From: Microbacterium helvum
Lineage (GTDB): Bacteria; Actinomycetota; Actinomycetes; Actinomycetales; Microbacteriaceae
NCBI RefSeq assembly: GCF_014779795.1
Contig: NZ_JACXZS010000002.1
Coordinates: 310,001 to 374,000 of the forward strand
Reading direction: 5' to 3'
Length of the DNA: 64,000 nucleotides
The translations under genes and the position numbers were made by a program. The notes under the pieces were generated by a model that ran no database searches, was not told the DNA's origin, and saw nothing but the letters and a program-made list of their open reading frames with translations. Shown here piece by piece: positions 1 to 64,000 of the stretch (its first letter is position 1; every line of letters begins with the position of its first letter).

Positions 1-689
1 GCTGTGATGCCGCCGAGGATGAGCAGCACGACCCCGAGCGCGATCCATCCGCCGATGCGGCGGCGCTTCTTGTTCTTGGGCGGTGGCACGTGTCCGATGT
101 CGTCCGTCGAGGTCGAACCACTGAACAGATCATCGAGCGTCCCCGAAGCAGGGCGCTGCGCGGTCGGTTCTGGCGTCACGTCCGGCAGCGTCGCCGTCCG
201 GGTCGCCGTGGCGGTCACCGTCGCGTTCGCGCCGGTGTTGCCACGACTGTAGGGCATCGCGGGCGCGGTGTCGCCTGAGAACAGCCAGGGGTCGGTCTCG
301 GGCGTCGCGTCGACGTCGGTGCGGGTGGGGCGCGGCGCCCGCAGCGGGACGGGCTGGAAGCCGCTTCCCGGCACCGGCTCTGCGGGAGCCTCTTCGTGGA
401 TCGCGGCCACCGTCAGCTTGGTCGGCGCGACAGGCACCGCGGAGATGGGACCGCTCCCGACGACGGGCGTCGAACCGGTCACCAACGCGTCCCAGCTGGG
501 AGCAGCGACAGCGGGAGGTGTGGATGCCGCCGGCATGGGCTGCGCGGAGGGCGCGGCGGATGCTGCCGGCACGCTGGGCGTTGTCGCCGCCGTGGGCGTC
601 GCTCCTGTCGCCGCCGCTCGTGCCGCTGCCTCACGGGCGGCGCGACGCGACAGGGGTGCAGCTTCGCCGTCGGGCGATGAGTCGGGCAT
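1..689 (-). CDS. mltG: Endolytic transglycosylase MltG, N-terminal part (runs off the window)
   Basis: Only the first 229 residues are visible; the 3' end lies beyond base 1. They form a long Ala/Pro/Thr/Ser-rich, presumably disordered cytoplasmic region, then a basic patch (KNKKRRR, about residues 205-211) and the start of a hydrophobic membrane segment (IGGWIALGVVLLILGG). The catalytic YceG domain is not in the window, so the call rests on this topology and on position. In actinobacteria mltG follows alaS and ruvX, and here the start codon overlaps the ruvX stop (TGATG). MltG cleaves nascent glycan strands at the outer face of the membrane and sets where chains end. A different membrane protein cannot be excluded from the N-terminus alone. 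Confidence 0.8.
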   Translation of the reverse strand, partial: MPDSSPDGEAAPLSRRAAREAAARAAATGATPTAATTPSVPAASAAPSAQPMPAASTPPAVAAPSWDALVTGSTPVVGSGPISAVPVAPTKLTVAAIHEEAPAEPVPGSGFQPVPLRAPRPTRTDVDATPETDPWLFSGDTAPAMPYSRGNTGANATVTATATRTATLPDVTPEPTAQRPASGTLDDLFSGSTSTDDIGHVPPPKNKKRRRIGGWIALGVVLLILGGIT

Positions 690-1156
690 CAGGCGGGCTC
701 CTGGGGGACGGGGATTCCGGGCGGGCGGCCGGTGCTCTTCTCGACATCGAGTGCCTGCTGGAGCAGCACCACCGCGGCGACCTGGTCAACGATGCTACGC
801 GACGATCGCTGGGATCTGCCCGAACCACGCAGGGCCGCGTGCGCCGACACCGTCGACAGCCGCTCGTCGACCAGTCGCACGCCCAGTCCGGTCGCGGCCG
901 CCAGGGCCGCCGCGAACTCGCGCGCGTCCTGCGTCGACGGCGTGTCCTCGCCGCGCAGATTCAGCGGCAGCCCGACGTAGAGTTCGAACGCCGAGTGCTC
1001 CTCGGCCAGCGCGGCGATGCGCGCCACCGAGGCGTCGTCGCGCGGCACGGTCTCGACCGGCGTCGCGAGCAGCCCGTCAGGGTCGCTCTTCGCGACGCCG
1101 ACACGGGCCTTGCCCACGTCGATGCCGAGCCTGGCGCCGCGTCTGAAGCCGCTCAC
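689..1156 (-). CDS. ruvX: Putative pre-16S rRNA nuclease / Holliday junction resolvase RuvX (YqgF)
   Basis: A 155-residue YqgF/RuvX protein with an RNase H-like fold, the usual length for the family. Visible motifs are LGIDVGKARVGVA near the N-terminus (first catalytic Asp), VGLPLNLRG in the middle, and LVDERLST followed by IVDQVAAVVLLQ near the C-terminus, which carry the remaining acidic residues. YqgF matures the 5' end of 16S rRNA in E. coli and has also been proposed as a resolvase. The GTG start overlaps the alaS stop by 4 bp (GTGA), so translation is probably coupled within an alaS-ruvX-mltG operon. Confidence 0.95.
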   Translation of the reverse strand: MSGFRRGARLGIDVGKARVGVAKSDPDGLLATPVETVPRDDASVARIAALAEEHSAFELYVGLPLNLRGEDTPSTQDAREFAAALAAATGLGVRLVDERLSTVSAHAALRGSGRSQRSSRSIVDQVAAVVLLQQALDVEKSTGRPPGIPVPQEPA

Positions 1157-3810
1157 GCGCCGACGGCGTCCTTCACCGACGTCAGCGCGGTCGGCAGGGC
1201 CGCGGCATCCGCTCCCCCGCCCTGGGCGACGTCGTCGCGTCCGCCGCCGCCGCCGCCGAGCACTCCGGCCGCGGTCTTGGCGAGCACGCCCGCCTTGGCG
1301 CCGGCTGCGCGCGCGGCGTCGTTGGTCGCGACGATCACGATCGGACGATCGTTGACCACAGCACCGAGGGCCACCACGGCAGCGTCCGCACCGAGGCGCT
1401 CGCGCACCTGCAGCGCCAGCGAGCGCACGTCGTCGGCGGATGCTGCCGACCCGAGCGACTCGGCCACGACGAGCGTATCGCCGACACGGGTGGCGGCCGA
1501 AGTCAGCGCCGGCAGACGATCACCGAGGGCCTTCGCCTCGAACGCCGCGATCTTCTTCTCGGCGGCCTTGAGGTTCGCCTGCAGCTCGGCGATGCGCTGC
1601 GGCAGCTGCTCGCGCGGCGCCTTCAGCGACGAGGTCAGCTGCGACACGAGCGCGCGCTCGGCCGCGAGCGACCGGAAGGCGTCGAGACCCACCAGCGCCT
1701 CGACGCGGCGGTTGGACGCGCCGACCGACGACTCGCCGACCAGGTTGATGAGGCCGATCTCGGCGCTCGTCGACACGTGGGTGCCCGCGCACAGCTCGCG
1801 CGACCACGGACCGCCGATGTCGACCATCCGCACCGTGTCGCCGTACTTCTCGCCGAACAGCGCCATCGCGCCGAGGGACTTCGCCTCGTCCAGCGGCAGC
1901 ACCCGGGTGGTCACCTCGAGGTTGTCGCGGACCGCGTTGTTGGCGATCTCTTCGATCTCGCTCTTCGTCTCGTCGGACAGCGCCTGGCCCCACGAGAAGT
2001 CGAAGCGCATGTACCCGGCACGGTTGAGTGACCCCGCCTGCGTGGCCGTCTTGCCGAGCGTGTCGCGCAGCGCGGCGTGCACCAGGTGCGTGGCGGAGTG
2101 CGCCTGACGGGCAGCGCGCCGGTTGGCGGCATCCACCACCGACGTCGCCGGCTGGCCGACGCCGACCTCGCCGGACGACACCTCGACGGTGTGGCTGATG
2201 AGGCCCGGCACGGGCTTCTGCACGTCGAGCACCTCGAGCTCGTAGCCGGGACCGACGATGACGCCCTTGTCGGCGACCTGACCGCCCGACTCCGCGTACA
2301 GCGCGGTCTCGGCGAGGATCACCTCGGCGATCTGACCCGTGGTGGCACGGTCGACCGACACGCCGTCGACGAGGATGCCGAGCACGCGCGACTCGGTCTC
2401 GAGGTCGGTGTATCCGGTGAATCCGGTCTCGCCCAGCGCGCGCAGATCGCGGTAGACGCTGGTGTCGGCGAGCTGGCGCTTGCGGGCGCGCGCGTCGGCC
2501 TTCGCGCGGGCGCGCTGCTCCTGCATGAGGGTGTCGAACGCGGCGCGGTCGACCGACAGGCCCGCCTCTTCGGCGATCTCGAGGGTGAGGTCGATCGGGA
2601 AGCCGTACGTGTCGTGCAGCAGGAATGCCTCGGCGCCGGCGATCGTGGTGCCGCCGGAGGACTTCGTCTCGACGAGCGACTCCTCGAGGATCGACTCCCC
2701 CGCCGCCAGCGTGCGCAGGAACGTCGCCTCTTCGGCCAGCGCGTACTGCGAGATACGGGCCCAGTCGGTCTCGACGACCGGGTACGCGCTCTTCATGGCG
2801 TCGCGGGATGCCGTGAACAGCACCTCGAACGTCGGCCCGTCGACGCCCAGCAGGCGCATCGAGCGGATCGCGCGGCGCATGAGACGGCGCAGGATGTAGC
2901 CGCGGCCGTCGTTGGATGGCGTGACCCCGTCCGACATCAGCATGAGCGACGAGCGCACGTGGTCTGCGACGACGCGGAACCGCACGTCGTCCTCGTGGTT
3001 CGCGCCGTACGTGCGGCCCGAGAGCTCCACGGCCTTGTCGAGGACCGGACGCACCTGGTCGGTCTCGTACATGTTGTCGACGCCCTGCTTGATGAACGCG
3101 ATGCGCTCCAGGCCCATGCCGGTGTCGATGTTCTTGTTCGGCAGCTCGCCGACGATGTCGAAGTCGTACTTCGAGCGCACATTCGTGATCTCGTACTGCA
3201 TGAACACGAGGTTCCAGATCTCGACGTAGCGGTCGTCGTCGGTGGCGGGACCCCCGTCGATGCCGTACGCGGGGCCACGGTCGAAGAAGATCTCCGAGCA
3301 CGGCCCGGCGGGACCAGGGAGCCCGGTGCTCCAGTAGTTGGTGTCCTTGCCCAGGCGCTGGATGCGCTCGGCGGGCAGGTCCGTCAGCTGCAGCCAGAGG
3401 TCGTGCGCCTCGTCGTCCTCTTCGTAGACGGTGACCCACAGGTCCTTGGGGTCGAATCCGAGCCCGCCGTCCTCCTCCGGGCTGGTCAGCAGCTCCCACG
3501 CGTAGCGGATCGCGCCCTCTTTGAAGTAGTCGCCGAACGACCAGTTGCCGAGCATCTGGAAGAACGTGCCGTGACGGGGCGTCTTGCCGACCTCTTCGAT
3601 GTCGTTGGTGCGGATGCACTTCTGGTTGTCGGCCGCGCGCGCGTAGGGGGCGGGCACATCGCCCGACAGGTACGGGATGAACGGGACCATCCCGGCCACC
3701 GTGAACAGCAGCGCGGGGTCATCGGTCACCAGCGACGCCGAGGGGACGATGGTGTGGCCGTTCTTCTCGAAGTAATCGAGGTAGCGCTGCGCGATCTCGG
3801 CGGTCTTCAT
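1153..3810 (-). CDS. alaS: Alanine--tRNA ligase
   Basis: Cytoplasmic enzyme that charges tRNA-Ala; 885 residues, typical length. The start (MKTAEIAQRYLDYF) was chosen because class II AlaRS proteins begin this way; the frame stays open about 120 codons further upstream without homology. The catalytic domain holds TNDIEEVGKTPRHGTFFQMLGN. The editing domain has the zinc-site motifs HSATHLVHAAL and CAGTHV. The C-terminal DHHA1/C-Ala region ends with a glycine stretch (VLGGGGGGRDD) typical of AlaRS. It leads an operon with ruvX and mltG, overlapping ruvX by 4 bp. A small membrane-protein gene precedes it. Confidence 0.98.
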   Translation of the reverse strand: MKTAEIAQRYLDYFEKNGHTIVPSASLVTDDPALLFTVAGMVPFIPYLSGDVPAPYARAADNQKCIRTNDIEEVGKTPRHGTFFQMLGNWSFGDYFKEGAIRYAWELLTSPEEDGGLGFDPKDLWVTVYEEDDEAHDLWLQLTDLPAERIQRLGKDTNYWSTGLPGPAGPCSEIFFDRGPAYGIDGGPATDDDRYVEIWNLVFMQYEITNVRSKYDFDIVGELPNKNIDTGMGLERIAFIKQGVDNMYETDQVRPVLDKAVELSGRTYGANHEDDVRFRVVADHVRSSLMLMSDGVTPSNDGRGYILRRLMRRAIRSMRLLGVDGPTFEVLFTASRDAMKSAYPVVETDWARISQYALAEEATFLRTLAAGESILEESLVETKSSGGTTIAGAEAFLLHDTYGFPIDLTLEIAEEAGLSVDRAAFDTLMQEQRARAKADARARKRQLADTSVYRDLRALGETGFTGYTDLETESRVLGILVDGVSVDRATTGQIAEVILAETALYAESGGQVADKGVIVGPGYELEVLDVQKPVPGLISHTVEVSSGEVGVGQPATSVVDAANRRAARQAHSATHLVHAALRDTLGKTATQAGSLNRAGYMRFDFSWGQALSDETKSEIEEIANNAVRDNLEVTTRVLPLDEAKSLGAMALFGEKYGDTVRMVDIGGPWSRELCAGTHVSTSAEIGLINLVGESSVGASNRRVEALVGLDAFRSLAAERALVSQLTSSLKAPREQLPQRIAELQANLKAAEKKIAAFEAKALGDRLPALTSAATRVGDTLVVAESLGSAASADDVRSLALQVRERLGADAAVVALGAVVNDRPIVIVATNDAARAAGAKAGVLAKTAAGVLGGGGGGRDDVAQGGGADAAALPTALTSVKDAVGA

Positions 3811-3890
3811 GCGGGTCCTTGCTGTACGTGCGGATGCGTGTCGGGCGGCACGCCGACTCTCCGGCCCTGCCGGTGAGCGGTATGCGACGG

Positions 3891-4187
3891 TCAGTCGGTG
3901 AGCTTGTCGGCCGCGTTCTTCGCGGCGTCCGCGACGGCGTCGGCGGCGGTGGATGCCGCGTCCTTGGCGGTGCCGGCGGCCTCCGCCGCGGCGTCCCGCA
4001 CGTCGTCGACGATGCCGGCGAAGCGGGCCTCCTGCTCGCGGTACGCGTCCCCGATGCGATCGGTGAACTCGGTGATGCGCGCGTCGACGTCGGCGAGGAT
4101 CTCGTGCCCGCGCGGGTCTTTGTTCATGAAGTGAGCCACGACGAATCCTCCGGCGATGCCGAGCAGGAACCACACCAGGTTCTTCAT
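3891..4187 (-). CDS. Small membrane-anchored protein of unknown function
   Basis: 98 residues. The start at MKNLVWFLLG is preferred over an upstream in-frame ATG because AGGAAGTGGTGAC, a good ribosome binding site, lies just before it. One N-terminal transmembrane helix (NLVWFLLGIAGGFVVAHFM) is followed by a charged segment and an Ala/Asp/Lys-rich C-terminal half (DAAAEAAGTAKDAAS), likely an amphipathic or extended helix. Small proteins of this kind often sit immediately upstream of alaS in actinobacteria. A -10-like TACGAT lies at 4230-4235, downstream of the rpsD terminator, so the gene and alaS probably form their own transcription unit. The function is unknown. Confidence 0.75.
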   Translation of the reverse strand: MKNLVWFLLGIAGGFVVAHFMNKDPRGHEILADVDARITEFTDRIGDAYREQEARFAGIVDDVRDAAAEAAGTAKDAASTAADAVADAAKNAADKLTD

Positions 4188-4246
4188 GTCACCACTTCCT
4201 CGCGGGCCGCCGGGGCGCGGCATCCCTCCATCGTATGCGGAAACGA

Positions 4247-4278
4247 CGAAGGGCGTCGGGTGACCCCGACGCCCTTCG
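4247..4278. terminator. Intrinsic terminator downstream of rpsD
   Basis: Perfect 14-bp inverted repeat (CGAAGGGCGTCGGG with its complement) around a 4-base loop, starting 14 bases after the rpsD stop on the minus strand. It separates rpsD from the alaS operon. Confidence 0.8.
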
Positions 4279-4292
4279 CGTGTTCGCAGAAC

Positions 4293-4922
4293 TCAGCGAG
4301 CTGCGTAGTACTCGACGACGAGCTGGACGTCGCAGACCACGGGGACCTCGGCGCGCTTGGGGCGGCGCACGAGACGGGCCTGGAGCTTGTCGAGCTCGAC
4401 CTCGAGGTAGCCCGGAACCGGGGGCAGGACCTCGGCGTGACCGCCGAGAGCTGCGACCTGGAAGGGCTCGATGCCCTCGCTCTTGGCCTTGACGTGGATG
4501 AGCTGACCCGGCTTCACGCGGAACGACGGGCGGTCGACGAGCTGGCCGTCCACGAGGATGTGGCGGTGCACGACGAGCTGGCGCGCCTGCGCGGTGGTGC
4601 GGGCGAAGCCGGCGCGCAGCACGAGCGCGTCCAGACGCATCTCGAGCTGCTCGACGAGGTTCTCACCCGTCAGGCCCTGGGTGCGGCGGGCCTCGTTGAA
4701 CTGGATGCGCAGCTGCTTCTCGCGGATGCCGTACTGCTCGCGCAGACGCTGCTTCTCGCGGAGGCGGACGGCGTAGTCGCTGTCCTGCTTGCGCTTGGTG
4801 CGGCCGTGCTCACCCGGAGCGTAGGGGCGCTTCTCGAGGTACTTGGCGGCCTTCGGGGTGAGGGCCACGCCGAGAGCGCGGGACAGACGGACCTTGCGGC
4901 GGTCCTGGGACTTCGTTGCCAC
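4293..4922 (-). CDS. rpsD: 30S ribosomal protein S4 (cysteine-free form)
   Basis: 209 residues. S4 is a primary 16S rRNA binding protein of the small subunit. The N-terminal rRNA-binding domain reads LSRALGVALTPKAAKYLEKR and the S4 RNA-binding domain (LEMRLDALVLRAGFARTTAQARQLVVHRHILVDGQ) spans roughly residues 95-155. The N-terminal zinc-binding cysteines of the other S4 type are absent, so this is the zinc-independent form. As in Streptomyces it stands alone near alaS rather than in the S13-S11-rpoA operon. The GTG start is preceded by AAAGGAACACTTC. A TAAGCT -10 candidate (5073-5078) suggests a leader of about 145 nt. Confidence 0.98.
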   Translation of the reverse strand: MATKSQDRRKVRLSRALGVALTPKAAKYLEKRPYAPGEHGRTKRKQDSDYAVRLREKQRLREQYGIREKQLRIQFNEARRTQGLTGENLVEQLEMRLDALVLRAGFARTTAQARQLVVHRHILVDGQLVDRPSFRVKPGQLIHVKAKSEGIEPFQVAALGGHAEVLPPVPGYLEVELDKLQARLVRRPKRAEVPVVCDVQLVVEYYAAR

Positions 4923-5100
4923 GAAGTGTTCCTTTCGATGACGCTGCCGTGTCTTTCACGGCTCGCGGACGTATCGCCCTGTCTTCGCCCTGTCCGGACT
5001 GCACGCCGGGGCATGCCGGAAGGTAGGTGAAGAAGAGAGGGGATGCCCGAAAACTGCGTTTCGAGCCGCTCAAGCTTATCAGACGCGGGCTTTCACCCGA

Positions 5101-6000
5101 TCAGCCCGCCGGAACGAGTGCCGACGAGACCTGGACGATGCCGGGGCCGTACCGGTCGTCGAAGCCGGTCTGGAGCGTCCCGTCGTCATGGATGACGGTG
5201 ACGCTCACGGATCCGGCCGTGCCGTTCGGACCGATCGACAGCACGCCGTCGGTCGACTCCATGATCTCGTCCTGGATGTTCTGCAGTTCGCCGGCGGTGC
5301 GCTCGGCGCGGGTGACGCAGAGCATCCCGCCCCACACCTCGCGCAGATCCGCCTCCGCCGCGGCGGGGTCGCCGGTCACGCGCACGTTCACGATCGAGAG
5401 CCGCGGGTCGTTCATCGTCTGCTCAGGATCGTCCGGCGTGCTCGTGCCGGACGCCGGATTCGGTGACTGATCCAGCCACGCGGCCGCATAACCGGGCAGT
5501 CGCTGTGCGCGCTGGAAGACGGCATCCATCGACTCCGGGGTCGCCTTCGCCTCGTCGATCACGCGCCAGCCCCCGAAGGGTTCAGGGCACGGTGACGAGA
5601 AGTCGGGCATCGTGGCCTGCGGAGACTCGGCATCGGAGCCGGGGATGACGTCCGTCGCGGTGAAGCTGTCGGCGTCGGCATCGTAGGTGCCGGTGACGAG
5701 GAAGCTCCCCCAGCGGACGCCGTCCGACTCTTCGTAGTCGCCCTCGTGCTCTGCCCAGTCCCAATCGACCAGCGACGGGCCGCCGCACTGCGGTGGCAGG
5801 GAGTCCAGGACGCCCCCGAGGCACAGCTCCGCTCCGTCGCCGTCATCCAGCACCGTGACCGGGTAGCTCGTGGTGAGCAGGCCGGGATCGTCAGCGGTGG
5901 GTGCGGTCGCGAGGTGTCCCGTGGCGCAGGCGCTGAGCAGCAGCGTGCCCGAGGCGAGCACGACGAGCAGCGGGAGCACATGCTGACGTCGATCGCGCAT
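5101..6000 (-). CDS. Secreted lipoprotein of unknown function
   Basis: 299 residues from the internal ATG (MRDRRQHV), which has a purine-rich GGGCGGGG upstream; an in-frame ATG 24 bases earlier lacks one. A basic start, a hydrophobic stretch (LPLLVVLASGTLLLSAC) and the lipobox LLSAC at about residues 20-24 mark a lipoprotein anchored on the outer face of the membrane. The mature part is acidic, with cysteine pairs (CLGGVLDSLPPQCGG and a later CVTR) that could form disulfides, and a line reading SSPCPEPFGGWRV. I do not recognise a domain. The gene stands alone between rarA and rpsD. Confidence 0.85.
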   Translation of the reverse strand: MRDRRQHVLPLLVVLASGTLLLSACATGHLATAPTADDPGLLTTSYPVTVLDDGDGAELCLGGVLDSLPPQCGGPSLVDWDWAEHEGDYEESDGVRWGSFLVTGTYDADADSFTATDVIPGSDAESPQATMPDFSSPCPEPFGGWRVIDEAKATPESMDAVFQRAQRLPGYAAAWLDQSPNPASGTSTPDDPEQTMNDPRLSIVNVRVTGDPAAAEADLREVWGGMLCVTRAERTAGELQNIQDEIMESTDGVLSIGPNGTAGSVSVTVIHDDGTLQTGFDDRYGPGIVQVSSALVPAG

Positions 6001-6093
6001 CGCCCCGCCCTTCGGTTCCGTCATCCCGTGTGCGTCGACGGTGGGCTGATTGTCTCATGACCTCGGAGAGCCCGGATCACGATTCGGTGACGA

Positions 6094-7443
6094 TCATTCG
6101 CCGCCGAGCATGCGGCGGATCTTCTCCAGTCGTGTCTGAACGTCGCGCTCGGCGCCGAGCGCCTTCGGCTCGTAGTAGCGACGACCCCGGAGCTCGTCGG
6201 GCAGGTACTGCTGCGGCGCGATCCCGATCTCAGAGTCGTGCGGATACACGTACCCCTTGCCGTGGCCGAGGCGTTTGGCGCCGGGGTAATGCGCGTCGCG
6301 CAGATGCACCGGCACGCGCCCGAAACCGCCAGCGCGCACGTCGGCGATGGCCGCATCGATGGCGAGGTAGGCGGCGTTCGACTTCGCCGTGGTGGCGAGG
6401 TAGGCGGTGGCCTCGGCGAGCGGGATGCGGCCCTCGGGCATGCCGATGAACTGCACCGCGTCGGCTGCCGCGACCGCGATGGGCAGCGCCTGCGGGTCGG
6501 CCAGGCCGATGTCTTCGGCGGCCGAGATGATGAGCCGGCGCGCGATGAACCGCGGGTCCTCGCCCGCCTCGATCATGCGAGCGAGGTAGTGCATCGCCGC
6601 GTCGACATCCGAGCCTCGGATCGACTTGATGAACGCGCTGATGACGTCGTAGTGCTCGTCGCCCTGCCGGTCGTACCGCAGCAGCGCGCGGTCGACGGCC
6701 TGCGCCACCTGGTCGGCGGTGATCTCGGGGACCGCTGTTTCTTCGTCGGCCTCCTCGTCCGGTTCCTCGGGGATCGCGAGGGATGCCGCCGCCTCGAGCG
6801 CTGTGAGGGCCCGGCGCGCGTCGCCCGAGGCCAGCCGCACGAGCGCGTCGCGGGCGTCGTCGCCGAGCCGGACAGCCCCAGCCAGCCCGCGCGCATCGGA
6901 TACCGCGCGGTCGAGCAGCATCGCGAGGTCGGCATCGGTCAGCGGCTTGAGCGTCAGCAGCAGCGAACGCGACAGCAGCGGCGAGATCACGGAGAACGAC
7001 GGGTTCTCGGTGGTCGCCGCGATCAGCACGACCCACCCGTTCTCGACGCCCGGGAGCAGTGCGTCCTGCTGCGCTTTGGTGAACCGGTGGATCTCATCGA
7101 GGAAGAGGATCGTGGACTGGCCGTACAGATCGCGCTGCGTGAGCGCCTCTTGCATGACCTCGCGGACGTCGCGGACGCCGGCCGTCACCGCCGACAGCTC
7201 GACGAAACGCCGACCCGACGAGCGCGCGATCGCCTGGGCGAGCGTCGTCTTGCCGGTCCCGGGAGGACCCCACAGGATGACGGACGTCGCAGCTCGGGCA
7301 GCGGCATCCGGATTCGCCAGCGTCACCAATGGCGACCCCGAGCGCAGGAGGTGCGACTGGCCCGCCACCTCGTCGAGCGACGACGGGCGCATCCGCACGG
7401 CCAGCGGCGTCAGCCCCTGGAAGAGCGCGGTCGGCGAAGTCAC
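6094..7443 (-). CDS. rarA: Replication-associated recombination protein A (RarA/MgsA, AAA+ ATPase)
   Basis: 449 residues, usual length. The N-terminal AAA+ module shows Walker A (WGPPGTGKTTLA), Walker B (FLDEIHRF) and sensor 1 (AATTENPSF). The C-terminal part has the MgsA tetramerisation region, including SFIKSIRGSDVDAAMHYLARM and YPGAKRLGHGKGYVYPHD. RarA acts at stalled replication forks and binds single-stranded DNA ends and SSB. The gene is probably leaderless: a TAGCCT -10 element sits exactly 6 bases before the GTG start, with no Shine-Dalgarno sequence. It is a single gene, diverging from the next gene upstream. Confidence 0.96.
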   Translation of the reverse strand: MTSPTALFQGLTPLAVRMRPSSLDEVAGQSHLLRSGSPLVTLANPDAAARAATSVILWGPPGTGKTTLAQAIARSSGRRFVELSAVTAGVRDVREVMQEALTQRDLYGQSTILFLDEIHRFTKAQQDALLPGVENGWVVLIAATTENPSFSVISPLLSRSLLLTLKPLTDADLAMLLDRAVSDARGLAGAVRLGDDARDALVRLASGDARRALTALEAAASLAIPEEPDEEADEETAVPEITADQVAQAVDRALLRYDRQGDEHYDVISAFIKSIRGSDVDAAMHYLARMIEAGEDPRFIARRLIISAAEDIGLADPQALPIAVAAADAVQFIGMPEGRIPLAEATAYLATTAKSNAAYLAIDAAIADVRAGGFGRVPVHLRDAHYPGAKRLGHGKGYVYPHDSEIGIAPQQYLPDELRGRRYYEPKALGAERDVQTRLEKIRRMLGGE

Positions 7444-7449
7444 GCTCCC

Positions 7450-7455
7450 AGGCTA
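7450..7455 (-). promoter_or_regulatory. -10 element (TAGCCT) of a leaderless rarA promoter
   Basis: TAGCCT on the minus strand ends 6 bases before the rarA GTG, which puts the transcription start at or next to the start codon. The same spacing recurs at several genes in this window. Confidence 0.6.
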
Positions 7456-7571
7456 TCCCGGGGGCACGACAGCGGCTCCGGCGCGTTTTGGCCGCCGCGC
7501 CGGCGGGCCTTAGGATCAACCCGCCCCGGGCCTATGTGCCTGAGCGCGCCCGAGACGACAGAGGAGGCCCT

Positions 7572-7874
7572 GTGGCCGGCGGTAAGGACAAAGACGCACG
7601 TGCCGCGCGTGAGCGGGCGCGGACCTATCAGGCCCGCCGTCAGTTCCACGACGACCAGGCTCGCCGCCGTACGCGCGACAACCTGATCGCGGGCATCGCC
7701 GGCGGCATCCTCGTGCTCGGCATCGTGGGCATCCAGACGGCGTACTTCGTCGCCGGACCCGGCGCTCCCGCCCCTGAGCCGACCTCGACGTCCACGCCCA
7801 CGCCGACCCCCGCTCCGAGCGACGCGCCGACCCCTGCCCCGAGCACGAGCGCGACTCCGACGCCCACGCCCTGA
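7572..7874 (+). CDS. Small single-pass membrane protein with a Pro/Thr-rich tail
   Basis: 100 residues. The GTG start (MAGGKDKDARAARER) follows a strong AGAGGAGG ribosome binding site; the open frame upstream overlaps rarA and is not coding. A highly charged N-terminal region (about residues 1-40, RARTYQARRQFHDDQARRRTR) leads to one transmembrane helix (LIAGIAGGILVLGIVGIQTAYFV, about 43-65), followed by a Pro/Thr/Ser/Ala-rich outer tail of about 35 residues. A -10-like TAGGAT lies at 7511-7516. It precedes the DUF349 gene, which has its own promoter. The function is unknown. Confidence 0.8.
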   Translation: MAGGKDKDARAARERARTYQARRQFHDDQARRRTRDNLIAGIAGGILVLGIVGIQTAYFVAGPGAPAPEPTSTSTPTPTPAPSDAPTPAPSTSATPTPTP

Positions 7875-7927
7875 TCGTCGCGTGCGACGTCGCCCGCAAC
7901 AGCACCGGGATGCGGCATCCGCCGTAC

Positions 7928-7933
7928 TAGGCT
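7928..7933 (+). promoter_or_regulatory. -10 element (TAGGCT) of the DUF349 gene promoter
   Basis: TAGGCT directly abuts an in-frame GTG at 7934. Transcription would start near 7940, so that GTG would not be in the mRNA; this supports the later start at 7985. Confidence 0.5.
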
Positions 7934-7984
7934 GTGAGCCGTCCTACTCCCACAGACGGCGCAAGCCGCGATGAGGTGCATCCC

Positions 7985-9508
7985 GTGACTGCTGCAGCAG
8001 ACCCCCAGCCCGAGACCGACGCCGAACTCCCCGAGAGCGGCGACAACGACACCGCGTCGTCCCCCGCCGAGAATCCCGTCGCAGACGGCGCCGTCGCCGA
8101 CGCGGCTGCCGAGGAGGATGCCGCCGCCGACGCGCCCGCGGAGCCCGCCGAGGCCGAAGCCGGTGAGCCCGAGGTCGTGGAAGTCGTCGAAGTCGTCGAG
8201 ATCACCGAAGACGCCGAGGGCGAGGTCGTCGCCGTCGAGGTGACGGAGATCGTCGTCGAGGAGTCAGCGCCGCAGACCGGCGACGACGAGCCGTGGGGCC
8301 GCGTCGACGACGACGGCACCGTGTCGGTCCGAGAGGCGGGCGGCTGGCGCGTCGTGGGTCAGTACCCCGACGGATCGCCCGAAGAGGCGCTCGCCTACTT
8401 CGAGCGCAAGTACGCCGACCTCGCGAGCGAGGTGACGCTGCTCGAAGTGCGCCACCGCCGCGGCGGAGCATCGGCCTCCGACCTGCGCTCGACCGCGCGC
8501 ACCATCAACGGCAAGCTCGTCGACGCGGCCGCGGTGGGCGACCTCGCCAGCCTGGTCGCCCGCGTCGCGGCCCTCACCGAGGCGCTCGCGGCGCAGAGCG
8601 AGACCGAGGCCGTCGCCGCCCGCGAAGCCGTCGACGATGCCGTCAAGGCCCGCACCGAGCTCGTCGAGAAGGCCGAGGCCCTCGCCGCCCGCGACCCGCG
8701 CACGGTGCAGTGGAAGCAGGCGACCGCCGAGATCAACGGACTGTTCGACCAGTGGCAGTCGCAGCAGCAGAACGGCCCGCGTCTGCCCAAGTCGACGGCC
8801 CAGCAGCTGTGGAAGCGATTCCGCGATGCGCGTGCCACGGTCGACAAGCACCGCCGTGCGTTCTACGCCGAGCTCGACGAGGCGCACAAGGGCGTCCGCG
8901 ACCGCAAGACCCGGCTGGTCGAGAGGGCCGAGGCCCTCGCACCCAAGGGTGAGGACGGCATTCCGGCGTACCGCGACCTGCTCGACGAGTGGAAGACGGC
9001 CGGCCGCGCCGGCAAGAAGGTCGACGACGCGCTCTGGGCGCGGTTCAAGGCCGCCGGCGACGCCCTGTACGGTGCACGGGTCGAGCGCGAGGCCGCCGAC
9101 GCCGAGGCATCGCGCGAGAAGATCGAGGCCAAGCGTGCACTGCTCGACGAAGCCAAGGCCGTCGGCGACGAGCGAGACATCGCGAAGGCCCGCTCGATCC
9201 TGACCGCCATCCAGCGCCAGTGGGACGAGATCGGCCGCATCTTCCCGCGCGACGCCGAGCGTTCGCTCGACGACGAGCTGCGTCGCATCGAGAACGCCCT
9301 GCGCACGCGCGAGGACGCGGACTGGAAGCGCAACGACCCCGAGCAGAAGGCTCGTGCCAACGACATGACGCGTCAGCTCACCGACGCGATCCAGAAGCTC
9401 GAGGACGAACTCGCGGCCGCGGAGAAGTCCGGCGACAAGAAGGCCATCGCGCAGGCGTCCGACGCGCTCGAGGCGCGCAAGTCGTGGCTGAAGGCGCTCG
9501 GCGGCTGA
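7985..9508 (+). CDS. DUF349 domain-containing protein
   Basis: 507 residues from the GTG at 7985, chosen because GAGGTG lies 8 bases before it and the promoter -10 excludes the upstream GTG. The first 100 residues are a very acidic Ala/Glu/Asp/Val tract (EDAAADAPAEPAEAEAGE). The rest is helical and carries repeated DUF349 units with the recurring pattern LWxRFKxAxDxxY (KSTAQQLWKRFRDA, DDALWARFKAAGDALYGARV, IQRQWDEIGRIFPRD). Long charged helices suggest coiled coil. DUF349 proteins are widespread in actinobacteria and have no settled biochemical role. A terminator follows directly. Confidence 0.93.
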   Translation: MTAAADPQPETDAELPESGDNDTASSPAENPVADGAVADAAAEEDAAADAPAEPAEAEAGEPEVVEVVEVVEITEDAEGEVVAVEVTEIVVEESAPQTGDDEPWGRVDDDGTVSVREAGGWRVVGQYPDGSPEEALAYFERKYADLASEVTLLEVRHRRGGASASDLRSTARTINGKLVDAAAVGDLASLVARVAALTEALAAQSETEAVAAREAVDDAVKARTELVEKAEALAARDPRTVQWKQATAEINGLFDQWQSQQQNGPRLPKSTAQQLWKRFRDARATVDKHRRAFYAELDEAHKGVRDRKTRLVERAEALAPKGEDGIPAYRDLLDEWKTAGRAGKKVDDALWARFKAAGDALYGARVEREAADAEASREKIEAKRALLDEAKAVGDERDIAKARSILTAIQRQWDEIGRIFPRDAERSLDDELRRIENALRTREDADWKRNDPEQKARANDMTRQLTDAIQKLEDELAAAEKSGDKKAIAQASDALEARKSWLKALGG

Positions 9509-9530
9509 GTCGTCCGCACGACAGCTGTGA

Positions 9531-9565
9531 GGGCCTCCGGCCGGCATCATGCCGGCCGGAGGCCC
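9531..9565 (+). terminator. Intrinsic terminator after the DUF349 gene
   Basis: A 17-bp perfect inverted repeat (GGGCCTCCGGCCGGCAT and its complement) around a single base, followed by TTCC; it begins 23 bases after the stop codon. Confidence 0.8.
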
Positions 9566-9632
9566 TTCCGGTTGTCCACAGGCACCGGCCGGCAGCATCC
9601 CTTCGTCGGCCGGTCTGGGGCACACTTCACGC

Positions 9633-10202
9633 ATGCCTTCGCCGTTCCTGTACTTCGCCGACGACCGGCTGTCGCGCGCCGAGCTGACGGCCGCCTGTCT
9701 GGACGGCGACCTCGTCGAACTGGGTGACGCCTACATTCCGGCGGATGCCGTGGAGACCCCCGCGCTGCGCGCCGGATCGCTCGCGCGCGTGCTCGGCGAC
9801 GCGCTGGCGGCGACGCACCTGTCGGCGGCGTGGATCCACGGGGGACTCCCCCAGCCGCCGGCCCGGCACACGGTGCAGCGTGCGGTGACGCGGCGTCTGC
9901 ACGTCGTGCCCGACCGCCACGTCCTCTACCGTGACACCGCCGTGCCGGACGAGGACCTCGAACTGCTCGGCGGCATCCGCGTGACGACCTCGGTGCGCAC
10001 CCTGATCGACCTCACCAGGATCGACGATGCCACACACGCCCGGGCTGCGCGCCTGCTGGCCGCCGTCCGGCCCGCCGCCGTGGCCCCGGCGATCGCGCGG
10101 CTGGAGCACGGCACCCTGCCGTACAAGCGACCGGCCCTCGCGCTGCTCGAAGAGATCGCCGCAGCGCCGGCGAGGGCTGATCAGGACGAGGTGACGCGGT
10201 AG
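9633..10202 (+). CDS. AbiEi-antitoxin-like protein (tentative)
   Basis: 189 residues from ATG ([20 protein letters not shown]). The N-terminal 50 residues ([27 protein letters not shown]) look like the small winged-helix region of AbiEi-type antitoxins. The middle part, [38 protein letters not shown] followed by [13 protein letters not shown], matches the pattern of AbiEi/DUF559-neighbour proteins common in actinobacteria. No AbiEii-like nucleotidyltransferase toxin is adjacent, so a toxin-antitoxin role is doubtful; a DNA-binding regulator is an alternative. A weak -10-like CACACT lies 6 bases before the start. Its 3' end overlaps the convergent rel gene by 22 bases. Confidence 0.6.
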
Positions 10203-12430
10203 ACGTCGTAGACGGCGTCGATGCGTCGAACCGCGTTGAGGACCCGGTCCAGGTGGACGATGTCGCCCATCTCGAAGACGAACCGGCTGAGCGCCAGGCG
10301 GTCGTTGGTCGTCGACACCGTCGCCGACAGGATGTTCACGTGGTGCTCGCTGAGCACCCGGGTGACGTCGCTCAGCAGTCCAGAGCGGTCGAGCGCCTCG
10401 ACCTGGATCTGCACGAGGAACACGCTCTTGGTCGTGGGCGCCCATTCGACGTCGATGATCCGGTCCGGATCCTCCATCAGCGAGGCGACGTTCGTGCAGT
10501 CGGCGCGGTGAACCGACACGCCGCTGCCCCGGGTCACGAAGCCGACGATCTGATCGCCGGGTACGGGCGTGCAGCACTTGGCGAGCTTGACCAGGATGTC
10601 GGGCGCACCACGCACGAGCACGCCGGAGTCGCCGCCGCGAGGCGCGCGGGACCGTCCCACCGGCGGAAGGTCGATGGGACCGGTCGCGGTGTCGTTGGCG
10701 GCGACGAGCGCGGTGACCTTCTCGATCACCGACTGCGTCGACACGTGCCCTTCGCCGACCGCCGCGTACAGCGCCGAGACGTCCTCATAGCGCAGCTGGT
10801 GCGCGACCTCCGAGAAGGAGTCCTGGCTCATCAGACGCTGCAGCGGGAGGTTCTGCCGCCGCATCGCGCGGGCGATCGACTCCTTGCCCTGCTCGATCGC
10901 CTCTTCGCGCCGCTCCTTGGTGAACCAGCCGCGGATCTTGTTGCGGGCACGGGTGCTCTTGACGAAGCCGAGCCAGTCCTGGCTCGGCCCCGCGTCGGGG
11001 TTCTTCGACGTGAAGACCTCGACCACATCGCCGCTCTTGAGCTCCGACTCCAGCGGCACGAGGCGTCCGTTCACCTTCGCGCCCATCGTGCGGTGGCCGA
11101 CCTCGGTGTGGACGGCATACGCGAAGTCCACCGGAGTGGCGCCCGCGGGCAGGCCGATGACACGCCCCTTCGGTGTGAAGACGTAGACCTCTTTCGCGCC
11201 GATCTCGAAGCGGAGCGAGTCGAGGAACTCCCCCGGGTCGGCGGTCTCGGCCTGCCAGTCCGAGATGTGCGCGAGCCACGCCATATCGGTGTCGACGGAC
11301 TTGGAGTCCGTCTTGCCGCCGTTCATCCGCTCCTTGTACTTCCAATGCGCCGCGACGCCGTACTCGGCCTGCTGGTGCATCTCGTGGGTGCGGATCTGGA
11401 TCTCGACGGTGCGGCCGCCGGGCCCGATGACGGTGGTGTGCAGCGACTGGTACAGGTTGAACTTCGGGGTGGCGATGTAGTCCTTGAACCGCCCCGGCAG
11501 CGGCGTCCAGCGGGCGTGGATGGCGCCGAGCACGGCGTAGCAGTCGCGGACGCTGCCGACGAGCACGCGGATGCCGATCAGATCGTAGATGTCGTCGAAC
11601 TCGCGGCCGCGCACCACCATCTTCTGGTACACGGAGTACAGCTGCTTGGGACGCCCCATCACGCGGCCGCGGATGCGCAGTTCGCGCAGATCGCTGTCGA
11701 CGGCGTCGATGACGTTCTGGACGTACTGCTCGCGCTGCGGCGTGCGCTGCTTCACGAGGCTGTCGATCTCGGCATACAGCTTCGGCTGCAGCACGGCGAA
11801 CGACAGGTCCTCCAGCTCGGACTTGATCGCCTGGATGCCGAGGCGGTGCGCGAGCGGGGCGTAGATCTCGAGGGTCTCCGTCGCCTTCTTGCGCGCCTTC
11901 TCCGGCGGGACGAAGCCCCACGTGCGCGCGTTGTGCAGGCGGTCGGCCAGCTTGATGAGCAGGACGCGGATGTCGCGCGACATCGCGACGATCATCTTGC
12001 GAACCGTCTCGGCCTGCGCGCTCTCGCCGTACTTGACCTTGTCGAGCTTCGTGACGCCGTCGACCAGCATCGCGACCTCGTCGCCGAACTCGGCGGTGAG
12101 CGTCTCGAGTGCGTAGTCGGTGTCTTCGACGGTGTCGTGCAGCAGCGCCGCGGCGATCGCCCGGGGACCGAGGCCCAGGTCGGCGAGGATCTGCGCGACC
12201 GCGAGCGGATGTGTGATGTACGGCTCGCCGCTCTGCCGCGCCTGGCCGGAATGCGCCCGCTCGGCCACCGAGTAGGCGCGCTCGATGATCGACAGGTCGC
12301 CCTTGGGGTGGTGCGTGCGCACCGTGCGCAGCAGCTGCTCGACGTCGTCACGTCGCGCCGATCGCGAGAAGATGCGCGGCACCAGACGGCGCAGCGAGGA
12401 CGATTGGGCGGGCGGGATGGTCTCGGTCAC
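10181..12430 (-). CDS. rel: Bifunctional (p)ppGpp synthetase/hydrolase Rel
   Basis: 749 residues. It makes and degrades the stringent-response alarmone. In order: HD hydrolase domain ([27 protein letters not shown]), synthetase domain ([22 protein letters not shown] with the RFKD motif of bifunctional Rel enzymes; [10 protein letters not shown]), TGS domain ([28 protein letters not shown]), a conserved cysteine stretch ([15 protein letters not shown]) and a C-terminal ACT domain ([21 protein letters not shown]). The GTG start is preceded by GGAGGGAGGGG. The reading frame extends 110 codons upstream without homology. The apt gene often found before rel is missing; secF is next upstream, separated by a terminator. 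Confidence 0.98.
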
Positions 12431-12459
12431 GCGAACCCCTCCCTCCGGCGAATCCCACA

Positions 12460-12465
12460 ATCCTA
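12460..12465 (-). promoter_or_regulatory. -10 element (TAGGAT) upstream of rel
   Basis: TAGGAT on the minus strand lies 29 bases upstream of the rel start and downstream of the secF terminator, giving rel its own promoter. Confidence 0.45.
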
Positions 12466-12512
12466 CGCCCGCGGCACGGTCCCTCCGGTCCGCACGGCTG
12501 CCGCGGCCGCTC

Positions 12513-12544
12513 GCACCTGGGCCGGGATGAGCCGGCCCAGGTGC
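12513..12544 (-). terminator. Intrinsic terminator after secF
   Basis: 13-bp perfect inverted repeat (GCACCTGGGCCGG and its complement) with a 6-base loop, 4 bases past the secF stop. It separates the sec operon from rel. Confidence 0.7.
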
Positions 12545-12548
12545 GGCG

Positions 12549-13541
12549 TCACGCCGGGATGCGTGCGAGCGCGCGCGCGTCGAGCACGCGCTGGTCGCGC
12601 GTCTTGATCGCCGGCTCGTTCTCGCGCAGCAGCGAATACAGCGGCGACGCGACGAAGAGGGTCGAGTACGCGGCCACGATGGTGCCCACGAAGATCGCCA
12701 GCGACAGATCGGTGAGGGTCTGCGCGCCGACCCAGACCAGGCCGATGAACAGGATGGCACCGGTCGGGAGGATCGCGACGACAGTCGTGTTGATCGACCG
12801 GACGAGGGTCTGGTTGACGGCGAGGTTGACCGACTCGCCGAACGTCCTGCCCGACACTTCGCCGTCTTCGCTCGTGTTCTCGCGGATCTTGTCGAACACG
12901 ACGGTCGTGTCGTACAGCGCGTACGACAGGATCGTGAGGAATCCGATCACGGCGGCGGGCGAGATCTCGAAGCCGAACAGCGCGTACACGCCGATCGTGA
13001 TCACGAGCACGTCCACCAGTCCGATGATCGCCGAGACCGACATCTTCCACGTGCGGAAGTACAGCGCGAGGATCAGGAAGGTCAGCGCGAGGAAGATCGC
13101 GAGACCCCACAGCGACTGGCGCGTGACGTCGGCACCCCAGCTCGGGCCGATGAACGAGGCGCTGACCTCGCTCTCCGGCACGTCGTACGCCTCGGCCAGC
13201 GCTGCCGTCACCTCACGGCTCTGGGCGTCGGTGAGCTGGTCGGTCTGCACCCGGACCGCGGTGTCGCCCACCGTCGCGACCTTGGTCGTCGCATCGGGCA
13301 CGACCGAGTGCACGGCCTCGGTGGCCGTGATCTGATCGATGGGCGCTTCCAGGCCGGTCACCGTGAACTGCGAACCGCCGGTGAACTCGATCGAGAACTG
13401 GATCGGGCGGAACAGCGGCACCAGGGCGGAGGCGATCACGAGGATCGCGGCGATGAGGAACCACAGCCGCCGGCGTCCGACGAAGGGGAACGAGGTCTTG
13501 CCGGAGTAGAGGTCGTTTCCGAGCTGGTTCATGGAGCGCAT
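12549..13541 (-). CDS. secF: Protein translocase subunit SecF
   Basis: Membrane subunit of the SecDF complex, which uses the proton gradient to help pull exported proteins through SecYEG. About 330 residues with six predicted transmembrane helices: one N-terminal ([19 protein letters not shown]), a large external loop with EFTGGSQF, then five towards the C-terminus. The region [45 protein letters not shown] carries the SecD/SecF signature. The ATG overlaps the secD stop (TGATG); the codon just before it is a GTG that could also start. GGAG lies 8 bases upstream of the ATG. Confidence 0.97.
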
Positions 13542-15265
13542 CACTCGTCTCCTTCCTTGACGGTCGTGACGGGTTTGGCGCCCTCGGCGGCGGCCTGCTC
13601 GGCCTGCTTGCGCTCGGCGATCGTCTGACGCCGCGCAGCCTCGCCGCGGGACTTGGCATTGCGGCGGCCGGCGGTGCCGGTCGTGAGCACCGGCTCGCGG
13701 AACTGCGCGCGTCCTCGATAGACGGCGCCGAGCGCGGTCGGGTCAAGTCCCGACAGCGGGTGTCCCGATCCGAAGAACCTCGTCCGCGCCAGCAGCTGCA
13801 GCACCGGGTGGGTGAACAGAATGAAGATCAACACGTCGATCGCGGTGGTGAGACCGAGAGTGAACGCGAAGCCCTTGACCGTGGCATCCGCGAGGATGTA
13901 CAGCACGACGGCGGCCAGGATGTTGATGGACTTCGAGATGTAGATCGTCCGCTTGGCGCGGCCCCAGCCGTCCTCGACGGCCGCGGTGATGGACTTGCCG
14001 TCGCGGAGCTCGTCCCGGATGCGTTCGAAGTACACGATGAACGAGTCCGCCGTGAATCCGATCGTCACGATCAGGCCGGCGACGCCGGCGAGCGACAGGC
14101 GGAAGCCCATGCGCCACGCCAGGATGCAGAGGGTGAGGTAGGTCAGGACCGCCATCACCACGAGCGAGGCGATGATGATGAAGCCGAGCGCGCGGTAGAC
14201 GATGAGCGAGTACAGCGCGACGAGGGCCAGACCGATGAGACCCGCGATGAGGCCGATCATCAGCTGCTGCGAGCCGAGCGTGGCCGAGATCGAGTCCGAG
14301 CTCACGACCGTGAAGCTCAGCGGCAGGGCGCCGTACTTGAGCTGGTCGGCCAGCACCTTCGCGCTCTCCTGCGTGAAGTTGCCCGTGATGCTCGGCTTGC
14401 CGTCGAGGATCTGGGCGTTCATCGACGGGGCGGAGAGCACGTAGCCGTCGAGCACGAACGCGAACTGGTTCAGCGGCGCGTCGGCGCCGTACAGGCGCTT
14501 GCTGATCTCGCCGAAGGTCTTGGTGCCGTCGGCGTCGAACTGCAGGTTGACGGCCCACTGGTTGTTGTTCGTCTGCAGGCCGAAGGTGGCGTCGTCGATC
14601 GACGAGCCGTCGAGCTCGACGGGGCCGAGGATGTACTTGACCGATCCGTCCGCCTCACACGTGATGAGCGGTTCGTCCTTGGGCTCGTTCGCGGGATCGT
14701 TGGCGGGATCGGAGCAGTCGTAGGCCTGGAACTCGGCGAAGAGCGCGGGCGTGATCCAGGCCGGGTCGCTGCCGTTGGTCGGCGACGAGGTGGGCGTGGA
14801 CTGCAGCGTCGGATCGGGCGTCGGGTACGGCGTCGCGTTCCCGTCGTCGCCGACGAAGGTGTTGGCGGGGGCTCCGGTGTAGAGCACCGCCCGCAGCTGC
14901 AGCTGCGCGGAGGCCTCGATGCGGTTGCGCGTCTCCTCGTCGGCCTGGCCGGGGATCTGCACGACGATCTGGTTGCCGGACTGCGTCGTCACGTCCGCCT
15001 CGCCGACGCCCGAGGCGTCGACGCGCTGGCGGATGATCGTGACCGCCTGCTGCATCTGCTCGGTCGACGGGTCGGCGCCGTTCTCGGTCTGCGCCTCGAG
15101 GACGATCTGCGTGCCGCCCTGGAGGTCGAGCGCGAGCGACGGGAGCCAGGAGCTCTTGCCGAAGGCGTACACGCCGAGCGCGTTGATGCCGACGAGGATC
15201 GCCACGATGGCGAGAAGGCCGGTCAGCGCGCGCCACGCATGCCGGACGGGAGTGGATGTCGCCAC
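13541..15265 (-). CDS. secD: Protein translocase subunit SecD
   Basis: 574 residues, a GTG start and six predicted transmembrane helices. The first helix is followed by LALDLQGGTQIVLEA, the SecD counterpart of the SecF EFTGG motif, and a large periplasmic domain of about 300 residues containing a Pro/Thr/Ser-rich insertion (TPYPTPDPTLQSTPTSSPT). The C-terminal membrane domain has GFTADSFIVYFERIRDELRDGKS. A basic tail of about 70 residues, rich in Arg, Ala and Glu, follows the last helix and is longer than in E. coli. It partners SecF and YajC, whose genes flank it in the same operon. Confidence 0.97.
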   Translation of the reverse strand: MATSTPVRHAWRALTGLLAIVAILVGINALGVYAFGKSSWLPSLALDLQGGTQIVLEAQTENGADPSTEQMQQAVTIIRQRVDASGVGEADVTTQSGNQIVVQIPGQADEETRNRIEASAQLQLRAVLYTGAPANTFVGDDGNATPYPTPDPTLQSTPTSSPTNGSDPAWITPALFAEFQAYDCSDPANDPANEPKDEPLITCEADGSVKYILGPVELDGSSIDDATFGLQTNNNQWAVNLQFDADGTKTFGEISKRLYGADAPLNQFAFVLDGYVLSAPSMNAQILDGKPSITGNFTQESAKVLADQLKYGALPLSFTVVSSDSISATLGSQQLMIGLIAGLIGLALVALYSLIVYRALGFIIIASLVVMAVLTYLTLCILAWRMGFRLSLAGVAGLIVTIGFTADSFIVYFERIRDELRDGKSITAAVEDGWGRAKRTIYISKSINILAAVVLYILADATVKGFAFTLGLTTAIDVLIFILFTHPVLQLLARTRFFGSGHPLSGLDPTALGAVYRGRAQFREPVLTTGTAGRRNAKSRGEAARRQTIAERKQAEQAAAEGAKPVTTVKEGDE

Positions 15266-15309
15266 GTCTTCGCTTTCTGGAGGTGCCCGAACGGGCGAAC
15301 GGTCAGACC

Positions 15310-15771
15310 TTAGTCCTGTGCCTTGGTGCCGGACGCGGTGTCGCCGTTGTCGGCGTCCTTGTCCTTCGCCTTGGCGGCGTCGTCGCTGATCGAGCTGATG
15401 TCGCCGTTCGCCACGCCCTCGGCGTACTCGGCGTGGCTCTCTTCGGCCTCGAGGTACTCGTCCTCCGAGACCGAGTCGGTGCCGGGAGTCACGACGCGCA
15501 GGATGGCCTGGCTGTGGACCTTGATCTCGACGCCGGGCGCCAGTTCGACGATGGCCGGCTGGTCGAGGTTGTCGGGGTCGTACGCCACGATCGTGCCGTA
15601 CAGGCCACCCTGCAGGAGCACCTCGGAGCCCGGTACGGTCTGACGCGCCTTCTCTTCCTGCTCGGCCTTCTGCTTCTGCATACGGCGGCGGGAGCTCCAG
15701 AACATGAAGACGAGGAGCACGACCAGCAGGATGATGAGGCCGTAGTTGCTCAGGAAGGCAGCGAAGTCCAT
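15310..15771 (-). CDS. yajC: Preprotein translocase accessory subunit YajC
   Basis: 153 residues from ATG (MDFAAFLSNYG); an in-frame GTG 30 bases upstream would add a hydrophilic extension that YajC proteins lack. One N-terminal transmembrane helix (LIILLVVLLVFMFWSS) is followed by the basic RRRMQKQKAEQEEK and the conserved VPGSEVLLQGGLYGTIVAYD region. The C-terminal 50 residues are acidic and low in complexity (EDEYLEAEESHAEYAEG), an actinobacterial extension. YajC associates with SecDF. The gene heads yajC-secD-secF, with a perfect TATAAT -10 about 80 bases upstream. Confidence 0.95.
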   Translation of the reverse strand: MDFAAFLSNYGLIILLVVLLVFMFWSSRRRMQKQKAEQEEKARQTVPGSEVLLQGGLYGTIVAYDPDNLDQPAIVELAPGVEIKVHSQAILRVVTPGTDSVSEDEYLEAEESHAEYAEGVANGDISSISDDAAKAKDKDADNGDTASGTKAQD

Positions 15772-15853
15772 GGAGCCGGTGGCACCTTTCGGGTCAGGCA
15801 CGCGCCGTGGCGGCGGTGCCTTGCAGGAGGGGGGTAGGCGAAAGCCTCCAGCG

Positions 15854-15859
15854 ATTATA
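15854..15859 (-). promoter_or_regulatory. -10 element (TATAAT) of the yajC-secDF operon
   Basis: A perfect TATAAT on the minus strand overlaps the ruvB stop codon. It gives the sec genes a promoter independent of ruvAB; the -35 region is weak. Confidence 0.55.
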
Positions 15860-16880
15860 GGTCATCGAATCCGAGCACCGATTCGACGCTCGCGACGCCG
15901 AGGTGCGCGTAGGCCTCGGGCATCGCGATGCGTCCGCGCGGTGTGCGGCCCATGAATCCGATGCGCACGAGGTAGGGCTCGACGACGGATTCGATCGTGT
16001 CGGGCTCTTCGCCGACCGCGACCGCCAGTGTGCTGAGGCCGACCGGACCGCCGCGGAACCGCCTCACGAGCGCGTCGAGCACCGCCCGGTCGAGGCGATC
16101 GAGGCCGATCGCATCGACGTCGTACAGGTCGAGCGCGGCGTCGACGGTGGCGATGTCGGCGCCGGTGCGGCCGTGCACGACGAGGTAGTCGCGCACCCGG
16201 CGCAGCAGGCGGTTCGCGATGCGTGGCGTGCCGCGCGAGCGACGTGCGATCTCAGCACGCGCCGCCGGAGGCAGCGACACGCCGAGCATGACGGCCGAGC
16301 GCTCGATGACGCGCTCGAGCTCTTCGGGCTCGTAGTACTCCAGGTGCGCCGTGAAGCCGAACCGGTCGCGCAGCGGATTGGGCAGCAGGCCCGAACGCGT
16401 CGTGGCACCGACTAGCGTGAACGGCGCGAGGTCGAGCGGGATGCTGGTCGCACCGGCCCCCTTGCCGACCATGATGTCGATGCGGAAGTCCTCCATCGCG
16501 AGATACAGCATCTCTTCGGCGGACCGCGCCATGCGGTGCACCTCGTCGATGAACAGCACCTCGCCCGGCGTGAGGCTCGACAGCAGTGCCGCCAGGTCGC
16601 CCGCGTGCTGGATCGCCGGCCCGCTCGACAGGCGCAGCGGGCGCCCGCTCTCGTGGGCGACGATCATCGCGAGAGTGGTCTTGCCGAGCCCGGGCGGGCC
16701 CGACAGCAGGATGTGGTCGGCGGGCCGCTGCTGGATGCGTGCGGCGTCGAGCAGCAGCTGCATCTGCCCGCGCACCTTCTGCTGCCCCACGAACTCCGAG
16801 AGCGAGGTCGGCCGCAGCGCTCCCTCGATCGCGAGCTCGGTCTCGTCGACGGGCTCGGCGTCGTCGTGGACGTCAACCAC
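15855..16880 (-). CDS. ruvB: Holliday junction branch migration helicase RuvB
   Basis: 341 residues. The hexameric AAA+ motor drives branch migration with RuvA. N-terminal [18 protein letters not shown], Walker A ([14 protein letters not shown]), Walker B (LFIDEVHRM), sensor 1 ([18 protein letters not shown] with the arginine finger) and the C-terminal winged helix ending in [20 protein letters not shown] are all present. The GTG start overlaps the ruvA stop region by 8 bases, so the two are translated as a pair. The stop codon lies inside the next promoter. Confidence 0.98.
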
Positions 16881-17499
16881 CGACGGTCTCCTTCCGTGCC
16901 GGGCCCAGTGCCGCCAGCGTCAGGCGCAGCAGCGCGGGCACGGATCCGCGGTCGGACTCGGGAGCCTCGGATGCCGCAGCCTCGACGGCCTCGGCGGCGG
17001 TGCGCTCGGACCAGCCGAGGCCGACCAGCGCCTGCACGACCTGGGCCGGGACGGCGGCCGAGGCGGCGGCATCCACTCCCCCCGATCCGGAGGGACGCGA
17101 GACCGCGATCTTTCCCGCCAGCTGCACCACGATGAGCTTCGCCGTCTTGGGGCCGATCCCCGACACGCGGCGGAAGGGCGCGTCGTCATCGCCTGCGACG
17201 GCATCGGCGATCTGCGGCACGGTGAGCGTCGCCAGCACCCCGAGCGCGGACTTGGGGCCGACACCCGTGACACCGAGGAGCTGGCCGAAGACGGTCAGTT
17301 CTTCGCGCGACTCGAAGCCGAACAGCGACAGGGCGTCTTCGCGCACGATCAGCATCGTGTGCAGCAGCACGGTGTCGCCGACATGGGTCGTGCGGGCGAC
17401 CTGCGGCGTGACCGCGACGTGGAGCCCGACTCCCCCGACCTCGACGACGACCGAATCCGCATCGACGTGCACGGCGGTGCCGCGGACTGAGGAGATCAT
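16873..17499 (-). CDS. ruvA: Holliday junction branch migration protein RuvA
   Basis: 208 residues. RuvA tetramers clamp the four-way junction and load RuvB. Domain I is the N-terminal OB fold ([21 protein letters not shown]). Domain II has two helix-hairpin-helix motifs ([19 protein letters not shown] and [19 protein letters not shown]). Domain III at the C-terminus ([19 protein letters not shown]) contacts RuvB. A -10 element sits 6 bases before the ATG and an SOS box lies just above it, so ruvAB can be induced by DNA damage separately from ruvC. Confidence 0.98.
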
Positions 17500-17505
17500 G
17501 CTGCG

Positions 17506-17511
17506 AGCCTA
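17506..17511 (-). promoter_or_regulatory. -10 element (TAGGCT) of the ruvA promoter
   Basis: TAGGCT on the minus strand with a 6-base gap to the ruvA ATG, which implies a leaderless ruvAB transcript. Confidence 0.6.
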
Positions 17512-17520
17512 CGGGGTGGT

Positions 17521-17536
17521 TCGGACGTTTGTTCGA
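17521..17536 (-). promoter_or_regulatory. LexA/SOS box upstream of ruvA
   Basis: TCGGACGTTTGTTCGA on the plus strand matches the actinobacterial LexA operator TCGAAC-N4-GTTCGA at 11 of 12 defined positions. It covers the region just upstream of the ruvA -10, where bound LexA would block RNA polymerase. Confidence 0.8.
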
Positions 17537-17552
17537 GCGACACGCGCCCTCA

Positions 17553-17575
17553 CGCTTCGACCGGCTCAGCGCCGG
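17553..17575. repeat. Degenerate REP-like sequence
   Basis: CGCTTCGACCGGCTCAGCGCC resembles the dispersed actinobacterial repeat CTTCGACAGGCTCAGGGACC, seen in better form at 24078. It overlaps the 3' end of ruvC. The match is partial. Confidence 0.35.
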
Positions 17576-18144
17576 GCGAGCCGCTCAGCGTCGGCCCACG
17601 CGCGCTGCGCGGGCGTCAGGGAGCCGCTGGCGGCGGCGGTGGCGGGTGCGCCGCGCCACGCATGGCAGAGAGCGAGGGCGAGCGCGTCGGCCGCGTCGGC
17701 GGGCCTGGGCAGCTCGTCCAGGCGCAGCACGCGGGCCACCATGGTCTGCACCTGGCGCTTGTCGGCGTTGCCGTAGCCGGTGATGGCGGCCTTCACCTCG
17801 GAGGGCGTGTGGGTCGCGGCGGGGATGCCGCGCTCCCCCGCCACCAGCAGTGCGATGCCGCTGGCCTGTGCGGTGCCCATGACGGTCGCCCGGTTGTGCT
17901 GGGCGAAGACGCGCTCCACGGCCACGACATCGGGGGCGTGCGTGTCGAGCACGAGCCGGAGCCCCGCTGCGATGACGGCCAGGCGCTCCTCGATCGGGGC
18001 GTCGGTGTCGGACCGGACCACGCCCACGTGCACGAGCTGCGCGGAACGGTCCGCGGCGACATCGACCACGCCGACGCCGCAGCGGGTCAGGCCGGGATCG
18101 ATGCCGAGGACGCGGAGCGGACCGCGCGAGCTGCCGTTTCGCAC
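17566..18144 (-). CDS. ruvC: Crossover junction endodeoxyribonuclease RuvC
   Basis: 192 residues. The dimeric resolvase cuts Holliday junctions symmetrically. The acidic catalytic residues lie in [14 protein letters not shown] (first Asp), [23 protein letters not shown] (Glu) and [18 protein letters not shown] (C-terminal Asp pair). [24 protein letters not shown] is the family helix region. A TAGCGT -10 (18151-18156) lies 6 bases before the GTG start, so the gene looks leaderless. It lies downstream of yebC but beyond a hairpin, and its C-terminus runs into a REP-like sequence. Confidence 0.96.
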
Positions 18145-18164
18145 TCCCCCACGCTAGATGAGAG

Positions 18165-18212
18165 GAGCGGATGCCTCGGCCAGGCGCGCTGCGCCGGATG
18201 AGGCATCCGCTC
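18165..18212 (-). terminator. Hairpin between yebC and ruvC
   Basis: 13-bp perfect inverted repeat (GAGCGGATGCCTC and its complement) with a 22-base, GC-rich loop, 15 bases past the yebC stop. It probably terminates or attenuates yebC transcription. No T-run follows. Confidence 0.55.
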
Positions 18213-18226
18213 GATCCGTGGTGTGC

Positions 18227-18988
18227 TCAGTCCTCGTCGGACTCGAGCTCCGCCTGCACCTCGGCGGTGAGGTCGAAGTTGCTGTAGACGTTCTGGACGT
18301 CGTCGCTGTCTTCGAGCGCGTCGATGAGACGGAACACCTTGCGCGCGGTGTCGGCGTCGACCTCGACCTTGAGGTTGGGGACGAACTCCACGTCGGCCGA
18401 CTCGTACTCGATGCCCGCGTCCTGCAGCGCCGAGCGGACCGACACGAGGTCGGACGCCTCGGTGATGACCTCGAAGCCCTGCGCGTGCGGCTCGACCTCT
18501 TCGGCGCCGGCCTCGAGGACGGCGAGCATGACGTCGTCCTCGCTGGTGCCCTCGCTGCCGACCACGATCACGCCCTTGCGGGTGAAGTTGTACGCGACGC
18601 TGCCCGGGTCGGCGAGCGTGCCGCCGTTGCGGGTGAGCGCGGTGCGCACCTCGGCCGCGGCGCGGTTCTTGTTGTCGGTCAGACACTCGATCATGAGCGC
18701 GACGCCGTTGGGGCCGTAGCCCTCGTACATGATCGACGCGTACTCGACGGACTCGCCGCCGATGCCCGCACCGCGCTTGATGGCGCGATCGATGTTGTCT
18801 TTGGGGACCGAGGTCTTCTTCGCCTTGAGCACGGCGTCGAACAGCGTCGGGTTGCCCTGCAGGTCAGGGCCGCCGAGCTTGGCGGCGACTTCGATGTTCT
18901 TGATGAGCTTGGCCCACGACTTGGCACGACGCGCGTCGATGACGGCCTTCTTGTGCTTGGTCGTGGCCCACTTGGAATGCCCGGACAT
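18227..18988 (-). CDS. yebC: YebC/PmpR family protein
   Basis: 253 residues. The N-terminal signature is [23 protein letters not shown]. Other family blocks are [29 protein letters not shown] and [13 protein letters not shown]. YebC proteins were annotated as DNA-binding regulators; recent work on family members shows that they act on ribosomes at proline-rich stretches. Both views are family knowledge, not visible here. AGGAGG just before the ATG is the strongest ribosome binding site in this part of the window, and a TAAACT -10 lies at 19047-19052. It is the classic upstream neighbour of ruvCAB. Confidence 0.96.
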
Positions 18989-19060
18989 GGTCCTCCTGAA
19001 AATCGCTCGTCAGCGGAAGGCGCGTGAGCGCCTCGCCCGATGGACCAGTTTATCCCCCGG

Positions 19061-19582
19061 CTACAGGGCGAACTCGAAACCGAACCGCGACGACAGCAGC
19101 GCGACGAGGTCGCGCGGCACCTTCGTGAGGTACGCGGGGGCGGGCGCGAGCGTCTCGGGCGAGCCGATGAACGGGAAGTACACGGGCCCCTCGGTGAGGG
19201 CTTCGACCCGGTCGCGCACGGCGACGATCTCGGATCCGACGCGCCGCAGACTCGGCAGCGTGATGGGCGAGGCGAGCCGCAGCGTGTCGCTGATGGGCAT
19301 GCGCCAGTGCGGCAGGTCGTCGCCGCGGCGCTCGCGTGTCTCCTCGCCGAGCGGGCCGAGCACGCGGCCCCACGCCGCGATGCCCGGCACCGGCAGCGTG
19401 CGGTCCCACACGAACAGCGTGTCGCCCGGTTCGGTGAAGCCGACGAGCTCGTGAGACCACTCGAAGCGGTGCTCGTCGCGCGCCTTGGGCGCCGACAGGG
19501 CGTCGCCGACGACACCGCGCGACGGCGCGATCATCCAGTAGCGCTCCTCGGGCTGCTCGCGCCACCAGTCGTTGATCGTCAT
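19061..19582 (-). CDS. Protein of unknown function, EVE/PUA-like pattern
   Basis: 173 residues (MTINDWWREQPEERYWMIA). The pattern ERYWMIAPSRGVVGDAL, then GDTLFVWDRTLPVPGIAAWGRVLGPLGEET and a C-terminal GPVYFPFIG resembles EVE/PUA-fold proteins, in which a strand with W and a GxxWGR-type turn forms the core; this is a weak similarity judged by eye. There is no signal peptide or membrane helix. It lies between yebC and pdxT on the same strand, 35 bases after... the pdxT stop, and could be co-transcribed with pdxST. The role is unknown. Confidence 0.8.
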   Translation of the reverse strand: MTINDWWREQPEERYWMIAPSRGVVGDALSAPKARDEHRFEWSHELVGFTEPGDTLFVWDRTLPVPGIAAWGRVLGPLGEETRERRGDDLPHWRMPISDTLRLASPITLPSLRRVGSEIVAVRDRVEALTEGPVYFPFIGSPETLAPAPAYLTKVPRDLVALLSSRFGFEFAL

Positions 19583-19617
19583 GCGTCAGAATCTACCCCG
19601 CCGTGCGCGCTGTTCCC

Positions 19618-20214
19618 TCAGCGGACGCGCTCGCGCACCATGTCGAGGAACAGGCGATGGAACCGGTCCTCGCCGCTCACCTCGGGGTGGAACGAGGTGC
19701 CGAGCAGCGCGCCCTGGCGGACCGCCACGACACGGCCGTCGTCGAGCGTGGCGAGCCGCTCCACCGCGTCGCCGGCGTCGAGGACGAGCGGCGCGCGGAT
19801 GAAGACCGCGTGCACGTGCGGGGCGCCGAGGGCGGGTACATCCAGATCCACCTCGAACGAGTCGACCTGGCTGCCGAACGCGTTGCGCTGCACCGTCACG
19901 TCCAGACCCCCGAACGTCTGCTGGCCGACGATTCCGTCAGCGATGCGATCTGCGAGCAGGATGAGCCCGGCGCAGGTCCCATAGACCGGCATGCCGTCGC
20001 TGATCGCTTCGCGAACGGGATGCCGCATCCCGAACGTCCTCGACAGCTTGTCGATCACGCTCGACTCGCCGCCGGGGATCACGAGGCCGTCGACGGAGGC
20101 GAGCTCGTCCGGACGACGGACGGCGACCACGTCGGCGCCCAGGTCCGCGAGCACGCGCGCGTGCTCGCGGACATCGCCCTGCAGCGCCAGGACGCCGACG
20201 CGCGGAGCGGTCAC
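19618..20214 (-). CDS. pdxT: Pyridoxal 5'-phosphate synthase glutaminase subunit PdxT
   Basis: 198 residues. A class I glutaminase that feeds ammonia to PdxS. The oxyanion-hole motif [15 protein letters not shown], the nucleophile Cys in [12 protein letters not shown] and the His-Glu pair in [16 protein letters not shown] are all present, so the triad is complete. The start is a GTG overlapping the pdxS stop by 4 bases (GTGA); the frame stays open upstream only as a shadow of pdxS. Confidence 0.97.
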
Positions 20215-21101
20215 CAGCCGCGCTCGGCCAGGCGGTGCGGAGCCGGCAGGTCGGCGACGTTGATGCCGACCATGGCCTCGCCGAGGCCGCGCGACACGTC
20301 GGCGATCACCTTCGCGTCGTCGTAGAACGTCGTGGCCTTGACGATCGCGGCGGCGCGCTCGGCCGGGTTGCCCGACTTGAAGATGCCCGAGCCGACGAAC
20401 ACGCCGTCTGCGCCGAGCTGCATCATCATCGCCGCGTCCGCAGGCGTCGCGACGCCTCCCGCGACGAAGAGCACGACAGGCAGCTTGCCGGTCTCGGCGA
20501 CCTCGGCGACGAGCTGATAGGGCGCCTGCAGCTCCTTGGCCGCGACGTACAGCTCGTCCTTCGACATCGAGCGCAGGGCGTTGATCTCGGCGTTGATCTT
20601 GCGGATGTGCTTGGTGGCCTCCGACACGTCGCCGGTGCCCGCCTCGCCCTTGGAGCGGATCATGGCGGCACCCTCGTTGATGCGGCGCAGCGCCTCGCCG
20701 AGGTTCGTCGCACCGCACACGAACGGCACCGTGAAGTTCCACTTGTCGATGTGGTTCACGTAGTCGGCGGGCGAGAGCACCTCGGACTCGTCGATGTAGT
20801 CGACGCCGAGCTGCTGCAGCACCTGGGCCTCGACGAAGTGGCCGATGCGGGCCTTGGCCATCACCGGGATCGAGACGGCCTCGATGATGCCATCGATCAT
20901 GTCGGGGTCGCTCATGCGCGAGACGCCGCCCTCGGCGCGGATGTCGGCGGGCACGCGCTCCAGCGCCATGACGGCGACGGCACCGGCGTCCTCGGCGATC
21001 TTGGCCTGCTCGGGCGTGACGACGTCCATGATGACTCCGCCCTTGAGCATCTCGGCGAGGCCGCGCTTGACGCGGTCCGTTCCCGTGTCGGCAGTGCTCA
21101 C
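20211..21101 (-). CDS. pdxS: Pyridoxal 5'-phosphate synthase lyase subunit PdxS
   Basis: 296 residues. PdxS makes PLP from ribose 5-phosphate, glyceraldehyde 3-phosphate and ammonia, in a 24-mer complex with PdxT. The Schiff-base lysines lie in [16 protein letters not shown] and in the later region, with [14 protein letters not shown] between. The phosphate site [33 protein letters not shown] is intact. The GTG start ([14 protein letters not shown]) follows AAGGGAGAA; the longer in-frame extension would run into the regulatory region. It is divergent from pdxR. Confidence 0.98.
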
Positions 21102-21170
21102 GACGGTTCTCCCTTGGCTTGAACTCGACGGTCCACGCCGCCGAACGATCGGGTCAGGACAATGCACATA

Positions 21171-21211
21171 TTGACCTAGGCCAAAAGATAGCATGGTCTG
21201 CGCCGTACAAT
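21171..21211. promoter_or_regulatory. pdxS/pdxR intergenic control region, candidate PdxR operator
   Basis: The 143-bp gap holds an AT-richer island with TTGACC (21171), a TACAAT -10 candidate for pdxR (21206-21211), and two TGGYCTR half-sites facing each other: TTTTGGCCTAG on the minus strand (21176-21186) and CATGGTCTG on the plus strand (21192-21200). The corynebacterial PdxR site also contains a TGGTCTA core. Binding here is inferred. Confidence 0.45.
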
Positions 21212-21244
21212 CGGCGAGGACCGGCGAAGAGCAGGGACGGTGAC

Positions 21245-22585
21245 ATGACCTCCGACATCCGCGGCCGATCCGCGACCGAGATCGCCGACAGCGTGCGCGC
21301 GCTCATCGAGCGTGCGCGGCTGAGCCCGGGCGACCCGCTGCCGCCGGTGCGATCGCTCGCCGACGAACTCGGCGTCAACCGCAACACCGTCGTCGCCGCG
21401 TACCGGCAGCTGACGCAGGCCGGCGTGGTCGTGACGCTCGGCCGTGGCGGCACCCGTGTGGCGGACCTCGCCCCCGTCGCGCAGGAGGGCTTCGCAGCGG
21501 GCAGCGTGCTGCGCGATGTCGGCACCGGCAACCCCGACCCGGACCTCATCCCCGACATCGCGCCCGCGCTGGCGAGCATGGCGGGCCGCCCGGTGCTCTA
21601 CGGCGAGCCGGTCATCGATCCCGACCTCGAACGCTGGGCGCGGGGGTGGATGAGCGTCGGCCTGGATGCGGTCGACCTGCGCCTCACCATCACGAGTGGT
21701 GCCGCCGACGCGGTCGAGCGGCTGCTCGCCCAGGCGCTCACGCGCGACGATGCCGTCGCGCTGGAGGACCCGTGCTTCCTCACGAGCATCCACACCGTGC
21801 GGATCGGGGGGTACCGCGCCGTCCCGGTGGCCGTCGACGACGAGGGGATGACGGTCGATGGTCTGCGCGCCGCGCTCGAGCAGGGCGTGCGGGCGGTCGT
21901 GCACACGCCCCGTGCCCAGAACCCCACCGGCGCGAGCCTGTCGGCCGCGCGTGCCGCCGAGCTGCGCGCCGTGCTGCGCGACCATCCGTACGTCCTCGTG
22001 ATCGAGGACGACCATTTCTCGATGCTGTCTCAGCAGCCGTTCCACTCCCTCGTCTCGCCCGAGCACCGGCGCTGGGCGCTCGTGCGGTCGGTGTCGAAGT
22101 TCCTCGGACCTGACATGTGCCTGGCGGTGACGGCATCCGATCCCGAGACGGCAGAGCGCCTGGCGATGCGCCTGACTCCCGGCACGACGTGGGTCAGTCA
22201 CCTGCTGCAGCGGCTCACGCTCGCGCTGGTGACCGACGAGGCGACCGCTGCCGGCATCGCGCGGGCCGGCATCCACTACGCCGCGCGCAACGCCGCGTTC
22301 GTCGAACGGCTGACCGCGTACGGTCTCGACGCCGAGGCGGGCGACGGACTCAACCTGTGGATCCCGCTGCCCGTCGCCGCACGCGCCGTCTCGGAGCATC
22401 TCATGCGCCGCGGTTGGCTCGCCCGCACGGGCGACGAGTTCCTTCTGTCGGGCGACGAGCCTTCGCATCGCCTGCGTCTGACCGTCCACGATCTCGACGA
22501 CGAGGATGCCGCGCAGCTGGCCGCCGACCTCGCGGCCGCCGTCGCGGCCGCAGGCGGCAGGCTCCTCGTCCGCGAAGTGGGATGA
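21245..22585 (+). CDS. pdxR: PLP-sensing MocR/GntR-type regulator, PdxR-like
   Basis: 446 residues. The N-terminal GntR winged helix ([37 protein letters not shown], about residues 30-75) is joined to a fold-type I aminotransferase domain. [15 protein letters not shown] and [16 protein letters not shown] hold the cofactor contacts, and the lysine in VSKF is the likely PLP anchor. MocR proteins of this class control PLP synthesis, and divergence from pdxST plus linkage to pdxY fits a PdxR role: activating pdxST when PLP is low. The chosen ATG ([16 protein letters not shown]) follows GGGACGG. The stop is 7 bases from pdxY. Confidence 0.9.
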
Positions 22586-22592
22586 TCGACCG

Positions 22593-23444
22593 GTGAAGAT
22601 CCTCTCGATCCAGTCGGCGGTCGCCTACGGCCACGTCGGCAACTCGGCAGCCGTGTTCCCGCTCCAGCGCATCGGCGTCGAGGTCATGCCGGTGTACACG
22701 GTCAACTTCTCCAACCACACCGGCTATGGCGCGTGGCGCGGCCCGATGATCAGCCCGGACGATGTGCGCGAGGTCATCCTCGGCATCGAGGAGCGCGGGG
22801 CCTTCCCCGGGATCGACGTGATCCTGTCGGGCTATCAGGGCGGCGAGGGAATCGCCGACGTCATCCTCGAGGCCGTCGCCCGCGTCAAGGCCGTCAACCC
22901 CGACGCCGTGTACGCGTGCGACCCGGTGATGGGCAATGCCAAGTCGGGCTGCTTCGTCGCTCCCGCCATCCCGGTCCTGCTGCGCGACCGCGTCGTGCCG
23001 GCGGCCGACATCATCACGCCCAACCAGTTCGAGCTCGGCTTCCTCACCGAGACCGAGCCCGCCGACCTCGAGTCCACCCTGGCGTCGGCCGACCTCGCCC
23101 GCGAGATGGGGCCGCGCACGGTGCTCGTCACGAGCGTCGAGCGACCCGACCGGCCCGAGGGCACCATCGAGATGCTCGCCGTCACGGACGACGGCGCGTG
23201 GATCGTGCAGACCCCGCACATCCCCATGAAGGCGAACGGCTCGGGCGATGTGACGGCCGCACTGTTCACGGCGCACTTCCGCCGCACCGGCGACGCCGCG
23301 GACGCGCTGGCGCGCACCACGTCGAGCGTCTTCGACCTGCTCGAGCGCACGCACGCCTCGGGCGAGCGAGAGCTGCAGCTCATCGAGTCGCAGGACGCCT
23401 ACGCGAATCCCCGACTGCAGTTCACCGTCGAGCAGGTGCGCTGA
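22593..23444 (+). CDS. pdxY: Pyridoxal kinase
   Basis: 283 residues, ribokinase-like fold. It phosphorylates pyridoxal and related vitamers for PLP salvage. SIQSAVAYGHVGNSAAVFPLQ is the PdxY/PdxK N-terminal signature; YTVNFSNHTGYGAWRG, DPVMGNAKSGCFV and ITPNQFELGFLT follow, and the C-terminal MKANGSGDVTAALF holds the catalytic Asp and anion hole. The GTG start is 7 bases after pdxR, so the two form an operon. De novo synthesis, salvage and regulation of B6 therefore sit together in 3.8 kb. Confidence 0.96.
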   Translation: MKILSIQSAVAYGHVGNSAAVFPLQRIGVEVMPVYTVNFSNHTGYGAWRGPMISPDDVREVILGIEERGAFPGIDVILSGYQGGEGIADVILEAVARVKAVNPDAVYACDPVMGNAKSGCFVAPAIPVLLRDRVVPAADIITPNQFELGFLTETEPADLESTLASADLAREMGPRTVLVTSVERPDRPEGTIEMLAVTDDGAWIVQTPHIPMKANGSGDVTAALFTAHFRRTGDAADALARTTSSVFDLLERTHASGERELQLIESQDAYANPRLQFTVEQVR

Positions 23445-23459
23445 GACTTCGTGGAAAGA

Positions 23460-23483
23460 GGGATGCCGGGCGCCCGGCATCCC
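23460..23483. terminator. Bidirectional terminator between pdxY and the HIT gene
   Basis: Perfect 12-bp inverted repeat (GGGATGCCGGGC and its complement) with no extra loop bases, flanked by AGAG and CTCT. It lies between two convergent stop codons. Confidence 0.75.
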
Positions 23484-23489
23484 CTCTCC

Positions 23490-24143
23490 TTATGCGTTCC
23501 AGGCGTCCGAGACCGCGCGCCGCACCTCGCCGAGCAGCTGCGGGAGTGCCTTCGTCCTGGCGATGATCGGGAAGAAGTTCGCATCTGAGGCCCACCGCGG
23601 CACGATGTGCTGGTGCAGGTGCTCGTCGACCCCGGCGCCGGCGACATGGCCCTGGTTCATGCCGATGTTGAACCCGTCGCATCGCGAGACCTGACGCAGC
23701 ACGCGCATGCCCTGCTGCGTCAGGCGTCCGATCTCGGCGACCTCTTCGTCGGTCGCCTGGTCGTACGTCGCGATGTGGCGATACGGGCACACCAGCAGGT
23801 GGCCTGAGTTGTACGGGAACAGGTTCAGCAGCGCGTAGGCGGTGTGCCCCCGGAAGACGATCAGGCCGTCCTCGTCGGACTTGTGCGGCGCCTCGCAGAA
23901 GGGGCACTCCTTGCGCAGCACCTCGGGACCCGCCTGGATGTACGCCATCCGGTGCGGGGTCCAGAGGCGCTGGAACTCGTCCGGCACTCCCGCGAACGTG
24001 GCGGCGTCGACGAGGGCCGGGTCGGCGGCATCCCCTTCGGGAGCGACCGGCCCGGCCACGTCGACGTCCGTCACGAACCCTTCGACAGGCTCAGGGACCG
24101 TGACTTCGCGTTCGCGACTCCCCGCAAGCGGGTCGTCGTTCAC
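23490..24143 (-). CDS. HIT-family hydrolase
   Basis: 217 residues. The histidine triad reads [10 protein letters not shown] at about residues 168-177. Two CxxC-type cysteines (ECPFCEAPH) upstream could bind zinc. Actinobacterial HIT proteins beside thrS resemble AP4A phosphorylases and dinucleotide hydrolases; the substrate is unknown. The first 40 residues are variable and include EPVEGF, encoded by a REP-like repeat inserted in frame. The GTG start overlaps the thrS stop by 4 bases, so the genes are coupled, as in mycobacteria. The pgsA genes that follow in mycobacteria are absent here. Confidence 0.94.
24078..24098. repeat. REP-like repeat inside the HIT coding sequence
   Basis: CCCTTCGACAGGCTCAGGGA on the plus strand is the widespread actinobacterial CTTCGACAGGCTCAGG repeat, normally found between genes. 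Here it is read in frame in the N-terminal tail of the HIT protein. Confidence 0.65.
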
Positions 24144-26134
24144 GCGAAGTCCTCCGCGGTGTTCACCAGCGCATGCGCTGCGATCGCCTCGCGCACCCGG
24201 CGCACCGCGTCGGCGATGGGCACGCCGTTCTCTTGCGAGCCGTCGCGGAAGCGGAACGACACCGTGCCTGCGGACTGATCCTGCGCACCCGCGATGAGCT
24301 GGAGCGGCACCTTCTGGGTGGTGTGCGTGCGGATCTTCTTCTGCATCCGGTCGTCGGAGTGGTCGAGCTCGGCGCGGACGCCCTCGGCCTTGAGCAGGTC
24401 GACGACCTCGCCGAGGTAGTCGGCGAACTCCTCGGCGACGGGGATGCCCACGACCTGCACCGGCGACAGCCACACCGGGAACGCCCCCGCGTAGTGCTCC
24501 AGCAGGATCGCGAAGAACCGCTCGATCGAGCCGAACAGCGCGCGGTGAATCATGATCGGCCGCTTCTTCTGGCCGTCGCGGTCGGTGTACTCCAGCTCGA
24601 ACCGCTCGGGCAGGTTGGGGTCGACCTGGACGGTCGACAGCTGCCAGGTGCGGCCGATGGCGTCACGGGTCTTGAGGTCGATCTTGGGGCCGTAGAACGC
24701 CGCCTCGCCGGGCACTTCGGTGAGCTTCAGACCGCTCGCGAGGGCGACGTTGCGGAGGGCGTTCGTCGAGTACTCCCAGAACTCGTCCGAGCCGATCCAC
24801 TTGTCCTTCTCGTCGTCGCGCATCGACAGCTCGAGCTCGAAGTCGTCGAGACCGAAGTCGCGGAGCATCGAGATGACGAACTCGAGCACGCGGGTCGCCT
24901 CGCCCTCCAGCTGCTCGGGGGTCACGAACAGATGCGAGTCGTCCTGGGTGAAGCCGCGCACGCGGGTGAGGCCGTGCAGGGCGCCCGAGAGCTCGTTGCG
25001 GTAGACCGTCCCGTTCTCGGCCAGGCGCATCGGCAGATCGCGGTAGCTGCGTGCGCGCTCCTTGTAGATCAGGATGTGCATCGGGCAGTTCATGGGCTTC
25101 AGGTAGTAGTCCTGGCCCTGCTTGGTGATCTCGCCGTGCTCGTCGCGCTCCTCGTCCATCACGATGGGCGGGAACATGCCCTCCTTGTAGGTGACGAGGT
25201 GGTTCGAGGTGAGGAACAGGTCCTGCTTCGAGATGTGCGGGGTGTACACGTAGGTGTAGCCGCCGGCGATGTGACGGCGGCGCGCGTGCTGCTCCATCTC
25301 GCCGCGGACGATGCCGCCCTTGGGATGCCACACCGACAGGCCCGACCCGATCTCGTCAGGGAACGAGAACAGGTCGAGGTCCTTGCCGAGCTTGCGGTGG
25401 TCCCGCTTGGCCGCCTCTTCCAGACGGGTCTGGTAGGCCCGCAGCTCGTCCTTCGACGGCCACGCGGTGCCGTAGATGCGCTGCAGCTGCGGGTTCTTCT
25501 CGCTGCCGCGCCAGTAGGCCCCGGCGACGCGCTGCAGCGCCCAGCCGTTGCCGATCAGGCGGGTGCTGGGCAGGTGCGGCCCGCGGCAGAGGTCCTTCCA
25601 GACCGTCTGGCCGTCACGGTCGACGTTGTCGTAGATGGTCAGCTCGCCGGCGCCGACCTCGACCGAGGCGCCCTCGGTCTTCTCCGCCCCGCCGCCCTTG
25701 AGTCCGATCAGCTCGAGCTTGAAGGGCTCGTCGACGAGCTCGGCGCGCGCCTCTTCGTCGGTCACGACACGGCGCACGAAGCGCTGGCCCTCGCGGACGA
25801 TGCGCTGCATCTCCTTGTCGATCGCCTTCAGATCTTCGGGAGTGAAGGGATGCTCCACACCGAAGTCGTAGTAGAAGCCGTCGGTGATGGGCGGGCCGAT
25901 GCCGAGGTTGGCCTGCGGGTTGATGCGCTGGACGGCCTGCGCCATCACGTGCGCGGTCGAGTGGCGCAGGATCGCCAGCCCGTCGGGGCTGTCGATGGTG
26001 ACCGGCTCGACGGCATCCGTCTCGGTCACCACGGTCGCGAGGTCTTTCAATTCGCCGTTCACCCGCAGCGCGACCACGGATCGGTCGGGGAACAGGGCGA
26101 AGCCGTCGGCGGGATAGGGCACAGCGTCAGTCAC
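24140..26134 (-). CDS. thrS: Threonine--tRNA ligase
   Basis: 664 residues from the GTG ([12 protein letters not shown]), chosen because AGGAGAG lies 7 bases upstream. In order: N-terminal TGS domain ([17 protein letters not shown]), editing domain with [14 protein letters not shown], then the class II catalytic core with zinc ligands in [10 protein letters not shown] and [17 protein letters not shown], motif 3 in [25 protein letters not shown], and an anticodon-binding C-terminus. It charges tRNA-Thr and edits mischarged Ser-tRNA. No T-box-like leader is visible in the 140 bases upstream. It is followed by the HIT gene. Confidence 0.98.
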
Positions 26135-26277
26135 GGAAACTCTCCTGGGAATGGCTCGGATCAAGGCTACTCAGCTTCGGGCGCACGCCGCGCCCCGCCC
26201 GCTCAGGCGCCGAGCGTTCGCGTGATGGTCTTGAGTGCCGCCGCGGCGGTCGACCAGACGAGTTCCACGCGACGATT

Positions 26278-26964
26278 CTACCCAGTGGCCTGGGCCGGAG
26301 CCGCCCCGAGATGCTTGAGCGCCTCACGGCGTGTCAGCGGGCTCAGCCCGTGCGTGTCGACGTAGCCCCGCACCCACCCCGGCGCGACGCGTGCGTACTC
26401 GCGCAGCGCCCAGCCGATCGCCTTGCGGATGAAGAACTCCGCGTCGGAGGTGTTCGGATCGACGGTGTCGACGAGCACGTCGGGATCGAGGCGGATGCCG
26501 CGCCCGAGCTGCGACAGGATCGCGATGCGCCGGATCCACAGATCGGCGTCCCGAGCCCACTCGTGCACGAGCGCCGCGGTGTCGGCGGGGCGTGCGTCAT
26601 GGAGGTCGGCAAGGCGATGCGCGAGCTCGTCGGTGTAGTCCCACCACTGGCCGGTGCGCACCATGTGCTCGACGACGGGAACGAGCCGGGCGTCGGCATG
26701 AAGGGGCCGCAGCGAAAGCAGTGCCATGGCCGCGTACCGCTCCTCGCGGAATCCGGCGGCGTCCCACAGCTCGAGGGCCGCATCGCTCAGCGCCGCGGCA
26801 TCCATCCCCTTCGCGAGGCTCTTCGCGACGCGGCGGGCCTCGGGAACGCGGACGCCGAGGAACGGCATCTCGGACTTCATGTACCGCTGCTGGCCGGGCG
26901 CGCGCTCGGGATCGGCGACGGCACGCAGTCCCGCCCGGATCCGGTCGGTGAGCTGATCGGTCAC
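26278..26964 (-). CDS. DNA alkylation repair protein (AlkD-like HEAT repeat glycosylase)
   Basis: 228 residues. The all-helical AlkD pattern is visible: YMKSEMPFLGVRVPEARRVAK near the start, WELWD-like ALELWDAAGFREERYAAMALL, TGQWWDYTDELAHRL, then LWIRRIAILSQLG and EFFIRKAIGWALREYARVAPGWVRGYV, with the aromatic and acidic residues that line the DNA groove in AlkD. It would remove N3- and N7-alkylated purines. The GTG at 26964 is preceded by TACCGT with a 6-base gap, so the gene looks leaderless. It is divergent from the KTSC gene. Confidence 0.92.
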   Translation of the reverse strand: MTDQLTDRIRAGLRAVADPERAPGQQRYMKSEMPFLGVRVPEARRVAKSLAKGMDAAALSDAALELWDAAGFREERYAAMALLSLRPLHADARLVPVVEHMVRTGQWWDYTDELAHRLADLHDARPADTAALVHEWARDADLWIRRIAILSQLGRGIRLDPDVLVDTVDPNTSDAEFFIRKAIGWALREYARVAPGWVRGYVDTHGLSPLTRREALKHLGAAPAQATG

Positions 26965-26970
26965 GCGACC

Positions 26971-26976
26971 ACGGTA
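26971..26976 (-). promoter_or_regulatory. -10 element (TACCGT) of the AlkD-like gene
   Basis: TACCGT on the minus strand with a 6-base gap to the GTG start; no Shine-Dalgarno sequence. Confidence 0.5.
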
Positions 26977-27001
26977 GCGGTCGGCTCCCTGGTCGGCGGC
27001 G

Positions 27002-27007
27002 TAGCCT
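27002..27007 (+). promoter_or_regulatory. -10 element (TAGCCT) of the KTSC gene
   Basis: TAGCCT with a 6-base gap to the ATG at 27014. It is back to back with the AlkD-like promoter. Confidence 0.5.
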
Positions 27008-27013
27008 GAGGCG

Positions 27014-27226
27014 ATGCGGCGAGAGCAGCTGGACTCCACGGCGATCGCGTCGGCCGGCTACGACGTCGGCACCGGCGTGCTGGAGCTCGAGTTCACGTCG
27101 GGCGAGGTGTACCGCTACTTCGCGGTGCCGCCGTCGATCCACCGAGGGCTCGTGTCCGCCGCGAGTGCCGGGCGCTTCTTCCGGGAGCGGGTTCGGGACG
27201 TCTACCCGGCCGAGCATGTCCGTTGA
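27014..27226 (+). CDS. KTSC domain protein
   Basis: 70 residues. The whole protein matches the KTSC domain: STAIASAGYDVGTGVLELEF (strand pair), SGEVYRYFAVPPSIHRGL, SAGRFFRERVRDVYP. The domain is named after the C-terminal extension of some lysyl-tRNA synthetases and mostly occurs alone; its function is unknown, possibly nucleic acid binding. A leaderless promoter precedes it and a hairpin follows. Confidence 0.88.
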   Translation: MRREQLDSTAIASAGYDVGTGVLELEFTSGEVYRYFAVPPSIHRGLVSAASAGRFFRERVRDVYPAEHVR

Positions 27227-27237
27227 TCGGAGGCGAC

Positions 27238-27267
27238 AAAAAAACCCCCGGAGAACCGAGGGTTTCA
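27238..27267 (-). terminator. Terminator of the Gly-Cys-Val tRNA cluster
   Basis: Read on the minus strand, AAACCCTCGG pairs with CCGGGGGTTT around TTCT and is followed by a run of seven T residues, a canonical Rho-independent terminator. It could also serve the KTSC gene from the other side. Confidence 0.8.
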
Positions 27268-27270
27268 TCG

Positions 27271-27342
27271 TGCGCGATACTGGGATCGAACCAGTGACCT
27301 CTTCCGTGTCAGGGAAGCGCGCTACCGCTGCGCCAATCGCGC
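27271..27342 (-). tRNA. tRNA-Val (anticodon GAC)
   Basis: 72-nt cloverleaf with acceptor GCGCGAT/ATCGCGC, anticodon stem CTTCC/GGAAG, loop CTGACAC with anticodon GAC, T-loop TTCGATC and discriminator A. CCA is not encoded. It is the last gene of the Gly-Cys-Val cluster. Confidence 0.95.
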
Positions 27343-27368
27343 CTAAAGAGGCTGTTCAGTTGTCGGCG

Positions 27369-27439
27369 AGGTGGCGACGGGATTCGAACCCGTGTAAACG
27401 GCTTTGCAGGCCGGTGCCTAGCCGCTCGGCCACGCCACC
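27369..27439 (-). tRNA. tRNA-Cys (anticodon GCA)
   Basis: 71-nt cloverleaf with acceptor GGTGGCG/CGCCACC, anticodon loop CTGCAAA (GCA), T-loop TTCGAAT and the discriminator U typical of tRNA-Cys. CCA is not encoded. Confidence 0.95.
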
Positions 27440-27492
27440 GCGTGTGGTTTGACCCCACGTGCCGTGATCCCTGGAGGGGATCCCTGCACTTG

Positions 27493-27565
27493 AGCGGATG
27501 ACGAGACTCGAACTCGCGACCCTCACCTTGGCAAGGTGATGCGCTACCAACTGCGCTACATCCGC
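27493..27565 (-). tRNA. tRNA-Gly (anticodon GCC)
   Basis: 73-nt cloverleaf with acceptor GCGGATG/CATCCGC, anticodon loop TTGCCAA (GCC), T-loop TTCGAGT and discriminator U. CCA is not encoded. It is first in the Gly-Cys-Val order, a common actinobacterial arrangement. Confidence 0.95.
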
Positions 27566-27721
27566 ATTTCGTTCCCTTCGCTCTCGCGCCGGGCACTTGT
27601 AAGACTTTAGCCGACGTTCGGCCGCATGCAAAACCAGATGCAGCCCGCGCGTGTCACACCGTTGTGGTTCGAGGCATGCCCCGGCATCCGGTACTATCGT
27701 TACTCGTCCCCCTCGGGGCAC

Positions 27722-27797
27722 GGGCGATTGGCGCAGTTGGTAGCGCGCTTCCTTCACACGGAAGAGGTCATCAGTTCGAGTCTGGTATCGCCCACCA
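27722..27797 (+). tRNA. tRNA-Val (anticodon CAC), CCA encoded
   Basis: Cloverleaf with acceptor GGGCGAT/ATCGCCC, anticodon stem CTTCC/GGAAG, loop TTCACAC with anticodon CAC, T-loop TTCGAGT and discriminator A at 27794, followed by an encoded CCA. It is on the opposite strand to the other three tRNAs and reads the major GTG codon. Confidence 0.95.
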
Positions 27798-27798
27798 T

Positions 27799-27830
27799 GA
27801 GAAAACCCCCGGTCCGCCGGGGGTTTTCTC
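27799..27830 (+). terminator. Terminator after tRNA-Val(CAC)
   Basis: 14-bp perfect inverted repeat (GAGAAAACCCCCGG and its complement), 4-base loop, beginning 2 bases after the encoded CCA. Confidence 0.85.
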
Positions 27831-27858
27831 AATTTCGTACGGCGGTATCGTGCTCTCC

Positions 27859-28308
27859 ATGGTGCTCGATCCGAATGAGCGGGAGTCCGTCGTCGCGTTC
27901 CTCCGCGACCACGGCCGCGGCGTCGTCGCGACCGTCTCACCCGAAGGGGTTCCCGAAGCCGCCCTGGTCGGGCTCGTGGCGCTCGACGACGGCTCGATCC
28001 TCTTCAACGCCCTCGCCTCATCCCGCAAGGTCGCGAATCTCGGAGCCCGGCCGGTGATCGCGATCGTGGTCGGCACCGACGGCGACGTCACGCTGCAGAT
28101 CGAGGGGCCCGCGTCGATCGCGGGTCCCGACCGACGTGCCGCGCTGGGCGAGGAGTTCCTGCGTCACGCGCCGGGATCGCGCGTGCACGAGGAAGGGTTC
28201 GCCCTGGTCGTGGTCACGCCTGAGTGGGTGCGCGTGTACGACGCGTCCGCCGCACCGTCGGTGAGCGCAGAGGCGCGCTGGGACGCCGGCATCCCGCCCG
28301 TGGCCTAG
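27859..28308 (+). CDS. Pyridoxamine 5'-phosphate oxidase-fold protein (putative flavin-binding)
   Basis: 149 residues. The N-terminal FLRDHGRGVVATVSPEGVPEAALVGLVALDDGSILFNALASSRKVANL has the split-barrel pattern of the PNPOx-like family, in which the SRKxxNL stretch touches flavin phosphate. This subgroup lacks features of true PdxH and is mostly of unknown substrate, so a link to the PLP cluster should not be assumed. TATCGT (27846-27851) lies 7 bases before the ATG, giving a near-leaderless transcript; it overlaps and so argues against an in-frame GTG at 27850. The stop overlaps the convergent PemK-like gene by 4 bases. Confidence 0.88.
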   Translation: MVLDPNERESVVAFLRDHGRGVVATVSPEGVPEAALVGLVALDDGSILFNALASSRKVANLGARPVIAIVVGTDGDVTLQIEGPASIAGPDRRAALGEEFLRHAPGSRVHEEGFALVVVTPEWVRVYDASAAPSVSAEARWDAGIPPVA

Positions 28309-28829
28309 CGAGGCTCCCCCACCGCCCACCCGTAGCGGCGGTGAAGGGCGTCCGCGACGCGCACGAAGCGCTCCAGGTCGAGCGCGGCCGCCTCGCGCCG
28401 CATGCCGGCGCGGTGAACGAGGTAGAACTGGTCGATGTCGACCCACGACGGACGGCCCTGCGAGTCCCACGCGCCGGATCCGATCGGAAGGAAGTCGCGC
28501 TGGCCGTCGTGAGCCTTGCTGGTCAGCTTCACGGCGTAGACCGTGTCGGCGTCGCGCCGCCCGATGACCAGCACCGGGCGATCCTTGCCACGACCGTCGC
28601 GCTCCGCGTACGGCACCCAGGTCCAGACGATCTCGCCGGCATCGGGGTCCGCGTCGTGCACCGGCTTGTACGTGATCCGCAGCGACGACCGGTCCGGCGG
28701 GTCGATCTCTCTTGTGGCGGTGCCGCCTGAGCGGCCCGGAGCGTCAGCTCCCGGGGCGGTCGGCGTCGTCGAGCGACGCCGGGACGGCGTGAAGAGGTTC
28801 AGCAGGGAGGAGAGGATGCCGCGGGCCAC
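28305..28829 (-). CDS. PemK/MazF-like protein with N-terminal extension
   Basis: 174 residues. From about residue 60 the sequence has the PemK/MazF barrel pattern: GEIVWTWVPYAERDGRGKDRPVLVIGRRD, then VYAVKLTSKAH and SWVDIDQFYLV. MazF-family toxins cut mRNA. The first 55 residues are an Arg/Ser/Pro-rich extension starting with a short hydrophobic segment (GILSSLLNLF) not found in classic MazF. No antitoxin gene is adjacent: the upstream region holds only the amt terminator. A housekeeping role or an unlinked antitoxin is possible, so the toxin label is family-based. Confidence 0.82.
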   Translation of the reverse strand: MARGILSSLLNLFTPSRRRSTTPTAPGADAPGRSGGTATREIDPPDRSSLRITYKPVHDADPDAGEIVWTWVPYAERDGRGKDRPVLVIGRRDADTVYAVKLTSKAHDGQRDFLPIGSGAWDSQGRPSWVDIDQFYLVHRAGMRREAAALDLERFVRVADALHRRYGWAVGEPR

Positions 28830-28884
28830 GGGATCACGATAACGGCCGTGTGCGGCATCCTCTCTTCACGTGCCCCCGGCCACG

Positions 28885-28927
28885 CCGAAGGGGCGTCGCG
28901 GCGGGGGGAACCGCGACGCCCCTTCGG
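28885..28927 (-). terminator. Terminator after amt
   Basis: 17-bp perfect inverted repeat (CCGAAGGGGCGTCGCGG and its complement) with a 9-base loop, 15 bases past the amt stop. Confidence 0.85.
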
Positions 28928-28942
28928 ATCTGGATCGTCGTG

Positions 28943-30211
28943 TCAGGCGCGGGCGCCCTCGAGGACGTAGCCCTCTTCTCCGTGCACGACGGTGTCGATG
29001 CCGGCGACCTCGTCCTCGTTCTTCACGCGGAAGCCGATCGTCTTCTCGATGACCCAGCCGATCGCGTAAGCGAGGACGAACGAGTACACGAGCACTGCCA
29101 GGGCGGCGATCGTCTGCACCAGCAGCTGCGTCAGGTTGCCGCTGTAGATGAGTCCGGTCGTGTTGGCGAAGAAGCCGAGGTAGAGCGTGCCGAGAAGACC
29201 GCCGACCAGGTGGATGCCCACGACGTCGAGCGAGTCGTCGAAGCCCCACTTGTACTTGAGCTCGATCGCCAGGGCGCAGACAGCACCGGCGACGAGGCCG
29301 AGCACGATGGCCCAGATCGGGGTGAGCGAGGCGCAGGCGGGCGTGATCGCGACCAGACCAGCGACGGCGCCGGAGGCGGCGCCGACCGAGGTGGGCTTTC
29401 CGTCCTTGATCTTCTCGACGAGCAGCCACGCCAGCAGAGCCGCGGCGGGAGCGGCGATCGTGTTGACGAAGGCCACGGCGGCGGTGCCGTCGGCGGCGAG
29501 CTCGGAGCCCGCGTTGAAGCCGAACCAGCCGAACCACAGCAGGCCGGCGCCCAGCAGCACGAACGGCGGGTTGTGCGGCACGTGCACGCCCTTCTGGAAG
29601 CCGAGGCGCTTGCCGAGCACGAGGGCGAGGGCGAGGGCGGCCGCACCGGCGTTGATGTGGACCGCGGTGCCACCGGCGAAGTCGATCGCGCCGACCCCGA
29701 AGACCTCCTGCATGCCGTAGGTGATCCAGCCGCCGTACGCGAAGCTGCCGTCGTCGGCGAGGCCGAAGTTGAACACCCAGCTCGCCACCGGGAAGTACAC
29801 GATCGTCGCCCAGATCGCGGCGAAGATCATCCACGAGCCGAACTTGGCGCGGTCGGCGATCGCGCCCGAGACGAGCGCGACGGTGATGATCGCGAAGGTC
29901 GCCTGGAATGCGACGAACGCGAGCGGCGGGTAGGCGGCGCCTTCCGGGACCTCCAGCAGGCTCGTCAGGCCGATGGCGGACCAGTCGATGGACCACGGCG
30001 GAACGAGGCCCTCAGAGCCGGGGAACGCGATGGCGTAGCCGTAGACGACCCACAGCACGCCGATGAGGCCGAGGGCGCCGAAGCTGAGCATCATCATGCT
30101 GATGACGCTCTTGGCCTTCACCAGGCCGCCGTAGAAGAACGCGAGGCCGGGCGTCATCAACAGGACGAGCGCAGCCGTGATGAGCATGAATGCGGTGTTG
30201 CCTTGATCCAT
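28943..30211 (-). CDS. amt: Ammonium transporter
   Basis: 422 residues, eleven predicted membrane helices, extracytoplasmic N-terminus. Amt signatures are visible: GLAFFYGGLVKAKSVISMMM near the start, GAIDFAGGTAVHINAGAAALALALVLGKR with the first pore histidine region, FVLLGAGLLWFGWFGFNAGSEL, and VDVVGIHLVGGLLGTLYLG with the second pore histidine. It takes up ammonium at low concentration. It is monocistronic: no glnK or glnD follows. GlnR-type boxes upstream imply nitrogen control. A TATCCT -10 lies at 30242-30247 with a poor -35, as expected for an activator-dependent promoter. Confidence 0.97.
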   Translation of the reverse strand: MDQGNTAFMLITAALVLLMTPGLAFFYGGLVKAKSVISMMMLSFGALGLIGVLWVVYGYAIAFPGSEGLVPPWSIDWSAIGLTSLLEVPEGAAYPPLAFVAFQATFAIITVALVSGAIADRAKFGSWMIFAAIWATIVYFPVASWVFNFGLADDGSFAYGGWITYGMQEVFGVGAIDFAGGTAVHINAGAAALALALVLGKRLGFQKGVHVPHNPPFVLLGAGLLWFGWFGFNAGSELAADGTAAVAFVNTIAAPAAALLAWLLVEKIKDGKPTSVGAASGAVAGLVAITPACASLTPIWAIVLGLVAGAVCALAIELKYKWGFDDSLDVVGIHLVGGLLGTLYLGFFANTTGLIYSGNLTQLLVQTIAALAVLVYSFVLAYAIGWVIEKTIGFRVKNEDEVAGIDTVVHGEEGYVLEGARA

Positions 30212-30301
30212 CTCCGTGGAGAACCTCTCTGCGGGGGACGCAGGATAGCGTCGGGTCCCCTCAGTGTCGCGAGGTGCCGTTTCGGCGGCGGGCCATCCCG
30301 T

Positions 30302-30317
30302 GTTTCCCGTTGGTTAC
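30302..30317 (-). promoter_or_regulatory. GlnR-type box upstream of amt
   Basis: On the minus strand GTAAC-N6-GAAAC, a full match to the half-site pair gTnAC-N6-GaAAC described for streptomycete and mycobacterial GlnR. It is about 60 bases upstream of the TATCCT -10 and oriented with amt. Confidence 0.7.
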
Positions 30318-30332
30318 ACGAGGGCCCCGAGC

Positions 30333-30348
30333 GTAAACATCGTGTTTC
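30333..30348 (-). promoter_or_regulatory. Second GlnR-like element upstream of amt
   Basis: GAAAC-N6-TTTAC on the minus strand, an inverted arrangement of GlnR-like half-sites 15 bases further upstream; possibly a second dimer site. Confidence 0.45.
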
Positions 30349-30410
30349 GGCGCGCCGAACGGGGCCCGTGAATCAGGCCGGAGTCGACTGGTCCAGCGGG
30401 TGTCGCGCGC

Positions 30411-31439
30411 TCAGGCGAGCGTCGAGGCCACCAGGCGGGAGATGGCGCGCAGGTACTTCTTGCGGTAGCCGCCGGCGAGCATCTCCTCGGGGAAGACGAG
30501 GTCGAGCGAGGTGCCCGTGGCGCGGATGGGCAGCTGCGCGTCGTACACGCGGTCGACGAAGGCGACGAAGCGCAGCGCCGCTGACTGGTCGGTGAACGGC
30601 TGGACGTCGCGCAGCCCCACCGTGGCCAGCCCGTCGATGAGGCGGATGTACCGAGAGGGGTGCACGTGCGCGAGGTGCGCGACGAGGGCGTCGAAGCCGT
30701 CGTCCGAGGCCAGTCCCGTCGTCGCGGCGTCCGCGATCGCCGCCTCGTACTGGGCGGCCGACAGCACCGCCGCGTGCCCGTCCACGGCGCGGTGGCGGTA
30801 GTCGGTGCCGTCGATGCGCACGGTCTGGAAGCTCGCGGCCATCGCGTGGATCTCGCGGAGGAAGTCCTGGGCGGCGAACCGCCCTTCGCCGAGCGCGTTC
30901 GGCGGCGTGTTCGAGGTCGCGGCCAGTCTCGTGCCCGACGACACGAGCTCGCCGAGCAGGCGGGTCATCACCATGGTGTCGCCCGGATCGTCGAGTTCGA
31001 ACTCGTCGATGCACAGCAGGTCGGCCCCGCGGAACAGCTCCACCGTGTTCTGGTAGCCGAGCGCGCCGACGAGCGCCGTGTACTCGATGAACGAACCGAA
31101 GTACTTCCGGCGTGCCGGCATCGCGTGGTACACGGATGCCAGCAGGTGGGTCTTGCCCACGCCGAACCCGCCGTCCAAGTAGACACCGGGCTTGATCTCG
31201 GGCCGCTTCGCCCGTCGGAAGAGGCCGCCCTTGGCGGGGGCGCCACCGCCCGTGAACGCGATCAGGAGGTCCTTGGCCTCTTGCTGGGACGGAAAGGCCG
31301 CGTCGGCGCGGTAGGTGTCGAACGTCGCGCCGGAGAACTGCGGCGGCGGCACGAGCGCCGCGACCATCTCGGCGCCGGCGAGCTGCGGCGTCCGCTCCGT
31401 GAGGTGGACGACGCCGGTGCGGGTGGCGGAGACGGTCAT
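30411..31439 (-). CDS. zapE: ZapE/AFG1-type ATPase
   Basis: 342 residues. Walker A is VYLDGGFGVGKTHLLAS at about residues 87-103, Walker B is LLCIDEFELDDPGD, and sensor-type AATSNTPPNALGEGRFAAQDFLREI follows, all typical of the AFG1 family. In E. coli ZapE contacts FtsZ and modulates constriction; the mitochondrial homologue helps remove damaged proteins. The role in actinobacteria is inferred only by family. It is divergent from the sulfurtransferase gene, with 178 bases between them. Confidence 0.93.
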   Translation of the reverse strand: MTVSATRTGVVHLTERTPQLAGAEMVAALVPPPQFSGATFDTYRADAAFPSQQEAKDLLIAFTGGGAPAKGGLFRRAKRPEIKPGVYLDGGFGVGKTHLLASVYHAMPARRKYFGSFIEYTALVGALGYQNTVELFRGADLLCIDEFELDDPGDTMVMTRLLGELVSSGTRLAATSNTPPNALGEGRFAAQDFLREIHAMAASFQTVRIDGTDYRHRAVDGHAAVLSAAQYEAAIADAATTGLASDDGFDALVAHLAHVHPSRYIRLIDGLATVGLRDVQPFTDQSAALRFVAFVDRVYDAQLPIRATGTSLDLVFPEEMLAGGYRKKYLRAISRLVASTLA

Positions 31440-31617
31440 ACGGGTCCTCTGCGGGAGAAGAACGCGGCGACCTGTGACGGAGTCTTACGTCGAGGCCTCG
31501 CGCGGGCACATGGGAATCTAGGGTCGGAGTCGACGGTTCAACCCTAACCGTCAGCCCTGTGCGCATCATCCGCACGGCGCCGCCGACCCGAGCGCGTCCC
31601 GAGACCCAGGAGAAGCC

Positions 31618-32523
31618 ATGTCCGTCGAGTTCGACACGTCGTCAGAGAAGTTCGCCGAGTACGCCGATCCCGGCCGTCTCGTCACCGGGGACTGGCTGCA
31701 GGCGCGGCTCGGGCAGCCGGGCCTGGTGGTCGTCGAGTCCGACGAGGACGTCCTGCTCTACGAGACCGGCCACATCCCCGGCGCCGTCAAGGTCGACTGG
31801 CACACCGAACTCAACGACCCGGTCGTACGGGACTACGTCGACGGCGAGGGCTTCGCCGAGCTCGTGGGCCGCAAGGGCATCTCGCGCGACGACACGGTCG
31901 TCATCTACGGAGACAAGAACAACTGGTGGGCCGCCTACGCGCTGTGGGTCTTCTCGCTGTTCGGCCACGAGGACGTGCGACTTCTCGATGGCGGCCGCGA
32001 CAAGTGGATCTCGGAAGGGCGCCCGATCACGAGGGATGCCTCGACCCCGGCGCCGACCGAGTACCCGGTCGTGGAGCGCGACGACTCGCTGCTGCGCGCC
32101 TACAAGGATGACGTGCTGGCGCACCTCGGCAAGGGACCGCTGATCGACGTGCGCTCCCCCGAGGAATACGACGGGACGCGCACCTCCGCCCCCGCCTACC
32201 CCGAGGAGGGCGCTCTGCGCGGCGGGCACATCCCGACTGCGCAGAGCGTGCCGTGGGCGCGGGCGGTCGCCGAGGACGGCGGCTTCAAGACGCGTGCCGA
32301 GCTCGACGCGATCTACCGCGGCGAGGCGGGCCTGCAGGACGGCGACGCGATCGTCGCCTACTGCCGCATCGGGGAGCGCTCCAGTCACACGTGGTTCGTG
32401 CTCGCGCATCTGCTCGGCTTCCAGGACGTGCGCAACTACGACGGCTCGTGGACCGAATGGGGCAGCGCCGTCCGCGTGCCGATCGTGACCGGCGCCGAGC
32501 CCGGCGAGGCGCCCGGCCGCTGA
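31618..32523 (+). CDS. Thiosulfate sulfurtransferase (two-domain rhodanese)
   Basis: 301 residues with two rhodanese domains. The N-terminal one ([24 protein letters not shown]) is inactive; the C-terminal one has the active cysteine in [15 protein letters not shown]. The CRIGERS loop is the form found in actinobacterial CysA/SseA-type enzymes, which move sulfane sulfur from thiosulfate or 3-mercaptopyruvate. AGGAGAAGCC precedes the ATG and a TAGGGT -10 lies at 31519-31524. It pairs with the sufE gene 30 bases downstream, suggesting sulfur mobilisation. Confidence 0.95.
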
Positions 32524-32553
32524 CGCCGGCATCCACATGCGAAACTGGTCCCG

Positions 32554-32991
32554 ATGACTGATTCGCTGCCCGAGCGGCTCGCCGAGATCCGCGACGAGTT
32601 CCTCGAGCTCGCCGAACCCGACCGGCTGCAGCTGCTGCTCGAGTACTCGTACGAGCTGCCCGCGATCCCCGCCGAGTACGAGGGGCACCCCGAGCTCGCG
32701 GAACGGGTGGTCGAGTGCCAGTCGCCGGTCTACATCATCGTCGACGTCGACGACTGCGGCACGGTGGCGATGCACGCGACGGCTCCGGCCGAGGCGCCGA
32801 CGACGCGTGGCTTCGCCAGCATCCTCGCGCAGGGGCTGACCGGACTCAGCGCTGCCGAGGTCGCAGCGGTCCCGGCGGACTACCCGCAGACGCTCGGCCT
32901 CACGCGAGTGGTCTCGCCGCTGCGCATCTCGGGCATGACCGGCATGCTGCTGCGCGCACAGCGTCAGGCGCGCGCGAAGTCCGGCCTCTGA
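32554..32991 (+). CDS. sufE: SufE family sulfur acceptor
   Basis: 145 residues. SufE accepts persulfide sulfur from a cysteine desulfurase. The conserved Cys is in RVVECQSPVYIIV at about residue 51, and the C-terminal LGLTRVVSPLRISGMTGML matches the family. Here it stands next to a sulfurtransferase rather than SufS, a recurrent actinobacterial pairing; it may take sulfur from the rhodanese or from an unlinked desulfurase. No clear Shine-Dalgarno sequence precedes the ATG. Confidence 0.93.
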   Translation: MTDSLPERLAEIRDEFLELAEPDRLQLLLEYSYELPAIPAEYEGHPELAERVVECQSPVYIIVDVDDCGTVAMHATAPAEAPTTRGFASILAQGLTGLSAAEVAAVPADYPQTLGLTRVVSPLRISGMTGMLLRAQRQARAKSGL

Positions 32992-33000
32992 CGGCGCCGA

Positions 33001-34254
33001 TCAGTCGCCGGCGAGCCCCTGCTCGGCGAGCCAGGAGCGGATGCTGCCAGACCACCGCTCCTGGTCGTAGTTCCACAGCTTGGTGTGGCGCGCGACCTCG
33101 AAGACCTGCATCTGCACGAGGTCGGGGCGTGCCGCGACCAGGCTGTGCGACGCGTCCGACGGCACGAATCCATCGTCGTCGCTGTGGAGGATGAGGATCG
33201 GATGCCGCAGCTCCGCCGCGCGGGCGACCACGTCGAGGCGGTCGAGATCGATCGCACCGCCCGTGCGGGTGAGCGGGGACGCCCACTCGTTCTGGAGGGC
33301 GCCGATCGCGAAACGGCTCATCGCGGCAGGCACCCGCTCCGCCCGCGCCTGGAACTGCAGCACCACGCGCCAGTCGACGACGGGCGACTCGAGGATGAGT
33401 CCGGCGATCGCGTCGCCGTGGGCGGAGTTCAGGGAGAGCTGCAGTGCGATGGCGCCGCCCATCGACCAGCCCATGACGATCACGCGGCGCGCACCGCGGC
33501 GACGGGCGAACCCGACCGCGGCGTCGACGTCGCGCCACTCGGTGTCGCCGAGCGCATACGTTCCGGTGCGGCTGCGCGGCGCCTCGCCGTCGTTGCGGTA
33601 CGACACCACCAGCGACGTGATGCCGAGGGCGTGGAACACCGGGACGGCGCGCAGGCACTCCGCGCGCGTCGTGCCGCGGCCGTGGACCTGGATGACCCAC
33701 GTGTCGCCGTCGCCCGCCGGGAACAGCCACGCGGGGCACGGACCGACCGTCGAGCCGATGAGCTCAGGGGTGAACGGCAGGTGGAGCTGCTCGGGGTGAT
33801 CGAAGTACCACCCGCTGAACGCGGCGTCAGGCTCGAGCCGTGCGTCAGGACCGACGTGGGTGAGCAGCTTGCGCTTCACGCTCGTCGCGTCCTCCGACAG
33901 CACGGAGCCGAGCTTGACGTAGTCTGACGTGCCCGTCGTGAACAGGCCGTAGCGCCCGGGCAGCTCGGTGTCCGGCGTGCGTGAGAGCGTGATCGTCTGC
34001 GCCGCCGTGTCGAGCGCGAGGATCCGGGTGTCGGGCTGACGGCGTGACGGCGTGACGACGCGACGCGCCATCACGACCGAGCCGGTGGCCAGGGCGCCGA
34101 GCGCGGCTGCCAGGCCGAGACTCAGCACGGTGAGCGCGGCCCTGACGCCGAGGGCGTAGGCGGGAGCGGGCCGCGCGGCGCGCGATCCCGCAGCCCGCAG
34201 CCGGCGGGGAGGAGGAGTTGCGCCGTCTCTCGCGGCGCGCCTGGAGGCGACCAT
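33001..34254 (-). CDS. Membrane-anchored alpha/beta hydrolase
   Basis: 417 residues. A basic, disordered N-terminus (about 35 residues) precedes one membrane helix (LTVLSLGLAAALGALATGSVVMA, about 40-62). After a strand-rich region of about 130 residues comes the hydrolase domain: VHGRGTTRAECLR (oxyanion region), nucleophile elbow GWSMGGA, acid in LILHSDDDGFVPSDASH and histidine in FEVARHTKLWNYD, so the triad is complete. The family name is clear; the substrate is not. It is divergent from DUF3000 with only 25 bases between starts. Confidence 0.9.
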   Translation of the reverse strand: MVASRRAARDGATPPPRRLRAAGSRAARPAPAYALGVRAALTVLSLGLAAALGALATGSVVMARRVVTPSRRQPDTRILALDTAAQTITLSRTPDTELPGRYGLFTTGTSDYVKLGSVLSEDATSVKRKLLTHVGPDARLEPDAAFSGWYFDHPEQLHLPFTPELIGSTVGPCPAWLFPAGDGDTWVIQVHGRGTTRAECLRAVPVFHALGITSLVVSYRNDGEAPRSRTGTYALGDTEWRDVDAAVGFARRRGARRVIVMGWSMGGAIALQLSLNSAHGDAIAGLILESPVVDWRVVLQFQARAERVPAAMSRFAIGALQNEWASPLTRTGGAIDLDRLDVVARAAELRHPILILHSDDDGFVPSDASHSLVAARPDLVQMQVFEVARHTKLWNYDQERWSGSIRSWLAEQGLAGD

Positions 34255-34267
34255 CGAGGCATCACTC

Positions 34268-34273
34268 TAGTCT
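34268..34273 (+). promoter_or_regulatory. -10 element (TAGTCT) of the DUF3000 gene
   Basis: TAGTCT with a 6-base gap to the GTG start at 34280: the leaderless layout again, squeezed into a 25-base divergent gap. Confidence 0.55.
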
Positions 34274-34279
34274 GTCCGC

Positions 34280-34870
34280 GTGGTTGAGCAGCGTCCCCCC
34301 GCGGCACCGGGCTCGTTCGAGCAGGCCGCCGCCGCGGTGCGCGCGATCGTGTTCCGTGACGACCTGACGGTCACCGAGATCACCGCGCCGCAGGGCCTCG
34401 CGCCCGACGCCCTCGCGATCGCCGGCGACGTGCGGTCCACGCCGGACGACACCGAGGCGCCATACGGCACCGGTCGCCTCGTGCTGCTGCACGATCCGGA
34501 GGAACCCGCGCCGTGGAACGGCGCGTGGCGGATCGTCTGTTTCGCGCAGGCGCCGCTCGAGCCGGAGATCGGGATCGATCCGCTGCTGGCCGATGTCGCC
34601 TGGACCTGGCTCACCGACGCGCTGAAGTCCCGTCGGGCAGCGCACCACTCGGCGTCCGGAACGGCCACGAAGACACTGTCGAAGGGGTTCGGATCGCTGG
34701 CATCCGAAGGGGACGGTGCGCAGATCGAGCTGCGGGCGTCGTGGTCTCCGGAAGGCGACATCGCTCCGCACGTGGAAGCATGGGCGGAGTTGTTGTGCAT
34801 GCTGGCGGGTCTGCCGCCCGGCTCGGAAGGGATCGCGATGCTCGATTCGCGCAGGTCGCCGCGTGGCTGA
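34280..34870 (+). CDS. DUF3000 domain-containing protein
   Basis: 196 residues, covering the whole DUF3000 family length. FEQAAAAVRAIVFRDDLTVTEI at the N-terminus and GAWRIVCFAQAPLEPEIGIDPLLADVAWTWL in the middle are characteristic; the C-terminal half contains SAGTATKTLSKGFG-like and ELRASWSPEGD segments. DUF3000 is restricted to actinobacteria and unassigned. It overlaps the RNase D-like gene by 8 bases, an arrangement conserved across the phylum, so a link to RNA or DNA processing is possible. Confidence 0.93.
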   Translation: MVEQRPPAAPGSFEQAAAAVRAIVFRDDLTVTEITAPQGLAPDALAIAGDVRSTPDDTEAPYGTGRLVLLHDPEEPAPWNGAWRIVCFAQAPLEPEIGIDPLLADVAWTWLTDALKSRRAAHHSASGTATKTLSKGFGSLASEGDGAQIELRASWSPEGDIAPHVEAWAELLCMLAGLPPGSEGIAMLDSRRSPRG

Positions 34871-36062
34871 CTACGACGTCATCGATGAGGTCGGCCGTGC
34901 CGTCGAAGCCGCCCGCCGGCTGGCCGACGGCACCGGTCCGGTGGCCGTCGACGTCGAGCGTGCCTCCGGCTTCCGCTATTCGCAGCGGGCGTACCTCGTT
35001 CAGGTCTATCGGCGCGGGGCGGGGGTGTTCCTCTTCGATCCGCCGCCCATCGGCGACTTCGGCGCGCTCGAAGACGCGATCGGCGGCGAGGAGTGGGTTC
35101 TGCACGCGGCGAGCCAGGACCTGCCGTCGCTGCGCGAGATCGGGCTCGAACCGCCGAGCATCTTCGACACCGAGCTGGCGGCAAGGCTGCTCGGACACGA
35201 GCGGGTGGGTCTGGGGGCCGTGGTCGAGGACACGCTCGGCATCACACTGGCCAAGGCGCACTCCGCATCCGACTGGTCGACGCGCCCGCTCCCCCAGGCC
35301 TGGCTCGAGTACGCCGCGCTCGACGTCGAGCACCTGATCGATGTGCGCGACAAGCTCGCGATCGAGCTGGACGAACAGGGCAAGACGGACTTCGCCGCGC
35401 AGGAGTTCCGCGCCGTGCTCGAGCGCGAGCCCAAGCCGCCCCGCGAGGAGCCCTGGCGGCGGCTGAGCGGCCTGCACACGGTGCGCGGCCGCAAGGCCCT
35501 GGCGATCGCCCGCGAGCTGTGGACGGCACGTGAGGAGTACGCGCGCGAAGAGGATGTCGCCCCGGGCCGGCTCGTTCCCGATCGCGCCCTGGTGGCGGCC
35601 GTGCTCGCCGACCCGAAGACGAAGAGCGCCCTCGCCGCCGTCAAGGACTTCACGGGCCGTGCCAGCCGCTCGCAGCTGGATCGCTGGTGGGCTGCCATCG
35701 AGGCCGGCCGTGCGGTGACGCAGCTGCCCCTCGAGCGAGCCTCCGGAGGCGACACCCTGCCGCCGCCCCGCGCCTGGATCGACCGCAACCCCGAGGCCGA
35801 CGCACGGCTGAAGGCCGCGCGCCCGCTCGTCGAGCAGCGTGCCGAAGAGCTGAACATGCCGACCGAGAACCTGCTGACGCCCGAGCTGCTGCGGCGGGTC
35901 GCCTGGACTCCCCCGCAGCCGCTGTCGGCGGCATCCATCGGCGAAGCCCTCGCGGGACTCGGCGCGCGGCCGTGGCAGATTGAGCAGACCTCACAGCTGA
36001 TCGCCGATGCCTTTGTGGATTCCGTGCAAGTCTCGTCGGAGGCGTCCGAAGCGGCTTCGTAG
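34863..36062 (+). CDS. rnd: Ribonuclease D-like 3'-5' exonuclease with HRDC domain
   Basis: 399 residues. The DEDDy exonuclease domain shows VAVDVERASGFRY (Asp in motif I, with Glu after it), ASQDLPSL (motif II) and WLEYAALDVEHLIDV (motif III with Tyr). HRDC domain pattern at KALAIARELWTAREEYAREEDVAPGRLVPDRALV, about residues 210-290, then a C-terminal second HRDC-like helical region. RNase D trims tRNA 3' ends in E. coli. The GTG start lies inside the end of DUF3000, so translation is coupled. Confidence 0.93.
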   Translation: MADYDVIDEVGRAVEAARRLADGTGPVAVDVERASGFRYSQRAYLVQVYRRGAGVFLFDPPPIGDFGALEDAIGGEEWVLHAASQDLPSLREIGLEPPSIFDTELAARLLGHERVGLGAVVEDTLGITLAKAHSASDWSTRPLPQAWLEYAALDVEHLIDVRDKLAIELDEQGKTDFAAQEFRAVLEREPKPPREEPWRRLSGLHTVRGRKALAIARELWTAREEYAREEDVAPGRLVPDRALVAAVLADPKTKSALAAVKDFTGRASRSQLDRWWAAIEAGRAVTQLPLERASGGDTLPPPRAWIDRNPEADARLKAARPLVEQRAEELNMPTENLLTPELLRRVAWTPPQPLSAASIGEALAGLGARPWQIEQTSQLIADAFVDSVQVSSEASEAAS

Positions 36063-36134
36063 GTTCGGACCAATCGATTTCGTGAGACCCAGTCTCACCG
36101 TAGGCTGGATTCGATCCCAAACTATGGAGGCAGA

Positions 36135-37340
36135 GTGGCCGAGATCTCGGACGTCTTCTTCGTCGATGGAATGCGCACCCCGTTCGGGCGCGCCGGCGAG
36201 AAGGGCATGTACTGGAACACCCGAGCGGACGACCTTGCAGTCAAGGCGACGATCGGGCTCATGGAGCGCAACCCGAGCGTTCCCAAGGACCGCATCGACG
36301 ACGTCGCCATCGCCGCGACCTCGCAGACCGGCGACCAGGGTCTGACCCTCGGCCGCAGCGTCGCGATCCTGGCCGGGCTTCCTCAGACGGTCCCCGGCTT
36401 CGCGATCGATCGCATGTGCGCCGGCGCGATGACGAGCGTGACCACGATGGCGGGCTCCATCGGCGTCGGCATGTACGACCTCGCCCTCGCGGGCGGCGTC
36501 GAGCACATGGGCCACCACCCGATCGGCGGCAACGCCGATCCGAACCCGCGCTTCGTCAGCGAGCGCATGGTCGACCCGGGCGCCCTCAACATGGGCGTCA
36601 CCGCCGAGCGCATCTTCGACCGCTTCCCGCACCTCACCAAGGAGCGCTCCGACCGGTTCGGGATGCTGAGCCAGCACAAGGCGCAGGCCGCGTACGACGC
36701 GGGCAAGATCCAGCCCGACCTGGTGTCGGTAGCGATCAAGGATGCCGAGGGCTCGTGGGGCCTGGCCACCGAGGACGAGGGCCGTCGCCCGCAGACCACG
36801 ATGGAGGACCTCGCGGCGCTGAAGACTCCCTTCCGTCCGCACGGCCGCGTGACGGCCGGCACCTCGTCGCCGCTCACCGACGGAGCCACGATGTCTCTGC
36901 TCGCCGGCGGCGGCGCCGTGAAGGAGCTGGGCCTGCGTCCCAAGATGAAGCTCGTGTCGTTCGCATTCGCGGGCGTGCAGCCCGAGATCATGGGCATCGG
37001 CCCGATTCCGTCGACCGAGAAGGCTCTCAAGAAGGCCGGTCTGACGATCGACGACATCGGCCTGTTCGAGCTCAACGAGGCCTTCGCCATCCAGGTGATC
37101 TCGCTGCTCGACCACTTCGGCATCGCCGACGACGACCCGCGCGTCAACCAGTGGGGCGGCGCGATCGCGCTCGGGCACCCGCTCGCCGCATCCGGTGTGC
37201 GCCTGATGATCCAGCTCGCGGCGCAGTTCGCCGAGCGCCCGGACGTCCGCTACGGCCTCACCGCGATGTGCGTGGGCCTCGGCCAGGGCGGCTCGGTCAT
37301 CTGGGAGAACCCGTTCTACGACGGCAAGAAGAAGCGCTGA
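36135..37340 (+). CDS. fadA: Acetyl-CoA C-acyltransferase (thiolase, beta-oxidation)
   Basis: 401 residues. Active residues: nucleophilic Cys in AIDRMCAGAMTSV, the His in ALGHPLAASG, and the second Cys in TAMCVGLGQGGSVIWE. It cleaves 3-ketoacyl-CoA to acetyl-CoA. The GTG start has GGAGGCAGA upstream and a TAGGCT -10 lies at 36101-36106. The multifunctional fadB-like gene follows after 11 bases; the two encode a trifunctional beta-oxidation complex. Confidence 0.96.
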   Translation: MAEISDVFFVDGMRTPFGRAGEKGMYWNTRADDLAVKATIGLMERNPSVPKDRIDDVAIAATSQTGDQGLTLGRSVAILAGLPQTVPGFAIDRMCAGAMTSVTTMAGSIGVGMYDLALAGGVEHMGHHPIGGNADPNPRFVSERMVDPGALNMGVTAERIFDRFPHLTKERSDRFGMLSQHKAQAAYDAGKIQPDLVSVAIKDAEGSWGLATEDEGRRPQTTMEDLAALKTPFRPHGRVTAGTSSPLTDGATMSLLAGGGAVKELGLRPKMKLVSFAFAGVQPEIMGIGPIPSTEKALKKAGLTIDDIGLFELNEAFAIQVISLLDHFGIADDDPRVNQWGGAIALGHPLAASGVRLMIQLAAQFAERPDVRYGLTAMCVGLGQGGSVIWENPFYDGKKKR

Positions 37341-37351
37341 GGATCCGACAG

Positions 37352-39496
37352 ATGACCAACTACGACGACATCGACTTCTCGCCGATCCTCGCACTGACCG
37401 AGGGCGAGGTGATCACCCACTCCCGCGTGCGTGACATCCGTCTCGGCTCGGGCAAGGTGCTCGCCCTCATCACGCTCGACAACGGCCGCGACCACACGCG
37501 CCCGAACACGCTCGGCCCCGCCACGATGTTCCAGCTCGGCGAGACGCTCGACGCCCTCAAGGCGCGCGCCGCGGCGAGCGAGATCCAGGCGGTCGGCATC
37601 ACGGGCAAGCAGTACATCCTGGCCGCCGGAGCCGACCTCAGCGACATCACCAAGGTCGGATCGAAAGACAACGCGCGTCTGGTCGCGCAGCTCGGTCACA
37701 AGGTGTTCGGCAAGCTCGCCGACCTCGGCGTGCCGACGTTCGCCTTCGTCAACGGCCTCGCCCTCGGCGGCGGACTCGAGATCGCGCTCAACAGCGCCTA
37801 TCGAACGGTGGATGCCTCGGCCGCGGCGATCGCGCTGCCCGAAGTGTTCCTCGGCATCATCCCCGGCTGGGGCGGCGCCTATCTGCTGCCGAACCTCATC
37901 GGCATCGAGAACGCGCTCGAGGTGGTCATCTCGAACCCGCTCAAGCAGAACCGGATGCTCAAGCCCCAGCAGGCGTTCGACTACGGGATCGTGGACGCGA
38001 TCTTCCCCGCGGCCAACTACCTCGAGGACTCGCTGGCGTGGGCCGACGGCGTGCTGACCGGCAAGGTCAAGGTCGAGCGCAAGAACGAGCCCGGCAAGAT
38101 CGAGCGCCTCACCAAGTGGCCGATCGCCATCAAGATGGCCCGAGGGATGCTCGAGTCCAAGATCGGCACCGTGCCGAAGTCGCCGTACGCGGCCCTCGAG
38201 CTGCTCGACAAGGCCAGGAGCGGCACGAAGGCCGAGGGCTTCGCTCGCGAGGACGAGGCTCTCGCCGAGCTCGTCACCGGCGACCAGTTCGCGGCGTCCA
38301 TGTACGCCTTCGACCTGGTGCAGAAGCGCGCCAAGCGACCGGTCGGCGCGCCCGACAAGGCGCTCGCGAAGAAGGTCACCAAGGTCGGCATCATCGGTGC
38401 GGGCCTCATGGCGAGCCAGTTCGCCCTGCTGTTCGTGCGCAAGCTGCAGGTGCCCGTGCTGATCACCGATCTGGACCAGGCCCGTGTCGACAAGGGTGTG
38501 GCGTACATCCACGACGAGATCGGCAAGCTCGAGGCGAAGGGCCGCCTGGACGGCGACAGCGCCAACAAGCTGCGCGCGCTCGTGACCGGCACCACCGACA
38601 AGAGCCTCTACGCGGACTGCGACTTCGTGATCGAGGCCGTGTTCGAAGAGGTCGGCGTCAAGCAGCAGGTGTTCGGGGAGATCGAGCAGATCATCGCCGA
38701 GGACGCGATCCTCGCGACCAACACCTCGTCGCTCTCGGTCGAAGAGATCGGCGCGAAGCTCGCTCACCCCGAGCGCCTCGTCGGCTTCCACTTCTTCAAC
38801 CCGGTGGCGGTCATGCCGCTCATCGAGATCGTGAGGACGCCGCACACGTCGGACGCCGCGCTGTCGACGGCGTTCGTCGTCGCGAAGAACCTCGGCAAGA
38901 ACGCGGTGCTCACCGCCGACGCGCCGGGGTTCGTCGTCAACCGTCTGCTGGCCAAGGTCATGGGCGAGGCCGCGCGGGCCGTCTATGAGGGCACGCCCGT
39001 CGCCGAGGTCGAGAAGGCGTTCGCCCCGCTCGGCCTGCCGATGGGGCCGTTCCAGCTCATCGATCTCGTCGGGTGGAAGGTCGCCGCCCACGTGCAGGAC
39101 ACGATGGTGCGCGCCTTCCCCGACCGCTTCTACGCGAACGAGAACTTCCACGCCCTCGCGGAGTTGCCCGAGGTCGTCGAGAAGGACAAGGGCGGCCGCG
39201 TGACCGGCTGGACGAAGGCGGCCGAGAAGCTGCTCAAGCCGGCCGTGGGCTCGACGCCGGCATCGCCCGAGACCATCCTCGCGCGCGTGCAGGACGGACT
39301 CGCGCAGGAGATCAAGCTGATGCTGGACGAGGGTGTCGTGCCCGAGGTCGAGGACATCGATCTGTGCCTCATCCTCGGCGCAGGCTGGCCGTTCATCGAC
39401 GGCGGAGCCTCGCCGTACCTCGACCGCGAGGGCGCCTCGCAGCGCGTGTTCGGCGACACCTTCCACCACCCGGTGATCAAGGGCATCGGCGGCTGA
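37352..39496 (+). CDS. fadB: Fused enoyl-CoA hydratase / 3-hydroxyacyl-CoA dehydrogenase
   Basis: 714 residues from ATG (MTNYDDIDFSPIL) with GAGG 9 bases before. The N-terminal crotonase domain has ITGKQYILAAGADLSD and NGLALGGGLEIALNS, PEVFLGIIPGWGG; the middle dehydrogenase domain starts with VGIIGAGLMASQFALL (NAD site) and continues with FHFFNPVAVMPLIEIV; the C-terminal domain has APGFVVNRLLAKVMGEA and LGLPMGPFQLIDLVG. It hydrates and oxidises enoyl-CoA. It works with the adjacent thiolase. A strong terminator follows. Confidence 0.96.
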   Translation: MTNYDDIDFSPILALTEGEVITHSRVRDIRLGSGKVLALITLDNGRDHTRPNTLGPATMFQLGETLDALKARAAASEIQAVGITGKQYILAAGADLSDITKVGSKDNARLVAQLGHKVFGKLADLGVPTFAFVNGLALGGGLEIALNSAYRTVDASAAAIALPEVFLGIIPGWGGAYLLPNLIGIENALEVVISNPLKQNRMLKPQQAFDYGIVDAIFPAANYLEDSLAWADGVLTGKVKVERKNEPGKIERLTKWPIAIKMARGMLESKIGTVPKSPYAALELLDKARSGTKAEGFAREDEALAELVTGDQFAASMYAFDLVQKRAKRPVGAPDKALAKKVTKVGIIGAGLMASQFALLFVRKLQVPVLITDLDQARVDKGVAYIHDEIGKLEAKGRLDGDSANKLRALVTGTTDKSLYADCDFVIEAVFEEVGVKQQVFGEIEQIIAEDAILATNTSSLSVEEIGAKLAHPERLVGFHFFNPVAVMPLIEIVRTPHTSDAALSTAFVVAKNLGKNAVLTADAPGFVVNRLLAKVMGEAARAVYEGTPVAEVEKAFAPLGLPMGPFQLIDLVGWKVAAHVQDTMVRAFPDRFYANENFHALAELPEVVEKDKGGRVTGWTKAAEKLLKPAVGSTPASPETILARVQDGLAQEIKLMLDEGVVPEVEDIDLCLILGAGWPFIDGGASPYLDREGASQRVFGDTFHHPVIKGIGG

Positions 39497-39509
39497 CGCA
39501 CACAGCGAC

Positions 39510-39544
39510 ACGACGACCCCGGGCATCCCGCCCGGGGTCGTCGT
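39510..39544. terminator. Terminator between fadB and pepN
   Basis: 14-bp perfect inverted repeat (ACGACGACCCCGGG and its complement) with a 7-base loop, followed by CGTTTC. It lies between convergent genes and can serve both. Confidence 0.85.
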
Positions 39545-39565
39545 CGTTTCGGGATGCCGCCGACC

Positions 39566-42073
39566 TCAGCCGGCCGCCGGCTGCGCGGCGCGCACACGCA
39601 GCTCTCGGGCCAATCCGTCACGCTGTTCGATGACGAGCCGGCGCAGGGCGGCGGGCGCGTCGAGGTTGTCGGCGAGCCATGCATCGACATCGGTGAGCGA
39701 GTCCGAGGACGGGAACAGGCCGACCACGAGCCGCCGTGCGATCTCGATGCTGCGCTCGGCCCACGCGGGTCGGATCCGCGAGTAGTACTCGGCGTCGAAG
39801 CGTTCGACGAGGTCACGACGGTCGCCCGCGCGCACACCCGCGATCGTGGCGGCGAGGTGGTCGTTCGTCAGCGTGCGGTCATCCCAGGCGGCGTGCCAGG
39901 CGGCTTCGCGGACGGCGCTGTCGGGCCGTGCGGCGAGGACCGTCCGGTGCGCGACGTGTCCCTGCGCCGAGGGGTCCGTCGCGAGCTCGGCATCCGCGTC
40001 GGCGCCCGATGCGTGACCGGTCGCCGCCAGTGCCACCAGCCACGCCCAGCGCAGCTCGGGGTCGAGTGCGAGGCCTTCCGGTGCCGGCGAGCTCTGCGCG
40101 AGGATCGCCCGCATCTCGTCCGCGCGGTCCGCGGATCGGGCCGCGGCCGTCCCGAGGGCGCGGGCCCAGGCGAGCTGGGAGTCGGAACCCGATACGGCGG
40201 CCCAGAGCGCGTTCCAGCACGTCTCGAGCCATGCGTCGGCGAGCAGGCTGCGGTCATTCGCGGCCGCGTAGCGCCCGATCGCCACGTCGGCGTGTGCGAG
40301 GGCGTCGGTGACGAGCGCGATGTTCGTCTCGCGCGTCGCATGTTCGGAGACGATCTCGACCAGACGCGCCACCGGCAGCTCGCCGTCCCGGGTCGAGTTC
40401 CACAGGGACGCCCAGATCACCGCGCGCGCGACCGGATCCTCGATCGACGACAGGTAGGAGGCGGCGGCGTCGGTGGAGTCGTCGTCGAGACGGACCTTCG
40501 CGTACGTGCTGTCGTCGACGTTGGGCAGGACGAGATCGATCCCCGCGCCGGTCGCGCCGGTGAGCAGCGTTCGCGGCTCGACAGCGTCGACCTCGAACGT
40601 GCTCCGCTGTGTGAGGCGGCCGTCGGCGACGGTGAAGAGCCCGCTCGTGAGCCGATGCGGGCGCGGGTCCGTCTGCGTCAGCACGAGGGCGTCGGCGGCA
40701 TCCCGCTCGATCGCGATCTCCGAGACCCCGCTGGTCTGCAGCCAGGCGCGACTCCACGCATCCAGATCGCGTCCGGACTCCGCCTCGAGGGCCGAGAGCA
40801 GGTCGGGCAGCGTCGTGTTGCCGAACGCGTGGTCGGCGAAGTACCGCTGCGCGCCGCGGAAGAAGGCGTCCTCCCCCACGAACGCGACGAGCTGCTTGAG
40901 CACCGAGGCGCCCTTGGCGTACGTGATGCCGTCGAAGTTCAGCTTGGCGGCCTCGAGGTCCGGGATGTCGGCGACGATCGGGTGCGTCGTCGGCAGCTGG
41001 TCCTGCACGTACGCCCATCCTTTGCGCCGGCTGGCGAACGTCACCCAGGCGTCGGGGAATCCCCCCGCGGCCACCGCGGCATGTGCGCCCATGAAGTCGG
41101 CGAACGACTCCTTGAGCCACAGGTCGTCCCACCAGCGCATCGTGACGAGGTCGCCGAACCACATGTGCGCCATCTCGTGCAGGATCGTGTTCGCCCGGCC
41201 CTCGTGCTGCGCCGCCGTCGACGCGCCGCGGAAGACGTAGCTCTCGGTGAACGTCACCAGGCCCGGGTTCTCCATCGCGCCGAGGTTGTACTCGGGGACG
41301 AAGATCTGGTCGTACTTGCCCCAGGGATACGGGTACGCGAACGCCCGCTCGAAGAACTCCAGACCGCGCCGGGTGATGTCGAGGATCTCGTCGGCGTCGA
41401 GGTGCCGGGCGAGCGAGGCCCGGCAGAGCACGCCGAGCGGCACGACGCGATCGTCGCTGCGCCATTCGCCGTCGACGCGGTGATACGGGCCGGCGGCGAC
41501 CGCCGTGATGTAACTCGACAGCGGCAGCGTCTCGGCGAAGCGGACGCGCACACCGCCGGGGACCTCTTCACGCGCGACCTCGGCGCCGTTGGAGAGGATC
41601 TGCCATCCCGCCGGTGCGGTGACGGCGAACCGCCACCGCGCCTTCAGATCGGGCTGCTCGAAGACCGGATAGACCCGACGCGAGTCGGCCGGCTCGTACT
41701 GCGTGTACAGGTAGACCTCGCCGTCGACGGGGTCGCGGAACCGGTGCAGTCCTTCGCCCGACGTGCTGTAGCGACCGCGGCCCCGCACCGTGACCACGTT
41801 GTGGGCGGCGAGCCCGTCGACGCGGATGCGGGCGCCGTCCCACTCGACGGGCCGGTCCGAGCCGTTGACCGTCACGCTCTCGACGGCGTCGCCGAGGAAG
41901 TCGATCCAGGTCTCGTCCGCCGTGGCCGCGAACGTCAGCGTCGCGACGGTGGGGAAGGTCTGCGTGGCCAGGTCCTGCGCGCTTCGCACGTCGAGATCCA
42001 CCTCGACGGTCTCCAGGCGGATGGTGCTCGATCTGGCCGCCGTCTCGTCACGGCTGAGGTTCGAGGTCGTCAT
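39566..42073 (-). CDS. pepN: Aminopeptidase N (M1 metallopeptidase)
   Basis: 835 residues from MTTSNLSRDE; an ATG three codons upstream is possible, but AAAG is better spaced for the second. The exopeptidase motif GAMEN is in NLGAMENPGLVTF, and the zinc site HEMAHMWFGDLVTMRWWDD... ESFADFMG gives HExxH-18-E. The C-terminal ERAP1-like helical domain fills the last 350 residues. A cytoplasmic enzyme that removes N-terminal residues from peptides. Divergent from the TetR gene, with a palindromic operator candidate between them. Confidence 0.96.
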   Translation of the reverse strand: MTTSNLSRDETAARSSTIRLETVEVDLDVRSAQDLATQTFPTVATLTFAATADETWIDFLGDAVESVTVNGSDRPVEWDGARIRVDGLAAHNVVTVRGRGRYSTSGEGLHRFRDPVDGEVYLYTQYEPADSRRVYPVFEQPDLKARWRFAVTAPAGWQILSNGAEVAREEVPGGVRVRFAETLPLSSYITAVAAGPYHRVDGEWRSDDRVVPLGVLCRASLARHLDADEILDITRRGLEFFERAFAYPYPWGKYDQIFVPEYNLGAMENPGLVTFTESYVFRGASTAAQHEGRANTILHEMAHMWFGDLVTMRWWDDLWLKESFADFMGAHAAVAAGGFPDAWVTFASRRKGWAYVQDQLPTTHPIVADIPDLEAAKLNFDGITYAKGASVLKQLVAFVGEDAFFRGAQRYFADHAFGNTTLPDLLSALEAESGRDLDAWSRAWLQTSGVSEIAIERDAADALVLTQTDPRPHRLTSGLFTVADGRLTQRSTFEVDAVEPRTLLTGATGAGIDLVLPNVDDSTYAKVRLDDDSTDAAASYLSSIEDPVARAVIWASLWNSTRDGELPVARLVEIVSEHATRETNIALVTDALAHADVAIGRYAAANDRSLLADAWLETCWNALWAAVSGSDSQLAWARALGTAAARSADRADEMRAILAQSSPAPEGLALDPELRWAWLVALAATGHASGADADAELATDPSAQGHVAHRTVLAARPDSAVREAAWHAAWDDRTLTNDHLAATIAGVRAGDRRDLVERFDAEYYSRIRPAWAERSIEIARRLVVGLFPSSDSLTDVDAWLADNLDAPAALRRLVIEQRDGLARELRVRAAQPAAG

Positions 42074-42123
42074 GCCATCCATGCTTTCACGCGCGCGGCG
42101 CGAGCTGTGACGTGCATCGATGG

Positions 42124-42143
42124 TACGTTCTGAACATGTTCAG
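42124..42143 (+). promoter_or_regulatory. -10 element and palindromic operator at the TetR gene start
   Basis: TACGTT (42124-42129) lies 6 bases before the ATG at 42136. A perfect 14-bp palindrome, CTGAACATGTTCAG (42130-42143), is centred on that start codon. A bound repressor would cover the transcription start, which suggests autorepression by the TetR protein. Confidence 0.7.
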
Positions 42144-42828
42144 TTCGGATGCCGCGGACCCGACGACCGTCCTCACCAAGAGCGAGCGCACCCGCGCCGC
42201 GCTGCGCGGGATCGCACTGCGCTCCTTCCGCGAACGCGGCTACGACGCCACCACCATCAGGCTCATCGCGCAGGAGGCCGACGTCTCGGTCGGCACGACG
42301 CACTACCACTTCGCCTCGAAGAACCACTTGGTGCAGGAGCTCTACCTCGATGTCCAGGAACGGCATCGGGATGCCGCAGAGCCGGCGCTTGCGGCATCCA
42401 CCGATCTCATCGACCGGCTTGCGATCGTGTACCGGACCGGACTCGACCAGCTCACGCCGTTCCACGCGTTCGCCCCCGAGTTCCTCTCCGCCGCCGTGTC
42501 GCCGCGATCGCCGATCAACCCGCTCTCGCCGGAGTCGGCGCCGGCGCTGCAGGTCATCGAGGGGCTGTTCCGTGAGGCCGTGGACGGCGCCGCCGGAGCG
42601 CCACTGCCGGACGAGTTCCGCGCGTCGCTGCCCGATGCGCTGGTGCTGGGACACCTGCTGCTCGCGCTGTTCTGGGTCTATGACCGCTCGCCCGGACAGC
42701 AGCGCACCCGCACGCTGCTCGATCGCGGGCTGCGACTGCTGCGCCTCGCGCTGCCCCTCACCCGGCTGCCGCTGCTGCGTACGCCCCTGCGGGAACTGCT
42801 CGACCTCGTGGCATCGGTGAAAGCATGA
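42136..42828 (+). CDS. TetR family transcriptional regulator
   Basis: 230 residues from MFSSDAADP. The N-terminal helix-turn-helix (ALRSFRERGYDATTIRLIAQEADVSVGTTHYHFASKNHLVQELYLD, about residues 28-72) is classic TetR. The C-terminal ligand domain is variable; the inducer is unknown. The start is supported by a leaderless promoter and a palindrome centred on the ATG. The stop overlaps the next gene's start (ATGA), so the membrane protein downstream is probably its co-regulated partner. Confidence 0.94.
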   Translation: MFSSDAADPTTVLTKSERTRAALRGIALRSFRERGYDATTIRLIAQEADVSVGTTHYHFASKNHLVQELYLDVQERHRDAAEPALAASTDLIDRLAIVYRTGLDQLTPFHAFAPEFLSAAVSPRSPINPLSPESAPALQVIEGLFREAVDGAAGAPLPDEFRASLPDALVLGHLLLALFWVYDRSPGQQRTRTLLDRGLRLLRLALPLTRLPLLRTPLRELLDLVASVKA

Positions 42829-43397
42829 GGGCGGCGACCAGCCCGTTCGGGCCGCGGTGCGACGCGGAGCCCATGATGCCCACCCGGGAGGAGGCGCTTC
42901 GTGGCGCGATCTGGGCCCTCCTCGCGTTCAACGCATTGATGCTGACGACGCTGATCGCCTGTGCGCTCGTCGCCTCGATGCTTCAGCCGTCGGGCGGAGG
43001 GGCCATCGTGGCGCAGCTCTGGGCTTTCATCATGGTGCTGGGCTACGCGGTTCTCATCGGCGGCGCTGTCTCGACCGTGGTCGCATTGGCGGGTCTGCCG
43101 CTGGCCTGGCTGCTCGCCCGGGCGCTCCGCCGCACCGTCTCGATCACCGCGCATGCCGTCGCGTTCGGGGCCTTCGGATCGGGCATCGGGATCCTCGTGC
43201 TGCTGGTCTTCGCCATCTGGTCGACCAACTGGTCGACAGCGTTCCTGAGCCCGCTGACGCCGATCACCATCGCGTTGACCACGGTCTCGGTCCTCTTCGG
43301 CTGGTGGCGCGCCTCACGGCATGCGCGCAGAGGGATCGTGCCCACCGACCCTCGATCGCCCATCGGGATCGACGAGGCGTTCGAGGACTCGCTCTAG
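42825..43397 (+). CDS. Four-helix membrane protein of unknown function
   Basis: 190 residues, or about 173 if translation starts at the internal Met pair (MMPTREEAL). Four predicted membrane helices: AIWALLAFNALMLTTLIACALVASM, LWAFIMVLGYAVLIGGAVSTVVALAG, AVAFGAFGSGIGILVLLVFAIW, and PITIALTTVSVLFGWW, with a positive RASRHARRG after the last. No family recognised. Translational overlap with the TetR gene suggests that the regulator controls it. The stop overlaps the convergent dxs by 4 bases. Confidence 0.8.
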   Translation: MRAATSPFGPRCDAEPMMPTREEALRGAIWALLAFNALMLTTLIACALVASMLQPSGGGAIVAQLWAFIMVLGYAVLIGGAVSTVVALAGLPLAWLLARALRRTVSITAHAVAFGAFGSGIGILVLLVFAIWSTNWSTAFLSPLTPITIALTTVSVLFGWWRASRHARRGIVPTDPRSPIGIDEAFEDSL

Positions 43398-45352
43398 CGG
43401 CGCTCGTCCCTGCTGCGTGCGAGGTCGGGCAGCGTGGGGATCTCCGAGGTCTGCGCTCCCCGGGCGACCGGGATGCGGGTGCCGAGCACCTGCGCCACCA
43501 CATCGTGGGCGATCTTCGACGCCGTGAGCCCGGCATCCTCGAGGATCTGCTCGCGTGACGCATGATCGATGAACTCGTCGGGCACGCCCAGCTCGTCCAC
43601 GGCGGTGTCGACGCCGGCCTCGCGCAGCACCTGCCGCACGCGCGTGCCGATGCCGCCGACGCGGATGCCGTCCTCGATCGTGATGACGAGGCGATGGGAT
43701 GCCGCCAGCTCGACGATCGACGGCTGCACGGGGATCGCCCAGCGCGGGTCGACGACGGTGGCGCCGATCCCCTGCGCACGCAGGCGTTCGGCGACGTCGA
43801 CGGCGACGTGCGCCATCGGCCCGATGCCCACGAGCAGGACGTCCGGCGTCTCGGACCGCACGAGCACATCGACGCCGTCGTGCAGGCGCTCCAGCGTCGG
43901 GATCTCGGCGCTCACGCCGCCCTTCGGGAAGCGGATCACCGTCGGACCGTCGTCCACCGCCACGGCCTCGCGCAGCTCTTCGCGCAGGCGGGTCTCGTCG
44001 CGTGGCACCGCGATGCGGATGTGCGGAACGAGCTGCAGCATCGCCAGATCCCAGATGCCGTGGTGGCTCGGTCCGTCCGGTCCGGTGACGCCGGCGCGGT
44101 CGAGCACGAAGGTGACCCCCGCCTTGTGGAGGGCGACATCCATCAGCACCTGGTCGAAGGCGCGGTTCATGAACGTCGCATAGATCGCGACGACCGGATG
44201 CAGCCCTCCGAAGGCGAGACCTGCCGCCGAGGCGACGGCGTGCTGCTCGGCGATGCCCACGTCGTAGACCCGGTCGGGGAATCGCTGCGCGAACGGCAGC
44301 AGGCCGGTCGGGCGCAGCATCGCCGCCGTCATCGCGATGACGTCGGAGCGCTCCTCGCCCACCGACACCAGCTCATCGGCGAAGACGTCGGTCCAGGCGA
44401 GACCTCCCGAGCTGCCGAGCGCCTCGCCGGTCACCGGGTCGATCTTGCCGACGGCGTGGAACTGGTCCGCCTCGTCTTCGAGCGCCGGCGCGTAGCCGCG
44501 GCCCTTCTCGGTGATCGCGTGCACGATGACGGGGGCGCCGTAGGACTTCGCGAGCTCGAGGGTCTCGAGCAGCGCGGCGAGGTCGTGGCCGTCGACGGGG
44601 CCGAGGTACTTGATGTCGAGGTTCGAGTACAGGGCCGCGTTGTTCGTGAAGCGCGACAGGAAGCCATGGGTGCCGCCGCGGATGCCGCGGTACATCGCAC
44701 GCCCCGCCGGACCGAACCGTCGGAAGAGCGAGTCCGAGCCGCGGTGCAGCGAACGATAGCCGTCGGTCGTGCGCACGCGATTGAGATAGCGCGCCATGCC
44801 GCCGATGGTGGGGGCGTAGGAGCGTCCGTTGTCGTTCACGACGATGACCAGGTTGCGGTCGTTGTCGTCGGAGATGTTGTTGAGCGCCTCCCACGTCATG
44901 CCGCCGGTGAGAGCGCCGTCGCCGACCACCGCGACGACGTGCCGGTCCTTGCGGCCGGTGCGCGTCAGCGCGCGTGAGACGCCGTCAGCCCAGCTGAGCG
45001 AGCTGGACGCATGTGAGGACTCCACGACGTCGTGCGGGCTCTCGGACCGCTGCGGGTAGCCGGCCAGGCCGCCGCGCGTGCGAAGCCTCGTGAAGTCCTG
45101 CCGCCCCGTCAGCAGCTTGTGCACGTAGGACTGATGCCCGGTGTCGAACACGATGGGGTCGTTCGGGGAATCGAACACGCGATGAAGCGCGATCGTGAGC
45201 TCGACGACACCCAGGTTCGGGCCGAGATGACCGCCCGTGCGGGACACGTTCTCGACGAGGAACCCGCGGATCTCGTCCGCCAGCTGTTCCAGCTGATCGA
45301 CGCTCAGGGCATCGAGGTCACGGGGCCCGGTGATGGACGACAACAGCGACAT
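43394..45352 (-). CDS. dxs: 1-deoxy-D-xylulose-5-phosphate synthase
   Basis: 652 residues, usual length. First step of the MEP isoprenoid pathway, joining pyruvate and glyceraldehyde 3-phosphate with thiamine diphosphate. N-terminal FDTGHQSYVHKLLTGR, the ThDP site VVAVVGDGALTGGMTWEALNNI...VIVVNDN and the transketolase-type YDVGIAEQHAVASAAGLAFGG are clear. The ATG (MSLLSSITGPRDLDAL) is preceded by AAAGGAG. It lies downstream of acnA beyond a terminator, so it probably has its own promoter in the short gap. Confidence 0.98.
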   Translation of the reverse strand: MSLLSSITGPRDLDALSVDQLEQLADEIRGFLVENVSRTGGHLGPNLGVVELTIALHRVFDSPNDPIVFDTGHQSYVHKLLTGRQDFTRLRTRGGLAGYPQRSESPHDVVESSHASSSLSWADGVSRALTRTGRKDRHVVAVVGDGALTGGMTWEALNNISDDNDRNLVIVVNDNGRSYAPTIGGMARYLNRVRTTDGYRSLHRGSDSLFRRFGPAGRAMYRGIRGGTHGFLSRFTNNAALYSNLDIKYLGPVDGHDLAALLETLELAKSYGAPVIVHAITEKGRGYAPALEDEADQFHAVGKIDPVTGEALGSSGGLAWTDVFADELVSVGEERSDVIAMTAAMLRPTGLLPFAQRFPDRVYDVGIAEQHAVASAAGLAFGGLHPVVAIYATFMNRAFDQVLMDVALHKAGVTFVLDRAGVTGPDGPSHHGIWDLAMLQLVPHIRIAVPRDETRLREELREAVAVDDGPTVIRFPKGGVSAEIPTLERLHDGVDVLVRSETPDVLLVGIGPMAHVAVDVAERLRAQGIGATVVDPRWAIPVQPSIVELAASHRLVITIEDGIRVGGIGTRVRQVLREAGVDTAVDELGVPDEFIDHASREQILEDAGLTASKIAHDVVAQVLGTRIPVARGAQTSEIPTLPDLARSRDERR

Positions 45353-45408
45353 CCCCGCTCCTTTCCCGGCCCGGACGGGCCCTGTCAGTCTACCCGCGGC
45401 ACGACGAA

Positions 45409-45434
45409 GGACCGGGTGCCGAGGCACCCGGTCC
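45409..45434 (-). terminator. Terminator after acnA
   Basis: 12-bp perfect inverted repeat (GGACCGGGTGCC and its complement) around GA, 15 bases past the acnA stop. Confidence 0.75.
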
Positions 45435-45449
45435 CCCGTGAATCCGCTG

Positions 45450-48284
<2,835 letters not shown>

Positions 48285-48395
48285 GTCTGTCTCCTTCGTC
48301 GGCGGCGGGAGCTGGCCGGAACACCGGCATCCCCATCTTCCCCCGCGACGTGGCCCTCTGCTAGTGAGGTCGCCCTAATCCCCGCGGCGGAAAAC

Positions 48396-48413
48396 TATCT
48401 TGATGTCAAGATA
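48396..48413. promoter_or_regulatory. 18-bp palindrome upstream of acnA
   Basis: TATCTTGA-TG-TCAAGATA, a perfect 8-bp inverted repeat in an AT-rich patch 112 bases upstream of the acnA start and 6 bases past the DUF3159 stop. On the minus strand it contains TTGACA, so it may overlap a -35. A regulator site is likely; its identity is unknown. Confidence 0.65.
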
Positions 48414-48419
48414 AATGTA

Positions 48420-49175
48420 TCACTTCGGGGCAGGCGGGTAGAGCGCTCGCACGGCGAGCCACGTGACGGCGACGAGCGGAGCGAACAGCGGCAGGCCCAT
48501 CACGAGCTTGAGCGTTCCGAGCGCCGTCACGTCGTTCGCGAAGTACAGCGGCAGCTGCACGACGAGTCGCGCGGCGAACAGCCCCGCCCAGGCGATCGAG
48601 AGCCAGAAGAAGGCGCGGCGCTTGCGACGGTCGGCGCGCCAGGCGGTGCCCTCCCCCATCAGGAATCCGACTGCGAGACCGATGAGGGGCCACCCGACGA
48701 GCGCAGAGACGAGGAACGCCGTGCCGTAGACGCCGTTGGTGACGAAGCCCCACAGGAAGTTGTCGGCGGCTCGGCCGGTCCACAGCGACAGCGCGGCCGC
48801 GGCGACGGTCGCGATGAGGCCGCCGAGCGCCGCCGTGACGGGCTGCCTCTGGATCAGGCGGACGGCGGTGAACACGGCGGCGATGCCCACGGACACGCCC
48901 AGAGAGAGGACGAGTTCCTTCGTGATCGTGAAGAGGACCACGAAGGCGAGACTCGGCAGAACGGATTCGAGGATGCCGCGCCATCCGCCCATCGCCGACC
49001 AGACCACGTGCCCGGTGCTCTTGCCCTCGGCGGGGTCGAGCCCGGCGCGCCGGGCGGCGCCGCCGAGGGCTGCTCCCAGGATCTCGGACGCCGAGCCCGG
49101 CGCTTCGGGCGGTGTCGTGGACGGGCTGTCGGCCGGTGCCGCGGACGCGTCCTCGGACCGCGAGTCGTCGCTCAC
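48420..49175 (-). CDS. DUF3159 family membrane protein
   Basis: 251 residues. A disordered N-terminus of about 45 residues (SEDASAAPADSPST) is followed by six predicted membrane helices in a compact domain (WRGILESVLPSLAFVVLFTITKELVLSLGVSVG, then RLIQRQPVTAALGGLIATVAAAALSLWTGRAADNFLWGFVTNGVYG). The RQPVTAALGG and GRAADNFLWG segments are DUF3159 hallmarks. The family is actinobacterial and unassigned. GTG start overlapping the DUF3710 stop by 4 bases: dut, DUF3710 and DUF3159 form a tight operon. Confidence 0.93.
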   Translation of the reverse strand: MSDDSRSEDASAAPADSPSTTPPEAPGSASEILGAALGGAARRAGLDPAEGKSTGHVVWSAMGGWRGILESVLPSLAFVVLFTITKELVLSLGVSVGIAAVFTAVRLIQRQPVTAALGGLIATVAAAALSLWTGRAADNFLWGFVTNGVYGTAFLVSALVGWPLIGLAVGFLMGEGTAWRADRRKRRAFFWLSIAWAGLFAARLVVQLPLYFANDVTALGTLKLVMGLPLFAPLVAVTWLAVRALYPPAPK

Positions 49176-49771
49176 GCGGTGCCCGGCGTCGCCGGCATGC
49201 GCAGTGGGATGAGGTCTCGCGGCGGCATCGGAGACCCGCCGCGCACGACCACGATCGAGCGGAACAGGTCCTCGATCGCCGCGGCGGCGTCGACGTCCGC
49301 GGTCGCGGCCCCGCCGATGACGCCGCGCAGGAACCAGCGCGGCCCGTCGACGCCGACGAAGCGCGCGAGCCGTTTGCCGGCGGTGGCCTCGGGCCCCGCG
49401 GCGACCGGCACCTCGGCGAGCAGCTCGGGGCCGAGGGGGCCCTCGCGCTCCTCGACGCGGCCGCCCTGCTGGCGGATCTGCTGGCGGATCTGCTCGCGCG
49501 TCTCCTCCCACAGTCCGGCCGAGCGCGGCGCCGCGAACGGCTGAACCTGCAGCGTGGAGCCCGAGTAGTCCAGTCCGACGGCGACGATGCGCTTGGTCTG
49601 CTCCTCGACCTCGAGACGCAGGTTCAGGCCTTCGCGCGGGAGGATCTTGATGCCGCCGAGGTCGATGTACGGGCGCACCGGGTTCGCCTCGGACTCGTCG
49701 AACGGACCGGCCGTCGCGCGGTCTTCGGGGGCGACCTTGCGGGGGCCGTCCGCGGGCGTGGGGTCGGTCAT
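49172..49771 (-). CDS. DUF3710 family protein
   Basis: 199 residues, no membrane segments. Core pattern: RPYIDLGGIKILPREGLNLRLEVEEQTKRIVAV, LQVQPFAAPRSAGLWEETREQIRQQIRQQGG, GPLGPELLAEVP and FVGVDGPRWFLRGVIGG. DUF3710 follows dut in most actinobacteria; its role is unknown. Translation is coupled on both sides by 4-base overlaps with dut and DUF3159. Confidence 0.94.
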   Translation of the reverse strand: MTDPTPADGPRKVAPEDRATAGPFDESEANPVRPYIDLGGIKILPREGLNLRLEVEEQTKRIVAVGLDYSGSTLQVQPFAAPRSAGLWEETREQIRQQIRQQGGRVEEREGPLGPELLAEVPVAAGPEATAGKRLARFVGVDGPRWFLRGVIGGAATADVDAAAAIEDLFRSIVVVRGGSPMPPRDLIPLRMPATPGTA

Positions 49772-50220
49772 GCGAGGACTCCGTCCTTCTGGTAGCCGGT
49801 GGAGCCGAAGCCGCCCTCGCCGCGGACGCTGTCGGGCAGCTCGTCCACCGGCACGAAGCGGGCGCGCGGCACCGGCATCACGATGATCTGTGCGATGCGG
49901 TCGCCGACCGCGATGTCGTGCGCCTGCTCGCGATCGGTGTTGAGCAGGATGACCTTGATCTCGCCGCGGTACCCCGCGTCGATGGTGCCCGGCGCGTTCA
50001 CGACCGTGATGCCGTGCTTGGCCGCGAGGCCGCTGCGCGGGACCACGAAGGCGACGTGCCCGTCCGGCAGGGCGATGCGCACGCCGGTTCCGACGAGGGC
50101 GCGGTCGCCGGGTTCGAGGCGCACGGCCTCGGCGGCGACGAGGTCGGCGCCGGCGTCGCCCGGGTGCGCGTACACCGGGACGTCGGAGGCGATAATGGGG
50201 ACGTCCACCGTTTCAGTCAC
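49768..50220 (-). CDS. dut: Deoxyuridine 5'-triphosphate nucleotidohydrolase
   Basis: 150 residues, trimeric dUTPase. Motifs in order: 1 HPGDAGADL, 2 PRSGLAAKHG, 3 VVNAPGTIDAGYRGEI with the catalytic Asp and stacking Tyr, 4 RIAQIIVMP, 5 EGGFGSTG. It keeps uracil out of DNA and supplies dUMP. A TACCCT -10 lies 6 bases before the GTG start, so the operon is probably leaderless. Divergent from DUF3093 with only 12 bases between start codons. Confidence 0.98.
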   Translation of the reverse strand: MTETVDVPIIASDVPVYAHPGDAGADLVAAEAVRLEPGDRALVGTGVRIALPDGHVAFVVPRSGLAAKHGITVVNAPGTIDAGYRGEIKVILLNTDREQAHDIAVGDRIAQIIVMPVPRARFVPVDELPDSVRGEGGFGSTGYQKDGVLA

Positions 50221-50226
50221 CCAACG

Positions 50227-50232
50227 AGGGTA
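50227..50232 (-). promoter_or_regulatory. -10 element (TACCCT) of the dut operon
   Basis: TACCCT on the minus strand with a 6-base gap to the dut GTG, inside the 12-base gap to the divergent DUF3093 gene. Confidence 0.55.
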
Positions 50233-50751
50233 ATGCAGAACACACCGCGCAATGCCGGGCCCGCAGCGGCCGCCGCCGGGGCGACCCCGGCGGACCGATA
50301 TCGGGAGCGCCTCGGGCCCTCGCTGTGGATCCTCGTGGCGGCCGCACTGGCCGGTCCGATGGCCGCGCTGGTCTTCACGCCGATCGACACGACGGTGGCG
50401 CTGGTCATCGGGGCGGCGGTGAGCGTCCTGGTGATCTGTCTGCTGATCCTCGGGGCGCCGACCGTGTCCGTCCAGGACGGCGAACTGCGCGCCGGTCGCG
50501 CGCACATCGGCGCCGAGTTCCTCGGCGAGCCGCGCGCCTACACCGCGGACGACGCCCGCCACGCGCGCGGTGCGGGACTCGATCCGCGCGCGTGGCACCT
50601 GCTGCGCGGCGGGATCGACGGAGTCGTCGTGATCCCGGTGACAGACGAAGACGATCCGACGACCGCGTGGGTGATCTCCTCGCGGACGCCGGATCGTCTT
50701 GCCGCCGCTGTGCGGCGGGCTCAGGTCAAGCGGCGCACTCCGAGCAGATAG
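50233..50751 (+). CDS. DUF3093 family membrane protein
   Basis: 172 residues from ATG (MQNTPRNAGPAAAAAG). RYRERLGPSLWILVAAALAGPMAALVFTPI gives the first helix and TTVALVIGAAVSVLVICLLILGAP the second; the remaining 90 residues are a soluble domain (TVSVQDGELRAGRAHIGAEFLGEPRAY, then GTVIPVTDEDDPTTAWVISSRTPDRLAAAV-like). This is the standard DUF3093 layout. The function is unknown. Convergent with DUF4193, overlapping it by 26 bases. Confidence 0.92.
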   Translation: MQNTPRNAGPAAAAAGATPADRYRERLGPSLWILVAAALAGPMAALVFTPIDTTVALVIGAAVSVLVICLLILGAPTVSVQDGELRAGRAHIGAEFLGEPRAYTADDARHARGAGLDPRAWHLLRGGIDGVVVIPVTDEDDPTTAWVISSRTPDRLAAAVRRAQVKRRTPSR

Positions 50752-51019
50752 GCCCGTCTGCGCTCTCGTGGTCCAGCTGCGAGCGGTGCTTCACGAGGAA
50801 GCAGTTCGCACAGGTGAACTCGTCCTCCTGCGCGGGAAGCACGACGACGTCGAGCTCGAGGTCCGACAGGTCGGCGCCGGGCAGCTCGAAGCCCGACGGG
50901 TTGTCGGCGTCCTCCACGTCCACCGAGCCCGAAAGCTTGTCGGGAACCCGCTCCTTGAGGGCCTCGATCGACTCGCTGTCGTCCTCGGTCTTGCGGGGGG
51001 CGTCGTAATCGGTTGCCAT
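50726..51019 (-). CDS. DUF4193 family zinc-ribbon-like protein
   Basis: 97 residues from MATDYDAPRKT. An acidic N-terminal two thirds (DDSESIEALKERVPDKLSG) and a C-terminal knuckle with CxxC (FTCANCFLVKH and DGPICSECAA) that probably binds one zinc. DUF4193 proteins are abundant small actinobacterial proteins next to sepH and dut; they resemble RNA polymerase-binding acidic proteins, but no role is proven. GAGATC lies 7 bases before the ATG. Confidence 0.94.
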   Translation of the reverse strand: MATDYDAPRKTEDDSESIEALKERVPDKLSGSVDVEDADNPSGFELPGADLSDLELDVVVLPAQEDEFTCANCFLVKHRSQLDHESADGPICSECAA

Positions 51020-51226
51020 GCGTGAAGATCTCAACTTCCGGGGTATCGCGGGTTGCGCTCGCCCTTACGGGCGGCGATAGTTTGCACGACGGCTACGGTT
51101 TTCGCAAATGCGCTCTGCCCGCATCCGACCGTGCGTTCGCGTGAAACTCGCGCCACGCGTGGGATATTCCCGGCCCCTGCGATGCGCTGTGACAGCATGG
51201 GCGGGACAGCTGGAAGGGGCGTTCGC

Positions 51227-52267
51227 ATGGAACAGCTCAAGGTCATCGGAACCGAGGACGACAAGCTCATCCTGGCGACCGAGTCGGGCGACAGGTTCTC
51301 GCTCGACGTCGACGACGTGCTGCGGGTGGAACTTCGCAAGGCTCGTCGCGATCGAGACCCCGAGTCGCAGGCACCGCGGCCGAGTCCGCGCGAGATCCAG
51401 TCGCACATCCGCGCCGGTCTGTCGGCGCGTGAGGTCGCCGAGCTGCTCGGCGCCCGCGTCGAAGACATCGAGCGATTCGAAGGCCCCGTACTGGCCGAAC
51501 GCGAGCACATCGTCGGCCAGGCGCTGGCCGTACCCGTGCTGCTCGGCGGCGGGGACTTCGACGGCGACGGCCAGGCGACGTTCGGGTCTGCACTGCGCGT
51601 CAAGCTCGCCGAGGCCGGCGCTTCCGGCGAACGCTGGACGAGCTGGAAAGAGCCGAGCGGCTGGATCGTGAAGCTCGAGTTCACCGCCGGTGAGGTCGAC
51701 CACGACGCCCGGTGGGGATTCGATCCGCGGCGCAGCACGCTGACGCCGCTCAATGCGGACGCCGTGCAGCTGTCGCGTCAGGGCTCGCTTCCCGACGGGC
51801 TCATCCCCCGTCTGCGCGCCCTCGAGGTCGTCCACCCGAAGGACGACTCGAGATTCGACAGCGGCGCCTTCGGTCCGCGGCGTCTTCCGGATGCCGACCT
51901 CGAGTCGCCCGATCTGCCCGCGCCCGCGGCGCCGGCGGTGCAGCAGGCGGCGATCAAGCGTGCGAGCGAGCCCACCGTGGTGACGTCGGCAGAGACCGCG
52001 GACCTGCTCGAAGCTCTCCGCCGCCGCCGCGGCCAGCGCGAACCGCTCCCCGGCGCCGAAGAGGCAGCCGCTCCGCGCGGCTCGGCGCCGGTGGCGCTGT
52101 TCGACGCCCTCGAGCCCGGTTACGACGAGTCATCGGGCGACGACGAGCCCACGGCGTCGGACTATCAGGCTCCGTCCCCCGCGGTCGCCGAGGCAGGTCG
52201 GCGCAAGGGACGCACCTCGATGCCGTCGTGGGACGAGATCGTCTTCGGCGCCCGCACCGAGGACTGA
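51227..52267 (+). CDS. sepH: Septation protein SepH
   Basis: 346 residues. The N-terminal DUF3071 domain runs to about residue 170: MEQLKVIGTEDDKLILATESGDRFSLDVD, REIQSHIRAGLSAREVAELLGARVEDIERFEGPVLAEREHI with a helix-turn-helix-like core. The C-terminal half is disordered and ends in RRKGRTSMPSWDEIVFGARTED, a conserved tail. In Streptomyces and mycobacteria SepH binds FtsZ and promotes filament assembly. GGAAGGGGC precedes the ATG. The 207-base gap to DUF4193 holds divergent promoters. Confidence 0.95.
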   Translation: MEQLKVIGTEDDKLILATESGDRFSLDVDDVLRVELRKARRDRDPESQAPRPSPREIQSHIRAGLSAREVAELLGARVEDIERFEGPVLAEREHIVGQALAVPVLLGGGDFDGDGQATFGSALRVKLAEAGASGERWTSWKEPSGWIVKLEFTAGEVDHDARWGFDPRRSTLTPLNADAVQLSRQGSLPDGLIPRLRALEVVHPKDDSRFDSGAFGPRRLPDADLESPDLPAPAAPAVQQAAIKRASEPTVVTSAETADLLEALRRRRGQREPLPGAEEAAAPRGSAPVALFDALEPGYDESSGDDEPTASDYQAPSPAVAEAGRRKGRTSMPSWDEIVFGARTED

Positions 52268-52282
52268 TTCCCGGACACGTGC

Positions 52283-53398
52283 TCAGGCGAACGCGCCGAG
52301 CCGGATGAGCGGCACCATCCGCTCCTCGTCGGTCAGCGATCCGTGCTGCCCGATCATCTTCTGCGGAGCCTTGTCGGCGACGCGATCGTCGTAGTACGCG
52401 ATGCCCGACCGGGGCGCGACGATCACGTCCCCGATCCGCTCGCGCACTTCGGGGGCGACCTCTCCGAGCAGCCCCGAGGCGATGAGCTCGTCGCGCGAGG
52501 CGATCCAGGATCGGGATGCCTCGGCCTCGCGCCATCGTGCCAGCACCCCGTCGGCCGCACCGGCCTCGGCATAGAGGTGCAGCATGCGGGGCTCGCCTCC
52601 GATCAGGCGCACCCCCTCCACGAGGCGGTCGCCCTCATGCAGGAGGATGTGCCGGTGGCGTGGCACGTCGATCATGCCGTGATCGGACGTGACGACGACG
52701 CCCGTGCCGCGATCCAGGGCGTCCGAGAGCGTGCGGGCGGCGGCATCCACCCGCTCCAGGGTCGCGACCCACTCGTCGGACTCCCAGCCGCGCTTGTGGC
52801 CGACGGCGTCGAGATCGGGCGCGTAAAGGTAGGTCAGCGAACCGGGGTGGCGCGCGGCGAGGTCGGCGGCGATGCGGACGCGTTCGTCGAGATCGTCTGC
52901 GGCATGGAACTCAGCGGCGCCGAGCGTGGCCGCGGTGAAGCCGGTGCCGGCGTACTCGCGACGCGAGACGGCGAAGAACGGGCGCCCGAGGCGGGCCGAG
53001 AGCGGCGCCGCGCGCTGGAACGACAGCGGGAGACCGTCGGTGTCCCACCCGCGCAGCTGGTTGACGACGTCGTCGGTGCCGGGTACGCGGGCGCGGTAGC
53101 CCACGATGCCGTGCTCACCCGGCGGGGTGCCGGTCAGCAGACTGGTGAGCGCAGCCGCCGTCGTGGACGGGAAGACGGTGCGCGCGGCATCCCTCTTGGC
53201 CCGAGCCTCCGACAGGAACCGTGCGTGCCCCGCGCGCTGCGAGAGGTTGTGCACCCCCAGTCCGTCGAGCACCCAGACGATCGCGCTGCGCGCCGGCGCG
53301 AACCACTCCGAGGCGCCGTCCAGCGCGGCCGACATCTCGGGGACGACACGGATGAGGGTCCGGGCTCGGGGCGGGTCCGCGGGTAGGCTGAGTGACAT
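52283..53398 (-). CDS. Alkaline phosphatase superfamily protein (nucleotide pyrophosphatase/phosphodiesterase type)
   Basis: 371 residues from [10 protein letters not shown]. Metal and catalytic residues: IVWVLDGLG (first Asp), [26 protein letters not shown] with the nucleophilic Thr, [13 protein letters not shown] (Asp, His), [11 protein letters not shown] (Asp-His) and a last His in IGQHGSLT. All the residues expected of a two-metal phosphodiesterase are present. No signal peptide, so probably cytoplasmic. Its position between sepH and parC is conserved in actinobacteria. The substrate is unknown. Confidence 0.93.
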
Positions 53399-53466
53399 CG
53401 GGGTCAGTCTCGCACACCGCGGTCGCGCCCCTTCTCTCCCGCCGTCACCCGAGGCTTCCAGGTCAC

Positions 53467-55926
53467 ATGCCCGCATCCCGCACCGACTCCTCCCCCGCCG
53501 ACCACGGACGCATCGAGGACGTCGACGTCTCTTCCGAGATGCAGACGTCGTTCCTCGAGTACGCGTACTCGGTCATCTACTCGCGCGCCCTCCCCGACGC
53601 GCGTGACGGACTCAAGCCGGTCCAGCGCCGCATCCTGTTCCAGATGGCCGACATGGGCCTGCGGCCCGACCGAGGCCACGTCAAGAGCGCGCGCGTCGTG
53701 GGCGAGGTGATGGGAAAGCTGCACCCGCACGGCGACGCCCCCATCTACGACGCGCTCGTGCGGCTCGCGCAGCCGTTCTCGCTGCGGGTGCCGCTCGTCG
53801 ACGGCCACGGCAACTTCGGCTCGCTCGACGACGGCCCCGCCGCGCCCCGTTACACCGAGGCGCGTCTGGCCGCGCCGGCGCTCGCGCTCACCGAGAACCT
53901 CGACGAGGACGTCGTCGACTTCATCCCCAACTACGACGGCCAGTTCCAGCAGCCGGAGGTGCTGCCCGCGGCGTTCCCCAACCTGCTCGTCAACGGCACC
54001 ACCGGCATCGCGGTCGGCATGGCCACGAACATGGCTCCGCACAACCTCATCGAGGTCGTCGGCGCCGCGACGCATCTGCTCGACAATCCCGAGGCGACGG
54101 TCGAAGAGCTGATGGAGTTCGTCCCCGGACCCGACCTTCCCGGCGGCGGCATCATCGTCGGCCTCGACGGCATCAAGGACGCCTACACGAACGGCCGCGG
54201 CAGCTTCCGCACGCGCGCCAAGGTGTCGATCGAGTCGCTCGGCCCGCGCCGGACCGGCCTCGTGGTCACCGAGCTCCCCTACCTCGTCGGCCCCGAGCGT
54301 GTGATCGAGAAGATCAAGGACGCCGTCAACGCGAAGAAGCTGCAAGGCATCTCGGACGTCACCGACCTCACCGACCGCCACAAGGGCCTGCGCCTGGTCA
54401 TCGGCATCAAGACAGGCTTCGACCCGCAGGCGGTGCTCGACCACCTGTACCGGCTCACGCCGCTCGAGGACTCGTTCAGCATCAACAACGTGGCCCTCGT
54501 CGAGGGTCAGCCGCAGACCCTCGGACTCCGCGAGCTGCTGCGCGTGTACCTCGACCACCGCATCAGCGTCGTCACGCGGCGCAGCCGCTATCGGCTCGAC
54601 CGCCGCAAAGAGCGTCTGCACCTTGTCGAGGGTCTCCTCATCGCGATCCTCGACATCGACGAGGTCATCCAGGTCATCCGCGCATCAGACGACGGTGAGC
54701 AGGCGCGCACACGCCTCATGGACGTGTTCGACCTGTCGCAGCCCCAGGCCGAGTACATCCTCGAACTGCGGCTGCGTCGGCTCACGAAGTTCTCGCGCAT
54801 CGAGCTCGAGACCGAGCGCGACAACCTCAAGGCCGAGATCGCCCAGCTCGAAGAGCTGCTCGGCAGCGACCTGCTGCTGCGTGCGCAGGTCGCCAAGGAA
54901 CTGGATGCCGCCGCCGAAGCATTCGGGACGCCCCGGCGCACGCTGCTGCTCAACGGCGGACCGGTGCAGCCGCGGTCGCGCGCAGCCGCCGCGGTCGCCG
55001 ATCTGCAGATCGCGGATTCGCCGTGCCGCGTGTACCTGTCGGCGACGGGCCGGATGGTGCGGGCCGAGCTGGACGCGACCGCACCCGGAGGCGGCATCGT
55101 CGCCCCGACCCGCCGTTCCAAGCACGACGCGGTCCGCTCGTCGGTCGACACCACGACGCGCGGCGACGTCGGCGCTGTCACGAGTCTCGGCCGCCTCGTG
55201 CGGTTCACTCCCGTCGACCTGCCGTCGGTGCCGGGCAACTCCGTGCAGCTCGCCGCAGGAACGCGTGTCGACCAGTACCTGGGGCTCGCATCCGGCGAGC
55301 ACGTGGTCGCGCTCGTCCCGCTCGTCGACGCACCGCCGATCGCCGTCGGAACCGCGCAGGGCGTCGTCAAGCGCGTCGCCGCCACCGAGCTCGGCAGCAA
55401 GCACGACATCGAGATCATCTCGCTGAAGGACGGCGACCGCGTGGTCGGAGCCGCACCCGCCTCGGACGGCGCGGAGCTCGTGTTCGTCGCGAACGACGCA
55501 CAGCTGCTGCGCTTCGACGCGTCGTCGGTGCGCCCGCAGGGGCGCTCGGCCGGTGGCATGGCGGGCATCCGGCTCGCGCCCGGCGCCGAGGTGATCGCCT
55601 TCGACGTCGTCGGCGCCACTGCCTTCGACGCCGTCGTGGTGACGATCGCGGGTTCGAACAGCGCCATCGCCGGGACCGACGCCGGCAGCGCGAAGGTGTC
55701 GCTGTTCAGCGAGTTCCCCGCGAAGGGGCGTGCCACCGGCGGTGTTCGCGCCCAGCGCCTGCTCAAGGGCGAGGATGCACTGACCCTCGCGTGGGTCGGC
55801 TCCGACCCCCGTGCGGTGGGCACCGACGGCGCGACGCGCGCGCTTCCCGAGCCTGGCGCCAAGCGCGACGCCTCGGGCACGCCCCTCGACGGCGTCATCG
55901 GCGCCGTGGGCACCGGCATCCACTGA
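53467..55926 (+). CDS. parC: DNA topoisomerase IV subunit A
   Basis: 819 residues. The type IIA breakage-reunion domain has [25 protein letters not shown]-like start, [19 protein letters not shown] and the catalytic Tyr in [11 protein letters not shown]. The C-terminal beta-pinwheel has several GxxR-type blades but no clear GyrA box, which fits ParC rather than GyrA. With ParE it separates linked daughter chromosomes. A TAGGCT -10 at 53383-53388 lies inside the 5' end of the divergent phosphodiesterase gene. Convergent with parE. Confidence 0.95.
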
Positions 55927-55956
55927 GGTTCAGGCGAAGCGGGCCGCGGGCCTTAC

Positions 55957-56039
55957 GGGGTTTCGACTCGCTTCGCTCGCTCAACCTTGAGTCGGGTCGC
56001 GTCAACGCTCCTTCGTCGCATTGACCCGACCCGACTCAA
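55957..56039. repeat. Intergenic repeat unit and long hairpin between parC and parE
   Basis: GGGGTTTCGACTCGCTTCGC followed by TCGCTCAACC (55957-55986) is the GTTTCGA...CTCAACC dispersed repeat of related genomes. Directly after it come 19-bp inverted arms (55987-56005 and 56021-56039) with one mismatch and a 15-base loop, reaching into the parE stop. It probably acts as a bidirectional terminator. Confidence 0.7.
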
Positions 56040-58117
56040 GCATCGATGCGTTCGCGCACCAGTCGGTCGCTCGAATCGATGATGAACTCCTTGCGCGGCG
56101 CGACGTCATTGCCCATGAGCAGTTCGAAGACCGTGGCTGCGGCCTCGGCGTCCTGCATGCGCACTCGGCGCAGCGTGCGGCCGGCGCGGTCCATCGTGGT
56201 CGTCGCGAGCTGGTCGGCGTCCATCTCGCCGAGACCCTTGTACCGCTGCACCGGCTCCTGCCAGCGCTTGCCGGCCTTCGTCAGCTTCGTGAGCAGCGTG
56301 TGCAGCTCCTGCTCGGAGTACGTGTAGATCGTGTCATTGGGCTTGGAGCCCGGGTTCATGACCACCACGCGGTGCAGCGGCGGGACGGCGGCATACACGC
56401 GGCCCTCGTCGATGAGCGGCCGCATGTAGCGGAAGAACAGCGTCAGCAGCAGCGTGCGGATGTGGGCGCCGTCGACATCGGCGTCGCTCATCAGGATGAT
56501 CTTGCCGTAGCGGGCCGCGTCGAGATCGAACGAGCGTCCCGAGCCGGCGCCGATCACCTGGATGATCGCCGCGCACTCGGCGTTGGACAGCATGTCGCTG
56601 ATCGACGCCTTCTGGACGTTGAGGATCTTGCCGCGGATCGGCAGCAGCGCCTGGAACTCGCTGTTGCGGGCGAGTTTGGCGGTGCCGAGAGCGGAGTCGC
56701 CCTCGACGATGAACAGCTCGGACTCGGCGACGTCGTTCGATCGGCAGTCAGCGAGCTTCGCGGGCAGCGACGAGGACTCGAGCGCGTTCTTGCGGCGCTG
56801 GGTCTCTTTGTGCGTGCGCGCAGAGATGCGGGCCTTCATCTCGGAGACGACCTTGTCGAGCAGCAGCGAGGTCTGCGCCTTGTCGTCGCGCTTGGTCGAG
56901 GTGAAGCGCGCCGTCAGCTCGCGCGTGACGACGTTCGACACGATCTGGCGGACCGCCGGCGTGCCGAGGACCTCTTTCGTCTGCCCCTCGAACTGCGGCT
57001 CAGGCAGCCGCACCGTCAGTACGGCGGTGAGGCCGGCGAGGATGTCGTCCTTCTCGAGCTTGTCGTTGCCGACCTTGAGGCGGCGGGCGTTCTGCGTCAC
57101 CTGGTCGCGCAGCACCTTCATGAGCCCCTGCTCGAAGCCCTGCTGGTGCGTACCGCCCTTGGGGGTGGCGATGATGTTGACGAACGACCGCGACACCGTC
57201 TCGTAGCCGGTGCCCCAGCGCACCGCGATGTCGACGTGACACTCGCGCTCCACCTCGGTCGGCACCATGGCGCCGGAGGGCTGCAGCACCGGGACGGTCT
57301 CGGTGAACGTGCCCGCGCCCGTGAGGCGCCACGTGTCGGTCACACCGGAATCGGGCGCGAGGAAGTCCGCGAACTCCGAGATGCCGCCGTCGAAGCGGTA
57401 GCTCGTCTCGACCGGCTCCTCGGTCTCGCGGCCGGGACGCTCGTCGCGGATGACGATCTCCAGGCCCGGCACGAGGAACGCGGTCTGGCGCGCGCGCTGC
57501 TCGAGCTCCTGCAGGTTGAACGCGGCGTCCTTCGTGAAGATCTGCGGATCGGCCCAGTAGCGGATGCGGGTTCCGGTAGCGCCCTTGGGCGCGCGACCGG
57601 CGACGCGAAGCTCGCTGCGCTCCTGGAACGGCGTGAACGCGGACGCGGGGCTGCCGTTGGAGAAGACCCCGGGCTCGCCCCGGTGGAACGACATCGCCCA
57701 CGTCTTGCCACCGCGGTCGACCTCTACGTCGAGGCGCTCGGACAGCGCGTTCACGACAGAGGCTCCGACACCGTGCAGACCGCCCGAGGCCGCATACGAG
57801 CCGCCGCCGAACTTGCCGCCGGCGTGCAGCTTGGTGAAGACCACCTCGACGCCCGAGAGGCCGGTGCGTGGCTCGATGTCGACGGGGATGCCGCGCGCGC
57901 GGTCCTGCACCTCGACGCTGCCGTCCTTGTGGAGGATGACGTCGATGCGCGTGCCGAAGCCGCCGAGCGCCTCGTCCACCGCGTTGTCGATGATCTCCCA
58001 CAGGCAGTGCATGAGGCCGCGAGAGTCCGTCGAGCCGATGTACATGCCCGGGCGCTTACGGACCGCCTCGAGCCCTTCGAGCACCTGGAGATGATGGGCG
58101 GAGTACTCGGCGGTCAC
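56036..58117 (-). CDS. parE: DNA topoisomerase IV subunit B
   Basis: 693 residues from the GTG (VTAEYSAHHLQVLEGLEAVRKRPGMYIG). GHKL ATPase: IIDNAVDEALGG, HAGGKFGGGSYAASGGLHGVGASVVNALS; transducer; and the TOPRIM domain with EGDSALGTAKLARN, GKILNVQKAS and LMSDADVDGAHIRTLLLT. The C-terminal tail is short, with no insertion, as in ParE. TACGAT (58126-58131) lies 8 bases before the start, a near-leaderless layout. Partner of the convergent parC; the two are split by a repeat element. Confidence 0.95.
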   Translation of the reverse strand: MTAEYSAHHLQVLEGLEAVRKRPGMYIGSTDSRGLMHCLWEIIDNAVDEALGGFGTRIDVILHKDGSVEVQDRARGIPVDIEPRTGLSGVEVVFTKLHAGGKFGGGSYAASGGLHGVGASVVNALSERLDVEVDRGGKTWAMSFHRGEPGVFSNGSPASAFTPFQERSELRVAGRAPKGATGTRIRYWADPQIFTKDAAFNLQELEQRARQTAFLVPGLEIVIRDERPGRETEEPVETSYRFDGGISEFADFLAPDSGVTDTWRLTGAGTFTETVPVLQPSGAMVPTEVERECHVDIAVRWGTGYETVSRSFVNIIATPKGGTHQQGFEQGLMKVLRDQVTQNARRLKVGNDKLEKDDILAGLTAVLTVRLPEPQFEGQTKEVLGTPAVRQIVSNVVTRELTARFTSTKRDDKAQTSLLLDKVVSEMKARISARTHKETQRRKNALESSSLPAKLADCRSNDVAESELFIVEGDSALGTAKLARNSEFQALLPIRGKILNVQKASISDMLSNAECAAIIQVIGAGSGRSFDLDAARYGKIILMSDADVDGAHIRTLLLTLFFRYMRPLIDEGRVYAAVPPLHRVVVMNPGSKPNDTIYTYSEQELHTLLTKLTKAGKRWQEPVQRYKGLGEMDADQLATTTMDRAGRTLRRVRMQDAEAAATVFELLMGNDVAPRKEFIIDSSDRLVRERIDA

Positions 58118-58287
58118 AATGTTCCATCGTAATCGGGGTGCCCGACACCCTCGCGCAGACACGCGTCGCCCGGGCGGGCACGTACGCGCTGAGCGAAATG
58201 TCGGCGGTATGCGGCATTCTCGGATGCTCGGCGTGGTTGTATTTCATGACCGGCAACGACGTTCTACGTATACGAGGAGGCACCGAG

Positions 58288-58500
58288 ATGACCACGACAC
58301 CCACTGAGACCGCCGCCGTCCTCGAGTACCGCCTCACGGCCATGGACCGCTGCGACTCCTGCGGCGCCCAGGCCTACATCGCGGCCGAGGTCAACGGCAC
58401 CGAGATGCTCTTCTGCGCCCACCACGGCCGCAAGTACGAAGAGAAGCTCCGCGCCATCGCCACGTCGTGGCACGACGAGACGGCACGCCTCTCGGAGTGA
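58288..58500 (+). CDS. DUF7455 small zinc-ribbon-like protein
   Basis: 70 residues from ATG, behind CGAGGAGG. The sequence has a CxxC (DRCDSCGAQAYIAAEV) and a CAHHGRKYEEKL motif, together a C-C-C-H set likely to bind zinc. The N-terminal 15 residues are flexible. Small proteins of this family (DUF7455) are conserved and highly expressed across actinobacteria near sigA; the role is unknown. The 170 bases upstream hold only its promoter region and that of parE. Confidence 0.92.
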   Translation: MTTTPTETAAVLEYRLTAMDRCDSCGAQAYIAAEVNGTEMLFCAHHGRKYEEKLRAIATSWHDETARLSE

Positions 58501-58515
58501 TCCGCGCGCTGCGCG

Positions 58516-59556
58516 TCACCCTTCGTAGATGCGCGGCACCTGCGGGGACACGCGCACCGCGATCTCCTCGCCGATCGTGCCGATGAGCTCGGCGAGGTCG
58601 GTGCTGGACCCCTCTCCGCGTGCACCCGCGCCGAAGATCGTCACCGTGTCGCAGGCTGCGGCACCTGGCCACGTCTCGACGACCGAATGCGTGTCGCCGA
58701 TGGCTGTGAGCCGCCGAGCGCCGGCGGGCGAGCCGACCCGCGCGCCCTCGAGTGCGGACGGCAGCCCATGGAGCGCGCCGACCGCGACCTGCACCCCGTC
58801 CTCCGCGACACCGGTCACCGCTGCGTCCCACCGGGCGATGGGGCGCAGCCCCGACGCCTCGGCAGACGGGCCCCCTGCGGAGCGGATGCCGTAGCAGAAG
58901 GCCCCCACGCGCACCATGTCGTAGCGGAACTCGGGCCGCACGAATGAGGCTGCGCTGGCCGCCAGATGGCGGACAGACGGATGGATGCCGGCGGCCCCGG
59001 CCTCGCCGAGCGCCCGCTCGAACACGGCACGGGCGTCGTCGTCCTCGGCGTTCGAGGCCTCGGCGATGTGGCTCCAAACGCCCACGACGTCGATGATCCC
59101 GTCCGTCTGCAGCTGCGCGGCGCGCCGCACGAACGCGGGCCAGGCCTCGGGCCGCACGCCGTTGCGGTGCAGTCCCGTATCGATCTTGAGGTGGACGCGG
59201 ACGGTCGCGTGTGCCGCGCGTGCGGCATCCACCAGCTCTTCCAGAAGCCCGGCATCGCCGATGCCCAGGTCGAGATCCGCGGCGATCGCGGCGTCGAGGT
59301 CGTCGCGCGACGCGGCGATCCACGCGAAGATGCGGGGGCCGTCGCCGAGGACGGCGCGCACGGCGGCGCCCGTGCGGACGTCGAACGCGCCGAACCATCG
59401 CACCCCGGCAGCGGCGGCGGTGCGGACCACCGGCTCGAGGCCGTGCCCGTACGCGTCGTCCTTCACGACGAGCATCAGCTCCGCCGGCGCGACGGTCGAC
59501 CGCACCCGGTCGAGGTTCGCCGTGAGGGCCGCCAGATCCACGTGCAGCGCGGTCAC
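58516..59556 (-). CDS. alr: Alanine racemase-like protein keeping the PLP-lysine half of the active site
   Basis: 346 residues, about 20-30 shorter than usual. The TIM barrel is intact: PLP lysine K32 in VVKDDAYGHG (Y36 equals Tyr43 of the Geobacillus enzyme), K124/R131 in HLKIDTGLHRNG, H163, S201, R216 in DMVRVG, and the C-terminal tyrosine Y344 in VPRIY. The beta-domain is degenerate: where VSYG with the catalytic Tyr265 is expected there is VAVG (V259), there is no GYADG, and the VGRxxMD loop has become AIGDTHS. These are residues donated across the dimer. GTG start after GGAGG, overlapping the partner gene by 4 bases. See the adjoining gene and the finding. Confidence 0.88.
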   Translation of the reverse strand: MTALHVDLAALTANLDRVRSTVAPAELMLVVKDDAYGHGLEPVVRTAAAAGVRWFGAFDVRTGAAVRAVLGDGPRIFAWIAASRDDLDAAIAADLDLGIGDAGLLEELVDAARAAHATVRVHLKIDTGLHRNGVRPEAWPAFVRRAAQLQTDGIIDVVGVWSHIAEASNAEDDDARAVFERALGEAGAAGIHPSVRHLAASAASFVRPEFRYDMVRVGAFCYGIRSAGGPSAEASGLRPIARWDAAVTGVAEDGVQVAVGALHGLPSALEGARVGSPAGARRLTAIGDTHSVVETWPGAAACDTVTIFGAGARGEGSSTDLAELIGTIGEEIAVRVSPQVPRIYEG

Positions 59557-60230
59557 GGAGCCTCCTCCCTGATCGCTCTCAGGCCGATCGTCGCCACGAG
59601 TTCGGACGCCCGCAGCCCGGTCGCGGCGACCCAGTCCGCCAGCGACGGCTCCCCGGCTGCGGGATCGCCCAGGAACAGCACCTCGTCGCCGCGCCGGACG
59701 GCGGCATCCGCGATCTCCACGACGCACACATCCATGGCGACGCGGCCGACGATGGGGTGGCGCTCCCCCGCTGTCGCGACCTCGACGACACCGCCGAGCC
59801 CTCGCACGATGCCCTGCGCGTAGCCGCCCGTGACGAGCGCGACGCGCGTGTCGGCCGACGCCCGGAAGGCATAGCCGTACGAGACGCCCTCGCCCACGCG
59901 CAGGTCCTTGACCGACAGCACGGTGCCGGTGAGGCGGAGCGCCGGAGTGGTGCCGGGGTGCACGAGGCCGAAGAGCTCCGACGGCGCCAGCGAGCCGCTG
60001 TCGGCTGCGCCCGGGGCGAGCCCCTCGCCGGCGAGCACGCTCTGGACGAGCTGCGCACCGTGGCCCCAGGCATCCGCCTCGAGGACCGACGGAGAGAACG
60101 AATGGATGCCGCGCGCCTGAGCCGCTCGTGCGTTCGCGGCCAGCGCAGACCGCGAGATGCGTGCGACAGGAGCGCTGCGAGGCCGGGATCCTGGCGTCGA
60201 CATGTCGTGCCCAGGGATCGACGAACTCAC
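59553..60230 (-). CDS. Alanine racemase C-terminal domain protein keeping the trans half of the active site
   Basis: 225 residues. Residues 24-58 echo the racemase N-terminus (ARISRSALAANARAAQARG, VLEADAWGHG), but E51 replaces the PLP lysine and about 150 residues of the barrel are missing. From about residue 95 a complete alanine racemase C-terminal domain follows: Y118 in VSYGYAFRA (catalytic Tyr265'), Y137 in GGYAQG, R163, M166 and D167 in VGRVAMD. The closing PRxY motif is missing. The GTG at 60230 is chosen because TAGTCT lies 6 bases upstream, the leaderless layout seen elsewhere; an ATG at 60203 is the alternative. A decayed paralogue is the main rival view. Confidence 0.85.
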   Translation of the reverse strand: MSSSIPGHDMSTPGSRPRSAPVARISRSALAANARAAQARGIHSFSPSVLEADAWGHGAQLVQSVLAGEGLAPGAADSGSLAPSELFGLVHPGTTPALRLTGTVLSVKDLRVGEGVSYGYAFRASADTRVALVTGGYAQGIVRGLGGVVEVATAGERHPIVGRVAMDVCVVEIADAAVRRGDEVLFLGDPAAGEPSLADWVAATGLRASELVATIGLRAIREEAP

Positions 60231-60235
60231 GCCTC

Positions 60236-60242
60236 TAGACTA
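60236..60242. promoter_or_regulatory. Overlapping divergent -10 elements between the racemase pair and the ATP-grasp gene
   Basis: The sequence TAGACTA read on the plus strand gives TAGACT (60236-60241) for the ATP-grasp gene; read on the minus strand it gives TAGTCT (60237-60242) for the racemase pair. The two -10 boxes share five bases, so only one polymerase can bind at a time. Confidence 0.5.
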
Positions 60243-60273
60243 TCGGGGTCCCCGAACCGAACCCGGAGCACGC

Positions 60274-61296
60274 ATGTCTTCTCAGGGCCTCGCCCTCTCG
60301 AACCGCCTTCGCTACCTCGCCTGGCGGATCCGCCGAATCGACGTCGGATCCGTGCTGGAACGCGCGAAAGAGACCGCTCACGAGCACGGCAAGTGGACGC
60401 CGGCGGTGGTGGTCGACATGCTCTGGTCGGCCGGATTCAAGCAGGTCGGCTTCCAGGACTACGTCGACTACGACTTCGCCATCCTGAACCGTGCCGAGCG
60501 GGCCACCTACATGACGCACCCGGTGTCGAACGAGCTGTCGCAGAAGTACGACCACCCCGACTACCGCGGCCTGTTCCAGGACAAGGTCGAGTTCGACCGC
60601 GCGTTCAGCGAGTTCCTCCGCCGTGACTGGATGGTGGTGGAGGACGGGAACGCCGACGCGGTGCGCGCGTTCGCCGAGAAGCACGGCACGATCGTCACCA
60701 AGGAGCCTGTCGGTCAGGCGGGCACGGGCGTGCACAGGTACCACGCTGCGGAGATCTCCGACTGGGATGCATTCCACCGCGGTCTGCTGGAGCGCGGCGA
60801 GCTGCTCATCGAAGAGGTCATCCGCCAGCACGCCGACCTCGCCGCCGTGTGCCCGGGCACGGTCAACACGACCCGCGTCACCGCGTTCTTCGACGGCGAA
60901 CGGACGCACATCCTCGCGATGGCGCAGAAGTTCGGGCGCGGCGCGGTCAGCGACCAGATGACGTTCGGCGGCTTCTACACGATGCTCGACGAGAACGGCC
61001 ACGCGGTCGGCCCCGGCTACGACTCGCACTCCCACGTGCACGTCACGCACCCCGACAGCGGGTTCGTGATCGCCGACTTCCAACTGCCGATGGTCGACGA
61101 GGTCAAGGCGTTCGTCGACCGGGTGGCGCGCGTCGTCCCGCAGGTCCAGTACGTGGGGTGGGACATCGTGGTCAGCCCCGACGGGCCCGTGCTGGTCGAG
61201 GGCAACTGGGGCGCCGGCGTGTACGAGAACAAGCCGAGCGTCACCGGCATCCGCACCGGTCACAAGCCGCGCTACCGCGCCGCCATCGGCTTCTGA
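60274..61296 (+). CDS. Sugar-transfer-associated ATP-grasp protein
   Basis: 340 residues from ATG (MSSQGLALSNRLRYLAWRIRR), with CGGAG 7 bases before. The protein has the ATP-grasp layout of the family linked to sugar-transfer genes: RDWMVVEDGNADAVRAFAEKHGTIVTKEPVGQAGTGVHRY (ATP lysine and glycine loop), LIEEVIRQHADLA (acidic hinge), VNTTRVTAFFDGE and VGWDIVVSPDGPVLVEGNWG (metal-binding Glu and Asn). Such enzymes join a carboxylate to an amine or other acceptor. The substrate is unknown; the neighbouring racemase-like genes hint at cell-wall amino acids. Confidence 0.85.
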   Translation: MSSQGLALSNRLRYLAWRIRRIDVGSVLERAKETAHEHGKWTPAVVVDMLWSAGFKQVGFQDYVDYDFAILNRAERATYMTHPVSNELSQKYDHPDYRGLFQDKVEFDRAFSEFLRRDWMVVEDGNADAVRAFAEKHGTIVTKEPVGQAGTGVHRYHAAEISDWDAFHRGLLERGELLIEEVIRQHADLAAVCPGTVNTTRVTAFFDGERTHILAMAQKFGRGAVSDQMTFGGFYTMLDENGHAVGPGYDSHSHVHVTHPDSGFVIADFQLPMVDEVKAFVDRVARVVPQVQYVGWDIVVSPDGPVLVEGNWGAGVYENKPSVTGIRTGHKPRYRAAIGF

Positions 61297-61315
61297 CCGG
61301 CGAGCGGCACCGCTG

Positions 61316-61360
61316 ATACGCGAAAGGCGCGGCCCCTGAGGGGCCGCGCCTTTCGCGTAT
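61316..61360. terminator. Bidirectional terminator between the ATP-grasp and CofE-like genes
   Basis: 21-bp perfect inverted repeat with a 3-base loop (TGA); arms begin ATACGCGAAAGGCGCGG. It lies between convergent stop codons and is the strongest hairpin in the window. Confidence 0.9.
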
Positions 61361-61366
61361 CGCCGG

Positions 61367-62058
61367 TCAGACCGATCGGACGACGCCGAGCGGCGTCGAC
61401 TGGTGGCCCTGACCGAGCGGGTTGTCTTTGAGGATCGAGACGAGCTGCTTCTCGCCGGCCTTGTCGAGCGTGGAGCCGAGGATGTTGCCGCCGAGGTCGT
61501 TGATGTCGACCACCGCCACCTCGGGCACGCCGCCGAGCAGCGACTTCAGATGCACGGCGACCTCGCGCGGGCGCTCGGGACCCAGCACGACCGCCTTGTT
61601 GTACGGCGGGATGGTGCCTGACGTCGGACCGTCGATCGCCCGCGCCTTGTCGCCGGCGATGCGGTAGAAGTCGCCCTTGCGCCCGAACAGCTTCGTGACC
61701 GCCGAGACCGCCGCGGCGAAGAGGATCCGGATCGTGCCGCACTCGCGCAGAGCCATCTCCATCGTCTCGGGCATGCCGAGGCCGATGCCGTGCGGCGTGC
61801 GCGTCACGTACTTCGAGAGGAAGAACGCGAGCTTGCGCGGCTTGATGTCCTCGACGAGGTATGAGCGGCCCTGCGTGATCGCGACGATCTTCTCCGTCAC
61901 GAACAGCAGGTCGCCTTCGCGCACCACGTCGGACGCGTACTCGCGGACGAAATCGTCGAGGTCGTCGCCGGGCATCACGACCCGCGTGCGGATCGGGATG
62001 CGCGCGAACGACGAACCTTCGACCTGGACGGTGAGCGCCTTGCCGGCGTTCGCCTCAC

Positions 62059-62062
<4 letters not shown>
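61367..62062 (-). CDS. CofE-like protein (F420-0:L-glutamate ligase family)
   Basis: 231 residues. [73 protein letters not shown] and [17 protein letters not shown] match the F420 gamma-glutamyl ligase (CofE) fold family. This stand-alone subgroup differs from FbiB, which carries an FMN domain, and its activity is not proven; no other F420 gene is in the window. GTG start overlapping the sigA stop by 4 bases, so it is translated from the sigA transcript. Confidence 0.8.
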
Positions 62063-63399
<1,337 letters not shown>

Positions 63400-63466
63400 G
63401 TTTCGCCTTTCACCGGTCGACGCGCTCTGCGCGTCCCCGGTCGGTTTCGGACACTAGTAAGACCCT

Positions 63467-63472
63467 TGTCAA
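63467..63472 (-). promoter_or_regulatory. Candidate -35 (TTGACA) of the sigA promoter
   Basis: Consensus TTGACA on the minus strand, 67 bases upstream of sigA. No well-spaced -10 hexamer follows it, so assignment is weak. The remainder of the 63400-63666 gap shows a short repeat pair (CCTGTG/CACAGG near 63597-63616) but nothing else I can name. Confidence 0.3.
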
Positions 63473-63666
63473 GTCCCGGTCTTCGCAGATTGCTCGTGCG
63501 ATGACGGTTGACAACGGGTCAGAGCGTCTAGTATCTCATACTTGCCGTGCACCGCCAGCACCGCACGATCGCGTTGCCCCGTCGTGTCGGCGAGGCCTGT
63601 GCACCTCGACACAGGTGACAACGCGCAGGCCGGAGTGAGAATTCCGGGCGCGCGGCGCGCGAACGC

Positions 63667-64000
63667 TCAGGAGCGCTTGTCGTCGTCGCCCGGCCTGGTC
63701 GCCAGGAATCGCTCCAGTTCGGCCGCGAGCTCTTCGGCGCTCGGCAGATCGCCGGTGTGGATCATCGGCGTCGCGAGCGTGGATCCGGCCATGTAGGCGT
63801 CGTAGCGCTCTTCCAGGCCCTGCACCATGCGGGCGAGCTCGTCGCTGCCGTCGATCTGCTCGGTGACCTTCTCGAGGTACTCGCGGTTCTCATCGCGCAG
63901 CTCGTCGCCGGCGAACACGAGACCGGTGGCCACGGTGAGGCTGTCGAGCGCCGCGAGCGCCGCCGCCGGATACTCGGAGTCTCCGAGGTAGTGCGGGACC
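63667..64000 (-). CDS. PAC2 family protein, C-terminal part (runs off the window)
   Basis: The frame is open to the window edge, so the 5' end is missing and the internal GTG at 63933 is not the start. The visible 110 residues read VPHYLGDSEYPAAALAALDSL, then TVATGLVFAGDELRDENREYLEKV and IDGSDELARMVQGLEERYDAY, ending in a charged tail. This is the pattern of the C-terminal half of the proteasome assembly chaperone (PAC2) family, which in actinobacteria is a standard neighbour of sigA. The bacterial function is unknown. Confidence 0.85.
   Translation of the reverse strand, partial: VPHYLGDSEYPAAALAALDSLTVATGLVFAGDELRDENREYLEKVTEQIDGSDELARMVQGLEERYDAYMAGSTLATPMIHTGDLPSAEELAAELERFLATRPGDDDKRS

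Follow-up and report, generated by a model that had tools for sequence, protein, structure and literature searches.

Alanine racemase (Alr; TIGR00492; structures 1sft, 1xfc, and 1vfh) is a homodimer with two active sites, each located across the dimer interface, and has a tyrosine at position 354. The VanT serine racemase, whose catalytic domain (4ecl) is an Alr relative with an altered residue 354, keeps both halves of the site in one chain and has a different substrate and different surrounding genes from the locus described here. The Lyr and Bar racemases (4dza and 4dyj) also adopt the Alr fold with Tyr354 replaced; they are homodimers in which both halves of the site belong to one chain. 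In PMC3485190, Tyr354 is described as gating alanine specificity, with Thr in its place in lysine racemase, Ala in Bar, and Asn in VanT, and Lyr and Bar are described as accepting cationic side chains. A further point of comparison is the MurT–GatD lipid II isoglutaminyl synthase (5n9m, 6gs2, and 6fqb), which has homologues neighboring our locus in many relatives. These homologues would act at the same D-Glu alpha-carboxyl, though their GatD-like component lacks the catalytic Cys. Within the open-licence PMC literature, searches on split or heterodimeric Alr, Orn/Dab racemases, type-B bridge genes, and MurT/GatD in Microbacterium turned up no account of an enzyme like the one below or of these genes.

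Here, we describe a gene pair, A and B, within a window of 64,000 nucleotides from Microbacterium helvum. AB resembles Alr in its fold, its PLP lysine, its two-base residues, and a site predicted to span a dimer interface. It differs from Alr in being encoded by two genes, in its predicted single site, and in an Asp or Glu at position 354, where Lyr and Bar have Thr or Ala. The reading we favor, with reasonable though incomplete confidence, is that AB is an obligate one-site heterodimeric racemase, likely for a D-diamino acid (ornithine in Microbacterium) of the type-B peptidoglycan bridge, and that neighboring genes encode the ligases.

Division of the racemase active site between genes A and B

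A first-pass annotation, made from the letters alone, had proposed two open reading frames with a four-base GTGA overlap, and both frames and the overlap were found as it described (Table 1). A matches PF01168 over residues 6–225 (6.4e-53), which corresponds to the full Alr barrel, or N-domain; its C-domain is a weak remnant (23.5 bits against a cut-off of 25) without the Tyr265 loop and the MD motif. B matches the Alr C-domain PF00842 (1.3e-28). The N-domain model gave no match to B, which has only a short N-terminal remnant without the PLP lysine or most of the barrel. Neither protein reaches the curated TIGR00492 cut-off of 168 bits (129.8 for A and 97.5 for B). AF2 models of the chains, which were folded singly and so inform each chain and not the A–B interface, are confident for A (pLDDT 93.5, pTM 0.90) and for B (pLDDT 87.5, pTM 0.82), and the best Foldseek matches of both are alanine racemases (TM 0.93 for A).

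Table 1. Features of the racemase locus, in positions of the window.
Feature	Position	Strand	Basis or remark
Gene A, PLP-bearing subunit, 346 aa	58516..59556	-	ORF, profile matches, fold
Gene B, partner subunit, 225 aa	59553..60230	-	ORF, profile matches, fold
GTGA overlap, 4 bases, B stop and A start	59553..59556	-	sequence
Codon of A K32 (PLP lysine, Lys39)	59461..59463	-	alignment
Codon of A E330 (true Tyr354 position)	58567..58569	-	alignment
Codon of B Y118 (catalytic Tyr265')	59877..59879	-	alignment
Codon of B M166 (Met312')	59733..59735	-	alignment
ATP-grasp protein PF14397, candidate bridge ligase	60274..61296	+	divergent from pair; start uncertain, ORF opens 60157
F420-0:gamma-glutamyl-ligase-like PF01996, candidate bridge ligase	61367..62062	-	in place of MurT/GatD

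Between them the two proteins hold a complete set of Alr catalytic residues, with K39, Y43, R136, H166, S204, and R219 (Alr numbering) in A and Y265, Y284, R309, M312, and D313 in B. The half with the PLP lysine and the half with Tyr265 and Met312 are separate chains here, rather than parts of one chain. The annotation had listed seven cis residues in A, six of which stand (K32, Y36, R131, H163, S201, and R216); the seventh, Y344 at the PRIY end, is not Tyr354. It was right that Tyr265 is missing from A, but what it read as replacement by V259 is really a deletion of ~15–19 residues. Its residues in B (E51 in the place of the lysine, Y118, Y137, R163, M166, and D167) were all present as described.

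We take Tyr354 to be the Tyr of the xINYE motif. The corresponding stretch of A reads T-I-G329-E330-E331, which puts E330, preceded by Gly, in place of the specificity tyrosine. This assignment agrees with PMC3485190 and PMC4517790, which locate Tyr354 in a C-terminal helix beside Asn353. A full-length Alr elsewhere in the genome had been anticipated, and a normal one with Tyr354 is present (G000:C32), followed by tsaE; the tsaE label of the gene after full-length alr was assigned from sequence. A DUF7455 gene (58138–58500, plus strand) stands between the racemase pair and parE in the window, as it does in nearly all loci read.

Conservation of the split across Microbacteriaceae

Searches combined with reading of loci placed the A/B pair in at least 36 of 120 family genomes, counting the window's own and one (L078) in which A is cut by a contig end. 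Order-wide, 13 of 297 evenly drawn genomes had a match at E 1e-55, a threshold that also misses diverged members of the family, and all 13 belong to the family. Loci were read because score cannot separate B from ordinary Alr C-domains: the ranges overlap, and the window's B scores like an Alr. Four genomes (G160, G175, G207, and G208) had one match by score, yet the pair was present once the locus was read.

We aligned 285 distinct Alr-family proteins from all loci fetched (315 minus 30 exact duplicates, with matches below 90 bits left out). Typing by K39, R219, Y265, and M312, columns that consequently hold by definition, gave 102 A-type proteins, 101 B-type proteins, 48 ordinary Alr, 18 full-length proteins with Asp or Glu at 354, and 8 with His354; the remainder were four halves of two fusions, two halves of a split pair in genome G077, and two fragments of no type. 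One apparent pair (L036, genome G009) was rejected because we interpret it as an ordinary Alr that a frameshift has divided into two frames, and its subtraction leaves 98 two-gene loci, 101 A-type proteins, and 100 B-type proteins. The full-length His354 proteins form a third type, found at L242–L246, L249, L251, and L087 and located elsewhere in several genomes.

In columns not used for typing, R136, H166, and S204 are kept in 102/102 A-type rows. R309 is present in 100/101 and Asp or Asn at 313 in 101/101 B-type rows, among which R136 occurs in three and H166 in one. No readable protein of the 285 mixes the A and B residue sets. The annotation had claimed that residues sort exactly into cis and trans sets, in a manner that random decay would not produce. 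The partition does recur in ~100 pairs (101 distinct A-type and 100 distinct B-type proteins), with the one misassigned residue, Tyr354, as the correction.

The two genes also stay together. Either type occurs at 104 loci, of which 99 contain both genes, three contain natural B–A fusions (L147, L194, and L195), and two (L078 and L175) are truncated by the end of a contig or stretch. In the 99 two-gene loci (98 without L036), B lies directly upstream of A on the same strand; the frames overlap in 97 of the 99, L036 counted, and the largest gap is 49 bases. Comparison of the window with M. jejuense and M. kyungheense, the named species closest to it (parE 97%), and of these two with each other gave dN/dS of 0.18–0.20 for A and 0.24–0.31 for B; for parE, the value between the window and the same two relatives is 0.04. 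A and B are under purifying selection. The proposal of an obligate heterodimer thus gains from the conserved split, the constant adjacency, and the fusions. Division at the level of sequence strongly supports an obligate one-site A–B heterodimer, with the assembly itself predicted.

Position 354 adds a feature that the annotation had missed and that supports its suggestion of a changed specificity. This residue is Asp or Glu in 99/99 A-type rows with data, three further rows having none. The same acids are found in the 18 tandem full-length proteins (Alr2), and the 48 ordinary Alr have Tyr (46) or Trp (2), with the caveat that these 18 and 48 were sorted by residue 354 itself and the A rows were not. 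The acid is Asp in Leifsonia, Herbiconiux, and Subtercola and Glu in Microbacterium, Curtobacterium, Frigoribacterium, and Frondihabitans. As a lead, the choice between Asp and Glu resembles a substrate signature.

Related racemases and alternative readings

In an N-domain tree (a quick one, with SH-aLRT support only), a branch with support of 97 separates the Tyr354 and His354 proteins, the fusion halves, and the G077 N-half from the A-type proteins and tandem Alr2, with the artefact L036 as the exception. The placement of A-type proteins and Alr2 on one side of this branch suggests that A may derive from an acid-354 homodimer. Full-length acid-354 Alr persists, mostly adjoining tsaE, in Curtobacterium, Frigoribacterium, Frondihabitans, Herbiconiux, and Subtercola; for Herbiconiux and Frondihabitans, the proteins come from genomes whose coordinates match those of the named genomes. 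In a C-domain tree, which has few columns and a bootstrap that had not settled, 98 B-type proteins form a cluster with the fusion halves (97/98), and two long B proteins (L064 and L069) are instead placed with Alr1 from tandem genomes (99/95).

Two other arrangements occur at the alr–tsaE locus. In G077, which also has a sigA–parE pair, this locus (L061, G077:C2:167500-179000) itself carries a split pair. The N-half keeps Tyr354 and groups with an Alr1 (83, SH-aLRT), the C-half groups with Alr2 (96/85), and we read the pair as a probable second, independent split. No ordinary Alr is among the matches listed for G077; a weaker threshold gave four matches, two of them not displayed. In G020 and G100, a fusion of ~600–630 aa (L079 and L092), in which the PLP half precedes the partner half, has Tyr354, adjoins tsaE, and is the only Alr match in each genome. 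Since the L061 pair and these fusions keep Tyr354 at the alr locus, split enzymes that probably make D-Ala exist.

These Tyr354 enzymes bear on whether AB could be a heterodimer and yet serve as a second racemase of alanine, or of another small amino acid, rather than of a diamino acid. Its fold and catalytic residues are those of Alr, and the G077 pair and the G020 and G100 fusions both retain the tyrosine and occupy the usual place of alr. AB, however, has Asp or Glu at 354 wherever the residue is readable and coexists with a normal Tyr354 Alr in the window's genome; most AB genomes have a second Alr match, ordinary by its score. AB is moreover found in some species only, although D-Ala is needed by all, and we consider an alanine racemase rather unlikely.

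We put lower still the chance that B pairs with or regulates the housekeeping Alr, leaving A as its own dimer of altered function. B retains a face able to pair with any Alr barrel, and the long B proteins L064 and L069 group with Alr1 of other genomes, but an A homodimer would have no second base, since A lacks Tyr265, and B consistently adjoins A or is fused to it, save at the two truncated loci. Nor do A and B look like the decaying remnants of a duplicated alr, even though catalytic residues are missing from both, half from each, and B falls well short of the length of Alr. Across many genera, ~100 distinct pairs retain these same halves, with dN/dS of ~0.2–0.3, and both proteins fold confidently; we reject decayed pseudogenes on conservation and dN/dS and regard this origin as exceedingly improbable.

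Neighboring ligases, wall chemistry, and the proposed function

The favored reading, a heterodimeric racemase for the type-B bridge, draws on the surroundings of the pair. Our interval count covers 175 loci, alr–tsaE ones excluded, of which 154 have sigA and parE in view; some species are counted twice among the 154 (e.g. L097/L217, L099/L199, and L098/L201). These 154 intervals contain MurT (72), an F420-ligase-like gene (81), or neither (1), never both, and AB is present in 92. MurT is nearly always accompanied by GatD, which was not called in L145 and L152, and the F420-ligase-like gene is usually accompanied by an ATP-grasp gene. The window's interval has the latter two genes, and a search of its genome for MurT_C gave no match.

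With S. aureus GatD as reference, the catalytic Cys is absent from the GatD-like proteins in 72/72 rows with data, its position being occupied by Gly (55), Ala (14), or Thr, Ser, and His (one each, the His row being L145, which aligns poorly); one further row has a gap. Examples include L045, L057, L117, L132, and L160. The scores of four homologues, two of MurT and two of GatD, fall far short of the NCBIfam cut-offs. AB is absent from 35 of the 72 MurT loci, the Cys-less GatD notwithstanding, so this feature marks the locus and not the racemase. In type-B peptidoglycan, the D-Glu alpha-carboxyl carries an amino acid rather than ammonia. A putatively glutaminase-dead GatD beside a ligase acting on this carboxyl would suit such a wall.

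The ATP-grasp protein covaries with AB, and its scores partly track phylogeny. Measured against the window's protein, the best score is at least 474 in 39 of 43 AB-positive F420-type Microbacterium loci, the other four giving 329–348. It is at most 432 in 19 of 21 AB-negative loci, the exceptions being M. schleiferi (509, with AB elsewhere) and L178 (none found).

Within Microbacterium, we searched 99 genomes and read 60 loci. A and B are both absent from the locus in 16 Microbacterium genomes, which have only one B-profile match each and in which a diverged pair elsewhere could be missed. The wall of the M. lacticum cluster presumably contains L-Lys. According to PMC10757982, the diamino acid of a Microbacterium species may be D-Orn, L-Lys, or Dab, and the distinction between D-Orn and L-Lys serves taxonomy; D-Orn is assigned by cluster to M. 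testaceum and M. indicum and to type strains in the M. liquefaciens cluster (with M. maritypicum), M. paulum is placed in the M. lacticum cluster, and M. gubbeenense, M. enclense, and M. radiodurans are said to depart from their clade. L-Lys is documented for M. imperiale, M. arborescens, M. enclense, and M. gubbeenense. A table of PMC10978784, with its columns as we interpret them, gives Orn for M. schleiferi.

The four species to which these sources assign D-Orn or Orn all have AB, namely M. testaceum, M. maritypicum, M. indicum, and, at another place, M. schleiferi; the M. testaceum, M. maritypicum, and M. schleiferi genomes may not be from type strains. M. paulum, the only L-Lys-cluster species in the named sample, lacks AB and has a single Alr match. 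A link between AB and wall type fits 5/5 Microbacterium species with some documentation, one of them via the chemistry of its cluster. Seven parE-clade neighbors of M. paulum also have no pair at the locus. On the parE tree, the AB label changes eight times against a shuffled mean of 21.9, and eight is too many because 'no' labels are wrong or uncertain for L105 (M. schleiferi) and L135, which have the pair elsewhere (L237 and L238), and for L211 (cut contig). Loss of AB is clustered on the tree, which consequently offers few independent tests. AB is also present in M. aoyamense, M. luticocti, M. yannicii, M. jejuense, M. kyungheense, M. resistens, and M. murale.

Records named Stenotrophomonas maltophilia P13 (L101) and Planococcus sp. 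APC 4015 (L135) contain Microbacterium-like sigA–parE loci, and these contigs are likely contamination or misnaming.

Outside Microbacterium, we take the walls of Agromyces, Cryobacterium, Plantibacter, and Salinibacterium to contain Dab. A single Alr match at E 1e-50 was found in Agromyces (four genomes), Cryobacterium (three), Plantibacter (one), and Salinibacterium xinjiangense (one). With these Dab genera showing a single match, the pair is not the sole route to a D-diamino acid, and we rejected a universal link between AB and D-diamino acids. Galbitalea, Mycetocola, Ruicaihuangia, and Yonghaparkia also have one Alr match each. In Leifsonia, Root4 has no pair at the locus and three others have it.

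Residue 354, the neighboring genes, and the distribution together suggest that AB most likely serves the type-B peptidoglycan bridge as a racemase of the D-ornithine type. In the mechanism we propose, A and B would form a 1:1 heterodimer of Alr fold with a single active site, in which A would hold PLP on K32 and supply the D-side base, and Y118 of B would be the L-side base, with B also contributing residues that bind the carboxylate of the substrate. Of the two mirror-image sites in the ancestral homodimer, the second would have been lost, and B could therefore shed most of its barrel. E330 of A stands where ordinary Alr has the tyrosine that confines it to alanine, which makes a diamino acid the most likely substrate, presumably ornithine in Microbacterium and Dab or Lys in relatives. 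The product would be the D-diamino acid of the type-B bridge, joined to the D-Glu alpha-carboxyl by the neighboring ligases, which would be the ATP-grasp and F420-ligase-like proteins here and MurT with a glutaminase-dead GatD elsewhere.

We see evenly balanced prospects for the broader proposition that a homodimer was dismantled more than once in one family and sometimes re-fused, and that the acid-354 enzyme and its neighbors are the racemase and ligases of the type-B bridge. Tandem copies, near-full-length lysine-less partners, short partners, and re-fusions would then form, in one family, a natural series from a symmetric to an asymmetric enzyme. The locus also offers concrete candidate genes, racemase and ligases, for the type-B peptidoglycan bridge. 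If the proposal is true, the neighbors in the sigA–parE interval would be the missing ligases that add an amino acid, not ammonia, to D-Glu.
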